Part shown: one piece after another, positions 1 through 64,000 of the stretch | Layout: every line of letters begins with the position of its first letter | Position numbering within the stretch: the first letter of the stretch is position 1 | NCBI RefSeq assembly: GCF_900044055.2 | Contig: NZ_FCOX02000001.1 | Coordinates: 186,001 to 250,000, forward strand | From: Caballeronia calidae | GTDB taxonomy: Bacteria > Pseudomonadota > Gammaproteobacteria > Burkholderiales > Burkholderiaceae | Direction: 5' to 3' | DNA: 64,000 nucleotides | The notes under the pieces: generated by a model | Told to the model about the DNA's origin: nothing | Database searches by the model: none | The model's input: only the letters and a program-made list of their open reading frames with translations | Translations under genes and position numbers: made by a program

Positions 1-1262
1 TCGGCCTTCTCGCCGAGATTCCACGCAACCGACGGCGCGACCGGCCCCATGATGACGTCGCACTGCTTGAACGCTTCCTGGAAGTCGCGCGCGATGATGC
101 GGCGAATCTTCTGCGCCTGCAGATAGTACGCGTCATAGTAGCCGTGCGAGAGCACGTAGGTGCCGACGAGAATCCGCCGCTTCACTTCCGGCCCGAAGCC
201 TTCGGCGCGCGACTTCTTGTACATGTCGAGCAGATCCTTGTACTGCGCCGCGCGATGCCCGTAGCGCACGCCATCGAAGCGCGACAGATTCGACGATGCC
301 TCCGCCGGCGCGATGATGTAGTACACGGGAATCGAAAGCTCTGTCTTCGGCAGCGACACTTCGACGAGCGTGGCGCCGAGCGCTTCGTATTGTTTCAACG
401 CGGCGTCGATGGACGCGCGCACGTCGTCGGCGAGACCGGCGCCGAAATACTCCTTCGGCAAGCCGATGCGCAGGCCCGCGAGCGGTTTGCTCGCATCGCC
501 GCCGTTCCAGGTCTGGCCGAGATAGCGCGTGTAGTCTTCGTTCTCACGCTGCAGGCTCGTGGAATCGCGCTCGTCGAAACCGCCCATCGCGTTGAGCAGG
601 AGCGCGCAGTCGGCGGCGCTTTGCGCCATCGGACCGCCCTGATCCAGCGACGACGCGAACGCGATCATTCCATAACGCGAAACGCGGCCGTAAGTCGGCT
701 TGATGCCCGTGATGCCGGTGAACGACGCGGGCTGGCGAATCGAGCCGCCCGTGTCCGTGCCGGTCGCGGCGGGCGCGAGACGCGCGGCCACGGCAGCGGC
801 CGAGCCGCCCGACGAGCCGCCCGGCACCGCTTTCGGATCCCACGGATTTTTCACCGCGCCGAAGTACGAATTCTCGTTGGACGAGCCCATCGCGAACTCG
901 TCCATGTTGGTCTTGCCGAGCGTGACCATGCCGGCGTTTTTCAGACGATCGACGACGGTCGCATCGAACGGGCTCGCGTAGTTTTCGAGCATGTGCGAGC
1001 CGGCCGTGGAGGTCCAGCCGCGCGTGACGAACACGTCCTTGTGCGCGATCGGCACGCCGGTGAGCGCGCCCGCGTTGCCTTGCGCGATGAGCGCGTCGGC
1101 GGCCTTCGCCTGTTCGAGCGTGAGCTCGCGATCGATGCCGATGAACGCGTTAAGGTCCTTCGCGGCCTCGATGCGTTGCAGATACGACTGCGCCAGTTCG
1201 ACCGCGGAGATCTCCTTCGAGTCGAGCGCGGCGCGCAATTCGGTCAAGCTTTTCTGATGCAT
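1..1262 (-). CDS. gatA: Glutamyl/aspartyl-tRNA amidotransferase subunit A (3' end outside window)
   Basis: Catalytic amidase subunit of GatCAB, which releases ammonia from glutamine and amidates Glu-tRNA(Gln) or Asp-tRNA(Asn) in the cytoplasm. Translation from the ATG at 1262 gives 420 residues of amidase-signature protein. The Ser-cisSer-Lys triad is visible: Lys75 in IAHKDVF, Ser150 in GGSSGGS and Ser174 in [10 protein letters not shown]. The family is about 490 residues, so some 70 C-terminal residues lie beyond position 1. It follows gatC by 60 bp on the same strand, and gatB would be expected next to the left. The start is supported by the conserved [10 protein letters not shown] opening. 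Identification is secure; only the C-terminus is unseen. Confidence 0.96.
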
Positions 1263-1322
1263 TGCAGTTCCCTGATGAGCGCGGCACCGCGTGCCACGCG
1301 CTTTGCGCTGGATATTCGACGG

Positions 1323-1622
1323 TTACTCGATGACTTTCGGCACGAGATACAGCCCGTCCTGCACCGCGGGCGCGGAGCGCTGGAACTCTTCGCGCTCGAC
1401 ACGCTCTGAGACAGCGTCGTCACGCAAACGCAGCGCGACTTCCTCGATCTGCTCGATCGGATGTGCGAGCGGCTCGATGCCGGTCGTGTCGACTGCCTGC
1501 ATCTGCTCGACGAGACCGAAAAAATCGTTGAGCCGCGCAAGCGTGGGTTCGGCCTCGTGGTCGGGCAATTCGAGCCGCGCCAGGTGCGCGATGCGTTTTA
1601 CGTCGGTCAGGGTCAAAGACAT
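1323..1622 (-). CDS. gatC: Glutamyl/aspartyl-tRNA amidotransferase subunit C
   Basis: Small 99-residue scaffold subunit of GatCAB that stabilises GatA on GatB. The sequence opens [19 protein letters not shown] and contains the family helix pair and the late motif EPLAHPIEQ. Length matches the family (about 95-100). It is the first gene of the leftward gatC-gatA operon and is divergent from mreB across a 376-bp intergenic region, so its promoter lies there. Nothing unusual is seen. Confidence 0.97.
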
Positions 1623-1998
1623 GGAATCACCGGAGAAAGCGTGGACAGCCCCAATCTCGAAAACTTTCGCTGTGACAGCTAGTTACGATCTCGGAAGGAG
1701 CCCTCGGAAGCAGGTAGGACGATGGCAAAAACTGCCATCCTTTTCCTATAGATGCCCACAAATTATAAGGTATCATTACACGTTCGACTCACCTCTGGAA
1801 CGCTCTGTCGGCGGCTTTCTCCCTGAATCACTCAATTGCGAGAAACGTTTGCGTACAGCGTTCCATTCTGCGGTAGATTTCTTCCCGGATTTGCACTTCA
1901 CGGCGAGCGTTCGCCGCCCCGGCAAACCGTTATTTTTTCCGCTGCCGTTCCCGGCGCACCTCGCGACGAACGGCCACCCAGCGAGACAGGATTTTTGA
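1623..1998. promoter_or_regulatory. gatC / mreB divergent intergenic region
   Basis: These 376 bp hold no convincing gene and must carry promoters for leftward gatC and rightward mreB. The AT-rich core at about 1755-1785 contains, read leftward, a perfect TATAAT at 1767-1762, and read rightward a TATAAG at 1764-1769. Neither has a convincing -35 at standard spacing, so the assignment is tentative. Small ORFs crossing the region are shadows without family likeness or ribosome-binding site. Confidence 0.45.
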
Positions 1999-3042
<1,044 letters not shown>

Positions 3043-3240
3043 TCTCCCGGACGAAGGCCTTCGCTCTCCTTCTCTTGAGCGTCATGGCCTTCGACGCGAC
3101 CAGCAAACGCACCCGCGTAACGCGACGCGCGCTCGGCCCGGCAATTGTCCGGGCCGTTGTCGGAACAGCGTAGGGCAGGTTTCGCCGCCGGCGAATCACC
3201 TGCAGCATCGATCCATCCGTTCACGCCCTCGGCGCCGACC

Positions 3241-4362
3241 ATGGAATACAGTCCGCCGCCACTTTTCAAGCAAGGCCCTTCCGCGCTCGCGCGCCTGATC
3301 TTCTTCGTGGTGCTCGCCATCGCGCTGCTCATCTCGGATGCGCGCTTCAACACGCTGGAAATCGTGCGCGGTATCCTCGGCGCGGGGCTGTATCCGTTGC
3401 AGCGCGCGGCGCTCGTGCCACGCGATATTTTCATGGGCGCGGCGGATCTCGCCGTGACGAGCGCGACCTTGCGCAGCCAGAACCAGAAGCTCGCCGACAA
3501 GAACCTCGAACTGTCCGTGAAAGCCGGCGATTCGGCGCAACTCGCCATCGAGAATGCGCATCTGCGCGCGCTGTTGAATTTGCAGTCGCGCGCGACCACC
3601 GAAGAAACGCCCGCCGAAATTCAGTACGACACGCGCGATCCTTTCACGCAGAAGGTCGTGATCGGCAAGGGTTCGCAACAGAATATCCAGGATGGCGCGC
3701 CGGTCGTCACGGAAGACGGCGTAATCGGCCAGGTCACGCGCGTGTTTCCGCTGCAATCGGAAGTTACGCTGCTCTCCGACAAGGATCAGGCCGTGCCCGT
3801 GCAGATCGCGCGCACCGGCTTGCGCAGCGTGATCTACGGCACGCCGAAGGGCGACACGCTCGATCTTCGCTTCGTGCCGATCAGCGCCGACGTGCAAGCC
3901 GGCGACGAACTCGTGACGAGCGGCCTCGACGGCATCTATCCGCCGGGCCTGCCGGTCGCCAAGGTGCTACGCGTCGACAAGCAGGCGGACACGGCGTTCG
4001 CGCGCGTCGTCTGCGTGCCGATCGCGGCTGTGCGCGGCGCACGCCAGCTGCTCGTGCTGCATTACAACGTGAACGTGCCACCGAATCCGATCGAAGTCGA
4101 AGCGGCTGCCGCCGCCAAGGAAGCGAAGGAAAACAAGGGCAAGAAGAAAGCCGCGCCGAAGGCGGCGCCTGCTGCCGGCGCGAGCGGCGCATCGGCGCCT
4201 GCGGCCGCGTCGGTCGCCGCGCCGGGCTCCGCACCGGTCGCAGCAGCGGCTCCGGCCAAGCCGGCGCCGGCGTCTGCACCGAAGGCGGCATCGGGCGCGG
4301 CGGCAAAGCCGTCGAAGAAGGCGCAGTCGCCTAAGCCCGCTTCCTCGGGAGCCGCACGATGA
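3241..4362 (+). CDS. mreC: Rod shape-determining protein MreC with low-complexity C-terminal tail
   Basis: Periplasmic scaffold of the elongasome that connects MreB/MreD with PBP2. The chosen ATG at 3241 opens MEYSPPPLFKQGPSALARL, the usual MreC start, although the frame is open upstream to 3145. A short cytoplasmic tip is followed by one TM helix (about residues 17-37), a coiled coil (about 80-115, QNQKLADKNLELSVKAGDS region) and the beta-barrel MreC domain to about 280. The last 85-90 residues are a Lys/Ala/Pro/Ser-rich tail, longer than in most MreC. Of 373 residues, about a quarter is this tail. The stop overlaps mreD (ATGA), implying coupling. Confidence 0.96.
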   Translation: MEYSPPPLFKQGPSALARLIFFVVLAIALLISDARFNTLEIVRGILGAGLYPLQRAALVPRDIFMGAADLAVTSATLRSQNQKLADKNLELSVKAGDSAQLAIENAHLRALLNLQSRATTEETPAEIQYDTRDPFTQKVVIGKGSQQNIQDGAPVVTEDGVIGQVTRVFPLQSEVTLLSDKDQAVPVQIARTGLRSVIYGTPKGDTLDLRFVPISADVQAGDELVTSGLDGIYPPGLPVAKVLRVDKQADTAFARVVCVPIAAVRGARQLLVLHYNVNVPPNPIEVEAAAAAKEAKENKGKKKAAPKAAPAAGASGASAPAAASVAAPGSAPVAAAAPAKPAPASAPKAASGAAAKPSKKAQSPKPASSGAAR

Positions 4363-4871
4363 ATCGTCCGCAATACATCCTTCAGCCGGTCAATCCGTAC
4401 TTCATCACGTTCAGCCTCGCTGCCGCGTTCCTGCTGAACCTGATGCCGTGGGGACGGCTCATCGGCGTGCCGGATTTCGTCGCGCTCGTGCTGCTGTTCT
4501 GGAACGTGCATCAGCCGCGCAAGGTCGGCATGGGCATCGCGTTCATGCTCGGCATCCTGATGGACGTCCATAACGCGAACCTGCTCGGTGAGCACGCGCT
4601 GGCCTACACGCTCCTGTCCTACGGCGCGATCACGATTCACCGCCGCGTGCTGTGGATGGCGCTGCCCGTGCAGATGTTCGTCGTCGCGCCGCTGCTCGTG
4701 GGCGCGCATCTGGTGCCGTTCGTGATCCGCCTGATGACCGGCGCGGCGTTCCCTGGCTGGAGCTATCTGATCAACGGATTCGTCGAAGCGCTGCTCTGGC
4801 CGGTCGCGAGCTTCCTCCTGCTGATGCCGCAACGGCGCGCCGCCGACCCGGACGACACGCGCCCTATCTGA
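4359..4871 (+). CDS. mreD: Rod shape-determining protein MreD
   Basis: Small polytopic inner-membrane partner of MreC (170 residues) in the Rod complex. About five hydrophobic segments are visible, including YFITFSLAAAFLLNL near the start and a WPVASFLLLMP segment near the end. The start codon overlaps the mreC stop as ATGA, so expression should be translationally coupled to mreC. Size and position directly between mreC and mrdA make the call secure despite weak sequence conservation in this family. Confidence 0.95.
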   Translation: MNRPQYILQPVNPYFITFSLAAAFLLNLMPWGRLIGVPDFVALVLLFWNVHQPRKVGMGIAFMLGILMDVHNANLLGEHALAYTLLSYGAITIHRRVLWMALPVQMFVVAPLLVGAHLVPFVIRLMTGAAFPGWSYLINGFVEALLWPVASFLLLMPQRRAADPDDTRPI

Positions 4872-4962
4872 GCGCGTCAGCGCGCGGTCCTTCGCCGGAT
4901 AAACGCCCGCGCGCGAACTACACTTGAATCGCGAAAGATCGCGAGAAACCCGCGAAAGCTGC

Positions 4963-7254
4963 ATGACCGAAATAAAGAACACCGAGCAACAGTTGTCGAA
5001 GTTCCGTCTGCGCGTCGCGGCGGCGGGACTGTTCGTGTTCGTCTGCTTCGGGCTGATCGGGCTGCGTTTTCTCTATCTGCAAGTCTGGCATTTCAGCAAA
5101 TACTCGTTGCAGGCGAACGAGAATCGCATCTCCGTCGCGCCGATCGTGCCGAACCGCGGCATCATTACCGATCGCAACGGCATCGTGCTCGCGAAGAACT
5201 ATTCGGCCTACACACTGGAGATCACGCGCTCGAAGATCAACGGCACGCTCGATGAAACCATCGACGAGCTCTCGCAAGTCATTCCGATCGACGCACGCGA
5301 CCGCCGCCGTTTCAAGAAGCTGCTCGAAGACTCGAAGAATTTCGAAAGCCTGCCGATCCGCACGCGTCTCACCGACGAAGAGGTCGCCAAATTCACCGCG
5401 CAGCGCTACCGCTTTCCGGGCGTCGAAGTGCGTGCGCGCCTGTTCCGCCAATATCCGCTCGGCACGACCGCCGCGCACGTGATCGGCTACATCGGGCGTA
5501 TTTCGCAGCGCGATCAGGAGCGCATCGACGACGCGAGCGACGCCAACGACGAAAGCTCCGATCACTACGATCCGCGTGTCGACGCCAACAACTACAAGGG
5601 CACGGATTACGTCGGCAAGATCGGCGTCGAGCAGAGCTATGAAACCGAGCTGCACGGGCTGACGGGTTTCGAGGAAGTGGAAGTGACGGCGGGCGGGCGG
5701 CCGGTACGCACGATGTCGCGCACGCAGGCGACGCCTGGCAACAATCTCGTGCTGTCGCTCGATATCGGCTTGCAGCAGGTCGCCGAGCAGGCGTTCGCGG
5801 GCAAGCGCGGCGCGCTCGTCGCGATCGAGCCTTCCACCGGCGACGTTCTGGCGTTCGTGTCGGCGCCGAGCTTCGACCCGAATTCGTTCGTCGACGGCAT
5901 CGATCAGCAAACGTGGGACGCGCTCAACAACTCGCCGGATCACCCGCTGCTGAACCGTCCGTTGCACGGCACGTATCCGCCGGGCTCCACGTACAAGCCG
6001 TTCATGGCGCTCGCCGCGCTCTCGCTCCACAAGCGCACGCCGGGCTGGGGTTTCCAGGATCCGGGCTACTTCACCTTCGGCGGCCACACGTTCCGCAACG
6101 ACGTCCGCTCGGGCCAGGGCTGGGTGGACATGAACCGGGCGATCGTCGTGTCGAACGACACCTACTTCTACATGCTCGCGCGCGATCTCGGCGTCAATGC
6201 GATGGCGGGTTTCATGAAGCCGTGGGGTTTCGGCCAGATCACCGGCATCGATATCGCGGGCGAGGCGCGCGGCATTCTTCCGTCGACGGAATGGAAGCGC
6301 AAGGCGTATCGCAAGCCCGAGCAACAGCGCTGGTATGAGGGCGAAACGATCAGCCTCGGCATCGGCCAGGGCTACAACTCGTTCACGATCCTGCAACTCG
6401 CGCACGCAACGGCCACGCTCGCGAACAACGGCGTCGTGATGAAGCCGCACCTCGTGCGCGATGTCGAAAATCCGATCTCCAAGGCCATGCGCAGCGTCGT
6501 GCGCGATCCGAGCGACAAGATTCCGGTGCAGCAGAAGGACATCGACGTCATCAAGCACGCGATGGAAGGCGTCGTGACGAACGGCACGGCGGCGAAGGTG
6601 TTCGCGGGCGCGTCGTATCTCGCCGCGGGCAAGACGGGCACGGCGCAGGTCTATTCGCTGCAGGGCGCGAATTACAAGGGACACGCGACCGCCGAGCATC
6701 TGCGCGACCACGCGCTTTTCATCGCGTTCGCGCCGGCCGAGCAGCCGAAGATCGCGCTCGCGCTGATCGTCGAAAACGGCGGCTGGGGCGCGGAATCGGC
6801 GGGCCCGATCGCGCGCAAGGTGCTCGACTACTATCTCGTCGATCGACTCAAGCCGGGCGCGGAAGCCGCCGCGGTCGCGGCAGCCGCATCGGCCACCGCC
6901 GACGACGGCCTGCCTATGATCGGCGGCGCGCAGCCGCCCGCCGCCGTGGCGCTGCCCGCATCGGTCGCGAATTCATCGCCGGCGTTTTCACCTCAGGCGG
7001 CATCGAATCCGGACGTCGCGAAGTCGGCCTCCGCGCCGGCGCTTTCGGCCTCCGCACCGAAAGCCGCGAAGCCCCGCGCCGCATCGGCAACGCCCGCGAC
7101 ACCCGCCGCACCCGCAGCCGCGCTGCCCGCGTCGGCGCCCGGCCGCGCGCCCGCGCCGAAAAAGCGCCCGACGGAGCCGACGCCCACCATGGTGCGCGGC
7201 AATGACAAGGACGGCGTGCGCGTTCTCGCGCCGTCCGGCGGCATCGACGAGTAA
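4963..7254 (+). CDS. mrdA: Peptidoglycan transpeptidase PBP2 (elongasome)
   Basis: DD-transpeptidase that crosslinks lateral-wall peptidoglycan, partnered with the glycosyltransferase RodA. From ATG 4963 (763 residues): one TM helix at about 18-40, the PBP dimerisation/pedestal domain, then the transpeptidase domain with SxxK as Ser342-Thr-Tyr-Lys, SxN as VVSNDTYFY and KTG as AAGKTGTAQ. The frame is open to a TTG at 4924, but the ATG opening MTEIKNTEQQLSKF precedes the TM helix as expected. The last 130 or so residues after the catalytic domain form an Ala/Pro/Ser-rich tail. It sits 91 bp after mreD and 11 bp before rodA. Confidence 0.96.
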   Translation: MTEIKNTEQQLSKFRLRVAAAGLFVFVCFGLIGLRFLYLQVWHFSKYSLQANENRISVAPIVPNRGIITDRNGIVLAKNYSAYTLEITRSKINGTLDETIDELSQVIPIDARDRRRFKKLLEDSKNFESLPIRTRLTDEEVAKFTAQRYRFPGVEVRARLFRQYPLGTTAAHVIGYIGRISQRDQERIDDASDANDESSDHYDPRVDANNYKGTDYVGKIGVEQSYETELHGLTGFEEVEVTAGGRPVRTMSRTQATPGNNLVLSLDIGLQQVAEQAFAGKRGALVAIEPSTGDVLAFVSAPSFDPNSFVDGIDQQTWDALNNSPDHPLLNRPLHGTYPPGSTYKPFMALAALSLHKRTPGWGFQDPGYFTFGGHTFRNDVRSGQGWVDMNRAIVVSNDTYFYMLARDLGVNAMAGFMKPWGFGQITGIDIAGEARGILPSTEWKRKAYRKPEQQRWYEGETISLGIGQGYNSFTILQLAHATATLANNGVVMKPHLVRDVENPISKAMRSVVRDPSDKIPVQQKDIDVIKHAMEGVVTNGTAAKVFAGASYLAAGKTGTAQVYSLQGANYKGHATAEHLRDHALFIAFAPAEQPKIALALIVENGGWGAESAGPIARKVLDYYLVDRLKPGAEAAAVAAAASATADDGLPMIGGAQPPAAVALPASVANSSPAFSPQAASNPDVAKSASAPALSASAPKAAKPRAASATPATPAAPAAALPASAPGRAPAPKKRPTEPTPTMVRGNDKDGVRVLAPSGGIDE

Positions 7255-7265
7255 AGGAAACCGCC

Positions 7266-8426
7266 ATGCAACTGCACATGCAATTCGACAAGCGCGAACT
7301 GATCGACCGCGCGAAGCGCATGTTCGCGGGCTTCGACAAGCCGCTCGCGCTCATCGTGTTCCTGCTGTTATGCGTCGGCATCGTGACGCTCTACAGCGCG
7401 AGCCTCGACATGCCCGGCCGCGTCGAGGACCAGCTTCGCAACATCATGCTGACCTTCGGCCTGATGTGGGTGCTCGCCAACATCCCGCCGCAAATGCTGA
7501 TGCGCTTCGCCGTGCCGCTCTATACGGTCGGCGTCGCGCTGCTGCTCGCCGTCGCCGCGTTCGGCCTGACGCGCAAGGGCGCGAAGCGCTGGCTCAACGT
7601 CGGCGTGGTGATCCAGCCGTCGGAGATCATGAAGATCGCGATGCCGCTGATGCTCGCCTGGTACTACCAGAAGCGCGAGAGCAGTATTCGCTGGTGGGAT
7701 TACATCGTCGGCTTTCTGATTCTCATGCTGCCGGTCGGCCTGATCGCGAAACAGCCTGACCTCGGCACGGCGGTGCTCGTGTTCGCGGCGGGCATGTTCG
7801 TCATCTATTTCGCGGGATTGAGTTTCAAGCTGATCGTGCCCGTATTGATTGCGGCGGTGATCGCGGTGGCGGGCGTCGCTGTTTTCCAGGACAAGATCTG
7901 TCAGCCCGACGTCGTCTGGCCGATGATGCACGACTACCAGAAGCACCGTATCTGCACGCTGCTCGACCCGACCTCCGATCCGCTCGGCAAGGGCTTCCAC
8001 ACGATTCAGGCGGTCATCGCCATCGGCTCGGGCGGCACGCTCGGCAAGGGCTGGCTGAAAGGCACGCAGGCGCACCTCGAATTCATCCCCGAAAAGCACA
8101 CGGACTTCATCTTCGCCGTGTTTTCGGAGGAATTCGGGCTCGCGGGCGGGCTCGTGCTGCTCTTCCTCTATATGGCGCTGATCGCGCGCGGGCTGTATAT
8201 CGCGGCGAATGGCGCGACCTTCTTCGGGCGATTATTGGCCGGATCGCTCACGCTCGCGTTCTTTACCTACGCGTTCGTGAATATCGGCATGGTGAGCGGG
8301 ATTCTGCCCGTGGTCGGCGTGCCGCTGCCGTTCATGAGCTACGGCGGTACGGCCTTGACGACGCTCGGCGTCGCCGTCGGGCTGATCATGAGCGTCGCGC
8401 GCCAGAAGCGCCTGATGCAGAGCTAG
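7266..8426 (+). CDS. mrdB: Rod shape-determining peptidoglycan glycosyltransferase RodA
   Basis: SEDS-family polytopic membrane protein (386 residues) that polymerises glycan strands during elongation with PBP2. About ten TM segments are visible. SEDS hallmarks are GAKRWLNVG, the KQPDLGTAVL motif containing the catalytic-region Asp, and the late FMSYGGTALTTLGVAVGL segment. The start at 7266 lies 11 bp behind mrdA. An alternative ATG five codons in (MQFDKRE) is equally possible. It ends the operon, followed by a hairpin terminator. Identification is secure. Confidence 0.97.
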   Translation: MQLHMQFDKRELIDRAKRMFAGFDKPLALIVFLLLCVGIVTLYSASLDMPGRVEDQLRNIMLTFGLMWVLANIPPQMLMRFAVPLYTVGVALLLAVAAFGLTRKGAKRWLNVGVVIQPSEIMKIAMPLMLAWYYQKRESSIRWWDYIVGFLILMLPVGLIAKQPDLGTAVLVFAAGMFVIYFAGLSFKLIVPVLIAAVIAVAGVAVFQDKICQPDVVWPMMHDYQKHRICTLLDPTSDPLGKGFHTIQAVIAIGSGGTLGKGWLKGTQAHLEFIPEKHTDFIFAVFSEEFGLAGGLVLLFLYMALIARGLYIAANGATFFGRLLAGSLTLAFFTYAFVNIGMVSGILPVVGVPLPFMSYGGTALTTLGVAVGLIMSVARQKRLMQS

Positions 8427-8459
8427 CGAGCGTCTTCTTCGCCCGATTCCCAACTCGAA

Positions 8460-8490
8460 GCCGTGGATGCGTCCGCGGCTTTTTGTTTTC
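8460..8490 (+). terminator. Rho-independent terminator after rodA
   Basis: Stem AGCCGTGGA / TCCGCGGCT (8460-8468 and 8473-8481, one G-U type pair) with a TGCG loop is followed by TTTTGTTTT. It lies 34 bp past the rodA stop and closes the mreBCD-mrdAB operon. It also separates the operon from the convergent Sel1-repeat gene ending at 8499. Confidence 0.8.
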
Positions 8491-8498
8491 TCGCCGCG

Positions 8499-9179
8499 TC
8501 ACTGCGGCTTTCGCTGCCCGAGTTCGGCGCTGAGTTGCAGATACTTGAGCTTGGCGGCCGGATCGCCCTGCGCAGCCGCCGCCGCGTAATAGGCGCGCGC
8601 GACGTTCAGATTGCGTTCGACGCCATCGCCGCCGCGCTCGTAGAACGATCCCGCGACGTATTGCGCGGTCATGTCGCCGCCTTCGGCCGCCTTCTTGTAC
8701 CAGTTGAACGCCTGCTCGTTGTCGCGCGCGGTGCCGCGTCCGTCGAGAAACTGATTGGCGAGCGCCAGTTCGGCCTGCACGTGGCCCTGATTCGCCGCGC
8801 GCAGGAACCAGCGATGCGCCTCCGCCGGATCCTTCTCCACGAACTGCCCGTCGTCGTACATCTTGCCGTACACATATTGCGCGTGGGTCATGTTCGCGTC
8901 GGCGGCGCGGCGCAGCCATTTCTTGCCTTCGGACACGTCGGCCGGGCCGCCTTCGCCGTTGAGCAGCATCATCGCGTAGTTGAATTCGGCGAGCCGGCTG
9001 CCCCGTTGCGCCGCGCGACGAAACTCGGAGCGCGCCGCGACGAGATTGCCCGCGTTGTAATCGGCGACGGCGTTTTGCGTCGCGATATCGGTTGGCCTGG
9101 GCGCGTTGTCGGCGTGCGCCGCGCCGCCCGAAATCGACAGGCTCAGCGCCGCGGCCACCGACGCCATGGCGGTTTTCAT
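8499..9179 (-). CDS. Exported Sel1-like (TPR-type) repeat protein
   Basis: 226-residue protein with a signal peptide (MKTAMASVAAALSLSISGG, cleavage near AHA-DN) followed by about five Sel1-like repeats, for example NGEGGPADVSEGKKWLRRAA and YERGGDGVERNLNVARAYY. Such solenoids act as protein-binding scaffolds, here in the periplasm; the partner cannot be inferred. The ATG at 9179 overlaps the stop of the upstream aldolase gene (ATGA), which supports this start over an open frame reaching 9434, and implies translational coupling. The link with an aldolase is unexplained. Confidence 0.85.
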   Translation of the reverse strand: MKTAMASVAAALSLSISGGAAHADNAPRPTDIATQNAVADYNAGNLVAARSEFRRAAQRGSRLAEFNYAMMLLNGEGGPADVSEGKKWLRRAADANMTHAQYVYGKMYDDGQFVEKDPAEAHRWFLRAANQGHVQAELALANQFLDGRGTARDNEQAFNWYKKAAEGGDMTAQYVAGSFYERGGDGVERNLNVARAYYAAAAAQGDPAAKLKYLQLSAELGQRKPQ

Positions 9180-9958
9180 GATCTCGCCTCCTGCAACGCC
9201 TGACGCGTCGCCTTCAACAGCCACATCACATCCGCGCCTATCGCGACGAGCTTGATGCCCGCCTGCGCGTACTGCTTCGCGCTCGCGGCGTCGAGCGCGA
9301 AGATGCCGCTCGCGATGCCCGCGCGATTCGCCGCATCGACGATCTTCGTGATCGCCGCCTGCACGTCGGGATGCTTGCCGTCGCCGAGATGGCCGAGGCT
9401 CGCTGCAAGATCCGCCGGGCCGATGAACAAACAATCGACGCCCGGCGTCGCGGCGATTTCATCGACGGCTTCGAGCGCCGCCGCCGATTCGATCTGCACG
9501 ATCGTCGCGATCTGCGCGTTCGCGCTCGTCGCGTAATCGCGACGCATACCGTATGCCGCGGCCCGCACCATGCCCGCGACGCCGCGCAGACCATGCAGCG
9601 CTGCTTCGGTCGGATACTGCGTGAGGCTTACGATGCGCGCCGCCTCTTCCGCCGATTGCACGTTCGGGAACATCAGTGTGCGCGCGCCCGCGTCGAGCGC
9701 GCGCTTCACGAGCCAGCCCTCGCTGGACGGCACGCGCACGATCGGCTCGCTCGGCAGATGCGCGGCGGCGATCGCGCGGAGTTGCGCGACGACGTCGGCG
9801 CTATCGTTCGGCGAATGCTCCATGTCGATGCACAGCCAGTCGAAGCCCGCGTGCGCGAGCGCCTCGGCGGCATCGGCGCTGCCGAGCGACAGCCACAGGC
9901 CGAACGCGGTGCCCGGTTCGGAGAAGCGCTGCTTGAGGGGATTGGTGAACGTGCTCAT
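9176..9958 (-). CDS. HpcH/HpaI-family class II aldolase
   Basis: 260-residue metal-dependent aldolase of the HpcH/HpaI/GarL group, which cleaves or forms 2-keto-3-deoxy acids to pyruvate plus an aldehyde. Family motifs include GLWLSLGSADAAE, the metal-region FDWLCIDMEHSPND, LMFPNVQSAEEA, IVQIESAAALEAVDEIA and the second metal segment GVDCLFIGPADLAASLG. Substrate cannot be told from sequence; 2-keto-3-deoxy-L-rhamnonate, 4-hydroxy-2-oxoheptanedioate and 2-dehydro-3-deoxyglucarate are all handled in this family. It is the first gene of a two-gene operon with the Sel1-repeat gene, overlapping it by 4 nt. Confidence 0.9.
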   Translation of the reverse strand: MSTFTNPLKQRFSEPGTAFGLWLSLGSADAAEALAHAGFDWLCIDMEHSPNDSADVVAQLRAIAAAHLPSEPIVRVPSSEGWLVKRALDAGARTLMFPNVQSAEEAARIVSLTQYPTEAALHGLRGVAGMVRAAAYGMRRDYATSANAQIATIVQIESAAALEAVDEIAATPGVDCLFIGPADLAASLGHLGDGKHPDVQAAITKIVDAANRAGIASGIFALDAASAKQYAQAGIKLVAIGADVMWLLKATRQALQEARS

Positions 9959-10144
9959 CGCGCGGCTCCTTCGAGGGTTTGAAGGATGACCGCGCGCGGC
10001 CGCGAAAAGGAAAACGACAGAAGAAGTGACGGCATGCGTGCGCTCCGTGTCTTGCCGCCTCGGATAATGGGCGACTCATCGGACGATCATACCGTGACAA
10101 AAGCGCACGCGCCGGACGTGCTCCGGGCGCTCGCGCGCGGGAAA

Positions 10145-10591
10145 TCAGCCGCGCTCGACGTCGGCCCAGCAATTCGGCGTCTCGTACAGACGCACGCGCT
10201 TCAGCTTCAGATTGACCCCGTAATGCGCGTCGTACACATCCGCGAGAAGGTCGAAAGCGACGGCGGCGAGGTTCTCGACCGTCGGAATGCGATCGAGCAC
10301 GACGGTCTTGTGATCCGACAGCGTTTGCAGGAATTCGCGCACTTTGACATCGCCTTCATAGACGATGAATGCATGATCCCACTTGTTGACGAGATGCTCC
10401 ATCGCCAGGGCTTTCACGTCGGCGAAATCCATCACCATCCCGCGATCGGGCGCGCCTTCCACGTCGACCAGTTCGCCTTGCAGCGTGATTTCGAGCACAT
10501 AGCGATGCCCGTGCAGATTGCGGCACTGGCTGCGGTGATCAGGGATGCGGTGGCCCGCATCGAATTCGAGTTTTCGGGTAATCGTCTGCAC
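10145..10591 (-). CDS. queD: 6-carboxy-5,6,7,8-tetrahydropterin synthase QueD
   Basis: Converts dihydroneopterin triphosphate to 6-carboxytetrahydropterin, the first committed step to preQ0/queuosine. The 148-residue protein has the Zn-binding histidines in FDAGHRI and CRNLHGHRY, and the catalytic region ETPNCWADVE near the C-terminus. The start is a GTG at 10591 (opening MQTITRKLEF), 6 bp past the queE stop, so it is the last gene of queC-queE-queD. The pathway enzymes sit together, as is common in Burkholderia. Identification is secure. Confidence 0.95.
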   Translation of the reverse strand: MQTITRKLEFDAGHRIPDHRSQCRNLHGHRYVLEITLQGELVDVEGAPDRGMVMDFADVKALAMEHLVNKWDHAFIVYEGDVKVREFLQTLSDHKTVVLDRIPTVENLAAVAFDLLADVYDAHYGVNLKLKRVRLYETPNCWADVERG

Positions 10592-10597
10592 GGCGGT

Positions 10598-11230
10598 TCA
10601 GGGGATGTTCAGATATTTGTGCGTCTGCATCGACAGCCGCCACTTCGGATGGCGCTTGCACCAGTCGATCGCCAGCTTCGTGTTGATGTCGCGCGACGGG
10701 CCGTCCATCGGCTGCACGAGGAAGTAATCGAAGTCGAGCTTCTCGTACTCCGCGAGGCGCTGGTTGTCCTGCGGCACCACGACCTTCAGCTCGTTGCCCT
10801 TCATGACGACGAGCGGCGCATCCGCCTTCGGGCTCACGCAGATCCAGTCGATGCTGTCGAGCACCGGCAGCGAGCCGTTCGTCTCGATGGCCATCTCGAA
10901 GCCCGCTTCATGCAGCGCGTCGACGAAAGGCTGATCGATCTGCAGCATCGGCTCGCCGCCCGTGCAGACGACGAACCGGTGCGCCGCGCCTTCCGGCCAC
11001 AGCGCCGCGATCTTCGCGACGAGTTCCGCCGGCGTCTTGTACTTGCCGCCGTTCTCGCCATCGGTGCCGACGAAATCGGTGTCGCAGAACTGACAGACGG
11101 CGTCCGCGCGATCTTCCTCGCGGCCCGACCACAGATTGCAGCCCGCGAAGCGGCAGAACACGGCCGGACGCCCGGCATTGGCGCCTTCGCCCTGCAACGT
11201 GTAGAAAATTTCCTTTACCGCGTACGTCAT
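10598..11230 (-). CDS. queE: 7-carboxy-7-deazaguanine synthase QueE (radical SAM)
   Basis: Radical-SAM enzyme that contracts 6-carboxytetrahydropterin to 7-carboxy-7-deazaguanine. From ATG 11230 (210 residues) the protein opens MTYAVKEIFYTLQGEGANAG. It has the extended cysteine motif of one QueE subgroup, with Cys in FAGCNLWSG and then QFCDT after an insertion, rather than the plain CxxxCxxC spacing. CTGGEPMLQ is the glycyl SAM-binding motif. The C-terminal QTHKYLNIP is typical of QueE. It lies between queC and queD on the same strand. Confidence 0.94.
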   Translation of the reverse strand: MTYAVKEIFYTLQGEGANAGRPAVFCRFAGCNLWSGREEDRADAVCQFCDTDFVGTDGENGGKYKTPAELVAKIAALWPEGAAHRFVVCTGGEPMLQIDQPFVDALHEAGFEMAIETNGSLPVLDSIDWICVSPKADAPLVVMKGNELKVVVPQDNQRLAEYEKLDFDYFLVQPMDGPSRDINTKLAIDWCKRHPKWRLSMQTHKYLNIP

Positions 11231-11255
11231 GACTGCTTCGTGAACCTCGTAAAAA

Positions 11256-11990
11256 TCAGACCGGCGCGGTCGTGACCTGCTCGCCCGCGCGATACGCCTC
11301 ATAGCCGCGCTTGCGCAGTTTGCATGCCGGGCATTGGCCGCAGCCGAAGCCCCAGTCGTGCAGTTCGGCGCGCTCGCCGACATAACAGGTGTGCGTTTCG
11401 ACGCGGATCAACTCGACGAGCGCCTCGCCGCCGAGCGTTTCCGCGAGCCGCCATGTGTCGGCCTTGTCGAGCCACATGAGCGGCGTTTCCAGTGCATAGC
11501 GCGTTTCCATGCCGAGATTGAGCGCGACTTGCAGCGCTTTCATCGTGTCGTCGCGGCAATCCGGATAGCCGGAAAAATCAGTCTCGCACATACCGCCGAC
11601 CAGCACCTTCAATCCACGCCGATACGCTACTGCTGCAGCAATCGTCATGAACAGCAGATTTCGGCCCGGCACGAACGTGTTCGGCAAGCCGCTCGCCGTC
11701 GACTGGATCTCGATCTCGCGGGTCATCGCGGTATCGCTGATCGCGCCGAGCACCGACAGATCGATCGTGTGATCTTCGCCAAGGCGCTCGGCCCATTGCG
11801 GGAAGGCGCGCGTGATGGCCGCGCGAAAACCGTCGCGGCATTCCAGTTCCACGCGATGGCGCTGTCCGTAATCGAAACCGAGCGTCTCGACCGTCTTGTA
11901 ACGTTCGAGCGCCCACGCGAGGCAAGTGGCCGAGTCCTGGCCGCCGGAAAACATCACGAGCGCGCTGTCTTTAGCGTCTATCCGAGTCAC
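11256..11990 (-). CDS. queC: 7-cyano-7-deazaguanine synthase QueC
   Basis: ATP-dependent enzyme converting 7-carboxy-7-deazaguanine to preQ0 using ammonia. The PP-loop [17 protein letters not shown] binds ATP, and the Zn site is in the C-terminal [17 protein letters not shown]. The frame extends upstream to 12134, but a GTG at 11990 has a GGAG Shine-Dalgarno five bases before it and gives the family length (244 residues), so that start is preferred. It is the first gene of the leftward queC-queE-queD operon. I found no preQ1-riboswitch-like sequence in its leader. Confidence 0.94.
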
Positions 11991-12684
11991 CGTAACTCCG
12001 TACTCCGTGAATGAGATTGGCGTGGCACGCCGCACAGGCAGTCGGAGTGACCGGACCTCGCGATGCGCGGCGCGGGCGGCGACGCCCGCGAATCCAGTAT
12101 AGGCCGGCGGCCTTCGCCCGGGCGCGCGCGCCATTTATGCCGCCGATAGCGGAACAAAAGCGGGATGGTCGAGCGCCGCGGATTCGTTCCGGCGCGTCGC
12201 GCACGCGTTTTTGGGGCGTCGAAAAGGAAAGGACTTGCGGGTCCGAGGACGAGGCAAGTCCTTAATTCGGCGCGAATTTTAGCACGGAGCACGACGGTTC
12301 GCCGAGCTCGGCGCGGTATCGGCGGCTTTCCGTTGCCCTGCGGCTTTCGGGCGTTCCGTCGAAGAAGGTGCAGGCGAAGTCGTTGAGGAATATCCGGCCG
12401 CGCTGCCGGGCCTCAAAGGCATATTGCAAATTCGAATCAGTGAATTTTACGGATTGCTCTATCGGCGTTCTTCGGAGGTCACGTAGTCTTATTCGAGTTG
12501 TCAACGGTTTCGGAAGAAATTTCCGATTTCAGGCACTCGCAGGGTTCGGCTGAGTCGTCGATACATCGCTCAATCGCTCGGAAGACCTTCGTTCGCGTTG
12601 AACGATCACCGTTGATCGGCCGTTTCGTTGAGCGCATCGGTTTCGCTCATGAGTACATATTCATCAGCATTACTAATCAGAAGT
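11991..12684. other. Long intergenic region between queC and the glycosidase-like lipoprotein
   Basis: About 694 bp with no well-supported gene. Toward queC there is a possible -10 (TATACT, 12101-12096, leftward) without a good -35. A perfect nested hairpin lies at 12229-12263 (separate entry). The right part (about 12420-12680) is visibly more AT-rich and would hold the lipoprotein promoter. A leftward TTG-started ORF (12504-12262, 80 codons) ends inside the hairpin but has no family likeness or ribosome-binding site. Confidence 0.4.
12229..12263 (-). terminator. Terminator-like nested hairpin in the queC leader region
   Basis: Perfect 10-bp stem AAGGACTTGC / GCAAGTCCTT (12229-12238 with 12254-12263). 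Its 15-nt loop itself contains GTCC-GA-GGAC. Read leftward, the stem is followed by TTTCCTTTTC, so it resembles a factor-independent terminator on the minus strand. It lies about 240 bp upstream of queC with no clear gene before it. It could be an attenuator, an end of an unseen small transcript, or only a structured element. Confidence 0.4.
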
Positions 12685-13827
12685 ATGGGCAAGAGCGCGC
12701 TGATAACGAGCGTTGTCATAGCCAGCACGCTGCTCGCCGCTTGCGGCGGCGGTGGAAACAACGCACTCACCACCGCGGCGAACGCCGAGGTCGCCAGCAG
12801 TGCGATCGCGGCAAGCGAAACGGCCACCGCCCCCAACACCACGACGACGGTCGATGCTGCCGCCAGCAGCGCGGCCACCACGACCGACGAGCCCCCCGCG
12901 ACGACGCAAATCTTCTACGGCGCGAACGGCCACAACAACGAGGGCGGCGCATACGACATCTCGAGCCCGGCGCTTCAACTTGCGCAATTGCAGAATCTCG
13001 GCGTAAAGCTCTATCGCAATGAAGTGTACAACCAGGCGTCCGTCAACAAGCTCGCGGGTATCGCAAAGACGATGGCGTCGGGCGGCGTGACAGTGTTTCC
13101 GGTTCTGTTGATCAGCACCGACTTCGACAGCGAGTCCGACGCGTACGACGCCGGCTATATGCTCGGCCGGCAAACGGCACTGTCGTATCGCTATCCCTAT
13201 TACGAGGTCTCGAACGAACTCGGCTCGAGCAACCATGCGCTGATCGGCAATGTGGACGGCGTGTACCCGGAGCAGTACAACAACGCGACCTTTCAGAAAG
13301 CGCGCGGCGCGATCCGCGGACTGATCGACGGCATCAAATCGGTGGACACGTCGGGCAAGATCATCATGGGCGGCGAAACCTGGTTGCACTACGGCTTCGA
13401 TCAGATGCTGGCGGCCGGCACGCAGCCGGACGGCTCGGACGGACATCCGGTCGTGACGTGGGACATCACCGCGTGGCATTGGTATTCGGAACAGGGCGAC
13501 ATCACACACGCGTGCGGCGGTACCGGTTGCTACAACGTGCTCGACGTCCTCAAGCAGTTTGGCAAGCCGATCTGGCTGACGGAATTCGGCGTGCGTCCGT
13601 GGCACGGCAGCGATCAACAGATCGCGTCGTACATCGTCGGCGACAAGATGATGGCGCAGTTCGTATCGCTGGCGTCGCAGTACGACATCCAGGCCATTCA
13701 GGTGTATCAACTCTACGATGATCCGTCGGATGGCGAAGGTAACTATGGCCTCTTGAAGAACGACGGCAAGACGCAAAAGGCTGCGTATTCGGCGTTCAGG
13801 GATTTCGTGGCGTCAAATCCGAAATAG
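12685..13827 (+). CDS. Glycoside-hydrolase-like (clan A fold) lipoprotein
   Basis: Predicted outer-membrane or periplasmic lipoprotein with a (beta/alpha)8 glycosidase core. From ATG 12685 a 20-residue lipoprotein signal ends at STLLAAC (Cys20). A Ser/Thr/Ala-rich linker follows to about residue 75, then the catalytic domain. The two clan-A carboxylates are visible: acid/base Glu178 in EVSNELG and nucleophile Glu300 in WLTEFGVRP. The fold resembles GH5/GH39/GH128-like enzymes, and the substrate is unknown. Earlier starts (TTG 12628, ATG 12649) exist but lengthen the signal. The remains of a tandem copy follow at once. The gene looks accessory compared with its housekeeping neighbours. Confidence 0.75.
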   Translation: MGKSALITSVVIASTLLAACGGGGNNALTTAANAEVASSAIAASETATAPNTTTTVDAAASSAATTTDEPPATTQIFYGANGHNNEGGAYDISSPALQLAQLQNLGVKLYRNEVYNQASVNKLAGIAKTMASGGVTVFPVLLISTDFDSESDAYDAGYMLGRQTALSYRYPYYEVSNELGSSNHALIGNVDGVYPEQYNNATFQKARGAIRGLIDGIKSVDTSGKIIMGGETWLHYGFDQMLAAGTQPDGSDGHPVVTWDITAWHWYSEQGDITHACGGTGCYNVLDVLKQFGKPIWLTEFGVRPWHGSDQQIASYIVGDKMMAQFVSLASQYDIQAIQVYQLYDDPSDGEGNYGLLKNDGKTQKAAYSAFRDFVASNPK

Positions 13828-13939
13828 TGAGAGCGTCGTCGCGCAGCGCTCGAAGAACCCACGCGGGCAGGCAGGCCGGACTCTCATTCCGGCGGCGTGT
13901 CCGCTTTGTGTTTCTGCAAAAAGAACGCCGTCTTCTTTC

Positions 13940-14465
13940 CGTGCCGACGGCGAGCCTGATCTCGCAACCAGCCCGATGCTTGCCGTCTGCGGCGGTGGCA
14001 GCGCCAACGACGCCTTCGACACGGCGTCGACCGTGAACGCTGCGAGCCGCAACGCGACCGCCTTCACCGCGAACGGCACCGTGACGGTGAAGGGCATGAC
14101 GGGAACGAAGTGGGCGAAAGTCCCCGTCGTCGACATGACCACGGGCGAGAAGGTCGCGGGCCACGCCACGCCCTCGAACGGCCATAACAACGAAGGCGGC
14201 GCGTACGACATTTCAGCCGGCGCTTTCATGCGCAGCAGTTCGACAACACCAGGTTCCCGATCGGGCGGGGCGTCATTCGCGGATCATCGCGAGTGTGAAG
14301 TCGGTGATCCGACGGCAAGATCACCATGGACGGCAGCACGTGGTTGCATGACGTGACGCCCCCATAGGCGGCGAAGACGTATACGGCCTTGTGAAGAACG
14401 ACGATATAACGCAAGAGGCACAATACCCGGCGTTCAAGGACTTCGTCGCGGCGAATCCGAGGTAA
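13940..14465 (+). pseudogene. Decayed tandem copy of the glycosidase-like lipoprotein
   Basis: Segments match the intact gene upstream in order. They are a lipobox-region remnant (LPSAAVAAP / CLPS frame near 13970-14000), the shared NGHNNEGGAYDIS at about 14180-14217, a piece equivalent to EQYNNATFQKARGAIRG at about 14230-14275, DGKITMDGSTWLH-like sequence to about 14347, and an ending equivalent to LLKNDG...AYPAFKDFVAANPR with a TAA at 14463-14465. Two internal deletions remove both catalytic glutamates, and frameshifts and a stop interrupt the rest. This is direct evidence of an ancestral tandem duplication. The left boundary is approximate. Confidence 0.85.
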
Positions 14466-14478
14466 GGAACGGCCGGTT

Positions 14479-14517
14479 GAAAAAAAGCGGGCAGGTCGCT
14501 TCCACGAACTGCCCGCT
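14479..14517 (-). terminator. Second terminator downstream of tRNA-Phe
   Basis: Stem AGCGGGCAG / CTGCCCGCT (14486-14494, 14509-14517). Read leftward it is followed by seven Ts (TTTTTTT). It lies on the minus strand behind the tRNA-Phe transcript, about 35 bp after a first terminator, making a tandem pair. It faces the end of the pseudogene. Confidence 0.75.
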
Positions 14518-14549
14518 CTCGAATCTGGACGTGCGAAAAAAACACAAGC

Positions 14550-14585
14550 AAAGAAAAAGCCCGAGAGCGATAACACTCTCGGGCT
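14550..14585 (-). terminator. Rho-independent terminator of tRNA-Phe
   Basis: Perfect 11-bp stem AAGCCCGAGAG / CTCTCGGGCTT (14557-14567, 14575-14585). Read leftward it is followed by TTTTTCTTTG. It starts about 10 bp past the tRNA 3' end, an ordinary position for a single-tRNA transcript. Confidence 0.88.
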
Positions 14586-14595
14586 TCTTGCATTC

Positions 14596-14671
14596 TGGTG
14601 GCCTGGGGCGGAATCGAACCACCGACACGCGGATTTTCAATCCGCTGCTCTACCAACTGAGCTACCGGGCC
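14596..14671 (-). tRNA. tRNA-Phe (anticodon GAA)
   Basis: 76-nt gene with the CCA end encoded. Read leftward it starts GGCCCGGTAGCTCAGTTGG, has anticodon loop TTGAAAA between stems GCGGA and TCCGC, T-arm GGTTCGATTCC, and ends GGCCACCA. Anticodon GAA decodes UUC/UUU. It has its own strong promoter and a tandem pair of terminators. Confidence 0.97.
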
Positions 14672-14685
14672 AACGAAGAGGTGAA

Positions 14686-14714
14686 ACTATAGCAGAGACT
14701 ATCGCGCCTCTCAA
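14686..14714 (-). promoter_or_regulatory. tRNA-Phe promoter
   Basis: Read leftward: -35 TTGAGA (14714-14709), 17-bp spacer, -10 TATAGT (14691-14686), with the mature tRNA 5' end 15 bp further. Near-consensus sigma-70 elements at ideal spacing. Confidence 0.82.
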
Positions 14715-14753
14715 GCCCCTTTGCGCATTTTTCTAAAAAATTCGAAGTGGCGT

Positions 14754-15467
14754 TCAGACCTCGTTCTTGTTCTTTCCGAGATCGACGCCCAACTGCTTGA
14801 GCTTGCGATACAGATGCGTGCGCTCGAGCCCCGTCTTTTCCGCGACGCGCGTCATGCTGCCGTTCTCGCGCGCGAGGTGATACTCGAAGTACGCGCGCTC
14901 GAACGCATCGCGTGCGTCGCGCAATGGGATGTCGAACGAGATAGATGCGGTCTGTCCCGCCTGACTCTGCGTCGCGCCGCCTGCCGCCGCATCGTTCGAT
15001 GTATGCAACGCCGATGCCGTCGGCAATGCGGCCGCCACCGGCACGCCCGATGCGCTCGCGCTCGCAGGCGGCTTAGCCGCTGCCGCCACCGGCGCCGCCG
15101 CGGTGCCGTGCGCGAGCCCCTGCTCGACGGCCTTCAGCAGCTTTTGCAGCGCGATCGGCTTTTCGAGGAAGTTGAGCGCGCCGATCTTCGTCGCTTCGAC
15201 AGCCGTGTCGATGGTCGCGTGACCCGACATCATGATCACCGGCATCGTGAGCTTGCCCTGCGCGGCCCACTCCTTGAGCAGGGTCACGCCGTCGGTGTCG
15301 GGCATCCAGATGTCGAGCAATACGAGATCGGGCGTCTGTTGCAGACGGTAGTCGCGCGCGACCTGCGCGTTTTCCGCCACCTCCACGACATGGCCTTCGT
15401 CGCTCAGGATCTCGGAGAGCAGTTCCCGGATCCCCATTTCATCGTCTACCACCAGGATGGTTGCCAT
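14754..15467 (-). CDS. NtrX-like response regulator lacking the AAA+ domain (REC-Fis)
   Basis: 237-residue regulator. The receiver domain (1-118) has acidic pocket DDE (8-10), phosphoacceptor Asp52 in LLDIWMPDTDG, Ser81 in MMSGHAT and Lys103 in LEKP, closely NtrX-like. Residues 120-178 are an Ala/Pro/Ser-rich linker. The C-terminus (about 183-230) is a Fis-type helix-turn-helix (YFEYHLARENGSMTRVAEKTG...RTHLYRKLKQLG). The sigma-54-interacting AAA+ ATPase present in true NtrX is absent, so it should act without sigma-54. It abuts its sensor kinase gene with no gap. The target genes are unknown. Confidence 0.9.
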   Translation of the reverse strand: MATILVVDDEMGIRELLSEILSDEGHVVEVAENAQVARDYRLQQTPDLVLLDIWMPDTDGVTLLKEWAAQGKLTMPVIMMSGHATIDTAVEATKIGALNFLEKPIALQKLLKAVEQGLAHGTAAAPVAAAAKPPASASASGVPVAAALPTASALHTSNDAAAGGATQSQAGQTASISFDIPLRDARDAFERAYFEYHLARENGSMTRVAEKTGLERTHLYRKLKQLGVDLGKNKNEV

Positions 15468-17897
15468 TTACGCTGCCCTTGTCTGCACTGTTGCTTTTGT
15501 CGTTCCCTGATTCGCTGCCGCACCGGCCCCCGGAGGCGTCGCCTCAGGCGCCGCGGTATCGTCCGCGAGTTGTAGAAACAGAATCGATATCTGCGCCCCT
15601 TCGATCACATCGGCCGCCTTCGAGCGGTTGCGTATGTCGATGCGCGCGCCGTGCTCGTCGACGATCTTCTTCACCGTTGCAAGTCCCAGGCCCGTGCCTT
15701 TCGCTTTCGTCGTCACGTAAGGCTCGAAAGCACGCGACAGTATGCGCGCCGGGAATCCCGAGCCATTATCCGAGACTGTCAGACGAACAGCGACCCGCGC
15801 ATGACCCAATGCATCGGGCTCGCCATATTCTACTGTTCTCGTTTCGAGCAGCACGCGCGGCTCCGCGACTTCCGCCACTGCGTCCTGCGCGTTCTGCAGC
15901 AGGTTGTGGATCACCTGGCGAATCTGCGTCGCGTCGCCCCGAATCACCGGCAGTTTCGCGAGATCGACCTTGATCGGGCTCTTGCCTTCCTCGATGCCGT
16001 ACAACGTCAGCACTTCGGCGACGAGATCGTTGAGTTGAAGATTGCCAAGTACCGCGGGCGGTGTGCGCGCGTATTCGCGGAAGTCATCGACCATCTGCTT
16101 CATCGCCTGCACCTGATTGACGATGGTCGTCGACGCACGCTTGAGCACGTCCGCATCCGGCGGCGCGAGCTTGTCCGCGAGCTTCATTTGCAGGCGCTCG
16201 GCGGACAGCTGAATGGGCGTGAGCGGATTCTTGATCTCGTGCGCGAGACGCCGTGCGACTTCGCCCCACGCGACGGAACGCTGCGCGGAGATCACGTCGG
16301 AGATGTCGTCGAACACGACGACGTAGCCGGTCGTCTCCGCATCTTCGGATTCGCTCTCGGTCACGCTCAGCAACTGCGTGCCGCGCACGAGCAGCGTCAG
16401 CGGATCGTTCTCGCCCGGTACGGTGACCGCGACCTGCTGCTGCCAATGTCCGCGGTCGCCAACCGGATGCCCGCTGCCGACCGCCGCTGCATCGCGCTCG
16501 GCGAACGCTTTCTTCACCATCGCGCCGAACTCGGCCAGCACGTCGATGCGATCGAGCGGATGGTTGAGCAGCGCGCCGAAGGGCTGGCGGAAGATGCGTT
16601 CCGCGCCGCGATTCGCGGTGGTCAGACGGAACTGGCGATCGAACACGAACACGCCCGCCGTGAGGTTCGCGAGGATACTTTCCAGATACGCCTTCGAATG
16701 CTCCAGCGCGATGCGATTGTTCTCGACCGCGGCGCGCGCCTCGGATAGCTGGCGCGTCATCGCATTGAAGGACTGCGTAAGGAAGCCGAGTTCGTCGCGC
16801 GAATTGATCTCGCGTTTGGGCGTGTAGTCGCCTTCGGCCACCTCCTTCGTGCCCTGCGCGAGGAGGAACAGCGGCCGCGCGAGCTGGTTGCCGAGCGCGA
16901 GCGCGAGCATCATCGCGATGAAGGTCGCCAGGAAGAGCGCGAGCGTCAGCGTGCCGATATACATCTTGCGCAAGCCCGAGCGCCCGAGCCGCTTCTCCTG
17001 ATACTCGCGATACGCGCGCTGCACGGCGTCGGCGTTGCGCGCAAGCTCCTGGCTCACGGGCTGCTCGATCTGCAGGAAGCGGTCGACGTGCTGGAATTCC
17101 GTGGTCGTCGTGGGATCGGGGATCTTCGTGACCACGCGCAGCCGCAGCGCGCCCTTCGGTCCGTTCGATTTCGGATCGCCGTCGATCTCGCCTTCGATCG
17201 CGCCGTACGGATGATCCTGCGCCTCCTTCAACATCGTGCTGGTCGGCTCGTTGGACGGCAGCAGCGCGTAGTAATTGCCCGATGCCTGCGCGACCGTGCG
17301 CAAGCCCGCCACACGCTGCGAGCCGTTGTTCGACGCGAGATCCTCGCGGTTGTACTGATCGCGCTGACGCTCGAACACGACCGCATCCTGCACGCCGTAC
17401 TGATCGCGCAGACGCAGAAGCGACAGCGTGAGACTCGACGGATCGGCGCTCGCGAGCTGATCGCTCATCTGGCGGCCGCGATTCTTGAAATCGGCGAGCG
17501 AGGTTTCGAGCATGCCGCGCCCGAGCGTCAGGCCCGATGTGAGCGCGGTCTCGACGTTCACGTCGAACCACGATTCGATGCTGCGCGACACGAACTGATA
17601 CGAAACGACGTAGATGATCGCGCCCGGCACCACGCCGACGAGCGCGAAGATGAGCGCGAGCTTCGCCAGCAATCGCGTGCCGAAGCGCCCCTGCCTCACC
17701 CGCGACACGATGATGACGACGAGACTGATGACGATCAGCATGAAGACGATCGCCACCGCCACGTTCGCCGCATAGAGCCAGCCGTAGTAGCGGTCGAAGA
17801 ACTCGGTGTTGGCGCTGGCGAGCGCGAGCATCACGAGCAGCAGAACCGCCGTGAGCGCAACCGTGGAGACCAGCAGCCGGACGACGAAACTCTTCAT
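15468..17897 (-). CDS. NtrY-like membrane sensor histidine kinase
   Basis: About 809 residues from ATG 17897. Three TM helices lie in the first 100 residues, then a periplasmic/extracytoplasmic sensor segment, a fourth TM near residue 300 and a HAMP region. A PAS domain follows (LANLTAGVFVFDRQFRLTTA), then a HisKA box with the phosphoacceptor in RRLAHEIKNPLTPIQLS, and HATPase motifs QNAQDA, DNGSGFP and GTGLGLATVKK. It phosphorylates the adjacent REC-Fis regulator. A GTG 11 codons upstream overlaps the DUF4390 gene and is an alternative start. It is fourth in the rsmB-DUF4390-ntrY-ntrX order, read leftward. Confidence 0.92.
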   Translation of the reverse strand: MKSFVVRLLVSTVALTAVLLLVMLALASANTEFFDRYYGWLYAANVAVAIVFMLIVISLVVIIVSRVRQGRFGTRLLAKLALIFALVGVVPGAIIYVVSYQFVSRSIESWFDVNVETALTSGLTLGRGMLETSLADFKNRGRQMSDQLASADPSSLTLSLLRLRDQYGVQDAVVFERQRDQYNREDLASNNGSQRVAGLRTVAQASGNYYALLPSNEPTSTMLKEAQDHPYGAIEGEIDGDPKSNGPKGALRLRVVTKIPDPTTTTEFQHVDRFLQIEQPVSQELARNADAVQRAYREYQEKRLGRSGLRKMYIGTLTLALFLATFIAMMLALALGNQLARPLFLLAQGTKEVAEGDYTPKREINSRDELGFLTQSFNAMTRQLSEARAAVENNRIALEHSKAYLESILANLTAGVFVFDRQFRLTTANRGAERIFRQPFGALLNHPLDRIDVLAEFGAMVKKAFAERDAAAVGSGHPVGDRGHWQQQVAVTVPGENDPLTLLVRGTQLLSVTESESEDAETTGYVVVFDDISDVISAQRSVAWGEVARRLAHEIKNPLTPIQLSAERLQMKLADKLAPPDADVLKRASTTIVNQVQAMKQMVDDFREYARTPPAVLGNLQLNDLVAEVLTLYGIEEGKSPIKVDLAKLPVIRGDATQIRQVIHNLLQNAQDAVAEVAEPRVLLETRTVEYGEPDALGHARVAVRLTVSDNGSGFPARILSRAFEPYVTTKAKGTGLGLATVKKIVDEHGARIDIRNRSKAADVIEGAQISILFLQLADDTAAPEATPPGAGAAANQGTTKATVQTRAA

Positions 17898-17919
17898 GTC
17901 CGTGCGGCCGCGTCGAAAT

Positions 17920-18516
17920 CTATTTCGCACGTTCTGCCGCCGTAAAAGTAAAACGCTTCCAGTCCGAGGAAAGGTTCCAGTCGCGGTTGTTCACTGCGTC
18001 GATCTGGAACGGCTTGGGCATCAATGCGATGTCGAGCTGCATGCGCACCGATGCGTTATAGGTTTCACCGCCATGCACCTGATTTCGATCGATGACATGC
18101 CACGACGTCACATGCTTGATGACCGCGAGCGCCTCATTGAGCGATGCGAAACGCAATTGCAGGCCGCCCGTCGACACCCGATATTCGTTCGTGAGCGGCT
18201 GATAGGAAAGACGGATGCTCTGCGACACGTTGACCGGCTCTTCGTCGAACCAGTACCAGCGCGGTCTCGAAAGATTGAAGTCGATCGTGAAATAGAGCGG
18301 CACGCTGCGGTTCACGGCATCTTCGAGGCTGGTGTTGAGATCGAAGTCGAAGTGCGCGTCGAGACTCCAGCCGTTGTTGTCGGCCTGAAGCGATGCGCGT
18401 TGCACGCCGATCGTTTCAGCAAACGCGGGTTCGGCCGCGGCGAACGTCAGCCAGAGCGTCAGCGCAGTCCAGATGACGGCCGCGAGCCGAAGCGGAAAAA
18501 AGCGTTTGATCGTCAC
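17920..18516 (-). CDS. DUF4390 domain exported protein
   Basis: 198-residue protein with an N-terminal signal peptide (hydrophobic stretch about 10-28, cleavage near AFAET). The rest is a beta-rich domain with several Trp/Tyr motifs (SRPRWYWFDEEPV, LSYQPLTNEYRVS). It matches DUF4390, which in betaproteobacteria is regularly encoded between rsmB and an NtrY-type kinase. The function is unknown, and a role as periplasmic partner of the kinase is only an inference from gene order. The start is a GTG overlapping the rsmB stop (GTGA), implying coupling. Confidence 0.85.
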   Translation of the reverse strand: MTIKRFFPLRLAAVIWTALTLWLTFAAAEPAFAETIGVQRASLQADNNGWSLDAHFDFDLNTSLEDAVNRSVPLYFTIDFNLSRPRWYWFDEEPVNVSQSIRLSYQPLTNEYRVSTGGLQLRFASLNEALAVIKHVTSWHVIDRNQVHGGETYNASVRMQLDIALMPKPFQIDAVNNRDWNLSSDWKRFTFTAAERAK

Positions 18517-19931
18517 CGTTTCTGAAAACGCGCGTAGAAGAATCCGTCGTGGTCCGCGAAGGGCTCCGCGTCCCCATCCGGGTTCGCGAGATTTGTACCG
18601 TCCGGTGAACCTTGCGCCGCGCCCGCGCTTTCACGCGCCGCGGTCGGCAACAATTGCCCCGGCGCGTCCAATCGTACCGCATCTTGATGCGCGGCTCCAA
18701 ACCAGCGAGCCTGCTCTTCGCCCTCCTCGGGAAAGATGGAACACGTCACGTAAAGCAGCTCGCCGCCCTTTGCGACGAGCGGCCACAGCGCGCTCAGGAT
18801 GCGCCGCTGCGCTTCGACGAGCGCGCCGATATCCGATTCACGCCGCAGCCAGCGGATATCCGGATGACGCCGCACGATGCCCGACGCCGAACACGGCACG
18901 TCCGCGAGAATGCGATCGAACGGCGCGCCGTCGAACCATTGCGCGGGATCGCCCGCGTCGCCGACCTCGATCTGCGCATCGAGTTTGAGCCGCGACAGAT
19001 TCTGCCCAATGCGGCCCGCGCGCTCGGCATCGCTTTCGAGCGCGATCAGATCGACGTTCGCCAGTTCGAGGACATGGCCCGTCTTGCCGCCCGGCGCGGC
19101 GCACGCGTCGAGCACGCGCATGCCGTCTTTCACGTCGAGCAGTTGCGCGGCGAGCTGCGCGCCCGCATCCTGCACCGACACGACGCCTTCGTCGAAGCCG
19201 GGGATGCGGTCGACGGGCATCGGCGTTTTCAGGCGCACCGCGTGCAGGCCGGCGGCATCGGCTTCGATATGCGCGTCGCGCAGACGCGAGAGATAGTCAT
19301 CGACGCTCGCGTGGCGCGCGTTCACGCGCAACGTGAGCGGCCCCTGCGCGTTGCCCTCATCGAGAATGCGCTGCCATGCGTCGGGCTGGCCGCGCTTCAC
19401 GGCATCGATCCACCATTGCGGATAGTTCCATCGCGCGACGTCGTTCTTGCGCGCTTCGTCGATCAAGGCATCGCGCTCGCGCAGGAAGTTGCGCAGCACC
19501 GCGTTCACCAGCCCCTTCGCGAACGCGAATTCGCGCCGCGCGGCAATCGCGCTCACCGCCTGATCGACGACGGTGAACGGCGCGTAGGCCGCGTGCGCTT
19601 CGTCATCGGTCAACAGCGTGAACGCGCAGACCAGCACGTTCGCCACATGCGGCGGCGGCGCCTTCTTCACGAGCTTGTGCAGCAGCGCATCGGCGAGCGC
19701 GAGACGGCGCATCGCGCGATACGCGATGTCCTGCACCGCGCCGCGCGCCGCCGCATGCTTTCCCGACGCGACGACCGTCTGCAACGCGGCCGGCAGCGCC
19801 GAACCCGCGCGCACCGCGCCCACGGCTTGCGCCGCGCAGTCGAGCGCGAACGCGAGCGAATCGGGCGCGAGATGCGGCGCGCTCAGACGGGAATGCGCGG
19901 CGGCGTGCCGCCGGGAAGGCTTGTCGGTCAT
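18513..19931 (-). CDS. rsmB: 16S rRNA (cytosine(967)-C5)-methyltransferase RsmB
   Basis: 472-residue two-domain protein. The N-terminal NusB-like RNA-binding domain (about 25-165) is followed by the SAM-dependent methyltransferase with motif I LDACAAPGGKTGHVLELA, motif IV DVPCSASGIVRRHPDI and motif VI VTCSIFPEEGEEQ. The two motif cysteines (PCS and TCS) are the expected catalytic pair. ATG 19931 (MTDKPSRRHAAAHSR) is preferred over an in-frame start nine codons upstream. It is the first gene of the leftward rsmB-DUF4390-ntrY-ntrX run. Confidence 0.95.
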   Translation of the reverse strand: MTDKPSRRHAAAHSRLSAPHLAPDSLAFALDCAAQAVGAVRAGSALPAALQTVVASGKHAAARGAVQDIAYRAMRRLALADALLHKLVKKAPPPHVANVLVCAFTLLTDDEAHAAYAPFTVVDQAVSAIAARREFAFAKGLVNAVLRNFLRERDALIDEARKNDVARWNYPQWWIDAVKRGQPDAWQRILDEGNAQGPLTLRVNARHASVDDYLSRLRDAHIEADAAGLHAVRLKTPMPVDRIPGFDEGVVSVQDAGAQLAAQLLDVKDGMRVLDACAAPGGKTGHVLELANVDLIALESDAERAGRIGQNLSRLKLDAQIEVGDAGDPAQWFDGAPFDRILADVPCSASGIVRRHPDIRWLRRESDIGALVEAQRRILSALWPLVAKGGELLYVTCSIFPEEGEEQARWFGAAHQDAVRLDAPGQLLPTAARESAGAAQGSPDGTNLANPDGDAEPFADHDGFFYARFQKR

Positions 19932-20028
19932 GGCGAAACGGGAACGGTCGAGCGGCAAGCGGACGGCTTGCGTGAACGAGGATTGTAACGTGCGGGCATT
20001 GCGCGCCCGGACGGGCGGCGGCGGAACG

Positions 20029-20064
20029 AGAAAAAGGCCGTTCCGGCGGAACCGGAACGGCCTT
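20029..20064 (-). terminator. Rho-independent terminator after htpX
   Basis: 13-bp stem AAGGCCGTTCCGG / CCGGAACGGCCTT (20034-20046, 20052-20064) followed, read leftward, by TTTTTCTC. It lies about 20 bp past the htpX stop, separating htpX from rsmB. Confidence 0.88.
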
Positions 20065-20083
20065 CGTTACGACATGAAACGCG

Positions 20084-20938
20084 TCAGAAGCGGCCCGTGC
20101 GCGCCATCTCCATCAGACGCGCGACGCGCTCCTCCGTCGCCGGGTGCGTCGAAAACAGATTCGCGATGCCGCCACCGGAAAGCGGATTCATGATCATCAT
20201 CTGCGCGGTTGCCGGATGCGCTTCCGCCGTCGGGAACGGCACGCCGGTCGCGTACGCGTGGATCTTCTCGAGCGCGCTCGCGAGCGCCTGCGGATCGCCC
20301 GAAATCTCCGCGCCGCCGCGGTCGGCTTCGAACTCGCGCGCGCGGGAGATCGCCATCTGGATCATCGCGCCCGCGATCGGCGCGAGGATCGCCACCAGAA
20401 TGCTGGCGATCGGATTGGACGGACGGCCCTCGTCGTCGCGCCCGCCGAAGAACATCGCGAAGTTCGCGAGCGCGGAGATCGCGCCGGCCATCGTCGCGGA
20501 GATCGTCGAGATCAGGATGTCGCGGTGCTTGACGTGCGCCAGTTCGTGCGCCATCACGCCGCGCATCTCGCGCTCGGACAGCACGCGCAGAATGCCCGTG
20601 GTCGCCGCGACTGCCGCGTGCTCGGGATTGCGGCCCGTGGCGAACGCGTTCGGCGCGTCCTCGTTGATGAGGTAGACGCGCGGCATCGGCAATTGAGCGC
20701 GCGTGGCGAGCTCGCGCACCATGCGATAGAACTGCGGCGCGGTCGTCTCGTCGACTTCCTGCGCGTTGTACATGCGCAGAACCATCTTGTCCGAGAACCA
20801 GTACGAAAAGAAATTCATGCCGAGCGCGATGATCAGCGCGAGCATCATGCCCTTCGATCCGCCGATCATTCCGCCGATCACGACAAAGAGGGCCGTGATC
20901 GCAGCCATCAGCATCGCGGTTTTGACCCAGTTGAACAT
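20084..20938 (-). CDS. htpX: Membrane-bound zinc metalloprotease HtpX
   Basis: M48-family protease (284 residues) that degrades misfolded inner-membrane proteins. Two N-terminal TM helices (about 7-25, 30-48) precede the Zn site HELAH (131-135), with the third ligand in [10 protein letters not shown] near residue 204. Two further hydrophobic segments lie at about 145-165 and 178-198. Length fits the family. It has a GGAG ribosome-binding site and its own terminator, so it looks monocistronic. Identification is secure. Confidence 0.96.
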
Positions 20939-21080
20939 GTCCGGAGCTCCTCTCCCTAGATACGCTGCGCGAAGTGCGCGGTTGCCCCGGCCGACATGGC
21001 CGGGACGACAATTGTAAGCAAAATGTTAGATAGGGGCATCCGTCAATAATTCAATCCGCGCCGAAGCAATTTGAAGCGAT

Positions 21081-21728
21081 TTATCGATGCGTCGTCGCGA
21101 GCTTGATGCCGAGGCCGACGAACGCACTGCCGACGCCGCGGTCCAGCCACTTCTTCACGCCGGATTTGCCCGCGAAGCGCTCGGTGACGCTGCCCGCGAT
21201 CCACGCGACGAAGCTGTTCCAGACCGTGCTCATCGCGATGAACACGATGCCGAGCGTGAGGAACGCGAGCGTCTTGTGCTGGCTGTCGGCGGCGACGAAC
21301 TGCGGGAAAAAGGACACGAAAAACAGCACGACTTTGGGGTTGAGCACGTTCGTGACGAAACCTTGCGCGAAGAGCTGGCTCAGCGATTTCGGCGCGGCTT
21401 TTTCGCCTGCCGTCTGCTCACGCGTCGCGTCGGCGTCGTCGTGCTTCGCAAAAATGAGGCGCACGCCGAGATAAATCAGATAAATCGCGCCGGCGATCTT
21501 GATGACGGTGAACGCCGTCGCCGATGCCGCGAGAATCGCCGTCAGGCCGAACGCGCACGCGAGCGTATGAACGATGCAGCCCGCCGAAATGCCGAGCGCC
21601 GACACGATGCCCGCGCCGCGCCCCTGCGCGACGCTGCGCCCGACGATGTAGGCCGTATCGGGACCGGGCGTGACGTTGAGAAGAAAGACGGCGATCAGGA
21701 AGAAGGTGAAACCGGTAATGCCGAGCAT
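21081..21728 (-). CDS. LysE/RhtB-family amino-acid exporter
   Basis: 215-residue polytopic membrane protein with about six TM segments. The family signature NVTPGPDTAYIVGRS is near the start, and FVTNVLNPKVVLFFVSFFPQF is in the middle. Members export lysine, homoserine/threonine or other amino acids, and the substrate cannot be assigned. It stands alone between htpX and fmt on the same strand. A second, distinct member of this family is encoded at 52411-53037. Confidence 0.9.
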   Translation of the reverse strand: MLGITGFTFFLIAVFLLNVTPGPDTAYIVGRSVAQGRGAGIVSALGISAGCIVHTLACAFGLTAILAASATAFTVIKIAGAIYLIYLGVRLIFAKHDDADATREQTAGEKAAPKSLSQLFAQGFVTNVLNPKVVLFFVSFFPQFVAADSQHKTLAFLTLGIVFIAMSTVWNSFVAWIAGSVTERFAGKSGVKKWLDRGVGSAFVGLGIKLATTHR

Positions 21729-21794
21729 CGGAAGCTCCAGACAGGCGCGTATTGACAGCTATTTATTTTAGCGCCGCGCCCGGTCTGGCGCCCC

Positions 21795-22763
21795 TTACTG
21801 CAGCGCGAAATGCTGGCCTTTTGCGAGCGGCGCACCCGCGAGGAATTCGCGCACGGGCAGACGTTTGCCACCCGGTTTCTGCAGGATCGTGAGCTTGAGC
21901 GCACCGCGACCGCACATCACGACGATGCCTTCCGGCGATACGTCCGCGATCACGCCCGGCTCGCCCGAGCCAGCGATGGGCTGTGCCGCCCAGATCTTGA
22001 TGGCGGAGCCATCGAGCGTGCCCGACGCACCCGGGAACGGATCGAACGCGCGAATCTGGCGCGCGAGTTCTTCTGCCGAACGGCGCCAGTCCAGCGCCGC
22101 TTCATTCTTCGCGATTTTCTCGGCGTAGGTGGTGCCATCTTCCGGCTGCGGCGTAGACGGCAGCACACCATCCCGCTCCAGATCGCGCAGTCCCGCGACG
22201 ATCAGTTCGGCGCCCATTTGCGCGAGCCGGTCATGCAGCGTCGCGGTGGTGTCGTCGGCGAGAATCGGCGTGCGCGCCTCGCGGATCATCGCGCCGGTAT
22301 CGAGGCCGGCGTCCATCTGCATCAGCATGATGCCGGTTTCTTCATCGCCCGCTTCGATCGCGCGATGGATCGGCGCCGCGCCTCGCCAGCGCGGCAACAG
22401 CGACGCGTGAATGTTGATCGCGCCGCGCGGCGGGATATCGAGCACTTCCTGCGGCAGGATCAGACCGTAAGCCGCGACGACCATCACGTCGTGCGGCGTG
22501 GCCTTCAACAGGTCGATTGCTTCAGCCGCCTCCTGCGGATACTTCCCCGCGCGACGCAGCGAAGTGGGTTGCGCGACTTGCAGGCCATGCTCGACGGCGA
22601 AGCGCTTCACCGGACTCGCCGCCAGCTTCATGCCGCGTCCGGCGGGCCGGTCGGGCTGCGTCAGAACGAGCGGCACGGAAAAACCGGCCGCGTGAATGGC
22701 CGCGAGCGCGGCGGCAGCGAATTCGGGCGTCCCGGCGAACACCACGCGCAGCGACTGAGTCAT
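21795..22763 (-). CDS. fmt: Methionyl-tRNA formyltransferase
   Basis: Formylates initiator Met-tRNA using 10-formyltetrahydrofolate. The 322-residue protein opens [16 protein letters not shown] and has folate-site QPDRPAGRG and the catalytic loop [18 protein letters not shown] with the conserved Asn and His. The oligonucleotide-binding C-terminal domain starts near residue 210. It lies 3 bp after def on the same strand, the classic def-fmt operon. Confidence 0.97.
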
Positions 22764-22766
22764 CGG

Positions 22767-23270
22767 TTACAGCGCCTTTTCCAGCTTCTTCATCTTGCCG
22801 CGAATACGCGTCTGCTTGAGCTGCGACAGGTATTCGACGAACACGTGCCCAGCCAGATGATCCATCTCGTGCTGGATGCACACCGCGAGCAGGCCGTCGC
22901 AATCGAGCTCGAAGGTCTCGCCCTTTTCGTTCAGCGCCTTCACGCGCACCTTGTCCGGGCGCTCGACGAAATCGTAGATGCCCGGCACCGACAGGCAGCC
23001 CTCTTCCCATTCCTTCTTTTCTGCGCTCGTCCAGACGAGTTCCGGGTTGATGAAGACCATCAGTTCGTTGTGCTCGTCGGAGACGTCGATCACGATCACG
23101 CGCTCGTGCACGTCCACCTGCGTCGCGGCGAGGCCGACGCCGGGCGCGGCGTACATCGTTTCCGCCATGTCGGCGACGAGCTTGCGGATGCGGTCGTCGA
23201 CCACGGCGACGGGCTTCGCGACCTTGTTCAGCCGCTTGTCCGGGTAGTTGAGTATCTTGAGCAGAGCCAT
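22767..23270 (-). CDS. def: Peptide deformylase
   Basis: Removes the formyl group from nascent N-termini. The 167-residue enzyme has all three motifs: GVGLAATQ (about 44-51), EGCLS with metal ligand Cys92, and HEMDH with ligands His134 and His138. Length fits the type I enzymes. It is the first gene of def-fmt and is divergent from dprA across 200 bp. Confidence 0.97.
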
Positions 23271-23470
23271 GATTCGGATTGTCTACGCGCGCCGTGACGC
23301 GTGTAAATCGGCCATTCGGCCAGGTTGCGGGTGATTGGCGGCATGCCGAAGATATGCGGACGAATCCAGTGGATTCGACGCCGCCGGCAAGCGGCCAATG
23401 GGCGTCGCTTCGGGCCTCTGGACCAGGCCGGGCGACGATTCTTTATCTGTTCCGGATCAAAAATCTTAAC

Positions 23471-24679
23471 ATGACGACCGCCGCACTGCCGACCGGGGAA
23501 GCTGCCTCCACACTCGATGCCGAAGAACTGCGCGCCTGGCTGCGGCTCGCGCATGCAAAGGACTTGCGGCCGCTCGCGCTGCGTGCGCTGCTCGGCGCGT
23601 TCGGCGGGCCGCTCGAAGTGTTGTCGGAAAGTTTTGCGTCGCTCGCCGCTGCCGCCGACGCGAGCGCCGCCGAGGCCGCGCTCGCGCCGCCGCCCGATAT
23701 CGAAGGCGTCCCGTTCGACGACTATATTGAAGCGGTTCTGACGTGGGCCTCGGAACCGGGGAATCACATGCTGACCCTCGCCGATTCCGCCTATCCCCAA
23801 GCGCTGCTCACCATGCCCGACCCGCCGCCGCTGCTCTACGCGAAAGGCCGGCTCGACTTGCTGCAAATGCGCGCGGTCGCGATCGTCGGGAGCCGGCACG
23901 CCACGCCGCAAGGGCTGGAGGATGCGCGGCGCTTTGCACGCGTGCTGTCGGATGCCGGTGTCGTCGTCGTTTCGGGGCTCGCGCTCGGCATCGACGCATC
24001 CGCGCATCGAGGTGCGCTGGAGGGTGCCGCCGGCACGGTATCGGTGATCGGCACGGGTGCGGATCTGGTGTATCCGGCGGCGCATCACACGCTCGCGCAT
24101 GAAATCGCCCGCGACGGCGCGATGCTCTCCGAATGGCCGCTCGGCACACCCGCGCGCTCCGCCAACTTCCCGCAGCGCAACCGCCTGATCGCGGGCCTGT
24201 CGAGCGGCGTGCTGATCGTCGAGGCGGCGATGAGATCCGGCTCGCTCATCACCGCGCGCCTCGCGAACGACATGGGACGCGACATTTTCGCGATTCCCGG
24301 CTCGATTCACGCGCCGCTTTCGCAGGGCTGTCATCGGCTGATCAAGCAGGGGGCGAAGCTCGTCGAGACGCCGGAAGAAGTTCTCGAAGAGTTCGGTTTT
24401 CCGGCCAGAAACGCGGCATCGGCCGCAGGCCGGAAACGCACGAAGCCTCGCCCGGTCAGCGCGTCATGGGCATCGGCGACATTGCCCGATTCCGCCATGA
24501 ACGGCGATGCCGGCCGCGTGCTCGATGCGCTCGGCCACGCGCCCGCGACGCTTGAAATCCTCGCCGCGCGCACCGATCTCGATGGCGCGGCGCTCCAGGG
24601 TGCGTTGCTGCAACTCGAACTTTCCGGGCATGTGGCCGCGCTTCCGGGCGGCCGCTACGCGGCGGTGGAGCGCTCTTGA
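23471..24679 (+). CDS. dprA: DNA-processing protein DprA (Smf)
   Basis: Binds incoming single-stranded DNA and loads RecA during transformation. From ATG 23471 (402 residues): an N-terminal helical region, then the Rossmann-like core with AIVGSRHATPQG, VVSGLALGIDASAHRGAL and GTGADLVYPAAH. A C-terminal winged-helix-like domain (about 330-400) follows a Lys/Arg/Ser linker. The frame is open to a TTG at 23279, but the conserved length starts at this ATG. It is divergent from def, a common arrangement. Confidence 0.94.
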   Translation: MTTAALPTGEAASTLDAEELRAWLRLAHAKDLRPLALRALLGAFGGPLEVLSESFASLAAAADASAAEAALAPPPDIEGVPFDDYIEAVLTWASEPGNHMLTLADSAYPQALLTMPDPPPLLYAKGRLDLLQMRAVAIVGSRHATPQGLEDARRFARVLSDAGVVVVSGLALGIDASAHRGALEGAAGTVSVIGTGADLVYPAAHHTLAHEIARDGAMLSEWPLGTPARSANFPQRNRLIAGLSSGVLIVEAAMRSGSLITARLANDMGRDIFAIPGSIHAPLSQGCHRLIKQGAKLVETPEEVLEEFGFPARNAASAAGRKRTKPRPVSASWASATLPDSAMNGDAGRVLDALGHAPATLEILAARTDLDGAALQGALLQLELSGHVAALPGGRYAAVERS

Positions 24680-24753
24680 AGCCGCATCGTGCTACATTCG
24701 CGGAAAAATGAGCCGTCCCCGCAGTCGATACAAAAAAGGAATCCGCACCCGTC

Positions 24754-25131
24754 ATGTCCGCGCTGAATCTCGATACCGATGCCGATCGCATCGCGGAGCG
24801 CATTGCCGTGCCCGGCACGCTGTTCGTCGCCTGCCTGTGCGCCGAATGGTGCGGGACTTGCCGTGAATATCGCGAAGGCTTCGACAGGCTCGCGGACACG
24901 CATCCCGACATCTGCTTCGCGTGGATCGATATCGAGAATCACGCCGACCGCTTCGACGACCTCGACGTGGAAAATTTTCCGACCATCCTGATCGAGGATT
25001 CGGTCACCACGCGCTTCTTCGGCACGGTGCTGCCGCAGGCGTCCATCGTCGAGCGGATGCTGACGGATCTGACCGCGCTGCCGGGCATGGTCGGTGCGCC
25101 GAAACTGCGCCCGGCGCTTGTTACGGCCTGA
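24754..25131 (+). CDS. Thioredoxin-like protein
   Basis: 125-residue cytoplasmic protein with a thioredoxin fold. The active site is WCGTC (Cys33, Cys36), and the cis-Pro loop is NFPTILIE. No signal peptide is present. The opening MSALNLDTDADRIAER differs from housekeeping TrxA, so it is a divergent family member rather than the main thioredoxin. It lies 74 bp behind dprA on the same strand and may be co-transcribed. The redox partner is unknown. Confidence 0.88.
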   Translation: MSALNLDTDADRIAERIAVPGTLFVACLCAEWCGTCREYREGFDRLADTHPDICFAWIDIENHADRFDDLDVENFPTILIEDSVTTRFFGTVLPQASIVERMLTDLTALPGMVGAPKLRPALVTA

Positions 25132-25302
25132 TCGCGGCGCGCGCGGACGGCACATTTCACGGCGTTCGAAGCGCGCTTCGCGAACCACGTATCGAAACGC
25201 CCGGATTTGCGCTTCGGCGCCCACCGCGCAAAGCCTGTGCTATAAAGCGGACGTTAAAGCAGTCCAAACCGGGCCGCTGCCAGTTCCCAACTATATTGAG
25301 TC

Positions 25303-27948
25303 ATGTCCAAAGCCCTGATCATCGCTGAGAAGCCCTCCGTCGCGAACGACATCGCGCGCGCGCTGGGCGGCTTCGCCAAGCATGACGAGTACTACGAGAG
25401 CGACGACTATGTGCTCTCGTCCGCGGTCGGCCACCTGCTGGAGATCGCGGCGCCGGAAGAGTACGACGTCAAGCGCGGCAAATGGAGCTTCGCCAACCTG
25501 CCGGTCATTCCGCCGCATTTCGACCTGAACCCGATCGCGAAGAGCGAATCGCGCCTGAAAGTCCTGACGAAGCTGATGAAGCGCAAGGACATCGACCGCC
25601 TCATCAACGCATGTGACGCGGGGCGCGAGGGCGAGCTGATTTTCCGCCTGATCGCGCAGCACGCGAAGGCGAAGCAGCCGGTTCAGCGCCTGTGGCTGCA
25701 ATCGATGACGCCCGCTGCCATCCGCGAAGGCTTCGCGAACCTGCGCAGCGACGCCGACATGCAGCCGCTCGCCGACGCCGCCCGTTGCCGTTCGGAAGCC
25801 GACTGGCTCGTCGGCATCAACGGCACGCGTGCGATGACCGCGTTCAACAGCAAGGGCGGCGGCTTCTTCCTGACGACCGTCGGTCGCGTTCAGACGCCAA
25901 CGTTGTCGATCGTCGTCGAACGCGAGGAGAAAATCCGCCGCTTCGTGCCGCGCGACTATTGGGAAGTGCGCGCTGAATTCATCGCCGCGAAGGGGCTGTA
26001 CGAAGGCCGCTGGTTCGATCCGAAGTTCAAGCGCGTCGAGAACGATCCCGAGCAGCGCGATTCGCGCCTGTGGAGCCTCGCGGCGGCGGAATCGATCGTG
26101 GCGGCGTGCCGCGGCAAGACCGGCACCGTCACCGAGGAATCGAAGCCTTCGACGCAAATGTCGCCGCTGCTGTTCGACCTGACCAGCTTGCAGCGCGAAG
26201 CCAACAGCCGCTTCGGCTTTTCGGCGAAGAACACGCTCGGCCTCGCGCAAGCGCTTTATGAAAAGCACAAGGTCCTGACCTACCCGCGTACCGATGCGCG
26301 TGCGCTGCCCGAGGACTACTTGAACACGGTCAAGGACACGATGACCATGCTCAAGGAGAGCAACAACTATCTGCCGTTCGCCAAACAGGTGCTCGACAAG
26401 GGCTGGGTGAAGCCGAACAAGCGCATCTTCGACAACTCGAAGATCAGCGATCACTTCGCCATCATCCCCACCTTGCAGGCGCCGAAGTCGCTGTCCGAGC
26501 CGGAGCAGAAGCTGTACGACCTCGTCGTGAAGCGCTTCCTGTCGGTGTTCTTCCCGGCGGCGGAATATCTCGTGACGACGCGCATCACCGAAGTCTCGGG
26601 GCATCACTTCAAGACCGAAGGTAAGGTGCTCGTCGAGCCGGGCTGGCTGCAGGTGTACGGCCGCGAGGCCGCCGGCGAGGACGGCAATCTCGTGCCGGTG
26701 CAGAAGGACGAAAAGGTCGATGTCGAAAAGGTCGAGGCGCACGGTCTCGTGACCAAGCCGCCCGCGCGCTACAACGAAGCGTCGCTGCTCTCGGCGATGG
26801 AAGGCGCGGGCAAGCTCGTCGAAGACGAAGAGCTGCGCGATGCGATGGCCGCGAAGGGCCTCGGCACGCCGGCGACGCGCGCGGCGATCATCGAAGGTCT
26901 GCTCGGCGAAAAGTACATGGTGCGCGAAGGCCGCGAGCTGATCCCGACGGCGAAGGCATTCCAGTTGATGACGCTGTTGCGCGGCCTGGGCGTCGAGGAA
27001 CTCACCGCGCCCGAGCTGACCGGCCAATGGGAGCACAAGCTTTCGCAGATGGAGCGCGGCAACCTGCATCGGGATGCGTTCATGCAGGAAATCGCACGCA
27101 TGACGCAGACCATCGTCAAGCGCGCGAAGGAATACGACTCCGACACGATCCCCGGCGATTACGCCACGCTCGAAACGCCGTGTCCGAATTGCGGCGCGCA
27201 GGTGAAGGAAAACTATCGCCGCTTCGCGTGCACGAAGTGCGAGTTCTCCATGTCGAAGATTCCGGGCGGACGCCAGTTCGAGATTCCGGAAGTGGAGGAA
27301 TTGCTTCGCGAGAAGACCATCGGGCCGCTGTCGGGTTTCCGCAGCAAGATGGGCCGTCCGTTCTCGGCGATTCTCAAGCTCGCCCTCGACGACGAGATCA
27401 AGAACTACAAGCTCGAATTCGACTTCGGCCAGGACAGCGGCGGCGAAGACGGCGAACCGCCCGATTTCTCCGAGCAGACGCCGGTCGGCGCGTGTCCGAA
27501 GTGCCAGTCGCGCGTGTTCGAGCACGGCATGAGCTATGTCTGCGAGAACTCGGTGTCGAACCCGAAAACGTGCGATTTCCGTTCGGGCAAGGTGATTCTC
27601 CAACAGGAGATCGCGCGCGAGCAGATGGAAAAGCTGCTGAACGAAGGCCGCACCGACCTGCTGACGAACTTCAAGTCGTCGCGCACCGGACGCAACTTCA
27701 AGGCGTTTCTCGTGAAGCAACCGGACGGCAAGATCGGCTTCGAGTTCGAGAAGAAGGAAGGCAAGCCGGCGGCGAAAACGGCGGCCAAGCGTGGCGCGGC
27801 AGCGGAGGCGCAAGCCGACAGCGGCGATGAATCCGGCGATAGCGATGTCGCCGTAGCCGCCAAGACGACGTCAGCCAGGACCGCGGCGAAGAAGGCGCCG
27901 GCGAAAAAGGCTGCTGTGAAGAAGACCGCGGCGAAGAAGTCGAGCTGA
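25303..27948 (+). CDS. topB: DNA topoisomerase III with zinc fingers and histone-like basic tail
   Basis: Type IA topoisomerase (881 residues) that decatenates DNA and resolves recombination intermediates. The TOPRIM domain opens MSKALIIAEKPSVANDIARA and has CDAGREGELIFRLI. The catalytic Tyr is in VLTYPRTDA. Zinc-binding clusters lie near 625-650 (CPNC...CTKC) and 730-755 (CPKC...C). The last 50 or so residues are Lys/Ala-rich (KKAPAKKAAVKKTAAKK), like a histone H1 tail. It is monocistronic and closed by a bidirectional terminator. Confidence 0.95.
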   Translation: MSKALIIAEKPSVANDIARALGGFAKHDEYYESDDYVLSSAVGHLLEIAAPEEYDVKRGKWSFANLPVIPPHFDLNPIAKSESRLKVLTKLMKRKDIDRLINACDAGREGELIFRLIAQHAKAKQPVQRLWLQSMTPAAIREGFANLRSDADMQPLADAARCRSEADWLVGINGTRAMTAFNSKGGGFFLTTVGRVQTPTLSIVVEREEKIRRFVPRDYWEVRAEFIAAKGLYEGRWFDPKFKRVENDPEQRDSRLWSLAAAESIVAACRGKTGTVTEESKPSTQMSPLLFDLTSLQREANSRFGFSAKNTLGLAQALYEKHKVLTYPRTDARALPEDYLNTVKDTMTMLKESNNYLPFAKQVLDKGWVKPNKRIFDNSKISDHFAIIPTLQAPKSLSEPEQKLYDLVVKRFLSVFFPAAEYLVTTRITEVSGHHFKTEGKVLVEPGWLQVYGREAAGEDGNLVPVQKDEKVDVEKVEAHGLVTKPPARYNEASLLSAMEGAGKLVEDEELRDAMAAKGLGTPATRAAIIEGLLGEKYMVREGRELIPTAKAFQLMTLLRGLGVEELTAPELTGQWEHKLSQMERGNLHRDAFMQEIARMTQTIVKRAKEYDSDTIPGDYATLETPCPNCGAQVKENYRRFACTKCEFSMSKIPGGRQFEIPEVEELLREKTIGPLSGFRSKMGRPFSAILKLALDDEIKNYKLEFDFGQDSGGEDGEPPDFSEQTPVGACPKCQSRVFEHGMSYVCENSVSNPKTCDFRSGKVILQQEIAREQMEKLLNEGRTDLLTNFKSSRTGRNFKAFLVKQPDGKIGFEFEKKEGKPAAKTAAKRGAAAEAQADSGDESGDSDVAVAAKTTSARTAAKKAPAKKAAVKKTAAKKSS

Positions 27949-27970
27949 GCTTTTTTTCAGGCCGTAAAGA

Positions 27971-28009
27971 AAAACCCCCGCGAAGCAGTTCGCGGGGGTT
28001 TTCTTTTTC
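27971..28009. terminator. Bidirectional terminator between topB and lysR-type gene
   Basis: Perfect 14-bp stem AAAACCCCCGCGAA / TTCGCGGGGGTTTT (27971-27984, 27989-28002) with a GCAG loop and T-runs on both sides. It serves rightward topB and the convergent LysR gene. Confidence 0.9.
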
Positions 28010-28039
28010 ATTTGCTCATGTGCGCTTCGCGCGAGCCTT

Positions 28040-29125
28040 TCAAAACGGCGATGCGACCGGCATGCGCCCTCGCGTTCGCGACGGTTTCGACAGCTTCGGC
28101 GCCAGTTCGCCGTCGATGGGACGCGAGCGCGGCGCGGGCGCCGCGTCTTCATCGGCGTGCTCGTAGTGGGCATGCGTAGCCGGTGCGGGCCTGCCGCGGC
28201 CATCGCGGATCCACTGCTCGCTCACCTGATGATTCGGCGTCTGGCTGAAATGCTCGACGAGGTGATCGATGAACGTGCGCACCTTCGCCGGCAAATGTCG
28301 GCGGCTCGGATATGCGACGTTGATCTCGACCTGCGGCAACTGATAATCGCCGAGCAGGCGCACGAGCTGGCCGCGCGTCGTGTCGTTGCCGATCAGATAG
28401 CTCGGCAGAATCGCGATGCCCATGCCGAGCAGCGCGAACTGCCGCAGCATTTCCGTATTGTTCGCGATGATCACGTTCTGCGGCCGTACGCGCACCTCGC
28501 CCTCCGGGCCGGTGAACACGCGCTCGTCACCCCAGTACTCGGACGGCAGGCTCAGGCACGGATGCTCGAGCAGATGCTCGGGACGCGTCGGCGTGCCGTG
28601 CTTTTCCAGATACGCGGGCGTCGCGCAGACGGTCATGCACCCCGTCGTCAGGCGGCGCGTGACGACGCTCGCGCTCTTCACCTGACGCGCGATGACAATG
28701 CCGACATCGAAACCTTCCTCGACGAGATCCACCTGACGGTCGACCAGCGTCACGTCGGGGACGACCTTCGGATAGCGTTGCGCGTAGGTCTGCAGGACCG
28801 GCGCGAGATTGTGCAGCCCGAACACCACGGGCGCGACGATTCTGAGCGAACCCAGCGGTTCGTGATTGCGCGCCACCACCATTTGTTCGACGTCTTCCAG
28901 CTCGTCGAGAATTTGCCGGGCCCGCTCCAGATAAACCTGACCGGACTCCGTGAGCGAAAGGCTGCGCGTCGTGCGGTTGAGCAAGCGCGTGCCGAGGCGG
29001 CCCTCAAGGTCCGCGACGTGGCGCGTCGCCACCGCATTGGAGATGTCCATCGCGCTCGCGGCCCGGGCGAAACTCCCGAGATCGGCGACACGGACGAACA
29101 CTCTCATCGACTGCAAATGATCCAT
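28040..29125 (-). CDS. LysR-family transcriptional regulator with C-terminal extension
   Basis: 361 residues from ATG 29125, which has an AGGAG ribosome-binding site. The N-terminal winged HTH (MDHLQSMRVFVRVADLGSFA) is followed by a LysR substrate-binding domain to about residue 300. The last 60 residues are a hydrophilic tail rich in Arg, Pro and Ala, not usual for the family. The HTH and opening place it in the large AaeR/DmlR-like group common in Burkholderia. The effector and targets are unknown, and no divergent target gene adjoins it. Confidence 0.9.
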   Translation of the reverse strand: MDHLQSMRVFVRVADLGSFARAASAMDISNAVATRHVADLEGRLGTRLLNRTTRSLSLTESGQVYLERARQILDELEDVEQMVVARNHEPLGSLRIVAPVVFGLHNLAPVLQTYAQRYPKVVPDVTLVDRQVDLVEEGFDVGIVIARQVKSASVVTRRLTTGCMTVCATPAYLEKHGTPTRPEHLLEHPCLSLPSEYWGDERVFTGPEGEVRVRPQNVIIANNTEMLRQFALLGMGIAILPSYLIGNDTTRGQLVRLLGDYQLPQVEINVAYPSRRHLPAKVRTFIDHLVEHFSQTPNHQVSEQWIRDGRGRPAPATHAHYEHADEDAAPAPRSRPIDGELAPKLSKPSRTRGRMPVASPF

Positions 29126-29373
29126 AAGACAACTCCTGCCGCTAGATGGCTTGAATTCTGCTGCAAAGCAATTCAGGATTATCCTAGGACCGGGGCAATC
29201 GTGCAGAAGTTGCCGGTAGGCACGAAAAAGTCGAAAAAAATCTGGCGCCAAGACCGCTTACGCCGATGAAAGATCACCGATTGTTGCGTTTTGCACAACA
29301 CACGACGCAGTTCACGCTGATGGACGAAACTCCGAAACGCACTGGCGTCATTGATTTTGACGGTGTAGGCAAG

Positions 29374-29411
29374 AAAAAACGGGCCCGCTTGCGCGGGCCC
29401 GTTTTTTTTGG
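29374..29411. terminator. Terminator after pckG (near-symmetric)
   Basis: Stem ACGGGCCCGC / GCGGGCCCGT (29379-29388, 29393-29402) flanked by A-run and T-run, so it can work in both directions. Read leftward it ends the pckG transcript, 40 bp past its stop, with TTTTTTCTTG. Confidence 0.88.
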
Positions 29412-29448
29412 GGATTGATTCAGTTTTCGTCATCAATCCGGCGCGGCA

Positions 29449-31317
<1,869 letters not shown>

Positions 31318-31797
31318 CGAGCTGTCTCCGTTCTTCTGCAATGAAAAACCTTTCGCCCATCGACGCTGCATGCGAGAGGCGTTGCGACTCGAACCGCCGG
31401 GCGCTTTCGTGCAGTCGCGATGCGCTCTTTCATCGCACGAAAAGCGGTTCGCGAGCCAATGCGGCGTCACGGACATGAATTCTCTACACAGCAAACCGTA
31501 CCTTTCGCGGCTTGCGTCGCAAAGGAACAAACTGTTAAAAAGAGATACTAAGTGGCCTGTCTCCTTGCGGATTACCGTGTTTTCCGCCAGTTGCGCAGAA
31601 TTTCTTTATTCTGGCGCGGACACACGAGGCTCCCGAAAAATGGGGAGTCAAGCATAACACCGCATCGCCCGAACCATGTGATGCAGCGCAATAACTCGGA
31701 AAAGAGCGCAATTTATCGGTATTTACCCGAAGTTAAATGCTCTATTCTCGCGCCCGCTCAAAAAGCAGCACGTTTGATGCCTAACAAAAGCCAATCA
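31318..31797. promoter_or_regulatory. pckG / dehydrogenase divergent intergenic region
   Basis: 480 bp with no supported gene, presumably carrying promoters and operator sites for both flanking genes. AT-rich patches lie at 31525-31560, 31600-31620 and 31705-31760. I cannot assign a -35/-10 pair with confidence on either strand. No significant inverted repeats were noticed. Confidence 0.35.
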
Positions 31798-32820
31798 ATG
31801 CCCATGAAAATCGCCATTCTCGACGACTACCAGGACGCCGTCCGGAAGCTCGATTGTTTCCATTTGCTCGATGAGCATGAGGTGAAGGTCTTCAATAACA
31901 CGGTGCGTGGTCTCGGACAGTTGGCCAGCAGACTGTCGGAAGTCGACGCGCTCGTGCTGATCCGCGAGCGCACCCGCATCAGTTCGCAATTGCTCGACAA
32001 ATGCCCCAAGCTGCGCATGATCAGCCAGACGGGACGCGCGGGCGGCGGTCACATCGATATCGACGCGTGCACGGAGCGCGGCATCGCGGTGCTCGAGGGC
32101 ACGGGCTCGCCTGTCGCGCCGGCCGAACTGACGTGGGCGCTCATCATGTCGGCGCAGCGGCGCATTCCGCAGTACGTCGCGAATCTGAAGCAAGGCGCGT
32201 GGCAGCAGTCGGGGCTGAAGACGTCCGCGCTGCCACCGAACTTCGGTCTCGGGCAAGTGCTGCGCGGTCAGACGCTCGGCATCTGGGGATACGGCAAGAT
32301 CGGCAAGCTGGTCGCGGGCTACGGCAAGGCGTTCGGCATGAACGTGCTCGTCTACGGACGCGAGCATTCGCAGAGCGCGGCGCGCGAGGATGGTTTCGCC
32401 GTCGCCGAAAGCCGCGAGGCGCTTTTCGAGCAGAGCGATGTGCTCACGCTGCATCTGCGCCTGACCGATGAGACGGCGGGCATCGTCAAGCAGGACGATC
32501 TGATGCGCATGAAGCCGACCGCGCTCTTCGTCAACACGAGCCGCGCGGAGTTGCTGGAGGAGAATGCGCTGCTCAATTCGCTGCATCACAACCGGCCTGG
32601 CATGGTCGCGGTCGATGTCTTCGAGAGCGAGCCGATCCTGCAGGGCTACGGTCTGCTGCGTCTGGAGAACGTGATCTGCACGCCGCACATCGGCTATGTG
32701 GAGCGCGAGAGCTACGAGCTGTATTTCGGCGCGGCGTTCAGGAACATCCTCGCGTTCGATGCTGGCGATACGTCGAGCGTCTTCAACGAGGAAGCGCTCC
32801 AGCACGCGCGCCGCCGTTGA
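31798..32820 (+). CDS. D-isomer-specific 2-hydroxyacid dehydrogenase (SerA-like)
   Basis: About 340 residues of a formate/glycerate dehydrogenase-family enzyme that reduces 2-keto acids with NAD(P)H. The start opens MPMKIAILDDYQDAVRKLD. ATGs at 31777 and 31804 are alternatives and none has a strong ribosome-binding site. The NAD-binding domain carries LGIWGYGKIGKLVAGYGKAF, a substrate Arg is in FVNTSRAELLE, an acidic residue is in VAVDVFESEP, and the catalytic His is in CTPHIGYVE. The substrate is not predictable. It is divergent from pckG and convergent with an OsmC gene. Confidence 0.9.
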   Translation: MPMKIAILDDYQDAVRKLDCFHLLDEHEVKVFNNTVRGLGQLASRLSEVDALVLIRERTRISSQLLDKCPKLRMISQTGRAGGGHIDIDACTERGIAVLEGTGSPVAPAELTWALIMSAQRRIPQYVANLKQGAWQQSGLKTSALPPNFGLGQVLRGQTLGIWGYGKIGKLVAGYGKAFGMNVLVYGREHSQSAAREDGFAVAESREALFEQSDVLTLHLRLTDETAGIVKQDDLMRMKPTALFVNTSRAELLEENALLNSLHHNRPGMVAVDVFESEPILQGYGLLRLENVICTPHIGYVERESYELYFGAAFRNILAFDAGDTSSVFNEEALQHARRR

Positions 32821-32832
32821 GTTTTTCCGGCG

Positions 32833-33309
32833 TCAGAGCGTCGATATGTCGATCGACGGCTCGCAACGCACCGGAAAATTCACCGAGTTCGCGATGAAGC
32901 AGAAGCGGTGCGCCTCTTCGTGAAGGCGCGTCGCGAGACCGGCGTCGCCGCCGGCACCGATCGTCACGCGCGGGCGCAGCAGCACATCGACGAAGCGCCC
33001 GTCTCCTTTCGACTCTTCCTGCATCGTGCCGATGGCTTCATCGACATAGCCTGTCACGACGATCTTGTTCGTCGCGCACAGATGCAGATACCAGAGCATG
33101 TGGCACGACGACAGCGACGCCACGAACAGTTCTTCAGGATTGTGACGCGTGGGATCGCCGCGGAAAGCCGGGTCGCTCGAGGCCTCGATCGCCGCCTTCG
33201 TGCCGACGCGCACGAGATGATCGCGCGAATAGGCATCGTAGGCGGAGGTGCCGGAGCCGAGATTGCCGGTCCAGTCGATGGTCAATTGATACGTGTGCTT
33301 CTTTGCCAC
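32833..33309 (-). CDS. OsmC-family peroxiredoxin-like protein
   Basis: 158 residues. OsmC/Ohr proteins reduce organic hydroperoxides with a Cys pair. Here the reactive Cys69 lies in SLSSCHMLWY and the partner Cys137 in HRFCFIANS, which is the OsmC/YhfA-like spacing. It is the last gene of the thioesterase-patatin-OsmC run, starting 10 bp after the patatin stop. The pairing with a lipid hydrolase suggests a role with lipid or fatty-acid peroxides, but this is inference. Confidence 0.9.
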   Translation of the reverse strand: MAKKHTYQLTIDWTGNLGSGTSAYDAYSRDHLVRVGTKAAIEASSDPAFRGDPTRHNPEELFVASLSSCHMLWYLHLCATNKIVVTGYVDEAIGTMQEESKGDGRFVDVLLRPRVTIGAGGDAGLATRLHEEAHRFCFIANSVNFPVRCEPSIDISTL

Positions 33310-33319
33310 GGTCTGCTCC

Positions 33320-34189
33320 TCAAGCGAGATGCGCTGCGGTCTCCATCAGGCGCGGCAGCTTCATCAGAAAATCCTCGCCGTCCGCGCGGCCCAGGTCGTA
33401 AGCATGTTGCATTTGCGCGGGGCTCGTATAGTCCCAGCTCGAAATCGGCACCTTGCGCGATGGCTGAATGTAAATGCGCTGCTGCTCCGCGTGCGGCACG
33501 ACGAACATGCGCTCGCGTGGATAGAGACGCGTGACCATCACGAGGACGAGGCCGGGCGATGCATCGAGCGCGGAGACGGGCACGTTGTCGACCATGCCGC
33601 CATCGAGGACCGGGCGGCCGTTGCGTCGCAGGATCGGCGTGAAAGGCGGCGTGCTCGACGATTGCAGGATCAGATCGGCGAGATCTTCGATCGTCGCGCA
33701 TTCCTGCGCCTTCACGAATTCCGGATGAAAGCCGAGCGCCTGGCCGAGCGTCGGGTGCAACGTCTTGCGCACGTACTTTTCGATGTTATACGCGATGAGC
33801 CCCGCCGCGACCGCGCTGCGCGCGCCGAGCCAGCGCGGCAGATGCGACACGCCGATGCGGATTTCAGGCGCTTTCGCGAGTTCCTGGAAGCGCTCCGCGA
33901 AGATGTCGAGCAGCGCCTGACGATAGATGCGGTAGTGCGGAAACACCGACTGGCCGCGCAGCAGGTTGCCCCAGTAGGCGTTGCGGGTGTTGTCGCGCAG
34001 GACGTGGGCGTAGTAATCCATGACCCGGCGCGATTCGTTCGTGTAGAGCATGCAGGCCGTCGCGGCGCCCGCCGATATGCCCGCGATGATGCGCGGCCGG
34101 AGATTCAGTTCCGGCTGGACGACGTCCCAGAAACCGGCTTGCCACCAGCAGCGGTTCCCGCCGCCGGCGAATACGACCTGGTCGAACAT
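33320..34189 (-). CDS. Patatin-like phospholipase
   Basis: 289-residue serine lipid acyl hydrolase. The oxyanion-hole segment FAGGGNRCWWQAG is followed by nucleophile Ser39 in GISAG, and the dyad Asp196 is in VLDGGMVDNVP. No signal peptide is seen, so it is probably cytoplasmic or delivered by other means. It begins directly at the base after the stop of the PaaI-type thioesterase gene and ends 10 bp before the OsmC gene, so the three form one operon. The substrate is unknown. Confidence 0.9.
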   Translation of the reverse strand: MFDQVVFAGGGNRCWWQAGFWDVVQPELNLRPRIIAGISAGAATACMLYTNESRRVMDYYAHVLRDNTRNAYWGNLLRGQSVFPHYRIYRQALLDIFAERFQELAKAPEIRIGVSHLPRWLGARSAVAAGLIAYNIEKYVRKTLHPTLGQALGFHPEFVKAQECATIEDLADLILQSSSTPPFTPILRRNGRPVLDGGMVDNVPVSALDASPGLVLVMVTRLYPRERMFVVPHAEQQRIYIQPSRKVPISSWDYTSPAQMQHAYDLGRADGEDFLMKLPRLMETAAHLA

Positions 34190-34597
34190 TTATTTATTGA
34201 TGAGCGCGTAGGTTGTGGTCGCGTGGGCGGCGAGCTCGCCCTGGTCGTCGTGCATGTCGATTTCGCCGAAGACGAGGTTGCGGCCGCGACGCTGGATCTG
34301 CGCCGTGATCAGCACGTCGCCTGCCTTTACGGGACGCATGAAGGTCGTGTTCAGCGAAACGGTGGTCATCGGCTGGAAGCCGCCGAGGACGTGGGAAATC
34401 GCGACGACCATCGCGGTGTCCGCCGCCGCCATGAAGACTTGCCCGCAGATGACGCCGCCCGCGTGGCGCAGATGATCGGAATACGGCAGGCGTAGCGTGA
34501 CGGCGTTTTCGGCGATGGATTCGGGTGCGAGGCGCAGCTCCTTGACCCACGGGGCGAGGATGCTGTCGAGCAAGGCGCGGATGGCGGTTTCGTCCAT
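34190..34597 (-). CDS. PaaI-family hotdog-fold thioesterase
   Basis: 135-residue acyl-CoA thioesterase-like protein from ATG 34597. The hotdog-fold signature is GGVICGQVFMAAADTAMVVA, and the second strand pair is TTVSLNTTFMRPVKAGDVL. The frame is open upstream, but the family length starts at this ATG (MDETAIRALLDSIL). It is first in the thioesterase-patatin-OsmC operon, divergent from tRNA-Lys. The acyl-CoA substrate is unknown. Confidence 0.9.
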   Translation of the reverse strand: MDETAIRALLDSILAPWVKELRLAPESIAENAVTLRLPYSDHLRHAGGVICGQVFMAAADTAMVVAISHVLGGFQPMTTVSLNTTFMRPVKAGDVLITAQIQRRGRNLVFGEIDMHDDQGELAAHATTTYALINK

Positions 34598-34733
34598 GGT
34601 GCTTTCGGGGAATGTTCTTGCGTCGGGGCGTCGCGGTCGCGAAGGATGCGCCATGATACCGGGCTGTCGGGCGGCCGGAGATGCGGCCGGTTGAAGGCTT
34701 CGTAAAAAGTCTAAGAATTTTCTGCGCGGGGGC

Positions 34734-34763
34734 TTGCGCTTCTGCAAAAGCACCCGCTATAAT
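34734..34763 (+). promoter_or_regulatory. tRNA-Lys promoter
   Basis: -35 TTGCGC (34734-34739), 18-bp spacer, perfect -10 TATAAT (34758-34763), with the tRNA 5' end 13 bp downstream. Confidence 0.82.
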
Positions 34764-34775
34764 TTCTCTTCTGTT

Positions 34776-34851
34776 GGGGCGTTAGCTCAGTTGGTAGAGC
34801 AGCGGACTCTTAATCCGTAGGTCGAGTGTTCGAGTCACTCACGCCCCACCA
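34776..34851 (+). tRNA. tRNA-Lys (anticodon CTT)
   Basis: 76 nt with encoded CCA. The acceptor stem is GGGGCGT/ACGCCCC, D-arm TAGCTCAGTTGGTAGAGCA, anticodon loop CTCTTAA (CTT, reads AAG), and T-arm GAGTGTTCGAGTCACTC. Own promoter and terminator. Confidence 0.97.
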
Positions 34852-34860
34852 CCAGATTCG

Positions 34861-34888
34861 AAGGGCTGCGCATCGCGCAGCCCTTTTT
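34861..34888 (+). terminator. Terminator of tRNA-Lys
   Basis: Stem AGGGCTGCGC / GCGCAGCCCT (34862-34871, 34875-34884) followed by TTTT, 10 bp after the tRNA. The right arm also lies just before the convergent DUF488 stop. Confidence 0.85.
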
Positions 34889-34898
34889 CGTTTTCGCC

Positions 34899-35285
34899 TC
34901 AGGTCACATCGGCATCACGCGCTTTTAGCAACTCCCGCAGCACCGACCGATGACATCGCGCCTCATCCTCGCAATAGCACCCGACCGAAAAGTTCGTCTG
35001 ATGCGACAACGCCGCCAGTAAATCCAGCGTCTTGCTCGCATCCGATTCAGCCATCTCCGCCTTGAACTTCTTCACGAACGCGCCCCATTCCTTATCGCTT
35101 TCGGCGTGAAGCGCTTCGGTCACCAGCTCCTGCGTCGGCGAAAGCACCGGATACCACACGTCATAAAAATCGCGCGCCGCGAATTCGGACTTCGGCACGC
35201 CGCGCGGCGGTCGCCGCACCGTCCCGATACGCAGCCCCTCATCCCTCGCGCGCGGCGTTCCCAGTCTCACGATTCGAATCGTCAT
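34899..35285 (-). CDS. DUF488 family protein
   Basis: 128 residues from ATG 35285. It matches DUF488, with the characteristic late segment SVGCYCEDEARCHRSVL containing the clustered Cys/His residues, and the FYDVWYPVLSP segment before it. The biochemical function is not established. It is convergent with tRNA-Lys and divergent from the DHA2 transporter across about 140 bp. The start is chosen at MTIRIVRLGTPRA because the upstream extension is a GC-rich shadow. Confidence 0.88.
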   Translation of the reverse strand: MTIRIVRLGTPRARDEGLRIGTVRRPPRGVPKSEFAARDFYDVWYPVLSPTQELVTEALHAESDKEWGAFVKKFKAEMAESDASKTLDLLAALSHQTNFSVGCYCEDEARCHRSVLRELLKARDADVT

Positions 35286-35428
35286 CCATCGGTCTCCTCT
35301 AAGGCTCGTCCGCACAGCATACCCGCTGACATCGCTTTGAAAGCTCCCGCGACCTCGCTCAGCGAAATCTCGCGTCTTCCCGTATTGTCTCGGATTATTC
35401 TCCCTCCGCTTACATCCGAAATCCCGCC

Positions 35429-36862
35429 GTGCCCACCGAAGAACACCGCAAAACGACGCCCCGCGATCCCGACGCACCGATGACCCCGCTCGAGCGCCGC
35501 GGCATGGCCGCGATCCTGCTGTCGGTCTCGCTCGCGACGCTCGATACCGCCATCGCCAATACCGCACTGCCGGCCATCGCCGCCGATTTGCACACGACGC
35601 CCGCCGCGTCGGTCTGGATCATCAACGCGTATCAGCTCGCCATGGTCGCGACGCTGCTGCCCTTCGCGGCGCTCGGCGGCATCCTCGGGCATCGGCGCGT
35701 GTATCTCGGCGGGCTCGTCGTGTTCCTGATCGCGTCCGCGGTGTGCGCGTTCTCGTGGTCGCTGCCGACGCTCGTCGCCGCGCGTCTGCTGCAGGGCCTC
35801 GGCGCGAGCGCGATCATGAGCGTCAACGCGGCGCTCATCAGCGCGATCTTTCCGCCGCATCGACTGGGGCGCGGCGTCGGGCTGAACGCGCTCGTCGTCG
35901 GCATCGCGTTCGCGGTCGGGCCGACGGTCGCGTCGATCGTCCTCTCGCTCGGCACGTGGCCGTGGCTTTTCGCGGTCAATCTGCCCGTCGGCGTGTTCGC
36001 GTTGATGATCGCGTGGCGATCGTTGCCGCAGACGAAGCGCGCCGAGCATGGCTTCGACCGCATCGCCGCGCTGCTCAACGTCGTCACGTTCGCTGCGCTG
36101 ATCTTCGCGCTCGGCGAAGCGGCCCAGCGCGCCGCGACGCACATCGTGCTCGCGTCGTTCGGCGTCGCGCTGATCGCGGGTTGTCTGCTGCTGCGACGTG
36201 AACGCGGCCATCCCGCGCCGATGCTGCCCGTCGATCTCTTTCGCCGCCCGATGTTCGCGCTTTCGACGATGACCGCCGTCTGCTCGTTCGCCGCGCAAGG
36301 GCTCGCGTTCGTGTCGCTGCCGTTTTTCTTCGAGAGCGTGCTGGGCCGCAGTCAGGTCGAAACAGGATTTCTGATGACGCCGTGGTCCGCGCTGGTCGCG
36401 TTGATGGCGCCGATCGCGGGACGAATGTCCGATCGCCATGCGCCCGGCCTGCTCGGCGGCGTCGGGCTGGCGATTCTGTGCGTCGGGATGGTCTCGCTCG
36501 CGATGCTGCCCGAAGAGCCGCATGTGCTGGAAATCTGCATCCGCATGGCGATCTGCGGCGCGGGCTTCGGCTTCTTTCAGTCGCCGAATCTGAAGGCGTT
36601 CATGTCGAGCGCGCCGCGCGAGCGCAGCGGCGGCGCGAGCGGCACGATTGCGACGTCGCGCCTGATCGGGCAGGCGACGGGCGCGGCGCTCGTCGCGCTG
36701 TGCTTCAGCATCGCCGGAAAGCATGGGCCGACGCTCGCGTTGTCGATCGGCGCGGCGTTCGCGGGCGCGGGCAGCATCGCGAGCGGCTTGCGGCTCGTGA
36801 AGCGCAGTCCGTCGAAGGCCGCGCCCGATGCAATCGCGGGCGAGCCATCGCGGAAAGCCTGA
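35429..36862 (+). CDS. DHA2-type major facilitator (14-TM drug:H+ antiporter)
   Basis: 477 residues with 14 predicted TM helices. It carries the MFS motif A-like loop GGILGHRRVYLGG, the first-helix motif LDTAIANTALPAIAADL, and motif C-like GIAFAVGPTVASIVLS. The family exports hydrophobic drugs, dyes or metabolites, and the substrate is unknown. The GTG at 35429 starts it; an in-frame ATG 17 codons later (MTPLERRGMA) directly precedes the first helix and is possible. No dedicated regulator adjoins it. Confidence 0.9.
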   Translation: MPTEEHRKTTPRDPDAPMTPLERRGMAAILLSVSLATLDTAIANTALPAIAADLHTTPAASVWIINAYQLAMVATLLPFAALGGILGHRRVYLGGLVVFLIASAVCAFSWSLPTLVAARLLQGLGASAIMSVNAALISAIFPPHRLGRGVGLNALVVGIAFAVGPTVASIVLSLGTWPWLFAVNLPVGVFALMIAWRSLPQTKRAEHGFDRIAALLNVVTFAALIFALGEAAQRAATHIVLASFGVALIAGCLLLRRERGHPAPMLPVDLFRRPMFALSTMTAVCSFAAQGLAFVSLPFFFESVLGRSQVETGFLMTPWSALVALMAPIAGRMSDRHAPGLLGGVGLAILCVGMVSLAMLPEEPHVLEICIRMAICGAGFGFFQSPNLKAFMSSAPRERSGGASGTIATSRLIGQATGAALVALCFSIAGKHGPTLALSIGAAFAGAGSIASGLRLVKRSPSKAAPDAIAGEPSRKA

Positions 36863-36865
36863 CGC

Positions 36866-38248
36866 TCACATGCGCCGCACTTTGACTTTGCGGCCTTTCA
36901 GCTTGCCCGCGCCCAGTCTGCGCACGGCGTCGTCGGCGATATTTCGTTCGACGGCCACGTACGTGACCAGGTCCATCACGTTGATCTTGCCGATCTGCTT
37001 GCCGTCGTAGCCCGCTTCGCCGGTGAGCGCGCCGAGCACGTCGCCGGGACGGATCTTGTCCTTGCGGCCGCCGAGGATTTGCAGCGTCGCCATCGGCGGC
37101 TTCAGGTGGCCCGGTTCCGCCGATGTCAGCTCGGCCAGCGGATGCCATTCCACTTCCGCGCGCAGCAATTCCTCGATCGCGCCGACGCGCCCCATCTCGT
37201 CCATGCTCGCGAGCGACAGCGCCCAGCCCTCCTCGCCCGCGCGTCCCGTCCGTCCGATTCGATGGACGTGCACTTCGGGGTCCGGCGTCACATCGACATT
37301 GATCACCGCTTCGAGTTGCGCGATGTCGAGACCGCGCGCGGCGACATCGGTCGCGACGAGCACCGAGCAGCTGCGATTCGCGAACTGCACGAGCACCTGA
37401 TCGCGCTCGCGCTGTTCCAGTTCGCCGTGCAAGGTCAGCGCTTCGAAGCCCTGCGCGCGCAGCACGTCGAGCAAATCGCGGCATTGCTGCTTCGTGTTGC
37501 AGAACGCGATGGTGCTCACCGGCCGATAGTGATCGAGCAGCAAGCCGACCGCGTGCAGGCGCTCATCATCCTCGACCTGATAGAAGCGCTGCTTGATCTT
37601 CGCGTTGCTGTGCTGCTCGGTGAGCTTGATCTCGCGCGGATTGCGCAGGAACTGCTGGCTGAGCTTCGCGATGCCTTCGGGATACGTCGCCGAGAACAGC
37701 AAGGTCTGACGCTCCTTCGGACACTGGCGCGCTACGGACGCGATGTCGTCGAAGAAGCCCATGTCGAGCATGCGGTCGGCTTCATCGAGGACGAGCGTGC
37801 GGACCGCGTCGAGCGCGAGCGTTTCGCGCTGAAGGTGATCCATGATGCGCCCCGGCGTCCCGACGATGATGTGCGCGCCATGTTCCAGGCTCGCGACCTG
37901 CGGGCGCATCGGCGTGCCGCCGCATAGCGTCAGCACTTTCACGTTTTCTTCCGCACGCGCGAGGCGGCGGATTTCCTGCGTGACCTGATCGGCGAGCTCG
38001 CGCGTCGGGCAGAGCACGAGCGCCTGCACGGCGAATCGGCTAGCGTCGAGTTTGGAGAGCAATGGCAGCGTGAAGGCCGCGGTCTTGCCGCTGCCGGTTT
38101 TCGCCTGTGCGATGAGATCGTGGCCCGCGAGCGCGGGCGGCAGGCTCGCGGCCTGGATCGGCGTCATCGACAGATAGCCGAGTTGCTGCAGATTCGCCTG
38201 CATCGCCGGCGAGAGCGGCAGGCTGGTGAAGTTCGTATCGGTCGTCAT
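36866..38248 (-). CDS. dbpA: ATP-dependent RNA helicase DbpA
   Basis: DEAD-box helicase (460 residues) acting in 50S subunit assembly by binding hairpin 92 of 23S rRNA. Motifs run in order: Q-motif TPIQAASLP, I AKTGSGKT, II DEAD, III SAT, VI HRIGRTGRAG. A C-terminal RNA-recognition domain (about 385-460, VLGALTGEAGYDGKQIGKI) is diagnostic of DbpA and separates it from RhlE-type helicases. Its stop faces that of the DHA2 transporter with 3 bp between. Confidence 0.94.
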   Translation of the reverse strand: MTTDTNFTSLPLSPAMQANLQQLGYLSMTPIQAASLPPALAGHDLIAQAKTGSGKTAAFTLPLLSKLDASRFAVQALVLCPTRELADQVTQEIRRLARAEENVKVLTLCGGTPMRPQVASLEHGAHIIVGTPGRIMDHLQRETLALDAVRTLVLDEADRMLDMGFFDDIASVARQCPKERQTLLFSATYPEGIAKLSQQFLRNPREIKLTEQHSNAKIKQRFYQVEDDERLHAVGLLLDHYRPVSTIAFCNTKQQCRDLLDVLRAQGFEALTLHGELEQRERDQVLVQFANRSCSVLVATDVAARGLDIAQLEAVINVDVTPDPEVHVHRIGRTGRAGEEGWALSLASMDEMGRVGAIEELLRAEVEWHPLAELTSAEPGHLKPPMATLQILGGRKDKIRPGDVLGALTGEAGYDGKQIGKINVMDLVTYVAVERNIADDAVRRLGAGKLKGRKVKVRRM

Positions 38249-38252
38249 GGCG

Positions 38253-38447
38253 TTAGCGCTTGCCGTAGGGCGGGATTTCGGTGACCTGCTCGTACGTGGT
38301 TTCGCCTTCCTTTGTCTGGTGGCGTGTCACGTAGTTGCGCGCGCCGCACATCGGACAGCGGAACAGCAGGCCCTGGCCCTCGTTTTTGATGACGACGTCC
38401 GATAGCTCCCACGCTGCGCCGCAGGACTGATTTCGACAGGTGAACAT
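38253..38447 (-). CDS. Small zinc-ribbon protein
   Basis: 64 residues from ATG 38447: two Cys pairs or clusters, CRNQSC near the start and CPMCG near residue 31, arranged as a zinc ribbon, then a hydrophilic tail. It looks like a single-domain metal-binding protein conserved in Burkholderiales; the function is unknown. It lies 4 bp before dbpA on the same strand, so it is probably co-transcribed and might bind RNA, which is inference. The frame is open to 38540, but the upstream part lacks conservation-like features. Confidence 0.75.
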   Translation of the reverse strand: MFTCRNQSCGAAWELSDVVIKNEGQGLLFRCPMCGARNYVTRHQTKEGETTYEQVTEIPPYGKR

Positions 38448-38598
38448 ATTCGTGATTCTCTGGTTTCGTGGCGCGTTCGTGCGCTCAAAGGCGAAAGTGT
38501 ACGCGTGTCTCGTGTCGGCGCGGTCAGAGCAAGTCAGCAAGAAATGCTAAAGCGGGTCGTGCTACTTTGCTTGCATCGAGATTGTCCGGAGACAGACG

Positions 38599-39459
38599 AT
38601 GAGTAGCAGGCTCTACGAAGCGCGGCTCGCGCGCGTGGTCGCGCATATCCACGATCATCTCGACGACGAACTCGATCTCAATCGGCTCGCGGAGGTGGCG
38701 TGTTTGTCGCCGTATCACTGGCATCGGATTTATCACGCGTTCTATGGCGAGACGGCGGCGGCGACCGTGCGAAGGCTGCGCTTGCATCGGGCGGCGAATG
38801 AGCTTTTGCAGGGTTCGGTGCCAATCGATTCGATTGCCGAGCGCGCCGGGTACAGCAGCGTGCAGGCGTTTTCGCGGGCGTTTCAGGCCAGTTACCGGAT
38901 GGCGCCGGGGCAGTTTCGCAGCGCAGGCGGCGCTTCGATGTTTATGTCTTTGGATGAGACTCGATCAGGAGATACGGCGATGCATCAAGTCGATATTCGT
39001 ACTCAGCGTGGATTTACCGTCGCCGCGATGGAGCATCGCGGCTCGTATATGAACATCGGGCGGGCGTTCGAGATGCTGTTTCATTGGCTCGCAACGCGCG
39101 GGCTCGTCGATCCGCGGGCGCGATCGCTCGGGATTTATTTCGACGATCCGGCGGCTGTGGCCGAAGATGAACTGCGGTCGATGGCCTGTTGTGAGTTGTT
39201 CGGGCCGGATGCGGTGAAATTCGAGGCGCCGGTGTCACGTGTCGAAGTCGCGGGCGGGGAGTTTGCCGTGCTGACGCATGTCGGGCCGTATGCGCAGCTT
39301 TGCTTCGCGTATCAGTGGCTTTATGGGGAATGGTTGCCGAAGTCCGGACGCGAGACGGGCGAGGCGCCCGTGTTCGAGGTCTATGTGAGCGATCCGAAAG
39401 AAACCGCGCCGGCGGATCTGGTGACGGAAATCTGGTTGCCGCTGAAGGAATCGGTGTGA
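38599..39459 (+). CDS. AraC-type regulator with GyrI-like effector domain
   Basis: 286 residues. The N-terminal AraC double HTH (about 8-108) has the motifs LAEVACLSPYHWHRIYHAF and IAERAGYSSVQAFSRAF. The C-terminal half (about 125-284) is a GyrI-like/small-molecule-binding domain (GSYMNIGRAFEMLF, FEVYVSDP). Related proteins such as Rob and SbmC-type families sense or sequester ligands. ATG 38599 has GGAG nine bases upstream. Its stop faces the HNH endonuclease stop 2 bp away. Confidence 0.9.
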   Translation: MSSRLYEARLARVVAHIHDHLDDELDLNRLAEVACLSPYHWHRIYHAFYGETAAATVRRLRLHRAANELLQGSVPIDSIAERAGYSSVQAFSRAFQASYRMAPGQFRSAGGASMFMSLDETRSGDTAMHQVDIRTQRGFTVAAMEHRGSYMNIGRAFEMLFHWLATRGLVDPRARSLGIYFDDPAAVAEDELRSMACCELFGPDAVKFEAPVSRVEVAGGEFAVLTHVGPYAQLCFAYQWLYGEWLPKSGRETGEAPVFEVYVSDPKETAPADLVTEIWLPLKESV

Positions 39460-39461
39460 TG

Positions 39462-40385
39462 TCAGATCGGCCGCGCGGCGCCTTTGAATACCTGGTCGCG
39501 ATGCCAGTCGACGAAGCGCTGTTCCGGATGATGTTCCTTTCGCACGGGCGCGTTCAATTGTCCGCCGTGATGTCTGAGCAAGATTTCGTCGAAGCGCTGG
39601 CTTCCGTGCGCTTGCTCCGAAACGAGCACGCGACGATCGTCGCCCAACGTGAACGCGCCGATGTCGAAGAGCTTGTGATGCAGACAGCACAGCGCGATGC
39701 CGTTCTCGACGACATCCGGGCCGCTCGCCTGATGCCACTTGATATGCGCAGCTTCGAGGCCGATCGTCATGTTGCCGATGCGCAGATCCAGATCGCATAG
39801 CGCGCATCGATACTGATACGCGGTGAGCACGGCGCTCCGAAACTCAGGGTCGCGCCGCCTGCGCGTAACCGACGTGTCATTGACGAGCGTGGATACTGCC
39901 TCGTCGTCGAGCGCGAGCCCGACTGCATCGAGAACATCGCTGTGAATGCTGTCCGGAAAATGCGCCGCGAGCAGCAGGCGGGCGATCGCGTTGATCGCTT
40001 TGGGGTCGCGCTGGAAAAGTTGCTGCACTTCGCGCGAAAAATGTCCCGTTGCGTTCAGTTCCCGCAGTTCGGTCTTTTTCAGATCGTTTCGCCGTGCGAT
40101 CGGATCGGACGCTCCGTCGACCGTGACCTCCCATACGTCGTCGTTTTTCAAACGAATGAACGGCATCTCCGGGTAAAGCGTCCGGCGTTGCGGGGCAAAT
40201 TCCCGCAGGAGTTCGCTCAACTTGCCCTCGTACTGAAGGAAGGGCACGTCTTTGATGCCTTGCGTGTACAACCCGAGCGCCAGCAATACGAGAAGCGGCT
40301 TATGAGGCGCGCGTTCACCGTTGCGCCGCCAGATGTTCAAATCGGCAAAGCGCTGAAGCACTTCGGTAAGGTTGGAAGCGTTCAT
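39462..40385 (-). CDS. HNH restriction endonuclease with phosphorothioate-DNA-binding type N-terminus
   Basis: 307 residues. The N-terminal segment has the sulfur-binding-domain pattern of McrA-like type IV enzymes: GERAPHKPLL (23-32), VPFLQYEGKLSELLREFAP (47-65) and YPEMPFIRLKNDDVWEV (71-87). The C-terminal HNH nuclease has CALC (194-197), AAHIKWH with His214, ENGIALC with Asn228, and CLHHKLFD (His236/237). Known relatives cleave DNA carrying Dnd-type phosphorothioate modification. No dnd genes are in the window. It stands alone between gyrB and a regulator gene. The family assignment rests on motif recognition. Confidence 0.8.
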   Translation of the reverse strand: MNASNLTEVLQRFADLNIWRRNGERAPHKPLLVLLALGLYTQGIKDVPFLQYEGKLSELLREFAPQRRTLYPEMPFIRLKNDDVWEVTVDGASDPIARRNDLKKTELRELNATGHFSREVQQLFQRDPKAINAIARLLLAAHFPDSIHSDVLDAVGLALDDEAVSTLVNDTSVTRRRRDPEFRSAVLTAYQYRCALCDLDLRIGNMTIGLEAAHIKWHQASGPDVVENGIALCCLHHKLFDIGAFTLGDDRRVLVSEQAHGSQRFDEILLRHHGGQLNAPVRKEHHPEQRFVDWHRDQVFKGAARPI

Positions 40386-40410
40386 ACTTCAAACAAACAA
40401 TCGACGGCAA

Positions 40411-40446
40411 AGAAAAACCCGTGACGCTCAGTGCGAACACGGGTTT
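40411..40446 (-). terminator. Terminator after gyrB
   Basis: Stem AAACCCGTG / CACGGGTTT (40415-40423, 40438-40446) with a 14-nt loop. Read leftward it is followed by TTCTTTG. It lies about 25 bp past the gyrB stop and before the HNH gene start region. Confidence 0.72.
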
Positions 40447-40469
40447 GGATGGCGCGGGAGGCTTACACC

Positions 40470-44170
<3,701 letters not shown>

Positions 44171-44435
44171 AGAGTTCCTTCGTTGATGTGACGGCCTGTC
44201 CGCCGGTTTCGCCACCCGATTTGCCCAACGGACAACCTCGTAACACGCGTTGCCGGCCCCCCGCCGGTCACTCGCGAAAGCTTGGCGCTACGCCGCCCAG
44301 GCCTTGGACGGCTAAACCTATATTGTGCCTCAAAACGGAACCGCTCCCTAAAAATAGGGGCGTTTTCGCCAAAAAACAGCCCTGCGCGCGCAATAAATGG
44401 CGTGTGCGTTCTCCGCGCGCCGCCGGCCGGTGCCG

Positions 44436-46016
44436 TCAGCCCTTCAGCGTCTGTTCGAGCACGTGCAATTCGTGATTGAGCTGGGCATCGGTGCCGCGCT
44501 CGGCCGCGATCTTGCGCACCGCGTGCAGCACGGTCGTGTGGTCGCGCCCGCCGAACAGCTCGCCGATCTCGGGCAGGCTCTTTTGCGTGAGTTCCTTCGC
44601 CAGATACATCGCGATCTGGCGCGGGCGCGCAATGTTAGCCGGTCGCTTTTTCGAATACATGTCGGCGACCTTGATGTTGTAGAAATCGGCCACCGTCTTT
44701 TGAATGTTCTCGACGGAGATCTGGCGGTTCTGCACCGTCAACAGGTCTTTCAGCGCTTCCTTGGTCAGCTCGATGGTGATGTCGCGGCCATGGAACTTCG
44801 AGTACGCGAGGATCTTGCGCAGCGCGCCTTCGAGCTCGCGCACGTTCGAGCGCAGATGCTTCGCGACGAAGAACGCGACATCTTCCGACAGGCTCACGCC
44901 TTCGGACTGCGCCTTGCGCATCAGGATCGCGACGCGCATTTCCAGTTCGGGCGGCTCGATCGCGACCGTCAGGCCGGAATCGAAGCGCGAGATCAGGCGA
45001 TCGTCGATGCCGGAGATTTCCTTCGGATACGTGTCGCTCGTGATGATGACCTGCGCCTTGTTCGCGACGAGCGCCTCGAACGCGTAGAAGAACTCTTCCT
45101 GCGTGCGCGACTTGCCGGAGAAAAACTGAATATCGTCGATGAGCAGCAGATCGAGCGAATGGTAGTAGCGCTTGAAGTCGTCGAACGCCTTGCGCTGATA
45201 CGCCTTCACCACGTCCGACACGTACTGCTCGGCGTGGATGTAGCGGATGCGCGCGCCCGCCTTGTCCATCAGCAACTGGTTGCCGATCGCGTGAATCAGG
45301 TGCGTCTTGCCGAGACCCACGCCGCCATACAGGAAGAGCGGGTTGTACGAAATGCCCGGATTGTCCGCGACCTGGATGGCCGCCGCGCGCGCGAGCTGGT
45401 TCGCCTTACCGGTGACGAAGTTGTCGAACGTCAGCACCGGGTTCAGTTTGGAACGCTCGTAAGCGGAATCGGTTTCACCGGCAGCCGAAGGCGCGCCGCC
45501 CGGGCGCCACGTGCGCCGGCCGGCGGCGGCTTCGTTGGCGTCGAGGCTCGGGAGGTCGAGATCGGCCTGGTCTTCCTGCGTGGCTTGCGCCTGCTGTGCC
45601 GCTTCTGCGGCCAGCGCGTTGATGTGCGCGGTGGCGTTCGCGTGCGCGACGACGGACGGCGCCTGCGGCACGGCCGCCGACGGCGCCGGAGCGCGCGGCG
45701 CGGCGGGCGCGCTCGCGGTCGGACGCGGCGCGGCATTCAGGCCGCCGCCGATCGCGTTGCGCGCGGTCGCTTTGGGATCGAGCACGAACTGAACATCGAT
45801 GGGCGCGCTGAAAAAATCGCGCGCGACATCGGCGATACGGCCCGAGAACTGGCTTTTCACCCAGTCGAGCTTGAAGCGGTTGGGAGCGGCGATGCGCAGT
45901 GTGTTCGCGTCGGCATCGAAGTCGACCGGGGTCAGCGGCTTGATCCACGTGACGTACTGCTGCGGCGTGAGTTCGCGCGCGAGCAGTGCGGAACAGTGTT
46001 CCCAGAAATCGTTCAT
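44436..46016 (-). CDS. dnaA: Chromosomal replication initiator DnaA
   Basis: 526 residues. Domain I (1-85) opens [21 protein letters not shown]. Domain II is a long Ala/Pro/Gln-rich linker (about 90-180). Domain III is the AAA+ ATPase with Walker [11 protein letters not shown], Walker [10 protein letters not shown] and sensor motifs. Domain IV (last 90 residues) holds the DNA-binding HTH with [11 protein letters not shown]. It is at the left edge of the divergent origin-type gap, and a consensus DnaA box about 200 bp upstream fits autoregulation. Confidence 0.98.
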
Positions 46017-46213
46017 CGAATGCGGTCGTTATGGTTGCTCCGCACCTGCGGGCCATGCTTGTCGAAAGCGTCCGACAAGTCCCGGCACAGCCGAGCAGGC
46101 GTGCTTCGGAGGCTTACGCCGCAAGGGTTTGCGGGCGGACGGCGGGCCGAAGCAGCGGGCGGATATTTGGGAGTAAGGCGAGATTCTAACGCCAAACGAG
46201 GGTAGCGCGCGAG

Positions 46214-46222
46214 TTATCCACA
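46214..46222 (+). promoter_or_regulatory. Consensus DnaA box
   Basis: Perfect TTATCCACA, the high-affinity DnaA-binding sequence, 198 bp upstream of dnaA. It may serve autoregulation, origin function, or both. Confidence 0.8.
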
Positions 46223-46285
46223 GGGTCAAATCAGCATGCTTTTCTGAACCGAAAGCTGCCGAAGAGGAAGTCTCATGGCGCTAAA

Positions 46286-46302
46286 CTATTGACGGTCAAT
46301 AG
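46286..46302. repeat. 17-bp perfect palindrome overlapping the rpmH -35
   Basis: CTATTGAC-G-GTCAATAG, perfect except for the single central base. The left arm supplies the -35 TTGACG of the rpmH promoter. The symmetry is that of an operator for a dimeric regulator. Confidence 0.7.
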
Positions 46303-46317
46303 GAAAACGGTTTAAAT
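46289..46317 (+). promoter_or_regulatory. rpmH promoter
   Basis: -35 TTGACG (46289-46294), 17-bp spacer, -10 TTAAAT (46312-46317), with TAAATA one base further as alternative. It leaves a leader of about 100 nt before rpmH and should drive rpmH-rnpA-yidD-yidC. Confidence 0.75.
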
Positions 46318-46423
46318 AGCGGGTTCCGCGAAAACAGAATTCCTGAACCTCCGGCCATCGCGCTTGCAGTGACCACACTGGAGCCTTAGCCCGCGCGGTC
46401 AAATCAACTCAAGTGAGAGCACC

Positions 46424-46558
46424 ATGAAACGTACTTACCAACCTTCCGTTACCCGTCGCAAGCGCACCCATGGCTTCCGCGTTCGCATGAAGACCGCTGG
46501 CGGCCGCAAGGTCATCAACGCTCGCCGCGCGAAGGGTCGCAAGCGCCTGGCAATCTGA
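46424..46558 (+). CDS. rpmH: 50S ribosomal protein L34
   Basis: 44-residue, very basic ribosomal protein, complete: it opens [18 protein letters not shown] and ends GRKRLAI. Codon use is strongly biased, as in highly expressed genes. It is too short for many ORF listings but unmistakable. It is the first gene of the rightward rpmH-rnpA-yidD-yidC block, with rnpA immediately after, as in most bacteria. Confidence 0.98.
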
Positions 46559-46650
46559 GTCTGCCGAGTGTTCGCTCGCGGTTGGATGCTGCACTCGACG
46601 GCGAGCCGCTCACGCGCCGCACAGAAGTCTTGAGACAGGACATCGTTCAG

Positions 46651-47106
46651 TTGCCGGCGCAGGCCGCATTCCCCAAGGCCGCAAGGCTCCTGAAAACGGA
46701 TGAGTTCTCATCCGTTTTTCGTTTGCGCCCGTGGCGCCGCTCGCCGCACTTGGTTCTGTACGGCAAGCCGTCGGGAAAGGAAGCGCGGCTCGGGCTGGTG
46801 ATCGGCAAGAAGCAGGCACCGCGCGCCGTCACGCGCAATCTGATCAAACGGCTTGCGCGCGAGGCGTTCCGGCTGCGCCGCGAGCAGTTGAACGGATTTG
46901 ACATCCTCGTCCGGCTGCACGCGAAGATCGACCGGAAGGCGATGCCGAGCGCAAGCTCCCCGCCGCTCCGGGCGCTCATCGGCAGCGAGCTGGAAACATT
47001 GTTCGACCGTGCCGTGCGCGAAGCTGCGCGCCGCAAGGCCGAAACCGTGGCGGCGCCGCCTCCGGCGCCCGCCGTCGACGAAACATCCGGCCCGTCAGGG
47101 TCATGA
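46651..47106 (+). CDS. rnpA: Ribonuclease P protein component
   Basis: Protein cofactor of RNase P that helps process pre-tRNA 5' ends. The core is recognisable: [19 protein letters not shown] aligns with the family N-terminus, and the RNR-like signature lies in [17 protein letters not shown]. There is no ATG start. In-frame TTG codons at 46582, 46630 and 46651 are the candidates. 46651 is chosen because it matches where family members begin and has AGGA ten bases upstream. The C-terminal 20 residues are Ala/Pro-rich. Confidence 0.9.
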
Positions 47107-47163
47107 AGCGCGGATTGCGCCAGGTTTACCTTCGTGGTGAATCCGGTGCGCGGCGCGAAGCTT

Positions 47164-47490
47164 ATGCAAACGGCACTCATCGCGTTGTTGCGCTTCTACA
47201 AGGTTGCTGTGAGCCCTCTGCTCGGCAACCGGTGCCGCTTTTATCCTTCCTGTTCCGACTACGCGCGCGAGGCAATCCAGTATCATGGCGCCGCGCGCGG
47301 CACGTATCTCGCCGTGAAGCGGCTGTGCCGCTGCCATCCACTTTCGGCGGGCGGCGTCGATCTCGTGCCGCCTCCCTGCGGACATGCCGGCGCTGAAGAT
47401 GCGTCCGAATCGCGCCCGAAGTCCGACGATGCCGGGCAAGACAAGCTTTCAACACCAAACGGCGCACAAGCGCTTTCCGATCGACACTGA
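47164..47490 (+). CDS. yidD: Membrane protein insertion efficiency factor YidD
   Basis: 108 residues from ATG 47164 ([20 protein letters not shown]). The conserved Cys-rich signature is [15 protein letters not shown] and later [16 protein letters not shown] small amphipathic peripheral membrane protein encoded between rnpA and yidC in most bacteria, it aids YidC-dependent insertion. The last 35 residues are a hydrophilic tail beyond the family core. A GTG at 47134 is an upstream alternative start. Confidence 0.94.
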
Positions 47491-47498
47491 GACAACGC

Positions 47499-49169
47499 AT
47501 GGATATCAAACGCACCGTCCTATGGGTCATCTTCTTCGTGTCAGTTGTCCTGCTGTTCGACAATTGGCAACGCGACCATGGGCGCCCGTCGATGTTCTTC
47601 CCGAGCGCGACGCAACCGGCCAAGACCGCCAGCAACCCCGCACCGGGCTCGGCTGCATCCGGCGCACAGCCTTCCGAGCTGCCGAACGCACCCGCGGGCA
47701 CGGCCGCGCCCGGCACGGCGACGCCGCCCGCCACGGCGCAATCGCAGCTCGTCAAGTTCACGACGGACGTGTACTCCGGTGAGATCGACACGCGCGGCGG
47801 CACGCTCTCGAAGCTCTCGCTGATGAAGGAAGGCGACGGCAAGCAGCCGGACCTCTACATCACGCTCTTCGATCACACCGCGAACCATACGTATCTCGCG
47901 CGCACGGGCCTGCTCGGCGGCGACTTCCCGAACCACAACGACATCTTCACGCCGGTTCCCGGCCAGACGTCGCTGACGGGCGACGAAAAGACGCTGAAGA
48001 TCGCGTTCGAATCGCCGGTGAAGGGCGGCGTGAAGGTCATCAAGACTTACACGTTCACGCGCGGCAGCTATGTGATCAACGTCGATACGAAGATTGAGAA
48101 CGTCGGCACGGCGCCGGTCACGCCCAAGCTCTATATGGAGCTCGTGCGCGACAACACGCCGGTCGAGACGCCGCGCTTCTCGCACACGTTCATCGGGCCG
48201 GCGGTCTACACGGATCAGAAGCACTTCCAGAAGATCGACTTCTCCGACATCGACAAGAACAAGGCATCGTTCGAGCCGTCCTCGGATAACGGCTGGATCG
48301 CGATGGTGCAGCACTACTTCGCGTCGGCGTGGATTCCGCAGCAGGGCGTGAAGCGCGACATCTACGTGCAGAAGATCGATCCGGAGCTGTATCGCGTCGG
48401 CGTGACGCTGCCCGCGCAGACGATCGCACCGGGACAAACCGTGAATGTCGATGCGCGCCTCTTCGCCGGTCCGGAAGAAGAGCGCATGCTCGAAGGCATC
48501 GCGCCGGGTCTGGAGCTCGTGAAGGACTACGGCATGGTGACGATCATCGCCAAGCCGCTCTTCTGGCTGCTCGAAAAGATCCACGGCTACGTGGGCAACT
48601 GGGGCTGGGCGATCGTGCTGCTGACCCTGCTCATCAAGGCCGTGTTCTTCCCGCTGTCGGCGGCGAGCTACAAGTCGATGGCGCGCATGAAGGAAATCAC
48701 GCCGCGCATGCAGCAGATCCGCGAGCGCTTCAAGAGCGATCCGCAGAAGATGAACGCCGAGCTGATGTCGCTGTACAAGACCGAGAAGGTCAATCCGTTC
48801 GGCGGCTGTCTGCCGGTGGTCGTGCAGATTCCGGTGTTCATCTCGCTGTACTGGGTGTTGCTGTCGTCGGTGGAAATGCGCGGTGCGCCGTGGATCGGCT
48901 GGATTCACGATCTGTCGCAGCAGGACCCGTACTTCATCCTGCCGGTGCTGATGGCCGTCTCGATGTTCGTGCAGACCAAGCTGAACCCGACGCCGCCCGA
49001 TCCCGTTCAGGCAAAGATGATGATGTTCATGCCGATCGCATTCTCGGTCATGTTCTTCTTCTTCCCGGCTGGTCTCGTGCTGTATTACGTCGTGAACAAC
49101 GTGCTGTCGATCGCCCAGCAGTACTACATCACGCGCATGATGGGAAAGAGCAAAAAGAAAGCGGCTTAA
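47499..49169 (+). CDS. yidC: Membrane protein insertase YidC
   Basis: 556 residues. An N-terminal TM helix (about 5-22), an Ala/Pro linker and a large periplasmic beta-sandwich domain (about 85-345) lead to the conserved five-TM insertase core (about 355-545). The core includes [18 protein letters not shown] and the conserved Arg in the [15 protein letters not shown] coupling region, ending in a basic tail KSKKKAA. It inserts membrane proteins alone or with Sec. It follows yidD by 8 bp and ends with a terminator. Confidence 0.98.
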
Positions 49170-49196
49170 GCCTCCTTCCGATTTGATCTGAAAATG

Positions 49197-49223
49197 AAAA
49201 CGCCCGGCAAGCCGGGCGTTTTT
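49197..49223 (+). terminator. Terminator after yidC
   Basis: Stem AAACGCCCGGC / GCCGGGCGTTT around 49198-49221 followed by TTTTT. It ends the rpmH-yidC transcript and lies just before the convergent HTH-type gene at 49233. Confidence 0.88.
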
Positions 49224-49232
49224 GCGTGTAAG

Positions 49233-49640
49233 TCAGGTTTCTTCTTCAATGATGCGCGTCGCCTCTCGGAGCAATTCGAGCGCTCGCTCCTTCGGAGAAA
49301 CTTTGTAAGCGTGTTTCGCCTCGGCGGCTTCGAAACTTGCGACGCCTCCATACGAGTCCGATGCGCCGATAAGCCAATCGCGGGATCTTTTGACGAGCGC
49401 CGTCACGAGCGGCCAATTATCTTCGGAGGGTAATCCTTGACCGTTGATCCAGCGTTGCACGGTCGCATCGGCCAGCCGAACACCGAACGTCTCGTAAATC
49501 GCGGTAGCCACGGCCTTGCCGCTCTCAGGTTTGAACGAGTCAATACGAAAAGGCGCCAGTTTATTCAGGTCTGGCTTTATCACTGTCAGCGCGTCCCGAA
49601 AACGCCTCTTGAAGGTGGCGAGCGAGTGAATACGTTTCAT
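49233..49640 (-). CDS. HTH-type (phage-repressor-like) regulator, hypothetical
   Basis: 135 residues from ATG 49640 (MKRIHSLATFKRRFRDALTV). The middle segment VRLADATVQRWINGQGLPSEDNW followed by ALVKRSRDWLIGA has the HTH-then-DWL pattern of XRE/CI-like repressors. A C-terminal amphipathic helix (ALELLREATRIIEEE) could dimerise. Base composition is less GC-rich than the neighbours. It shows the same layout as the protein encoded at 49820-50236, suggesting paralogy. It interrupts the usual yidC-mnmE adjacency. Targets are unknown. Confidence 0.6.
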   Translation of the reverse strand: MKRIHSLATFKRRFRDALTVIKPDLNKLAPFRIDSFKPESGKAVATAIYETFGVRLADATVQRWINGQGLPSEDNWPLVTALVKRSRDWLIGASDSYGGVASFEAAEAKHAYKVSPKERALELLREATRIIEEET

Positions 49641-49819
49641 AGCGGCAGAATGCGCGAAAGTTGCTCCCGATCGGCCAAATGCTTCTTGATGCGCCCAATG
49701 TCCTTTGGCAATCACGAATATCCGCACCACATCCGAGCCTTATGCACTCGAGGTTCGGATGACACGAAGACCGGCGAAGCTTTATCTCAAAGTTACGAAA
49801 AATTCTCGGCCGATGAGAT

Positions 49820-50236
49820 TCACCGCTTCATCGACCCATAAAACTGCTCCACCAACTCCTCGAGCAAATACCGATGATGCGGCGACAGCGCCTCGATCTT
49901 GGTCGCGAGTTCAAGCGTCTCTTCGGTCGCCGGATAGTGCTCGTCGCGCGCGAGCGGCTTCGGCGTAACCTGCGGATTACCGCTCGGCGGCGGCCCGTAG
50001 TGCAACCAGTGCTGGTCGACCTTGAACCATTCGGCGAGCGTCTGCAGCTTGTCGGCCGTCGGAATCGAGCGCGCAGTAAGCCACTTATGCGCGGTCTGGG
50101 GCGAAACCGGTTCCCCCTGATAGCGCAAGTTGAAATGCAAAGCGAGATCGGTCGCGCCGCGCATCTTTTCGGGCGCGCGGGTCATCGAGAATTTCAGCCG
50201 TTCTGAGAAATCGGCCTTTTCTTGTGGTGTAGGCAT
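49820..50236 (-). CDS. XRE-like transcriptional regulator
   Basis: 138 residues from ATG 50236 (MPTPQEKADFSERLKFSMTR). The HTH core VSPQTAHKWLTARSIPTADK is followed by LAEWFKVDQHWLHYG, a pattern of DNA-binding repressor domains. The C-terminus has a helical segment ending YLLEELVEQFYGSM. The frame extends to 50275, but the ATG at 50236 gives the natural domain start. It is divergent from mnmE. An inverted repeat TTATC-CTA-GATAA lies about 75 bp upstream and could be its operator. Confidence 0.7.
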   Translation of the reverse strand: MPTPQEKADFSERLKFSMTRAPEKMRGATDLALHFNLRYQGEPVSPQTAHKWLTARSIPTADKLQTLAEWFKVDQHWLHYGPPPSGNPQVTPKPLARDEHYPATEETLELATKIEALSPHHRYLLEELVEQFYGSMKR

Positions 50237-50545
50237 GGGCTGGATTGTGCGAGGCAATTGCGGGTTAGGAGTCAACCGTATGCGATAGATTTGTCGCGAT
50301 GTCGCCTGTATTTATCCTAGATAAGCATCCAACTTCGTTGCTTTCTGGCAATGTATTTCTTGGCGGCTCGCGTGGCGCTCTGCGGCTTCCCGAGTCAGCG
50401 TCACGAAAAATCGCCCGCAACGCACAGTATTCCCTCGTATCTCAAAAAAGATAACGGAGCGTTCGCGCCATCCCGTGCCAAACGTTCGATCCAGTCGCCG
50501 CGATACAATGCGCGTTCTCTGAAATCATCCAGCCGCCCTATCGCC
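50237..50545. promoter_or_regulatory. XRE gene / mnmE divergent intergenic region
   Basis: 309 bp without a supported gene. It contains the inverted repeat TTATC-N3-GATAA at 50312-50324 and, 37 bp before mnmE, a rightward -10-like TACAAT (50504-50509) without a clear -35. The frame of mnmE is open through much of the region, but the upstream residues are not MnmE-like. Confidence 0.4.
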
Positions 50546-51931
50546 ATGCTGAGCAACGACACCGATCCGATCGTCGCAATCGCCACCGCGCCGGGACGTG
50601 GCGGGATCGGCGTCGTGCGTCTGTCGTTCGGCCGTTCGGGCGAAGCCGCCGCGCAAAAGGCCATGCACGCGATGTGCGGTCATGCCCTCGCGCCGCGTCA
50701 CGCGAGCTACGTGCCATTCATCGACGGCAACGGCGAAGCTCTGGATCGCGGCATCGCGCTCTATTTCCCCGCGCCGCACTCGTACACGGGCGAGCATGTG
50801 CTGGAGCTGCAGGGCCATGGCGGTCCGATCGTGCTCCAGCTGGTGCTGCAACGCGCGATCGAAGCCGGCCGCGAGTTCGGCCTGCGGCTCGCTGAGCCCG
50901 GCGAATTCACGCGGCGCGCGTTTCTCAACGACAAGCTCGATCTCGCGCAGGCGGAAGCCGTCGCGGATCTGATCGAAGCGAGCACGGAAGCAGCCGCCCG
51001 CTCGGCAGGACGCTCGCTGGAAGGCGCGTTCTCGCGCGAAATCCACGCGCTCGTCGAAGACGTGATCAACCTGCGGATGCTCGTCGAGGCGACGCTGGAT
51101 TTCCCCGAGGAAGAGATCGACTTTCTCGAAGCGGCGGATGCACGCGGCAAGCTCGCACGCATCCGCGAACGGCTGGACAAGGTCCTCGCCGACGCGCGTC
51201 AAGGCGCGCTTTTGCGCGAAGGCTTGTCGGTGGTGCTCGCGGGACAGCCGAACGTGGGCAAATCGTCACTCCTGAATGCGCTGGCGGGCGCGGAGCTCGC
51301 GATCGTCACACCGATCGCAGGCACCACGCGCGATAAGGTCGCGCAAACCATTCAGGTCGAAGGCATTCCGCTGCATATCATCGATACGGCCGGGCTGCGC
51401 GAGACGCAGGACGAAGTCGAGCGTATCGGCATCGAGCGAACGTGGGGTGAGATCGAACGCGCCGACGTCGTGTTGCATTTGCTCGATGCACGCGAGGGCG
51501 TGACGTCCGAGGATCAGGCGATCGCGGCGCGATTTCCAACGGGCGTGCCGGTCGTGCGGGTGATGAACAAGACGGATCTCGCGGGCTCAGCAGCTGGCGC
51601 GCGCGACGGCGATCACGCGCGCGAAGTCAATCTGTCAGCCAAGACCGGCGACGGCATCTCGCTGCTGCGCGACGAGCTTCTGAAGATCGCCGGGTGGCAG
51701 GCGGGCGCCGAAAGCGTCTATCTCGCGCGCGAGCGCCATCTGATCGCGCTGCGCGAGGCGCGCGATCATCTCGCACTCGCCGCCGGGCATGCCGATCAGC
51801 ACTCGCAGGTGCTCGATCTGTTCGCCGAAGAATTGCGCCTCGCGCAGGACAATCTCAATGCGATCACGGGCGAGTTCACGTCCGATGATCTGCTGGGTGT
51901 GATCTTCAGCCGTTTTTGCATCGGAAAATAA
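50546..51931 (+). CDS. mnmE: tRNA modification GTPase MnmE
   Basis: 461 residues. With MnmG it forms 5-carboxymethylaminomethyl-uridine at the wobble position. The N-terminal formyl-THF-binding domain opens [19 protein letters not shown]. The central helical domain flanks a G domain with G1 [11 protein letters not shown]2 near GTTRDKV, G3 DTAGLRE and G4 NKTD. The extreme C-terminus FCIGK carries the catalytic Cys. ATG 50546 ([19 protein letters not shown]) is the conserved start. It is convergent with the NTF2-like gene 12 bp away. Confidence 0.97.
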
Positions 51932-51943
51932 CAGCGAACACGG

Positions 51944-52414
51944 CTACGCGCCCTCGGGCTTGTCGATCTCGCGCAATTCGGCGCTGAGCTTCTCGCTCTC
52001 CTCCGGCCGCCCGTGAAACGCCGCTGGCGTGTTCTGGAACATTTCGATCCGGTACGCGCCATCGCACAGCGAAAGCACCATCGTCTGAATGGCGTTCAAA
52101 GCCGGTTCGAGTTCCGTCGCGCCGCGCGGCCACATGCCCGCGACGGCCCGCAGCAGCAGCGTCTGCCCGTTCGCCATACGCCTCACCTCGCGCACCTTCG
52201 CCACGAAGCGCGGCGTCGGATGCTGGGCGAAGATCGGCTGGAGGTGCGCCTCGATGCACGTACGTCCGTCGATGGCGCTGCCGTCGAAGCCGACCAGGCT
52301 GCCGCGCTCCGTAAAGCGCGCCGCCATCGCCGCTGCGTCCTGCCTGTTCCAGTCTTCGAGCAGGCCGAAGTACACGCGCCGCGCGTTCGCGGTCCAATCG
52401 TCGGGTTGACTCAT
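51944..52414 (-). CDS. NTF2-like (SnoaL-type) protein
   Basis: 156 residues from ATG 52414. The cone-shaped alpha+beta fold of this superfamily is suggested by WTANARRVYFGLLEDWNRQDA, the acidic RFTERGSLVGFDGSAIDGRT and later FVAKVREVRRMANG. Members are either small enzymes (isomerases, hydrolases) or ligand-binding proteins, so a specific role cannot be given. The start overlaps the stop of the LysE-family gene (ATGA), so the two are coupled. Confidence 0.82.
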   Translation of the reverse strand: MSQPDDWTANARRVYFGLLEDWNRQDAAAMAARFTERGSLVGFDGSAIDGRTCIEAHLQPIFAQHPTPRFVAKVREVRRMANGQTLLLRAVAGMWPRGATELEPALNAIQTMVLSLCDGAYRIEMFQNTPAAFHGRPEESEKLSAELREIDKPEGA

Positions 52415-53037
52415 GCTGCCTTCTTCCATGCCGCCGCGAAGATGCCCGCGCCCATCAGCAGCGCGCCGCCCGTGCGATTCACCGCGCGTTGCACGGAAGG
52501 CTTGCGGATGGCCTTGCGCGCGCCGGACGCGAGCAACGCGTAAGCGAACGCGTTGGCTGCCGCGAGTCCGACGAAGGTCGCTTCGAAGATCGCGATCTGC
52601 GACACGCTCGCCGCGTGCGGGTCGACGAATTGCGGCACGAACGCGACGAAAAAAATGATGCTCTTCGGATTCAGCGTCGTCACGGCGTAAGCGTGCGCCA
52701 TGATGCGGCCGGTGCGCAGTTCGCCGGTGGGCTGCACGGCATCCGTATCGACGACCGGCGCGCGCCACAGCTTGATGCCGAGATAAACGAGATACGCCGC
52801 GCCGATCCACTTCACCACCATGAACAGCTCGGCAGAGGCCGCGAGCAGCACGCCGAGCCCGAGCATCGAGGCGGTCATCGCGGTGAGGTCGCCGAGCGCG
52901 ACGCCGAGTGTCGTCGCGAACGCGTATTTGCGCCCGTGACCGAGGGCGTAGGACACGACGAGCAGCACAGTCGGGCCGGGTATCGCGACGAGAATTGCCG
53001 ACGCGATTGCGAACGGCAGCCATTGAGCGAGGGTCAT
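52411..53037 (-). CDS. LysE/RhtB-family exporter
   Basis: 208 residues, about six TM helices, with family signature AIPGPTVLLVVSYALGHG and the central VTTLNPKSIIFFVAFVPQF. It is a separate lineage from the LysE protein encoded near 21 kb. It is the first gene of a two-gene operon with the NTF2-like gene, overlapping by 4 nt. The exported compound is unknown. Confidence 0.9.
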   Translation of the reverse strand: MTLAQWLPFAIASAILVAIPGPTVLLVVSYALGHGRKYAFATTLGVALGDLTAMTASMLGLGVLLAASAELFMVVKWIGAAYLVYLGIKLWRAPVVDTDAVQPTGELRTGRIMAHAYAVTTLNPKSIIFFVAFVPQFVDPHAASVSQIAIFEATFVGLAAANAFAYALLASGARKAIRKPSVQRAVNRTGGALLMGAGIFAAAWKKAA

Positions 53038-53437
53038 GCTAGGTCTCCTGAGTTCGATGCGTCGATTTATCCATGAACGCGCGAACCTTGCAATAGGCCG
53101 TTCGGCCAGCTTGACGGCGTCGCACCGCGCTCAAGAAGCGTTGGCCTCCGCGCAGGTGCATCTGATGCGGCGCAGCAGAATCGACACAGGGCAAATTGTC
53201 GCAGCATCGCGAGTAGAAACGCACGCTTTCATTTCGCCCGACGCGCGAATTCGACGCTTTTTATCCGCTGACTGTTTTGCCGTGAGTCCGAAAAAAGCGG
53301 TGCGACATTCTGACGTGTTGCGATTGCACACGACTTCTGCTTGCAAGTTTGCCTAACTCAACTAGCATGACTTTTGCGGTTATCCGCTTTTAAATACATA
53401 GCTAATTTCGAAACGGTTTCGTTTGGAGGCTATATAG
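53038..53437. other. Intergenic region upstream of the small exported protein
   Basis: 400 bp with lower GC in its right half. It presumably contains divergent promoters for the LysE gene and the exported protein. A GGAGG ribosome-binding site sits at its right end (53425-53429). ORFs crossing it lack family likeness. I see no repeats worth naming. Confidence 0.35.
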
Positions 53438-53782
53438 ATGAAGAAACGCGCCACTGTTCTCTTCGCGACGATGGGTTTATTTGCAGTCGTATCCGCAGCG
53501 CAAGCCCAGGACAGCGTTATTCAGCCTCATCAGACCTTCACTTTCCGACCGAACTCGTATGGCTGCTTGTCGAAGGACAAGTTCGATTCGGCTGACCAGC
53601 ATGCAAAAGCCGGCGAGCACCAGAAAATGCAGCAATTTTTCGAGGGCTTCGAATGCATTTCGACGCCTGTCGAATCGCATTTTCGCGTGATTCGCGTGGT
53701 GGGCCATGACGTCGAATTCGTCAACGCCGCCAATAGCGATACGCAAGGCATGTGGACCGCCGATCGCTTTATCGAGCAATAA
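53438..53782 (+). CDS. Small exported protein of unknown function
   Basis: 114 residues with a clear signal peptide (MKKRATVLFATMGLFAVVSA, cleavage near AQA-QD), giving a mature periplasmic protein of about 90 residues. Two cysteines, in YGCLSK and FECIST, could form a disulfide. It is preceded by a strong GGAGG ribosome-binding site 8 bases before the ATG. I do not recognise the family. It is a monocistronic gene in an AT-richer context than its neighbours. Confidence 0.75.
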   Translation: MKKRATVLFATMGLFAVVSAAQAQDSVIQPHQTFTFRPNSYGCLSKDKFDSADQHAKAGEHQKMQQFFEGFECISTPVESHFRVIRVVGHDVEFVNAANSDTQGMWTADRFIEQ

Positions 53783-54051
53783 GCGGCTATCCGGATTTTA
53801 GTGCTCCGGCATTCCGGCGCGATTTTTGAGTCGCGCCGGCGCTTCGGTTTATGCGCGAACTAATCGTCGGCATAAATCCGACTGCGTATCCTTGCCGTTC
53901 TTTGTGCGCCGCGTTCGCCCGATGATCGCGCGCGTCCTGCCGTCTTCCACATTCGCATCGATTCGCCGCACAATGTCGGTTTCGCGCGCGATAGATCGCG
54001 TCGCATCGACAATCCTTTTCCGCCGGCCGACGAACCGGCGTCCGATGCTGA

Positions 54052-54603
54052 ATGGCTCTCAAATCCACGATTTACAAGGCTGACCTCCAGATCGCCGACA
54101 TGGATCGCCACTACTACGGCGACCACTCCCTGACCATCGCACGTCATCCGTCGGAAACCGACGAACGGATGATGGTGCGCGTCGCCGCGTTCGGGCTCTT
54201 CGCCGACGAGCGCCTCGAGTTCTGCAAGGGACTTTCCGATACCGACGAGCCTGATCTATGGCAGAAGGATCTCACCGGGCAGATTCAGACCTGGATCGAA
54301 GTCGGCCAGCCCGACGAACGCCGCATATCTAAGGCGAGCGGCCGTTCGGAGCGCGTGATCGTCATCGCTTACGCCGGGAAGACGGCGGACATCTGGTGGA
54401 ACGGCGTGAAGGGCAAGGTCGAACGTCTGCAGAACGTGACGGTCTGGTCGCTCGCGGATGGCGTCGCCGAAGCGCTCGGCAAGCTGGCCGAACGGACGAT
54501 GCGTTTGCAACTGATGGTGCAGGACCACGATGCGTCGCTGGGTAGCGAGATTGTCGACCCTGTCGCTATCCGCTGGAACGTGCTCAAGGCCGGCGCGGCC
54601 TGA
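54052..54603 (+). CDS. YaeQ family protein
   Basis: 183 residues, full length for the family. It opens MALKSTIYKADLQIADMDRH and carries the conserved segments LTIARHPSETDERMMVR, RRISKASGRSERVIVIAYAG and LQLMVQDHDASLG. YaeQ has a PD-(D/E)xK nuclease-like fold and was linked to transcription antitermination in enteric bacteria, but its real role is unclear. It is convergent with the VOC gene, the stops being 3 bp apart. Confidence 0.93.
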   Translation: MALKSTIYKADLQIADMDRHYYGDHSLTIARHPSETDERMMVRVAAFGLFADERLEFCKGLSDTDEPDLWQKDLTGQIQTWIEVGQPDERRISKASGRSERVIVIAYAGKTADIWWNGVKGKVERLQNVTVWSLADGVAEALGKLAERTMRLQLMVQDHDASLGSEIVDPVAIRWNVLKAGAA

Positions 54604-54606
54604 CAT

Positions 54607-55014
54607 TCACGCTTCTGGCGGGCCTTTGAGTTCGATCATGTTGCCTTCGGGATCGAACAGATAAAGCGACGGGCCGAAGCCTTCGGCGCCATAACGCCGC
54701 GCCTCCTCGCCGATGCGTGCGCCATGCTTTTCGAGGTGCTCGCGCAGCGCGTGCGCATCGAACGGCTCGACGCGCACGCACAAATGATCCATGTTGCGGC
54801 CAGCGCCCGGCTGGCCGCTCTCCGGCCGATCGATCTTCGCGCCGACGGCCAATAGATCGATCAGCGAGCGGCCGGCGCGCATCTGCACGAGACCAAGATC
54901 GCGCTGCTCCTTCTCGACCGGACAGCCGAGCACGGTGCGATAGAAATGCACCATGTTGTCGAGATCGCCGCAGCGAATCACGACGTGATCGATTTCGCGG
55001 ATGTTGAAGTGCAT
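54607..55014 (-). CDS. VOC-family (glyoxalase-like) protein
   Basis: 135 residues in the two-module vicinal-oxygen-chelate fold. Metal ligands are suggested by DHVVIRCGD (His10 region), MDHLCVRVEP and the final glutamate in GNMIELKGPPE, consistent with the family H/E pattern. Members include glyoxalase I, fosfomycin-resistance proteins and dioxygenases, and the substrate is not assignable here. The ATG at 55014 has a GAGAG ribosome-binding site. Confidence 0.88.
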   Translation of the reverse strand: MHFNIREIDHVVIRCGDLDNMVHFYRTVLGCPVEKEQRDLGLVQMRAGRSLIDLLAVGAKIDRPESGQPGAGRNMDHLCVRVEPFDAHALREHLEKHGARIGEEARRYGAEGFGPSLYLFDPEGNMIELKGPPEA

Positions 55015-55082
55015 GTTTCTCTCACGATCGATGTGAGAGGTCAGTGTAGCGCGGCGGGGAGACGATGCTGGTGGGCGGGGAA

Positions 55083-55117
55083 TGAAAAAGGGCTTGGGGT
55101 TTGAGCCAAGCCCTTTG
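55083..55117 (-). terminator. Terminator of tRNA-Ala
   Basis: Stem AAAGGGCTTGG / CCAAGCCCTTT (55087-55097, 55106-55116). Read leftward it is followed by TTCATTCC, just after the tRNA gene. Confidence 0.75.
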
Positions 55118-55123
55118 GATTCG

Positions 55124-55199
<76 letters not shown>

Positions 55200-55210
55200 A
55201 ACGAATTAAA

Positions 55211-55241
55211 ATTGTACCACAGCAAATTCGCGCCTACGCAA
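55211..55241 (-). promoter_or_regulatory. tRNA-Ala promoter (suboptimal spacing)
   Basis: Read leftward: -35 TTGCGT (55241-55236), 19-bp spacer, -10 TACAAT (55216-55211), 11 bp before the tRNA 5' end. The -10 is good; the spacer is longer than ideal. Confidence 0.55.
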
Positions 55242-55267
55242 GCCTCAAAAGGACGATTCAGTGCCGC

Positions 55268-55618
55268 TTACTTCTGCTGCGCCCCGGTCAAAATCCATGC
55301 GACGACGGTCTTGATATCCGCATCGCTCATCCTGGGATGCGACGGCATCGGAATCGGGCCCCACACGCCCGCGCCGCCGTTCTTCACTTTCTTTTCGAGT
55401 TGAGCGTTCGCCTGAGGCTGGCCCTTGTACTTCTCCGCGACCTGTTGAAACGACGGCCCCACGAGCTTCCGATCGATCGCGTGACAGCCCATGCAAGCAT
55501 TGCCTCGCGCGATCGCCATCGCATTCGCGTTCTCGGAAGAGACAGGCTGCTCCCCAGCGGACGCAGCCAAAGATGCGGCGACGAGCACCGCGCCGATAAT
55601 CACACGCAACATGCTCAC
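55268..55618 (-). CDS. Class I c-type cytochrome (c551/c552-like)
   Basis: 116 residues: signal peptide (about 1-21), haem-binding CMGCH (Cys42, Cys45, His46) and the distal ligand Met91 in PIPMPSHP. It is a soluble periplasmic electron carrier. The GTG start at 55618 overlaps the stop of the dolP-like gene (GTGA). An ATG two codons later is the alternative. Coupling to dolP is not the arrangement known in enteric bacteria. Confidence 0.92.
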   Translation of the reverse strand: MSMLRVIIGAVLVAASLAASAGEQPVSSENANAMAIARGNACMGCHAIDRKLVGPSFQQVAEKYKGQPQANAQLEKKVKNGGAGVWGPIPMPSHPRMSDADIKTVVAWILTGAQQK

Positions 55619-56421
55619 TTCACCGCCTTTGCCGGACTCGGATTGCCCGGATGCACATCCGAGCTCTTCACGGGCGCGGGCGACTGCATATCCAGCGGAC
55701 GCGACGTCACACCCGAATCCGGCACCGCGCCGACCGTCGCTTCGGCCGGCGCCGGCGCGCTCGCGGCGGACACCGCGCTCGCATCGGATGCGGCCGCCGC
55801 TTCCAGCGCCTGCGCCTCTTCCGGCTTGATGTACTGGAACACCTTCACGACCTGCTCGACGCCCGCGGTGCGCGCGGCGACATCGGCACCATGCGCGCCT
55901 TCATCCTGCGTGACGAGTCCCATCAGATAGATGACGCCCCGCTCGCTCACGACCTTGTAGTAGTTCGCGCGCAAGTCCGTCTCGCCCACCATCGCGGTCT
56001 TCACGCGGCCTTCGAGATACGAATCGTTCGCGCGCGACGAGATCGAGCTCGCGCCCTGAACCGCCAGTTCGTTCACGATGCTGCCGACGTTGTTGATATC
56101 GCGCGTGACCGCCTCGGCCTTCTGCTTCGACGCGTCGTCGGGCACTTCACCGGTCAGCAGCACGCGACGGTTGAACACGGTCACGTTGACATGCGCCGTA
56201 TCGGGCAGATTCTCGTTGATCCGCGAAAGCGCCTTCACCTGGATCTCGCGGTCTTCGGTCTGCGCGCCGAGCGTGCGGCGGTCCGTGGCGATCAGGGTGC
56301 CGCCTGCCGCCGCGCCGACGACCGCGAGCGCACAGCCCTGCAACGTCAATGCGACTCCCGACAACATGCTCACCACGAGCGTGGCTTGGGCCAGCGTCGC
56401 CTTGACGCGTGTCTTGTTCAT
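55615..56421 (-). CDS. dolP: BON-domain lipoprotein, DolP-like
   Basis: 268 residues from ATG 56421, with GGAG upstream. The lipoprotein signal ends at TLQGC (Cys30), then two BON domains (about 70-130, 145-215: GEVPDDASKQKAEAVTRDIN and VVSERGVIYLMGLVTQDEG). An Ala/Pro/Ser tail of about 50 residues follows that E. coli DolP lacks. DolP supports outer-membrane integrity and binds anionic phospholipids. The gene order diaA-dolP matches E. coli yraO-yraP, which supports the name. Confidence 0.87.
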   Translation of the reverse strand: MNKTRVKATLAQATLVVSMLSGVALTLQGCALAVVGAAAGGTLIATDRRTLGAQTEDREIQVKALSRINENLPDTAHVNVTVFNRRVLLTGEVPDDASKQKAEAVTRDINNVGSIVNELAVQGASSISSRANDSYLEGRVKTAMVGETDLRANYYKVVSERGVIYLMGLVTQDEGAHGADVAARTAGVEQVVKVFQYIKPEEAQALEAAAASDASAVSAASAPAPAEATVGAVPDSGVTSRPLDMQSPAPVKSSDVHPGNPSPAKAVK

Positions 56422-56444
56422 CAACTCCGTTCCCCCTTTCAGTT

Positions 56445-57032
56445 TCAGTCGTCTCCGAGCAGCATCGCATCGATGCCGTCGCACAGACAGTGAATGGTCA
56501 GCAGATGGACTTCCTGAATGCGCGCGGTCCGGTCGGACGGCACGCAGATGTGAATGTCGGTTTCGGCGAGCACTTCGGACATCACGCCGCCGCCCTTGCC
56601 CGACAGCGCGATCACGATCATCTCGCGACCGTGTGCTTCCTGAATCGCCGCGAGCACATTGACCGAGTTCCCCGACGTGCTGATCGCAAGCAGCACGTCG
56701 CCCGCCTGTCCCAACGCGCGGACCTGATTCGAGAAGATCTGCTCGAATGCATAGTCGTTGCCGATCGCCGTGAGAATCGATGTATCCGTCGTGAGCGCGA
56801 TGGCCGGCAAGCCCGGACGCTCACGCTCGAAGCGGCCGATCAGTTGCGCCGCGAAGCGTTGCGCGTCGGCAGCGGAGCCGCCATTGCCGCAGACGAGAAT
56901 CTTGTTGCCGTTGGCGAGTGCGCCGAAGAGCGTATCGACGGCGGCCGCGATCGGCACCGTCAGCGCATCGAGTGCTTCGAGTTTGAGTGCCGCGCTGTCG
57001 CGGAATTGCTGTTGAATACGTTCGACTGACAT
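56445..57032 (-). CDS. diaA: SIS-domain protein, DiaA-like (annotated also as phosphoheptose isomerase)
   Basis: 195 residues of a single SIS domain: [35 protein letters not shown] and [15 protein letters not shown]. Sequence alone fits both GmhA (sedoheptulose-7-phosphate isomerase) and DiaA, the DnaA-binding initiation factor. The gene order (yraN, this gene, dolP, with rsmI divergent) is that of diaA. It is upstream of dolP by 24 bp. The distinction would need tree placement. Confidence 0.85.
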
Positions 57033-57134
57033 CGACTCTCGATCATCGGCCGCGGCGCGCGGCGGTCTATGGCATGACGCTCGAAGCGTCGGTTGTTGCG
57101 CAGTTTACCGCATGCATCATGCGGCGAACCGCAC

Positions 57135-57521
57135 TCATGCTTCGTCGGCGCGAAACGCATCGGGCATCCAGTGGATGCGGCCCGCATCGAACGCGACGAT
57201 ATCGAAGCGGCACGCAGGCAACGCGCCGCGCCATGTCGCGAGAAAGTGCTGCGCGGCGTGCACCAAGCGCGCGCGCTTTCTCGCATCGACGCTCGCGGCG
57301 GCGTTCGCGAAACGCGCGCTCCTTCTCGCCCGCACTTCGACGAACACGAGCGCGCCGTGCTTATCGAGCATGACGAGATCGAGCTCGCCGCCGCGGCACG
57401 TCACGTTGCGTGCGACGAGGCGCATGCGTTGCCGCTGCAGGAACTCGAGCGCGTGCGACTCGAATGTATCGCCGAGCGTTTTGGACAAGGCTTCTCCATA
57501 AAAGTTGTCGACTGGCAGCAC
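57135..57521 (-). CDS. UPF0102 family protein YraN
   Basis: 128 residues, nuclease-like (PD-(D/E)xK) fold. The conserved pattern [19 protein letters not shown] contains the Glu/Asp and ExK-like residues, followed by [19 protein letters not shown]. The start is a GTG at 57521 ([16 protein letters not shown] follows). The family is widespread and its biological role unproven. It belongs to the yraN-diaA-dolP run and is divergent from rsmI, their starts only 17 bp apart. Confidence 0.9.
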
Positions 57522-57538
57522 GGATCGCGCATGGCAAA

Positions 57539-58459
57539 ATGACGTCCTTTCCTTCGACGCCCGCGCTCATGCTTCAGATCTCCGAACTCGCCGCCGGGCA
57601 GCACTATCCGACGGGCGCGCTCTATGTCGTCGCGACGCCCATCGGCAATGCGGCCGATATCACCGTACGCGCGCTGCATGTGCTCGAACTCGCGGATCGC
57701 ATCGCCGCCGAGGACACGCGCAACACCGCGCAACTGCTCGCGCGCTACGGCATCTCGAAGCCGTCGATCGCGGTGCACGAGCACAACGAGCGCAGCGCCG
57801 CGGAGCGCGTGATCGAGCATCTGAAAAACGGCGAGCGCATCGCGTGTGTATCGGATGCGGGCACGCCCGGCATTTCCGATCCCGGCGCGCGTCTCGTCGA
57901 CGCCGTGCGCGAAGCAGGATTGCCCGTCATTCCACTGCCGGGCGCGAGCGCGCTCACGACCGCACTGAGCGCGGCGGGCGCCTGGGTGAGCGGCTTCTCG
58001 TTCATCGGCTTCCTGCCGACCAAGCCCAAGCAGCGCGCCGCGCAACTGCGCACGCTCGCGAATCATCCGATGGCGCTGGTTTTCTACGAAGCGCCGCATC
58101 GCATCGTCGACACCGCGCGCGCGCTCGCCGACGCTTTCGGCGGCGACCGGCAGATGCTGATCGCCCGCGAGCTGACGAAGTTACATGAGAGCCTGCATCG
58201 CTGCACCCTGGCCGAAGGGCCAACGTGGCTCGAAGGCGATGCGAATCGCCAGCGCGGCGAATTCGTTCTGGTGGTGGAAGGCGCGCCCGAGACACAAGAC
58301 ACCGAGGATGCGCATGACGCGCTGCTTTCGACGCTGCTGGAAGAGCTGTCGGTGAAGAGCGCGGCGCGCATCGCCGCGACGTTGACGGGCGCGTCGCGCA
58401 ACGCGCTCTACGAGCGCGCGCTGAAGCTCGCCAAGAGGGACGAAAGCGAAGAAGAATAA
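57539..58459 (+). CDS. rsmI: 16S rRNA (cytidine(1402)-2'-O)-methyltransferase RsmI
   Basis: 306 residues from ATG 57539. Tetrapyrrole-methylase fold with [20 protein letters not shown], the signature [16 protein letters not shown] and [19 protein letters not shown], and [16 protein letters not shown]. It methylates the 2'-OH of C1402 in 16S rRNA. A second ATG ten codons in is possible. It is divergent from yraN as in many proteobacteria, but the lpoA gene found between them in E. coli is absent here. Confidence 0.95.
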
Positions 58460-58487
58460 AAAACGGGCCGTCGCGAGGACGGCCCGT
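58457..58487 (-). terminator. Terminator after rlpA
   Basis: Stem ACGGGCCGTC / GACGGCCCGT (58463-58472, 58478-58487) with GCGAG loop. Read leftward it is followed by TTTTTTATTC. It lies 27 bp past the rlpA stop and overlaps the end of convergent rsmI. Confidence 0.85.
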
Positions 58488-58514
58488 CTTGGTGATGCAA
58501 AGCGCGAGGCGGAA

Positions 58515-59114
58515 TCAGTTCACGTTGTCGTCGGCGAGCGACTGAGCCTGCTCTTCACGCGCCGCACGCGCTTCCTGCTGCGTGAGGCCTTCGATCTTCA
58601 CCTTCTGCGTGCCGGCGCCGCGCATGCCGAGCGCCGCCGCGGCAGCGTACGACAAGTCGATCACGCGGCCGCGCACATAAGGACCGCGGTCGTTGATCTT
58701 CACGACCACTGTCTTGTGGTTGGACTCGTTCGTCACGCGAACCCACGACGCGAGCGGCAGCGTGCGATGCGCCGCGGTCATCGCGTTCATGTTGAACTTC
58801 TCGCCGCTCGCGGTCTTGCGACCATGGAACATGCGGCCATACCACGATGCCTTGCCTTTCTGTTCGAACTCGCCGACGTTCGGTCCGGACGTGATCGGCT
58901 CGGCGTCCGAGAGCGACTGCGCTGGCTTGTCGGCCGGCACCGAGGAGAGGTGCGAGTCGAATGCGAGCGGCACCATCGAACGGGCACTGCTCGTGCTGAG
59001 GGAGTTCGGCGTCTGAGGATTGGATGCGACATCGCCCGAACCCGGCGCGGCGCAACCGGCCAGCACACCAACTGCTAGCAGGCTCCCGACATGTCGAATA
59101 AATCGAGCATTCAT
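58515..59114 (-). CDS. rlpA: Septal ring lipoprotein RlpA (lytic transglycosylase)
   Basis: 199 residues. The lipoprotein signal ends at GVLAGC (Cys21). A Ser-rich linker follows, then the double-psi beta-barrel domain (about 85-180) with ASWYGRMFHGRKTASGE, the catalytic-region His in TAAHRTLPLAS, and KINDRGPYVRGRVIDLS. It lacks the C-terminal SPOR domain of E. coli RlpA. Members cleave denuded glycan strands at septa. It is preceded by an unusually long non-coding region. Confidence 0.92.
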   Translation of the reverse strand: MNARFIRHVGSLLAVGVLAGCAAPGSGDVASNPQTPNSLSTSSARSMVPLAFDSHLSSVPADKPAQSLSDAEPITSGPNVGEFEQKGKASWYGRMFHGRKTASGEKFNMNAMTAAHRTLPLASWVRVTNESNHKTVVVKINDRGPYVRGRVIDLSYAAAAALGMRGAGTQKVKIEGLTQQEARAAREEQAQSLADDNVN

Positions 59115-59780
59115 AGACGTGTTTCAACGATAAAGGAGCGGCCGCGCTGCGCTGGTCGGCGCGCGCAAGGCTGCTCGAGGCTTTTCCGCGCAAAGCAGAA
59201 CGCCGCTCGGTCAAGCGAACGGCGAACTGTGCTCGGACGCGGCGTACTCGTGCCGCAAACGCCCGGTTATTGTTCACGTCTGGCGCAACCTGTCCCCGGC
59301 AGCCTGACCAGACCCCACATGCCGCCATCGAACGTGGCATCACGTTCGTGCGCTTTGAAAACTCAAAGTGAGCGCAGGAACGGCGGCGTAGGCCCCATCC
59401 GGCATGACGGCAGCGAAGGCCATCTCACAGACGCGCGGCGTCTGGCCGGACAAGACGTGTGCACCTACTGATGGTGCTTGAGTTGCAATTGCGAGGCTTT
59501 TGGCCCCCAACAGCGTACTGACGGCGATTGTAAAAACGCACTAGCGTTTCGCCACTCGCCTGTTGACGGCATGGTTAGATCCATGCACAAGTAGGTCCAT
59601 TATACAAAAAAACCCAGGTCCGGCTCGTCCGACCCCGCAAATCGTCATTGATTTTCGCTATGAGCGTAAGAATTGCCGGGTTTTCGCGCATTCCGGAGCA
59701 CGCGGCCGTTGCCGTCGCGCTTGTTTCGGCACCGGTACAATGAACGTTTTTACAGGCCGAGCTGCATCCACGACAGTCAT
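59115..59780. other. Long non-coding region before rlpA with several hairpins
   Basis: 666 bp with no convincing ORF on either strand. Two perfect hairpins are visible: CGAACGTG-GCAT-CACGTTCG (59329-59348) and GCATGG-TTAGAT-CCATGC (59569-59586). A smaller stem CTTTGA-AAAC-TCAAAG lies just after the first. Read leftward there is a perfect TATAAT at 59604-59599 with no clear -35. It may be a long rlpA leader, a small RNA, or both. I tried to match 6S RNA, tmRNA, SRP RNA and RNase P RNA by eye and found no match. Confidence 0.4.
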
Positions 59781-60425
59781 ATGAAAGTCATTCTCGTTCC
59801 CGTGACGCCCTTTCAACAAAACTGCTCCATCGTGATCTGCGAGGCGACGAAGCGCGCCGCCATCGTAGACCCGGGCGGCGACATCGATCGCATCATCGCG
59901 GAGGCGGAGCGTCAGGGCGTGACTGTCGAAAAGATTCTTCTGACGCACGGTCATCTCGATCATTGCGGCGGTGCCAGGGCGCTGGCCGACCACTACGGCG
60001 TACCAATAGAAGGACCGCATCGCGAAGACGCGTTCTGGATCGACCAGTTGCCCGCGCAGACGCAGCGCTTCGGCTTCTCGAATGCCGAAGCGTTCACGCC
60101 GGAGCGCTGGCTCGACGACGGCGACACCGTGCAGTTCGGCAACGAATCGATGGAAGTCTATTTTTGCCCCGGTCACACGCCGGGTCACGTCGTGTTTTTC
60201 AACCGCGAGCACGATCTGGCGTTCGTCGGCGACGTGCTGTTCGCCGGCTCGATCGGCCGCACCGATTTTCCGCGCGGCAATCACGCGGAGCTCATCCGCT
60301 CGATCCGCGAAAAACTATGGCCGCTCGGCGACGACGTCACGTTCGTTCCCGGCCACGGCCCGGCGTCGACCTTTGGCGAAGAACGGCGCAGCAACCCGTT
60401 CGTACGCGACGGAGTGGCAGCGTGA
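59781..60425 (+). CDS. Metallo-beta-lactamase-fold hydrolase (glyoxalase II-like, YcbL type)
   Basis: 214 residues from ATG 59781. Metal-binding motif [10 protein letters not shown], then [11 protein letters not shown], a bridging Asp in [13 protein letters not shown], and late His in VPGHGPAS, the order of glyoxalase II-type enzymes, but without the C-terminal substrate-binding helical domain of GloB. It probably hydrolyses a thioester such as S-lactoylglutathione, though this is not provable from sequence. It overlaps the next gene by GTGA. Confidence 0.92.
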
Positions 60426-61057
60426 ACGCGATTCCCGAAATCTATGTCAGCACCGACGTCGAAGCCGATGGCCCGATTCCCGGTCCGCATTCGATGCTGA
60501 GCTTCGCATCGGCGGCTTACACGGCGGACAAGCAGCTCATCGGCACGTTCTCCGCGAATCTCGAAACGCTGGAAGGCGCGGCGCCGCATCCGGTGCAGGC
60601 AGCCTGGTGGAAAACGCAGCCCGATGCCTGGGCCGCGTGCCGCAAGGATCTGCAGAAACCGGAGATCGCGCTGCCGGCCTATGTCGAATGGGTTGAGGCG
60701 CTGCCCGGCAAGCCGGTATTCGTCGCGTATCCGGCGGGCTTCGACTTCACCTATATGTTCTGGTACATGATGCGCTTCGCCGAGCGCTGTCCGTTTTCAT
60801 GGTCGGCGCTCGATATCAAGACGCTAGCCTTCGCGATGACCGGCCTGCCGTATCGCAAGGCGATCAAGCCACGTCTGCCGAAACACTGGTTCGACGAGCA
60901 CCCGCATACGCATGTCGCGCTCGACGACGCGATCGAGCAAGGCGCGCTCTTTTGCAACATGCTTGCGGAGCTGCGCGCCTCGCAAGCCGCGCTGGCACAG
61001 GTATCGGCCGAGCCGAACGGCGAGACTGAAGGTAAAACCGCGCAGTCAGGCCAGTGA
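60422..61057 (+). CDS. DEDD-type 3'-5' exonuclease-like protein
   Basis: 211 residues starting at GTG 60422, with GGAG eight bases before. The N-terminus [11 protein letters not shown] supplies the first Asp12/Glu14 pair of a DEDD nuclease, and a late [11 protein letters not shown] carries the conserved His/Asp region. Middle Asp is in [13 protein letters not shown]. The length and motifs resemble the Rv2179c-like exoribonucleases. The start overlaps the stop of the metallo-hydrolase gene, indicating coupling. The substrate is unproven. Confidence 0.85.
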
Positions 61058-61153
61058 GTTAGGGAAACTCCCTCAGTGCGGGGCGCATTGCATTGCCTTT
61101 CTTTTCCGGCACCTCTACCATTAGAGTCAAATCGCGACCGAACGGAGGCGCAG

Positions 61154-61612
61154 TTGACTCTCGATACATTCTCACAAAAAATCCTGCGTCTTCTGCAACT
61201 GGACGCACGGCGCTCCGTTCAGGAAATCTCTGATCAGGTCGGCTTGTCCAGCACCCCGTGCTGGCGCCGCATCAAGGACATGGAGCAATCGGGCGTCATT
61301 CAGCGCTATACCGCGCTGCTCGACCGCGAAAAGCTCGGCCTTCACGTTTGCGCGCTCGCTCATATCCATCTGACGCGGCATACCGAAGGCGGCGTCGAGC
61401 AGTTCGAGCGCGAAATCGCCACTTGCCCGGAAGTGACCGAGTGCTATAGCACCACGGGCGAATCGGACTATATCCTCAAGATCGTCGCGCCGGATATCAA
61501 GGCCTATGACGCGTTTCTGCACGACCGCATCTTCAAGATTCCTGCCGTCGCGCAGGTAAGAACGAGCGTCGTGCTGCGCGAAATCAAGTTCGACACGCAA
61601 TTGCCGCTCTGA
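61154..61612 (+). CDS. Lrp/AsnC-family transcriptional regulator
   Basis: 152 residues. The N-terminal winged HTH (QKILRLLQLDARRSVQEISD; SSTPCWRRIKDMEQSGVI) is followed by a RAM/effector domain (VCALAHIHLTRH, GESDYILKIVAPDIKAY). The start is a TTG at 61154, chosen because GGAGG lies 6 bases upstream and the resulting opening LTLDTFSQK is the family N-terminus. The regulator of amino-acid metabolism class is certain; the target is not. It is convergent with the CDF transporter, 10 bp between stops. Confidence 0.92.
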   Translation: MTLDTFSQKILRLLQLDARRSVQEISDQVGLSSTPCWRRIKDMEQSGVIQRYTALLDREKLGLHVCALAHIHLTRHTEGGVEQFEREIATCPEVTECYSTTGESDYILKIVAPDIKAYDAFLHDRIFKIPAVAQVRTSVVLREIKFDTQLPL

Positions 61613-61622
61613 AGAGCGGCTT

Positions 61623-62810
61623 TCAGCGGGGCGTGTCGATCACGGGCTTCGACGCCGCGGAGGGCGCGAGGCCGATTTCCTGCGTCACGTGAATCTGACG
61701 CGCGCCGATCTGCTGCCTGAGCGCATCGAAATCGATCGCCTTCAGTCTGGCGACGGAGTCGTTCGCGCTCGACGCGGGTAATACGACATCGACATTGAAG
61801 CCGCTGCTCAGGTAGTGGAGATTCAACGTGTCGACCGGCAAGCCCTGTTGCGCGAACGCGGCGCGCACCGCGTCGCTCACGGTCGAGCGCAAAGGAAAGT
61901 TGCCCGGCAGCGGATTGAGCGCATCGCTTTCCGGATCGACGTGAATAAGCGCATCGATCACGCGTGAATCAGCCAGTACGTTCGCCCGCGCCGATTCGGC
62001 AATGTAATGACCTTCCGAAACCGAAATGAGCGGATCGACGAGAATATGCGCGTCGACGATGGCCAGATCGCCCATTTTCCGCGTGCGCAACTCGTGAACT
62101 TCGCGCACGCCGGGCGTGCTCAACAAAATGCCGCGCAAATCGTCGGTTGTCGCCTGATCGAGCGCGCGGTCTGAAAGATCCTGTAATGCGTCCCACGCGA
62201 ACGTCCATCCCATCTTTCCGATCAAAAATCCGACGACCGCGGCGGCAATCGGATCCAGAATTCGGAAGCCAGCCAGACTGCCGATAATTCCGAGCGTGAC
62301 CACAAGCGACGATGCCGCATCCGAGCGCGCATGCCATGCGTTTGCGACGAGCATGGCGGAACGGACCCGTTCGGCTGCGCGCAGCATATAGCGAAAGAGC
62401 GCTTCCTTCGAAACGAGGACGATTATCGCGACGGCGAGTGCACCCACTTTCACCGGCGGAATATCCTGAAGGTTGACTATGCGTTCCCCCGCGCGCCACA
62501 ACATTCCAGCGCCGACTACAATCAACAATCCGCCGAGGAATAACGAAGCGACCGTTTCATAACGGCTATGACCGTAGTTGTGATCGACATCGGGCGCGGC
62601 GGCAGCCTGTCGATTGGCAATCAGAACGATAAAATCGGAGACGAGATCAGCCAGTGAATGGACGCCGTCCGCAATCAATGCCTGAGAGTGCGCCGTAAAG
62701 CCGACGATCAGTTGCGCCGCGGTGAGTCCGCTATTTAGCGCAATGCTTGTCCAGGTGGTTCTTCGCGCGACCTCCTGCTTTGCGGCCGCCTGTGCTGTTG
62801 AAAGCGACAT
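61623..62810 (-). CDS. Cation diffusion facilitator (CDF) transporter
   Basis: 395 residues. The membrane part (about 20-205) has metal-site HSLADLVSDF and HARSDAASS in TM2 and TM5 equivalents, exchanging Zn2+, Co2+, Mn2+ or Fe2+ for protons. The cytoplasmic part is about 190 residues, twice the usual, with a normal ZT-dimer domain (HELRTRKMGDLAIVDAHILV) and a further similar domain (VDTLNLHYLSSGFNVDVVL). The metal is not predictable. Confidence 0.9.
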   Translation of the reverse strand: MSLSTAQAAAKQEVARRTTWTSIALNSGLTAAQLIVGFTAHSQALIADGVHSLADLVSDFIVLIANRQAAAAPDVDHNYGHSRYETVASLFLGGLLIVVGAGMLWRAGERIVNLQDIPPVKVGALAVAIIVLVSKEALFRYMLRAAERVRSAMLVANAWHARSDAASSLVVTLGIIGSLAGFRILDPIAAAVVGFLIGKMGWTFAWDALQDLSDRALDQATTDDLRGILLSTPGVREVHELRTRKMGDLAIVDAHILVDPLISVSEGHYIAESARANVLADSRVIDALIHVDPESDALNPLPGNFPLRSTVSDAVRAAFAQQGLPVDTLNLHYLSSGFNVDVVLPASSANDSVARLKAIDFDALRQQIGARQIHVTQEIGLAPSAASKPVIDTPR

Positions 62811-62970
62811 GTAATTTGAATTGAGCCCGCCATTTCCGCATTTTATCAGCAGTCCAGCCGACGAACATTTACGCGCCCCGACAACATTTCTTACGAATCA
62901 GGCACTTGCGGCTGACAGCTAGTCCGCCGGAGTCGCGGCCGTGCGCCCGAAAACATGCCCGCCCAAATGA

Positions 62971-63001
62971 AGAAGGCCGCGTCGAACTGACACGGCCTTT
63001 T
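62971..63001 (-). terminator. Probable terminator after hns
   Basis: Imperfect stem AAGGCCGCGTC / GACACGGCCTT (62973-62983, 62989-62999; one mismatch). The leftward T-tail is weak (CTTCATTT), while the rightward side has four Ts. It lies 25 bp past the hns stop. Confidence 0.5.
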
Positions 63002-63025
63002 AATATGTCCGAGAGACTTTCGGAA

Positions 63026-63328
63026 TTACTTGCCGATCAGGAAATTGTCCCGATCTTGCCCGGCAATCCATTTCGGCGGCTTGCCACGGCCCGACCAGGT
63101 GCTGCCGCTTTCCGGGTCGCGATATTTCGGCGCTACGCCGGAACGGCTGCGCGACGCTTTCGCGCCTTTTGCGCTCCGGCCGCCCGCCAGCTCCTGAAGC
63201 GTGATGCCATAATCCGACATTTTCTGCTTGATCTCATTAAGTACTTCGGCGTATTCGCGCGACTTTGCTTCTTCGATCTGACGTTCGAGAGACTCGCGCT
63301 GCGCGAGGAGTTCCTTGTATGAAGGCAT
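63026..63328 (-). CDS. H-NS family nucleoid protein
   Basis: 100 residues. The N-terminal coiled coil (MPSYKELLAQRESLERQIEE) mediates oligomerisation, and the C-terminal AT-hook-like DNA-binding motif is GSTWSGRGKPPKWI. Betaproteobacterial H-NS paralogues are often many per genome. This is one of them. It silences AT-rich DNA. The upstream gap is itself AT-richer than average. A leftward -10 TATACT (63391-63386) with a poor -35 is a promoter candidate. Confidence 0.92.
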   Translation of the reverse strand: MPSYKELLAQRESLERQIEEAKSREYAEVLNEIKQKMSDYGITLQELAGGRSAKGAKASRSRSGVAPKYRDPESGSTWSGRGKPPKWIAGQDRDNFLIGK

Positions 63329-63684
63329 GGCAATTCCCTAAGTGGTTTGCTGACTTGCGAATCGATGCGCTCGCTTTCAGTTATGAGTATAGCCTCGGAC
63401 TGGCACGCAGATTAACACAGATCGGATTATCGCGGCATGTGCGAATTGCCACGCAATAAAAGTTTAGTATCTTTCTTCGTAACAATTGCCGAATATTCCG
63501 AGGTTTAAGGGCGCCGCTGCGCGGACATAAAGACGCCGATCCATCGATCCCAAGACTGCACGATGGCACCGGATGAAAACACCGCAATAAACTCTGCGCC
63601 GAAAATTTCATCCGATGGCAACTTCGCGACGTTCGATTCGAAATCCGTTGAGCCCAAGCGAATTCGGGCCGCACCGGTCGCGTT
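63329..63684. other. AT-richer intergenic region upstream of hns
   Basis: 356 bp, lower GC than the window average, which suits an autoregulated H-NS promoter. I found one plausible -10 (TATACT, leftward, 63391-63386) and no gene. The ORFs crossing it lack family likeness. Confidence 0.35.
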
Positions 63685-64000
63685 CTATTGAGGCAAAACC
63701 CCGCCTTCGCGCTCAAAACAATCGATAAGCGCCGCCTTCAATTCCTCGAAGGTCGGTTTGGGGTAATCGAACGCAAAACGATTGCGAGCGCCCCCGAGCA
63801 TCAAATCGCAACCATAACGGTCTATCCCCAATAACCTGAGATTCGCGGGACGCTCCGGAAAAGCATCGGAATATTCGCAAAGCTCGGACTCGTCCGCGGC
63901 CGAAAGCGGTTCAAGGGAATCGAGTTCACTGCCGGCAAGCCAGCCCATCGCGCCGAAACCGCCTATATACCGCATGCGTTCCAGCGACATCACCCAGAAC
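63685..64000 (-). CDS. HugZ-like haem utilisation protein, C-terminal part (5' end outside window)
   Basis: The frame is open through position 64000, so the gene begins beyond the window. The visible 105 or so residues contain RMRYIGGFGAMGWLAG, resembling the end of the split-barrel domain of HugZ-type proteins. After it comes GIDRYGCDLMLGGARNRF followed by FEELKAALI, resembling the DUF2470 domain appended to that family. The likely role is haem degradation or binding. The match is by recalled pattern only, so treat it as tentative. Confidence 0.5.
   Translation of the reverse strand, partial: FWVMSLERMRYIGGFGAMGWLAGSELDSLEPLSAADESELCEYSDAFPERPANLRLLGIDRYGCDLMLGGARNRFAFDYPKPTFEELKAALIDCFEREGGVLPQ

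Follow-up and report, generated by a model that had tools for sequence, protein, structure and literature searches.

A predicted phosphorothioate-dependent restriction endonuclease as a probable exchangeable cassette directly behind gyrB in Caballeronia

The endonuclease gene and its protein

The window analysed here is a stretch of 64,000 nucleotides from the genome of Caballeronia calidae (9.6 Mb in 379 contigs; G000 in our comparisons). It carries gyrB on the reverse strand (40470..43010), which was matched in 58/58 genomes of the genus and forms the upstream border of the site. An open reading frame on the same strand (39462..40385), with an ATG start and without internal stop, encodes a protein of 307 amino acids. 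Its start codon lies 84 bases behind the gyrB stop codon, and fold prediction places a hairpin with a T-run between the two (40415..40446, reverse strand), which is probably the gyrB terminator. A consensus scan of positions 39200-40700 gave no terminator-like site, but seemingly does not model hairpins with an inner loop such as this one. No sigma-70-like promoter was found in the scan upstream of the endonuclease gene, and we count this against our best explanation.

The 3' end of the gene (39462) almost abuts a convergent gene for an AraC/GyrI-like regulator (38599..39459, forward strand), the downstream border of the site. The conserved flank continues with genes for a small zinc-ribbon-like protein (38253..38540, reverse strand; all Pfam matches below cut-off) and a DEAD-box helicase (36866..38248, reverse strand), which we, like the preliminary description, take to be dbpA-like. 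The zinc-ribbon-like protein has a sub-cut-off likeness to the restriction-alleviation protein Lar (18.6 vs 28.6 bits); it is probably simply a zinc ribbon kept in the flank.

A profile search against the phosphorothioate (PT)-binding endonuclease family matched the protein to NCBIfam model NF045808 (phosphorothioated DNA-binding restriction endonuclease) at a score of 350.7 bits (curated cut-off 180; E = 4.9e-105), aligning profile positions 3-284 of 284 with residues 8-300. In the Pfam scan, HNH_2 was the sole domain above cut-off (40.5 bits against 21), and PADLOC matched two HNH models and one type IV model, all via the HNH part only. Hence, the N-terminal reading needed the NCBIfam model or the structure, and the fold of a sulfur-binding domain (SBD) was found for residues 1-160 (39906..40385, reverse strand). 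No SRA domain was found above the Pfam cut-off between SBD and HNH, so the protein does not have the SBD-SRA-HNH architecture of ScoMcrA. The preliminary description had proposed a PT-dependent SBD-HNH endonuclease; family, fold and residues support this class, with the cleavage preference itself predicted. The protein is an additional member of an already known family, and the setting of its gene is the informative part. Nei-Gojobori dN/dS was 0.08-0.18 in 12 orthologue pairs (0.13 for the window allele and its nearest orthologue). For 11 of the 12, the HNH part gave the smaller value and the SBD part the larger one. The values imply purifying selection on a maintained coding gene.

Both N-terminal segments in which a sulfur-binding pattern had been seen are present, GERAPHKPLL at residues 23-32 and YPEMPF at residues 71-76. 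Alignment with ScoMcrA, whose sulfur pocket is defined in PMC6224610, equates H28-K29 (40299..40304, reverse strand) with H116-R117 and M74-P75 (40161..40166, reverse strand) with Y164-P165. The pocket pair of the second segment is M74-P75 rather than Y71-P72. H28, K29 and P75 are invariant in the 15 intact orthologues, and M74 is replaced by L in lineage II of the gene tree described below. The four residues give the expected pocket pattern, H-(K/R) plus P with a hydrophobic neighbour; residues 65-73 beside the pocket have a pLDDT below 50 in the predicted model.

A putative base-reading loop, A97-D101 (40083..40097, reverse strand), aligns without gaps to ScoMcrA S187-R191, which makes base contacts according to PMC6224610. 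The loop reads ARRND in the window allele and is similar across lineage I, DIRND in lineage IV, VL followed by R or H in lineage II and mostly ASNA in lineage III; the alignment between lineages is gapped at 92-96. None of the 18 columns in 86-103 is invariant, compared with 49/132 in the remainder of residues 1-150. However, the linker 158-177 is as variable as these columns, so that loop variability by itself is no proof of a reading function.

The HNH domain (Pfam HNH_2, residues 193-246; 39648..39809, reverse strand) has CxxC and CxxH zinc-type ligands together with H214, N228 and H237. The nuclease residues named in the preliminary description, His214, Asn228 and His236/His237, are found at these positions and, like C194, C197, C233 and C234, are invariant in the 15 orthologues. 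The predicted model of this half is poor, and the HNH domain is assigned from sequence.

The protein resembles the EcoWI-type SBD-HNH endonucleases of NF045808 in the order of the two domains and in the CxxC and CxxH of the HNH part. The EcoWI-type SBD signature KPzzLL / PF.L / W, taken like the CxxC and CxxH motifs from PMC7461809, is closely matched, with V33 where the motif has L. Two plasmid relatives annotated as NF045808, from E. coli and Klebsiella, were compared instead of EcoWI itself and have 37.7 and 38.4% identity. Unlike the EcoWI-type genes, the gene studied here occupies a fixed chromosomal site behind gyrB. ScoMcrA (Streptomyces coelicolor) differs by its SRA domain, by Y164 and R117 where the present protein has M and K, and by a dissimilar S187-R191 loop. 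SprMcrA (Streptomyces pristinaespiralis) has 15% identity over the SBD, and its pocket residues Y31-Q32 stand against H28-K29 here, an equivalence drawn through ScoMcrA. A PT-DNA restriction endonuclease of Methylibium petroleiphilum plasmid RPME01 is 55% identical over nearly its full length. In contrast to the gene studied here, its carrier is a conjugative plasmid, and the gene table of the 24.9 kb read, which is incomplete, lists no dnd gene. Neither it nor a homologue in a Rubrivivax MAG lies behind gyrB in the sequence read.

The site behind gyrB across the genus

A protein search at 1e-5 matched 26/58 genomes of the genus, of which 19 contain an orthologue or a piece of it. The others (G020, G024, G028, G030, G034, G043, G052) match with the HNH half only, at 32-37% identity, and were not counted. 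In 16 of the 19 genomes the gene follows gyrB immediately, at a distance of no more than about 110 bases. In the other three, the downstream neighbours are retained but the gene is not adjacent to gyrB. In G009, a Tn7-like element (TnsA, transposase, TniB and TniQ domains) with a type ISP/IIG restriction-modification gene separates the two. In G041, a contig break lies between them, with BREX genes (BrxL, PglZ, PglX) behind gyrB, and in G047 SspB, SspC, SspD and two further genes lie in between. Outside the clade that holds all copies, G001 has the Wadjet genes JetC and JetD and part of JetA behind gyrB. Long gyrB intervals in other genomes (e.g., G013, G027, G053) seemingly hold ordinary metabolic, repair or porin genes, as judged by eye, rather than defence genes.

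The preliminary description had regarded the gene as a solitary and unusual defence gene near gyrB. The restriction-modification, BREX, SspBCD and Wadjet genes at the same position imply instead that defence genes recurrently occupy the gyrB 3' flank in this genus. Among the titles and abstract openings searched, mostly outside subscription journals, we found no report on PT restriction in Caballeronia or on a gyrB defence site.

The Tn7-like element of G009 lies just behind gyrB (L071, 5485-11158), and a TnsA fragment behind gyrB of G016 (L094, 1953-2438) is 86% identical over 159 residues to the TnsA of this element. Possibly, the 3' end of gyrB serves Tn7-like elements as an attachment site.

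A family-wide spread of the gene was considered and rejected: at 1e-12, 18 of 299 family genomes matched, all in the window's genus among 25 sampled genera, and one of these (G030) matched in the HNH part only. Three relatives were found on viral contigs (38-41% identity) and three in phage records (under 39%). A separate observation in a class sample is a tandem of three NF045808 family genes (G362:C112:14080-16725).

Loss, degradation and lineage conflict

All copies fall within one clade of 37 genomes in the rpoB tree, which has no row for G042. In this clade, 15 genomes have an intact gene, one gene is cut by a contig end (G026) and three are degraded (G014, G039, G047). Thirteen genomes, including G019 with a scar, have gyrB-araC junctions without the gene, two carry other inserts (G016, G045) and three are unresolved (G003, G024, G025). 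Under the labels used, a minimum of seven changes between presence and absence is required on the rpoB tree.

Scars were sought in all 39 genomes without the gene. The whole interval was covered in 15 genomes (the 13 gyrB-araC junctions, G037 and G045), and the first 0.66-0.78 kb in 13 genomes with long intervals. In 11 genomes without a downstream anchor (G003, G008, G010, G020, G024, G025, G028, G032, G042, G046, G050), coverage extended to the contig end or to about 1.3 kb. In the gyrB-araC gap of G019, roughly 35 codons remain from the 3' end of the gene; they most resemble lineage II and score 122 against a shuffled maximum of 41. Signals in G017 (43 vs 40), G035 (49 vs 43) and G055 (50 vs 49) were judged to be noise.

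A tree of the 15 intact genes and one outgroup gave four divergent lineages. Lineage I consists of the window allele, G041, G007, G056 and G009, lineage II of G002, G005 and G054, lineage III of G006, G012, G048, G040, G049 and G038, and lineage IV of G021. These lineages cut across the rpoB groups G021+G041+G054 (SH-aLRT 99) and G002+G005+G009+G052 (96). The gene tree rejects grouping G021/G041/G054 (p = 2e-14), G002/G005/G009 (p = 3e-5) and G021/G041/G054/G000 (p = 7e-7), where the p values are somewhat generous because the groups were picked after the identities had been seen.

A flank tree of dbpA and mfs was calculated from the 37 of 58 genomes in which both genes were of sufficient length, a set that differs from the 37 genomes of the rpoB clade. 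It places G041 (lineage I) and G054 (lineage II) as sisters (98) with G021 (lineage IV) near, and G007 (lineage I) with G002 and G005 of lineage II (100). In those groups, the flanks stay together while the adjoining endonuclease gene differs. The flank tree also departs from rpoB, in that it separates G009 from G002/G005, and G039 from the genomes of lineage III; the flank test is therefore weaker than the rpoB test, and recombination was not confined to the cassette. The conflict of the four lineages with both rpoB and the flanking genes points to exchange of the cassette at a fixed site. Thus, where the preliminary description had offered either a vertically kept barrier or a recent insertion, the genus-wide comparison of the interval indicates loss, degradation and between-species exchange of four divergent lineages.

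Phosphorothioate writers and the role of the cassette

The preliminary description had predicted a host without Dnd or Ssp modification, and this prediction held genome-wide: profile searches of the 379 contigs, between which gaps are possible, found no DndE, no DUF4007/SspB and no DndC above cut-off. One candidate writer component, a DndC-type hit at G000:C20:37038-37898 (149 bits against a cut-off of 290.4), was rejected as PAPS-reductase-like, beside SbcC-/SbcD-like genes. The hit belongs to a 601-aa protein in a region (L066, 8178-16429) that also encodes a phrog_15826 protein and looks phage- or plasmid-like. DndC-like hits of similar score recur in several genomes of the genus, mostly in open reading frames of about 570-720 aa.

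The DndC model TIGR03183, run over the family sample, gave hits above cut-off in 6/299 genomes, so some relatives do possess genes for the production of modified DNA. In the genus, where a DndE or DUF4007 hit was taken as a writer, markers were found in 4/58 genomes: G019 (Dnd) and G036, G047 and G057 (Ssp). G019, the only Dnd genome in the genus sample, has DndB, DndC, DndE and a DndD/PbeC-type match, on another contig than its scar. Ssp marks CpsCA on one strand, according to PMC9646914.

None of the four writer genomes has an intact endonuclease gene. In G047, collinearity with the relatives ends shortly behind the gyrB stop codon; about 10.6 kb with SspBCD follow before the sequence of the relatives resumes near codon 73 of the gene, so that SspBCD stands in place of the gene's 5' end. 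G057 has a gyrB-araC junction without a scar, and G036 lies outside the 37-genome clade. Two of the four degraded or scarred loci thus coincide with the four writers (hypergeometric p = 0.021, or 0.026 within the clade, with four and three of 37). The absence of writers from the 15 intact genomes is not significant by itself (p = 0.29, or 0.20 within the clade). The other degraded loci, G014 and G039, are in genomes without a writer. Moreover, 12 junctions in the clade have neither gene nor scar, and 11 of these also lack a writer, which implies that gene loss has other causes too. The G047 gene may have been a chance casualty of an Ssp insertion at a busy site. The coincidence of writers with gene loss, though thin because the numbers are small, resembles the mutual loss forced in Streptomyces, where laboratory transfer showed a PT-dependent endonuclease to be incompatible with a PT writer in one cell (PMC3009677).

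Several genes near the Ssp clusters were recorded separately. Beside SspBCD of G047 (L074, 4687-9206) lie two genes encoding 682 aa without a match and 824 aa with two HATPase domains, neither known to PADLOC; they may substitute for SspE as partner of the Ssp system. In G036 and G057, proteins of ~860 aa that are 63% identical are encoded beside the Ssp genes (L191, 10858-13431; L192, 5990-8578), of which the one scanned has no PADLOC match, and very long open reading frames of 1500 and 1820 aa lie on the other side.

The nearest homologue outside the genus among the relatives found, in a Rubrivivax MAG, is 57% identical over nearly its full length. It lies about 4 kb from dndB, with dndC directly next (L207, 6001-12885; DndB 534 bits, DndC 622 bits). 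Between them lie an open reading frame that resembles a transposase and a gene for an 866-aa protein, which has no PADLOC match. This neighbourhood implies that exclusion of the reader by the writer is not absolute. A neighbourhood analysis put such cases below 3.6%, and inactive enzymes, dead clusters and different contexts are among the reasons for coexistence listed there (PMC7461809). The class sample of 335 genomes gave four NF045808, one DndE and 11 DUF4007 genomes above cut-off with zero overlap, numbers far too small to inform on co-occurrence. Below cut-off, the DUF4007 genomes G436, G515, G542, G565 and G621 carry partial NF045808 hits, and G515 and G565 additionally have weak DndE hits. 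In G565, adjacent DUF4007/SspB and NF045808 SBD-part matches, each in a 461-aa frame on the same strand (G565:C1:1743763-1745049), probably represent an SBD-SspB fusion. In G515 and G621, an SBD-like stretch occurs in open reading frames of about 800 aa that lie no more than about 5 kb from DUF4007. SBDs may also have a function within writer islands.

We consider it very probable that the gene encodes a PT-dependent SBD-HNH restriction endonuclease, and that it is an exchangeable cassette in a defence site found throughout the genus immediately behind gyrB. The N-terminal domain would dock with its H28/K29/M74/P75 pocket on a short DNA motif with an Rp sulfur in the backbone, the loop around residues 97-101 would read the neighbouring bases, and the C-terminal HNH domain would then cut nearby. 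DNA from Dnd- or Ssp-modifying donors would thereby be destroyed, while the unmodified host would be safe. Depending on the species, the site would be empty or would hold a gene of one of the four lineages, a relic or a different defence system, and the gain of a PT writer should force a genome to give up the enzyme.

An unlikely alternative is that presence and absence reflect vertical descent with repeated loss, and that rate variation or ancient paralogy at one site mimics a lineage swap: confinement to one rpoB clade is consistent with a single gain followed by the changes counted above, but the gene tree rejects the rpoB group G021/G041/G054, whose members carry three lineages, the flanks retain G041 and G054 as a sister pair, and no genome has two full orthologue copies. 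It is very improbable that the enzyme is an inactive relic on its way out, which retains its architecture and came to lie behind gyrB by chance, at a site prone to recombination. Such decay would suit the three degraded copies, the 3' scar, the 12 plain junctions and the absence of a promoter-like site in the scan, yet the dN/dS values, including that of the window allele, and the retained site residues argue against it. We give equally little credit to the idea that the protein reads another modification, a modified cytosine or a hypermodified phage base, as ScoMcrA can via its SRA domain. ScoMcrA cuts hydroxymethylated DNA (PMC7461809, in part) and Dcm-methylated DNA (PMC3009677, in part), and the PT specificity of the present protein is predicted from its sequence. 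However, no SRA domain appears in the Pfam listing, NF045808 spans residues 8-300, and H28, K29 and P75 are invariant.

For the preferred reading, an exchangeable PT-dependent enzyme, a further step is possible but doubtful: the gyrB 3' flank may act as a PT-compatibility switch, a slot held by allelic, context-specific restriction enzymes for sulfur-modified DNA or, after their destruction, by a writer. If so, DNA exchange between species would lead reader and writer to supplant each other at the same position. An exchangeable slot where the reader and the writer of the same DNA mark meet is of specialist interest. One genus would offer natural cases of endonuclease-writer incompatibility, with a Dnd genome that has only a scar and an Ssp cluster that replaces the 5' end of the gene. 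Moreover, the four lineages, with the same H28, K29 and P75 and differing putative base-reading loops, form a panel for the sequence choice of SBDs, and may yield new enzymes with which sulfur-modified DNA can be mapped.
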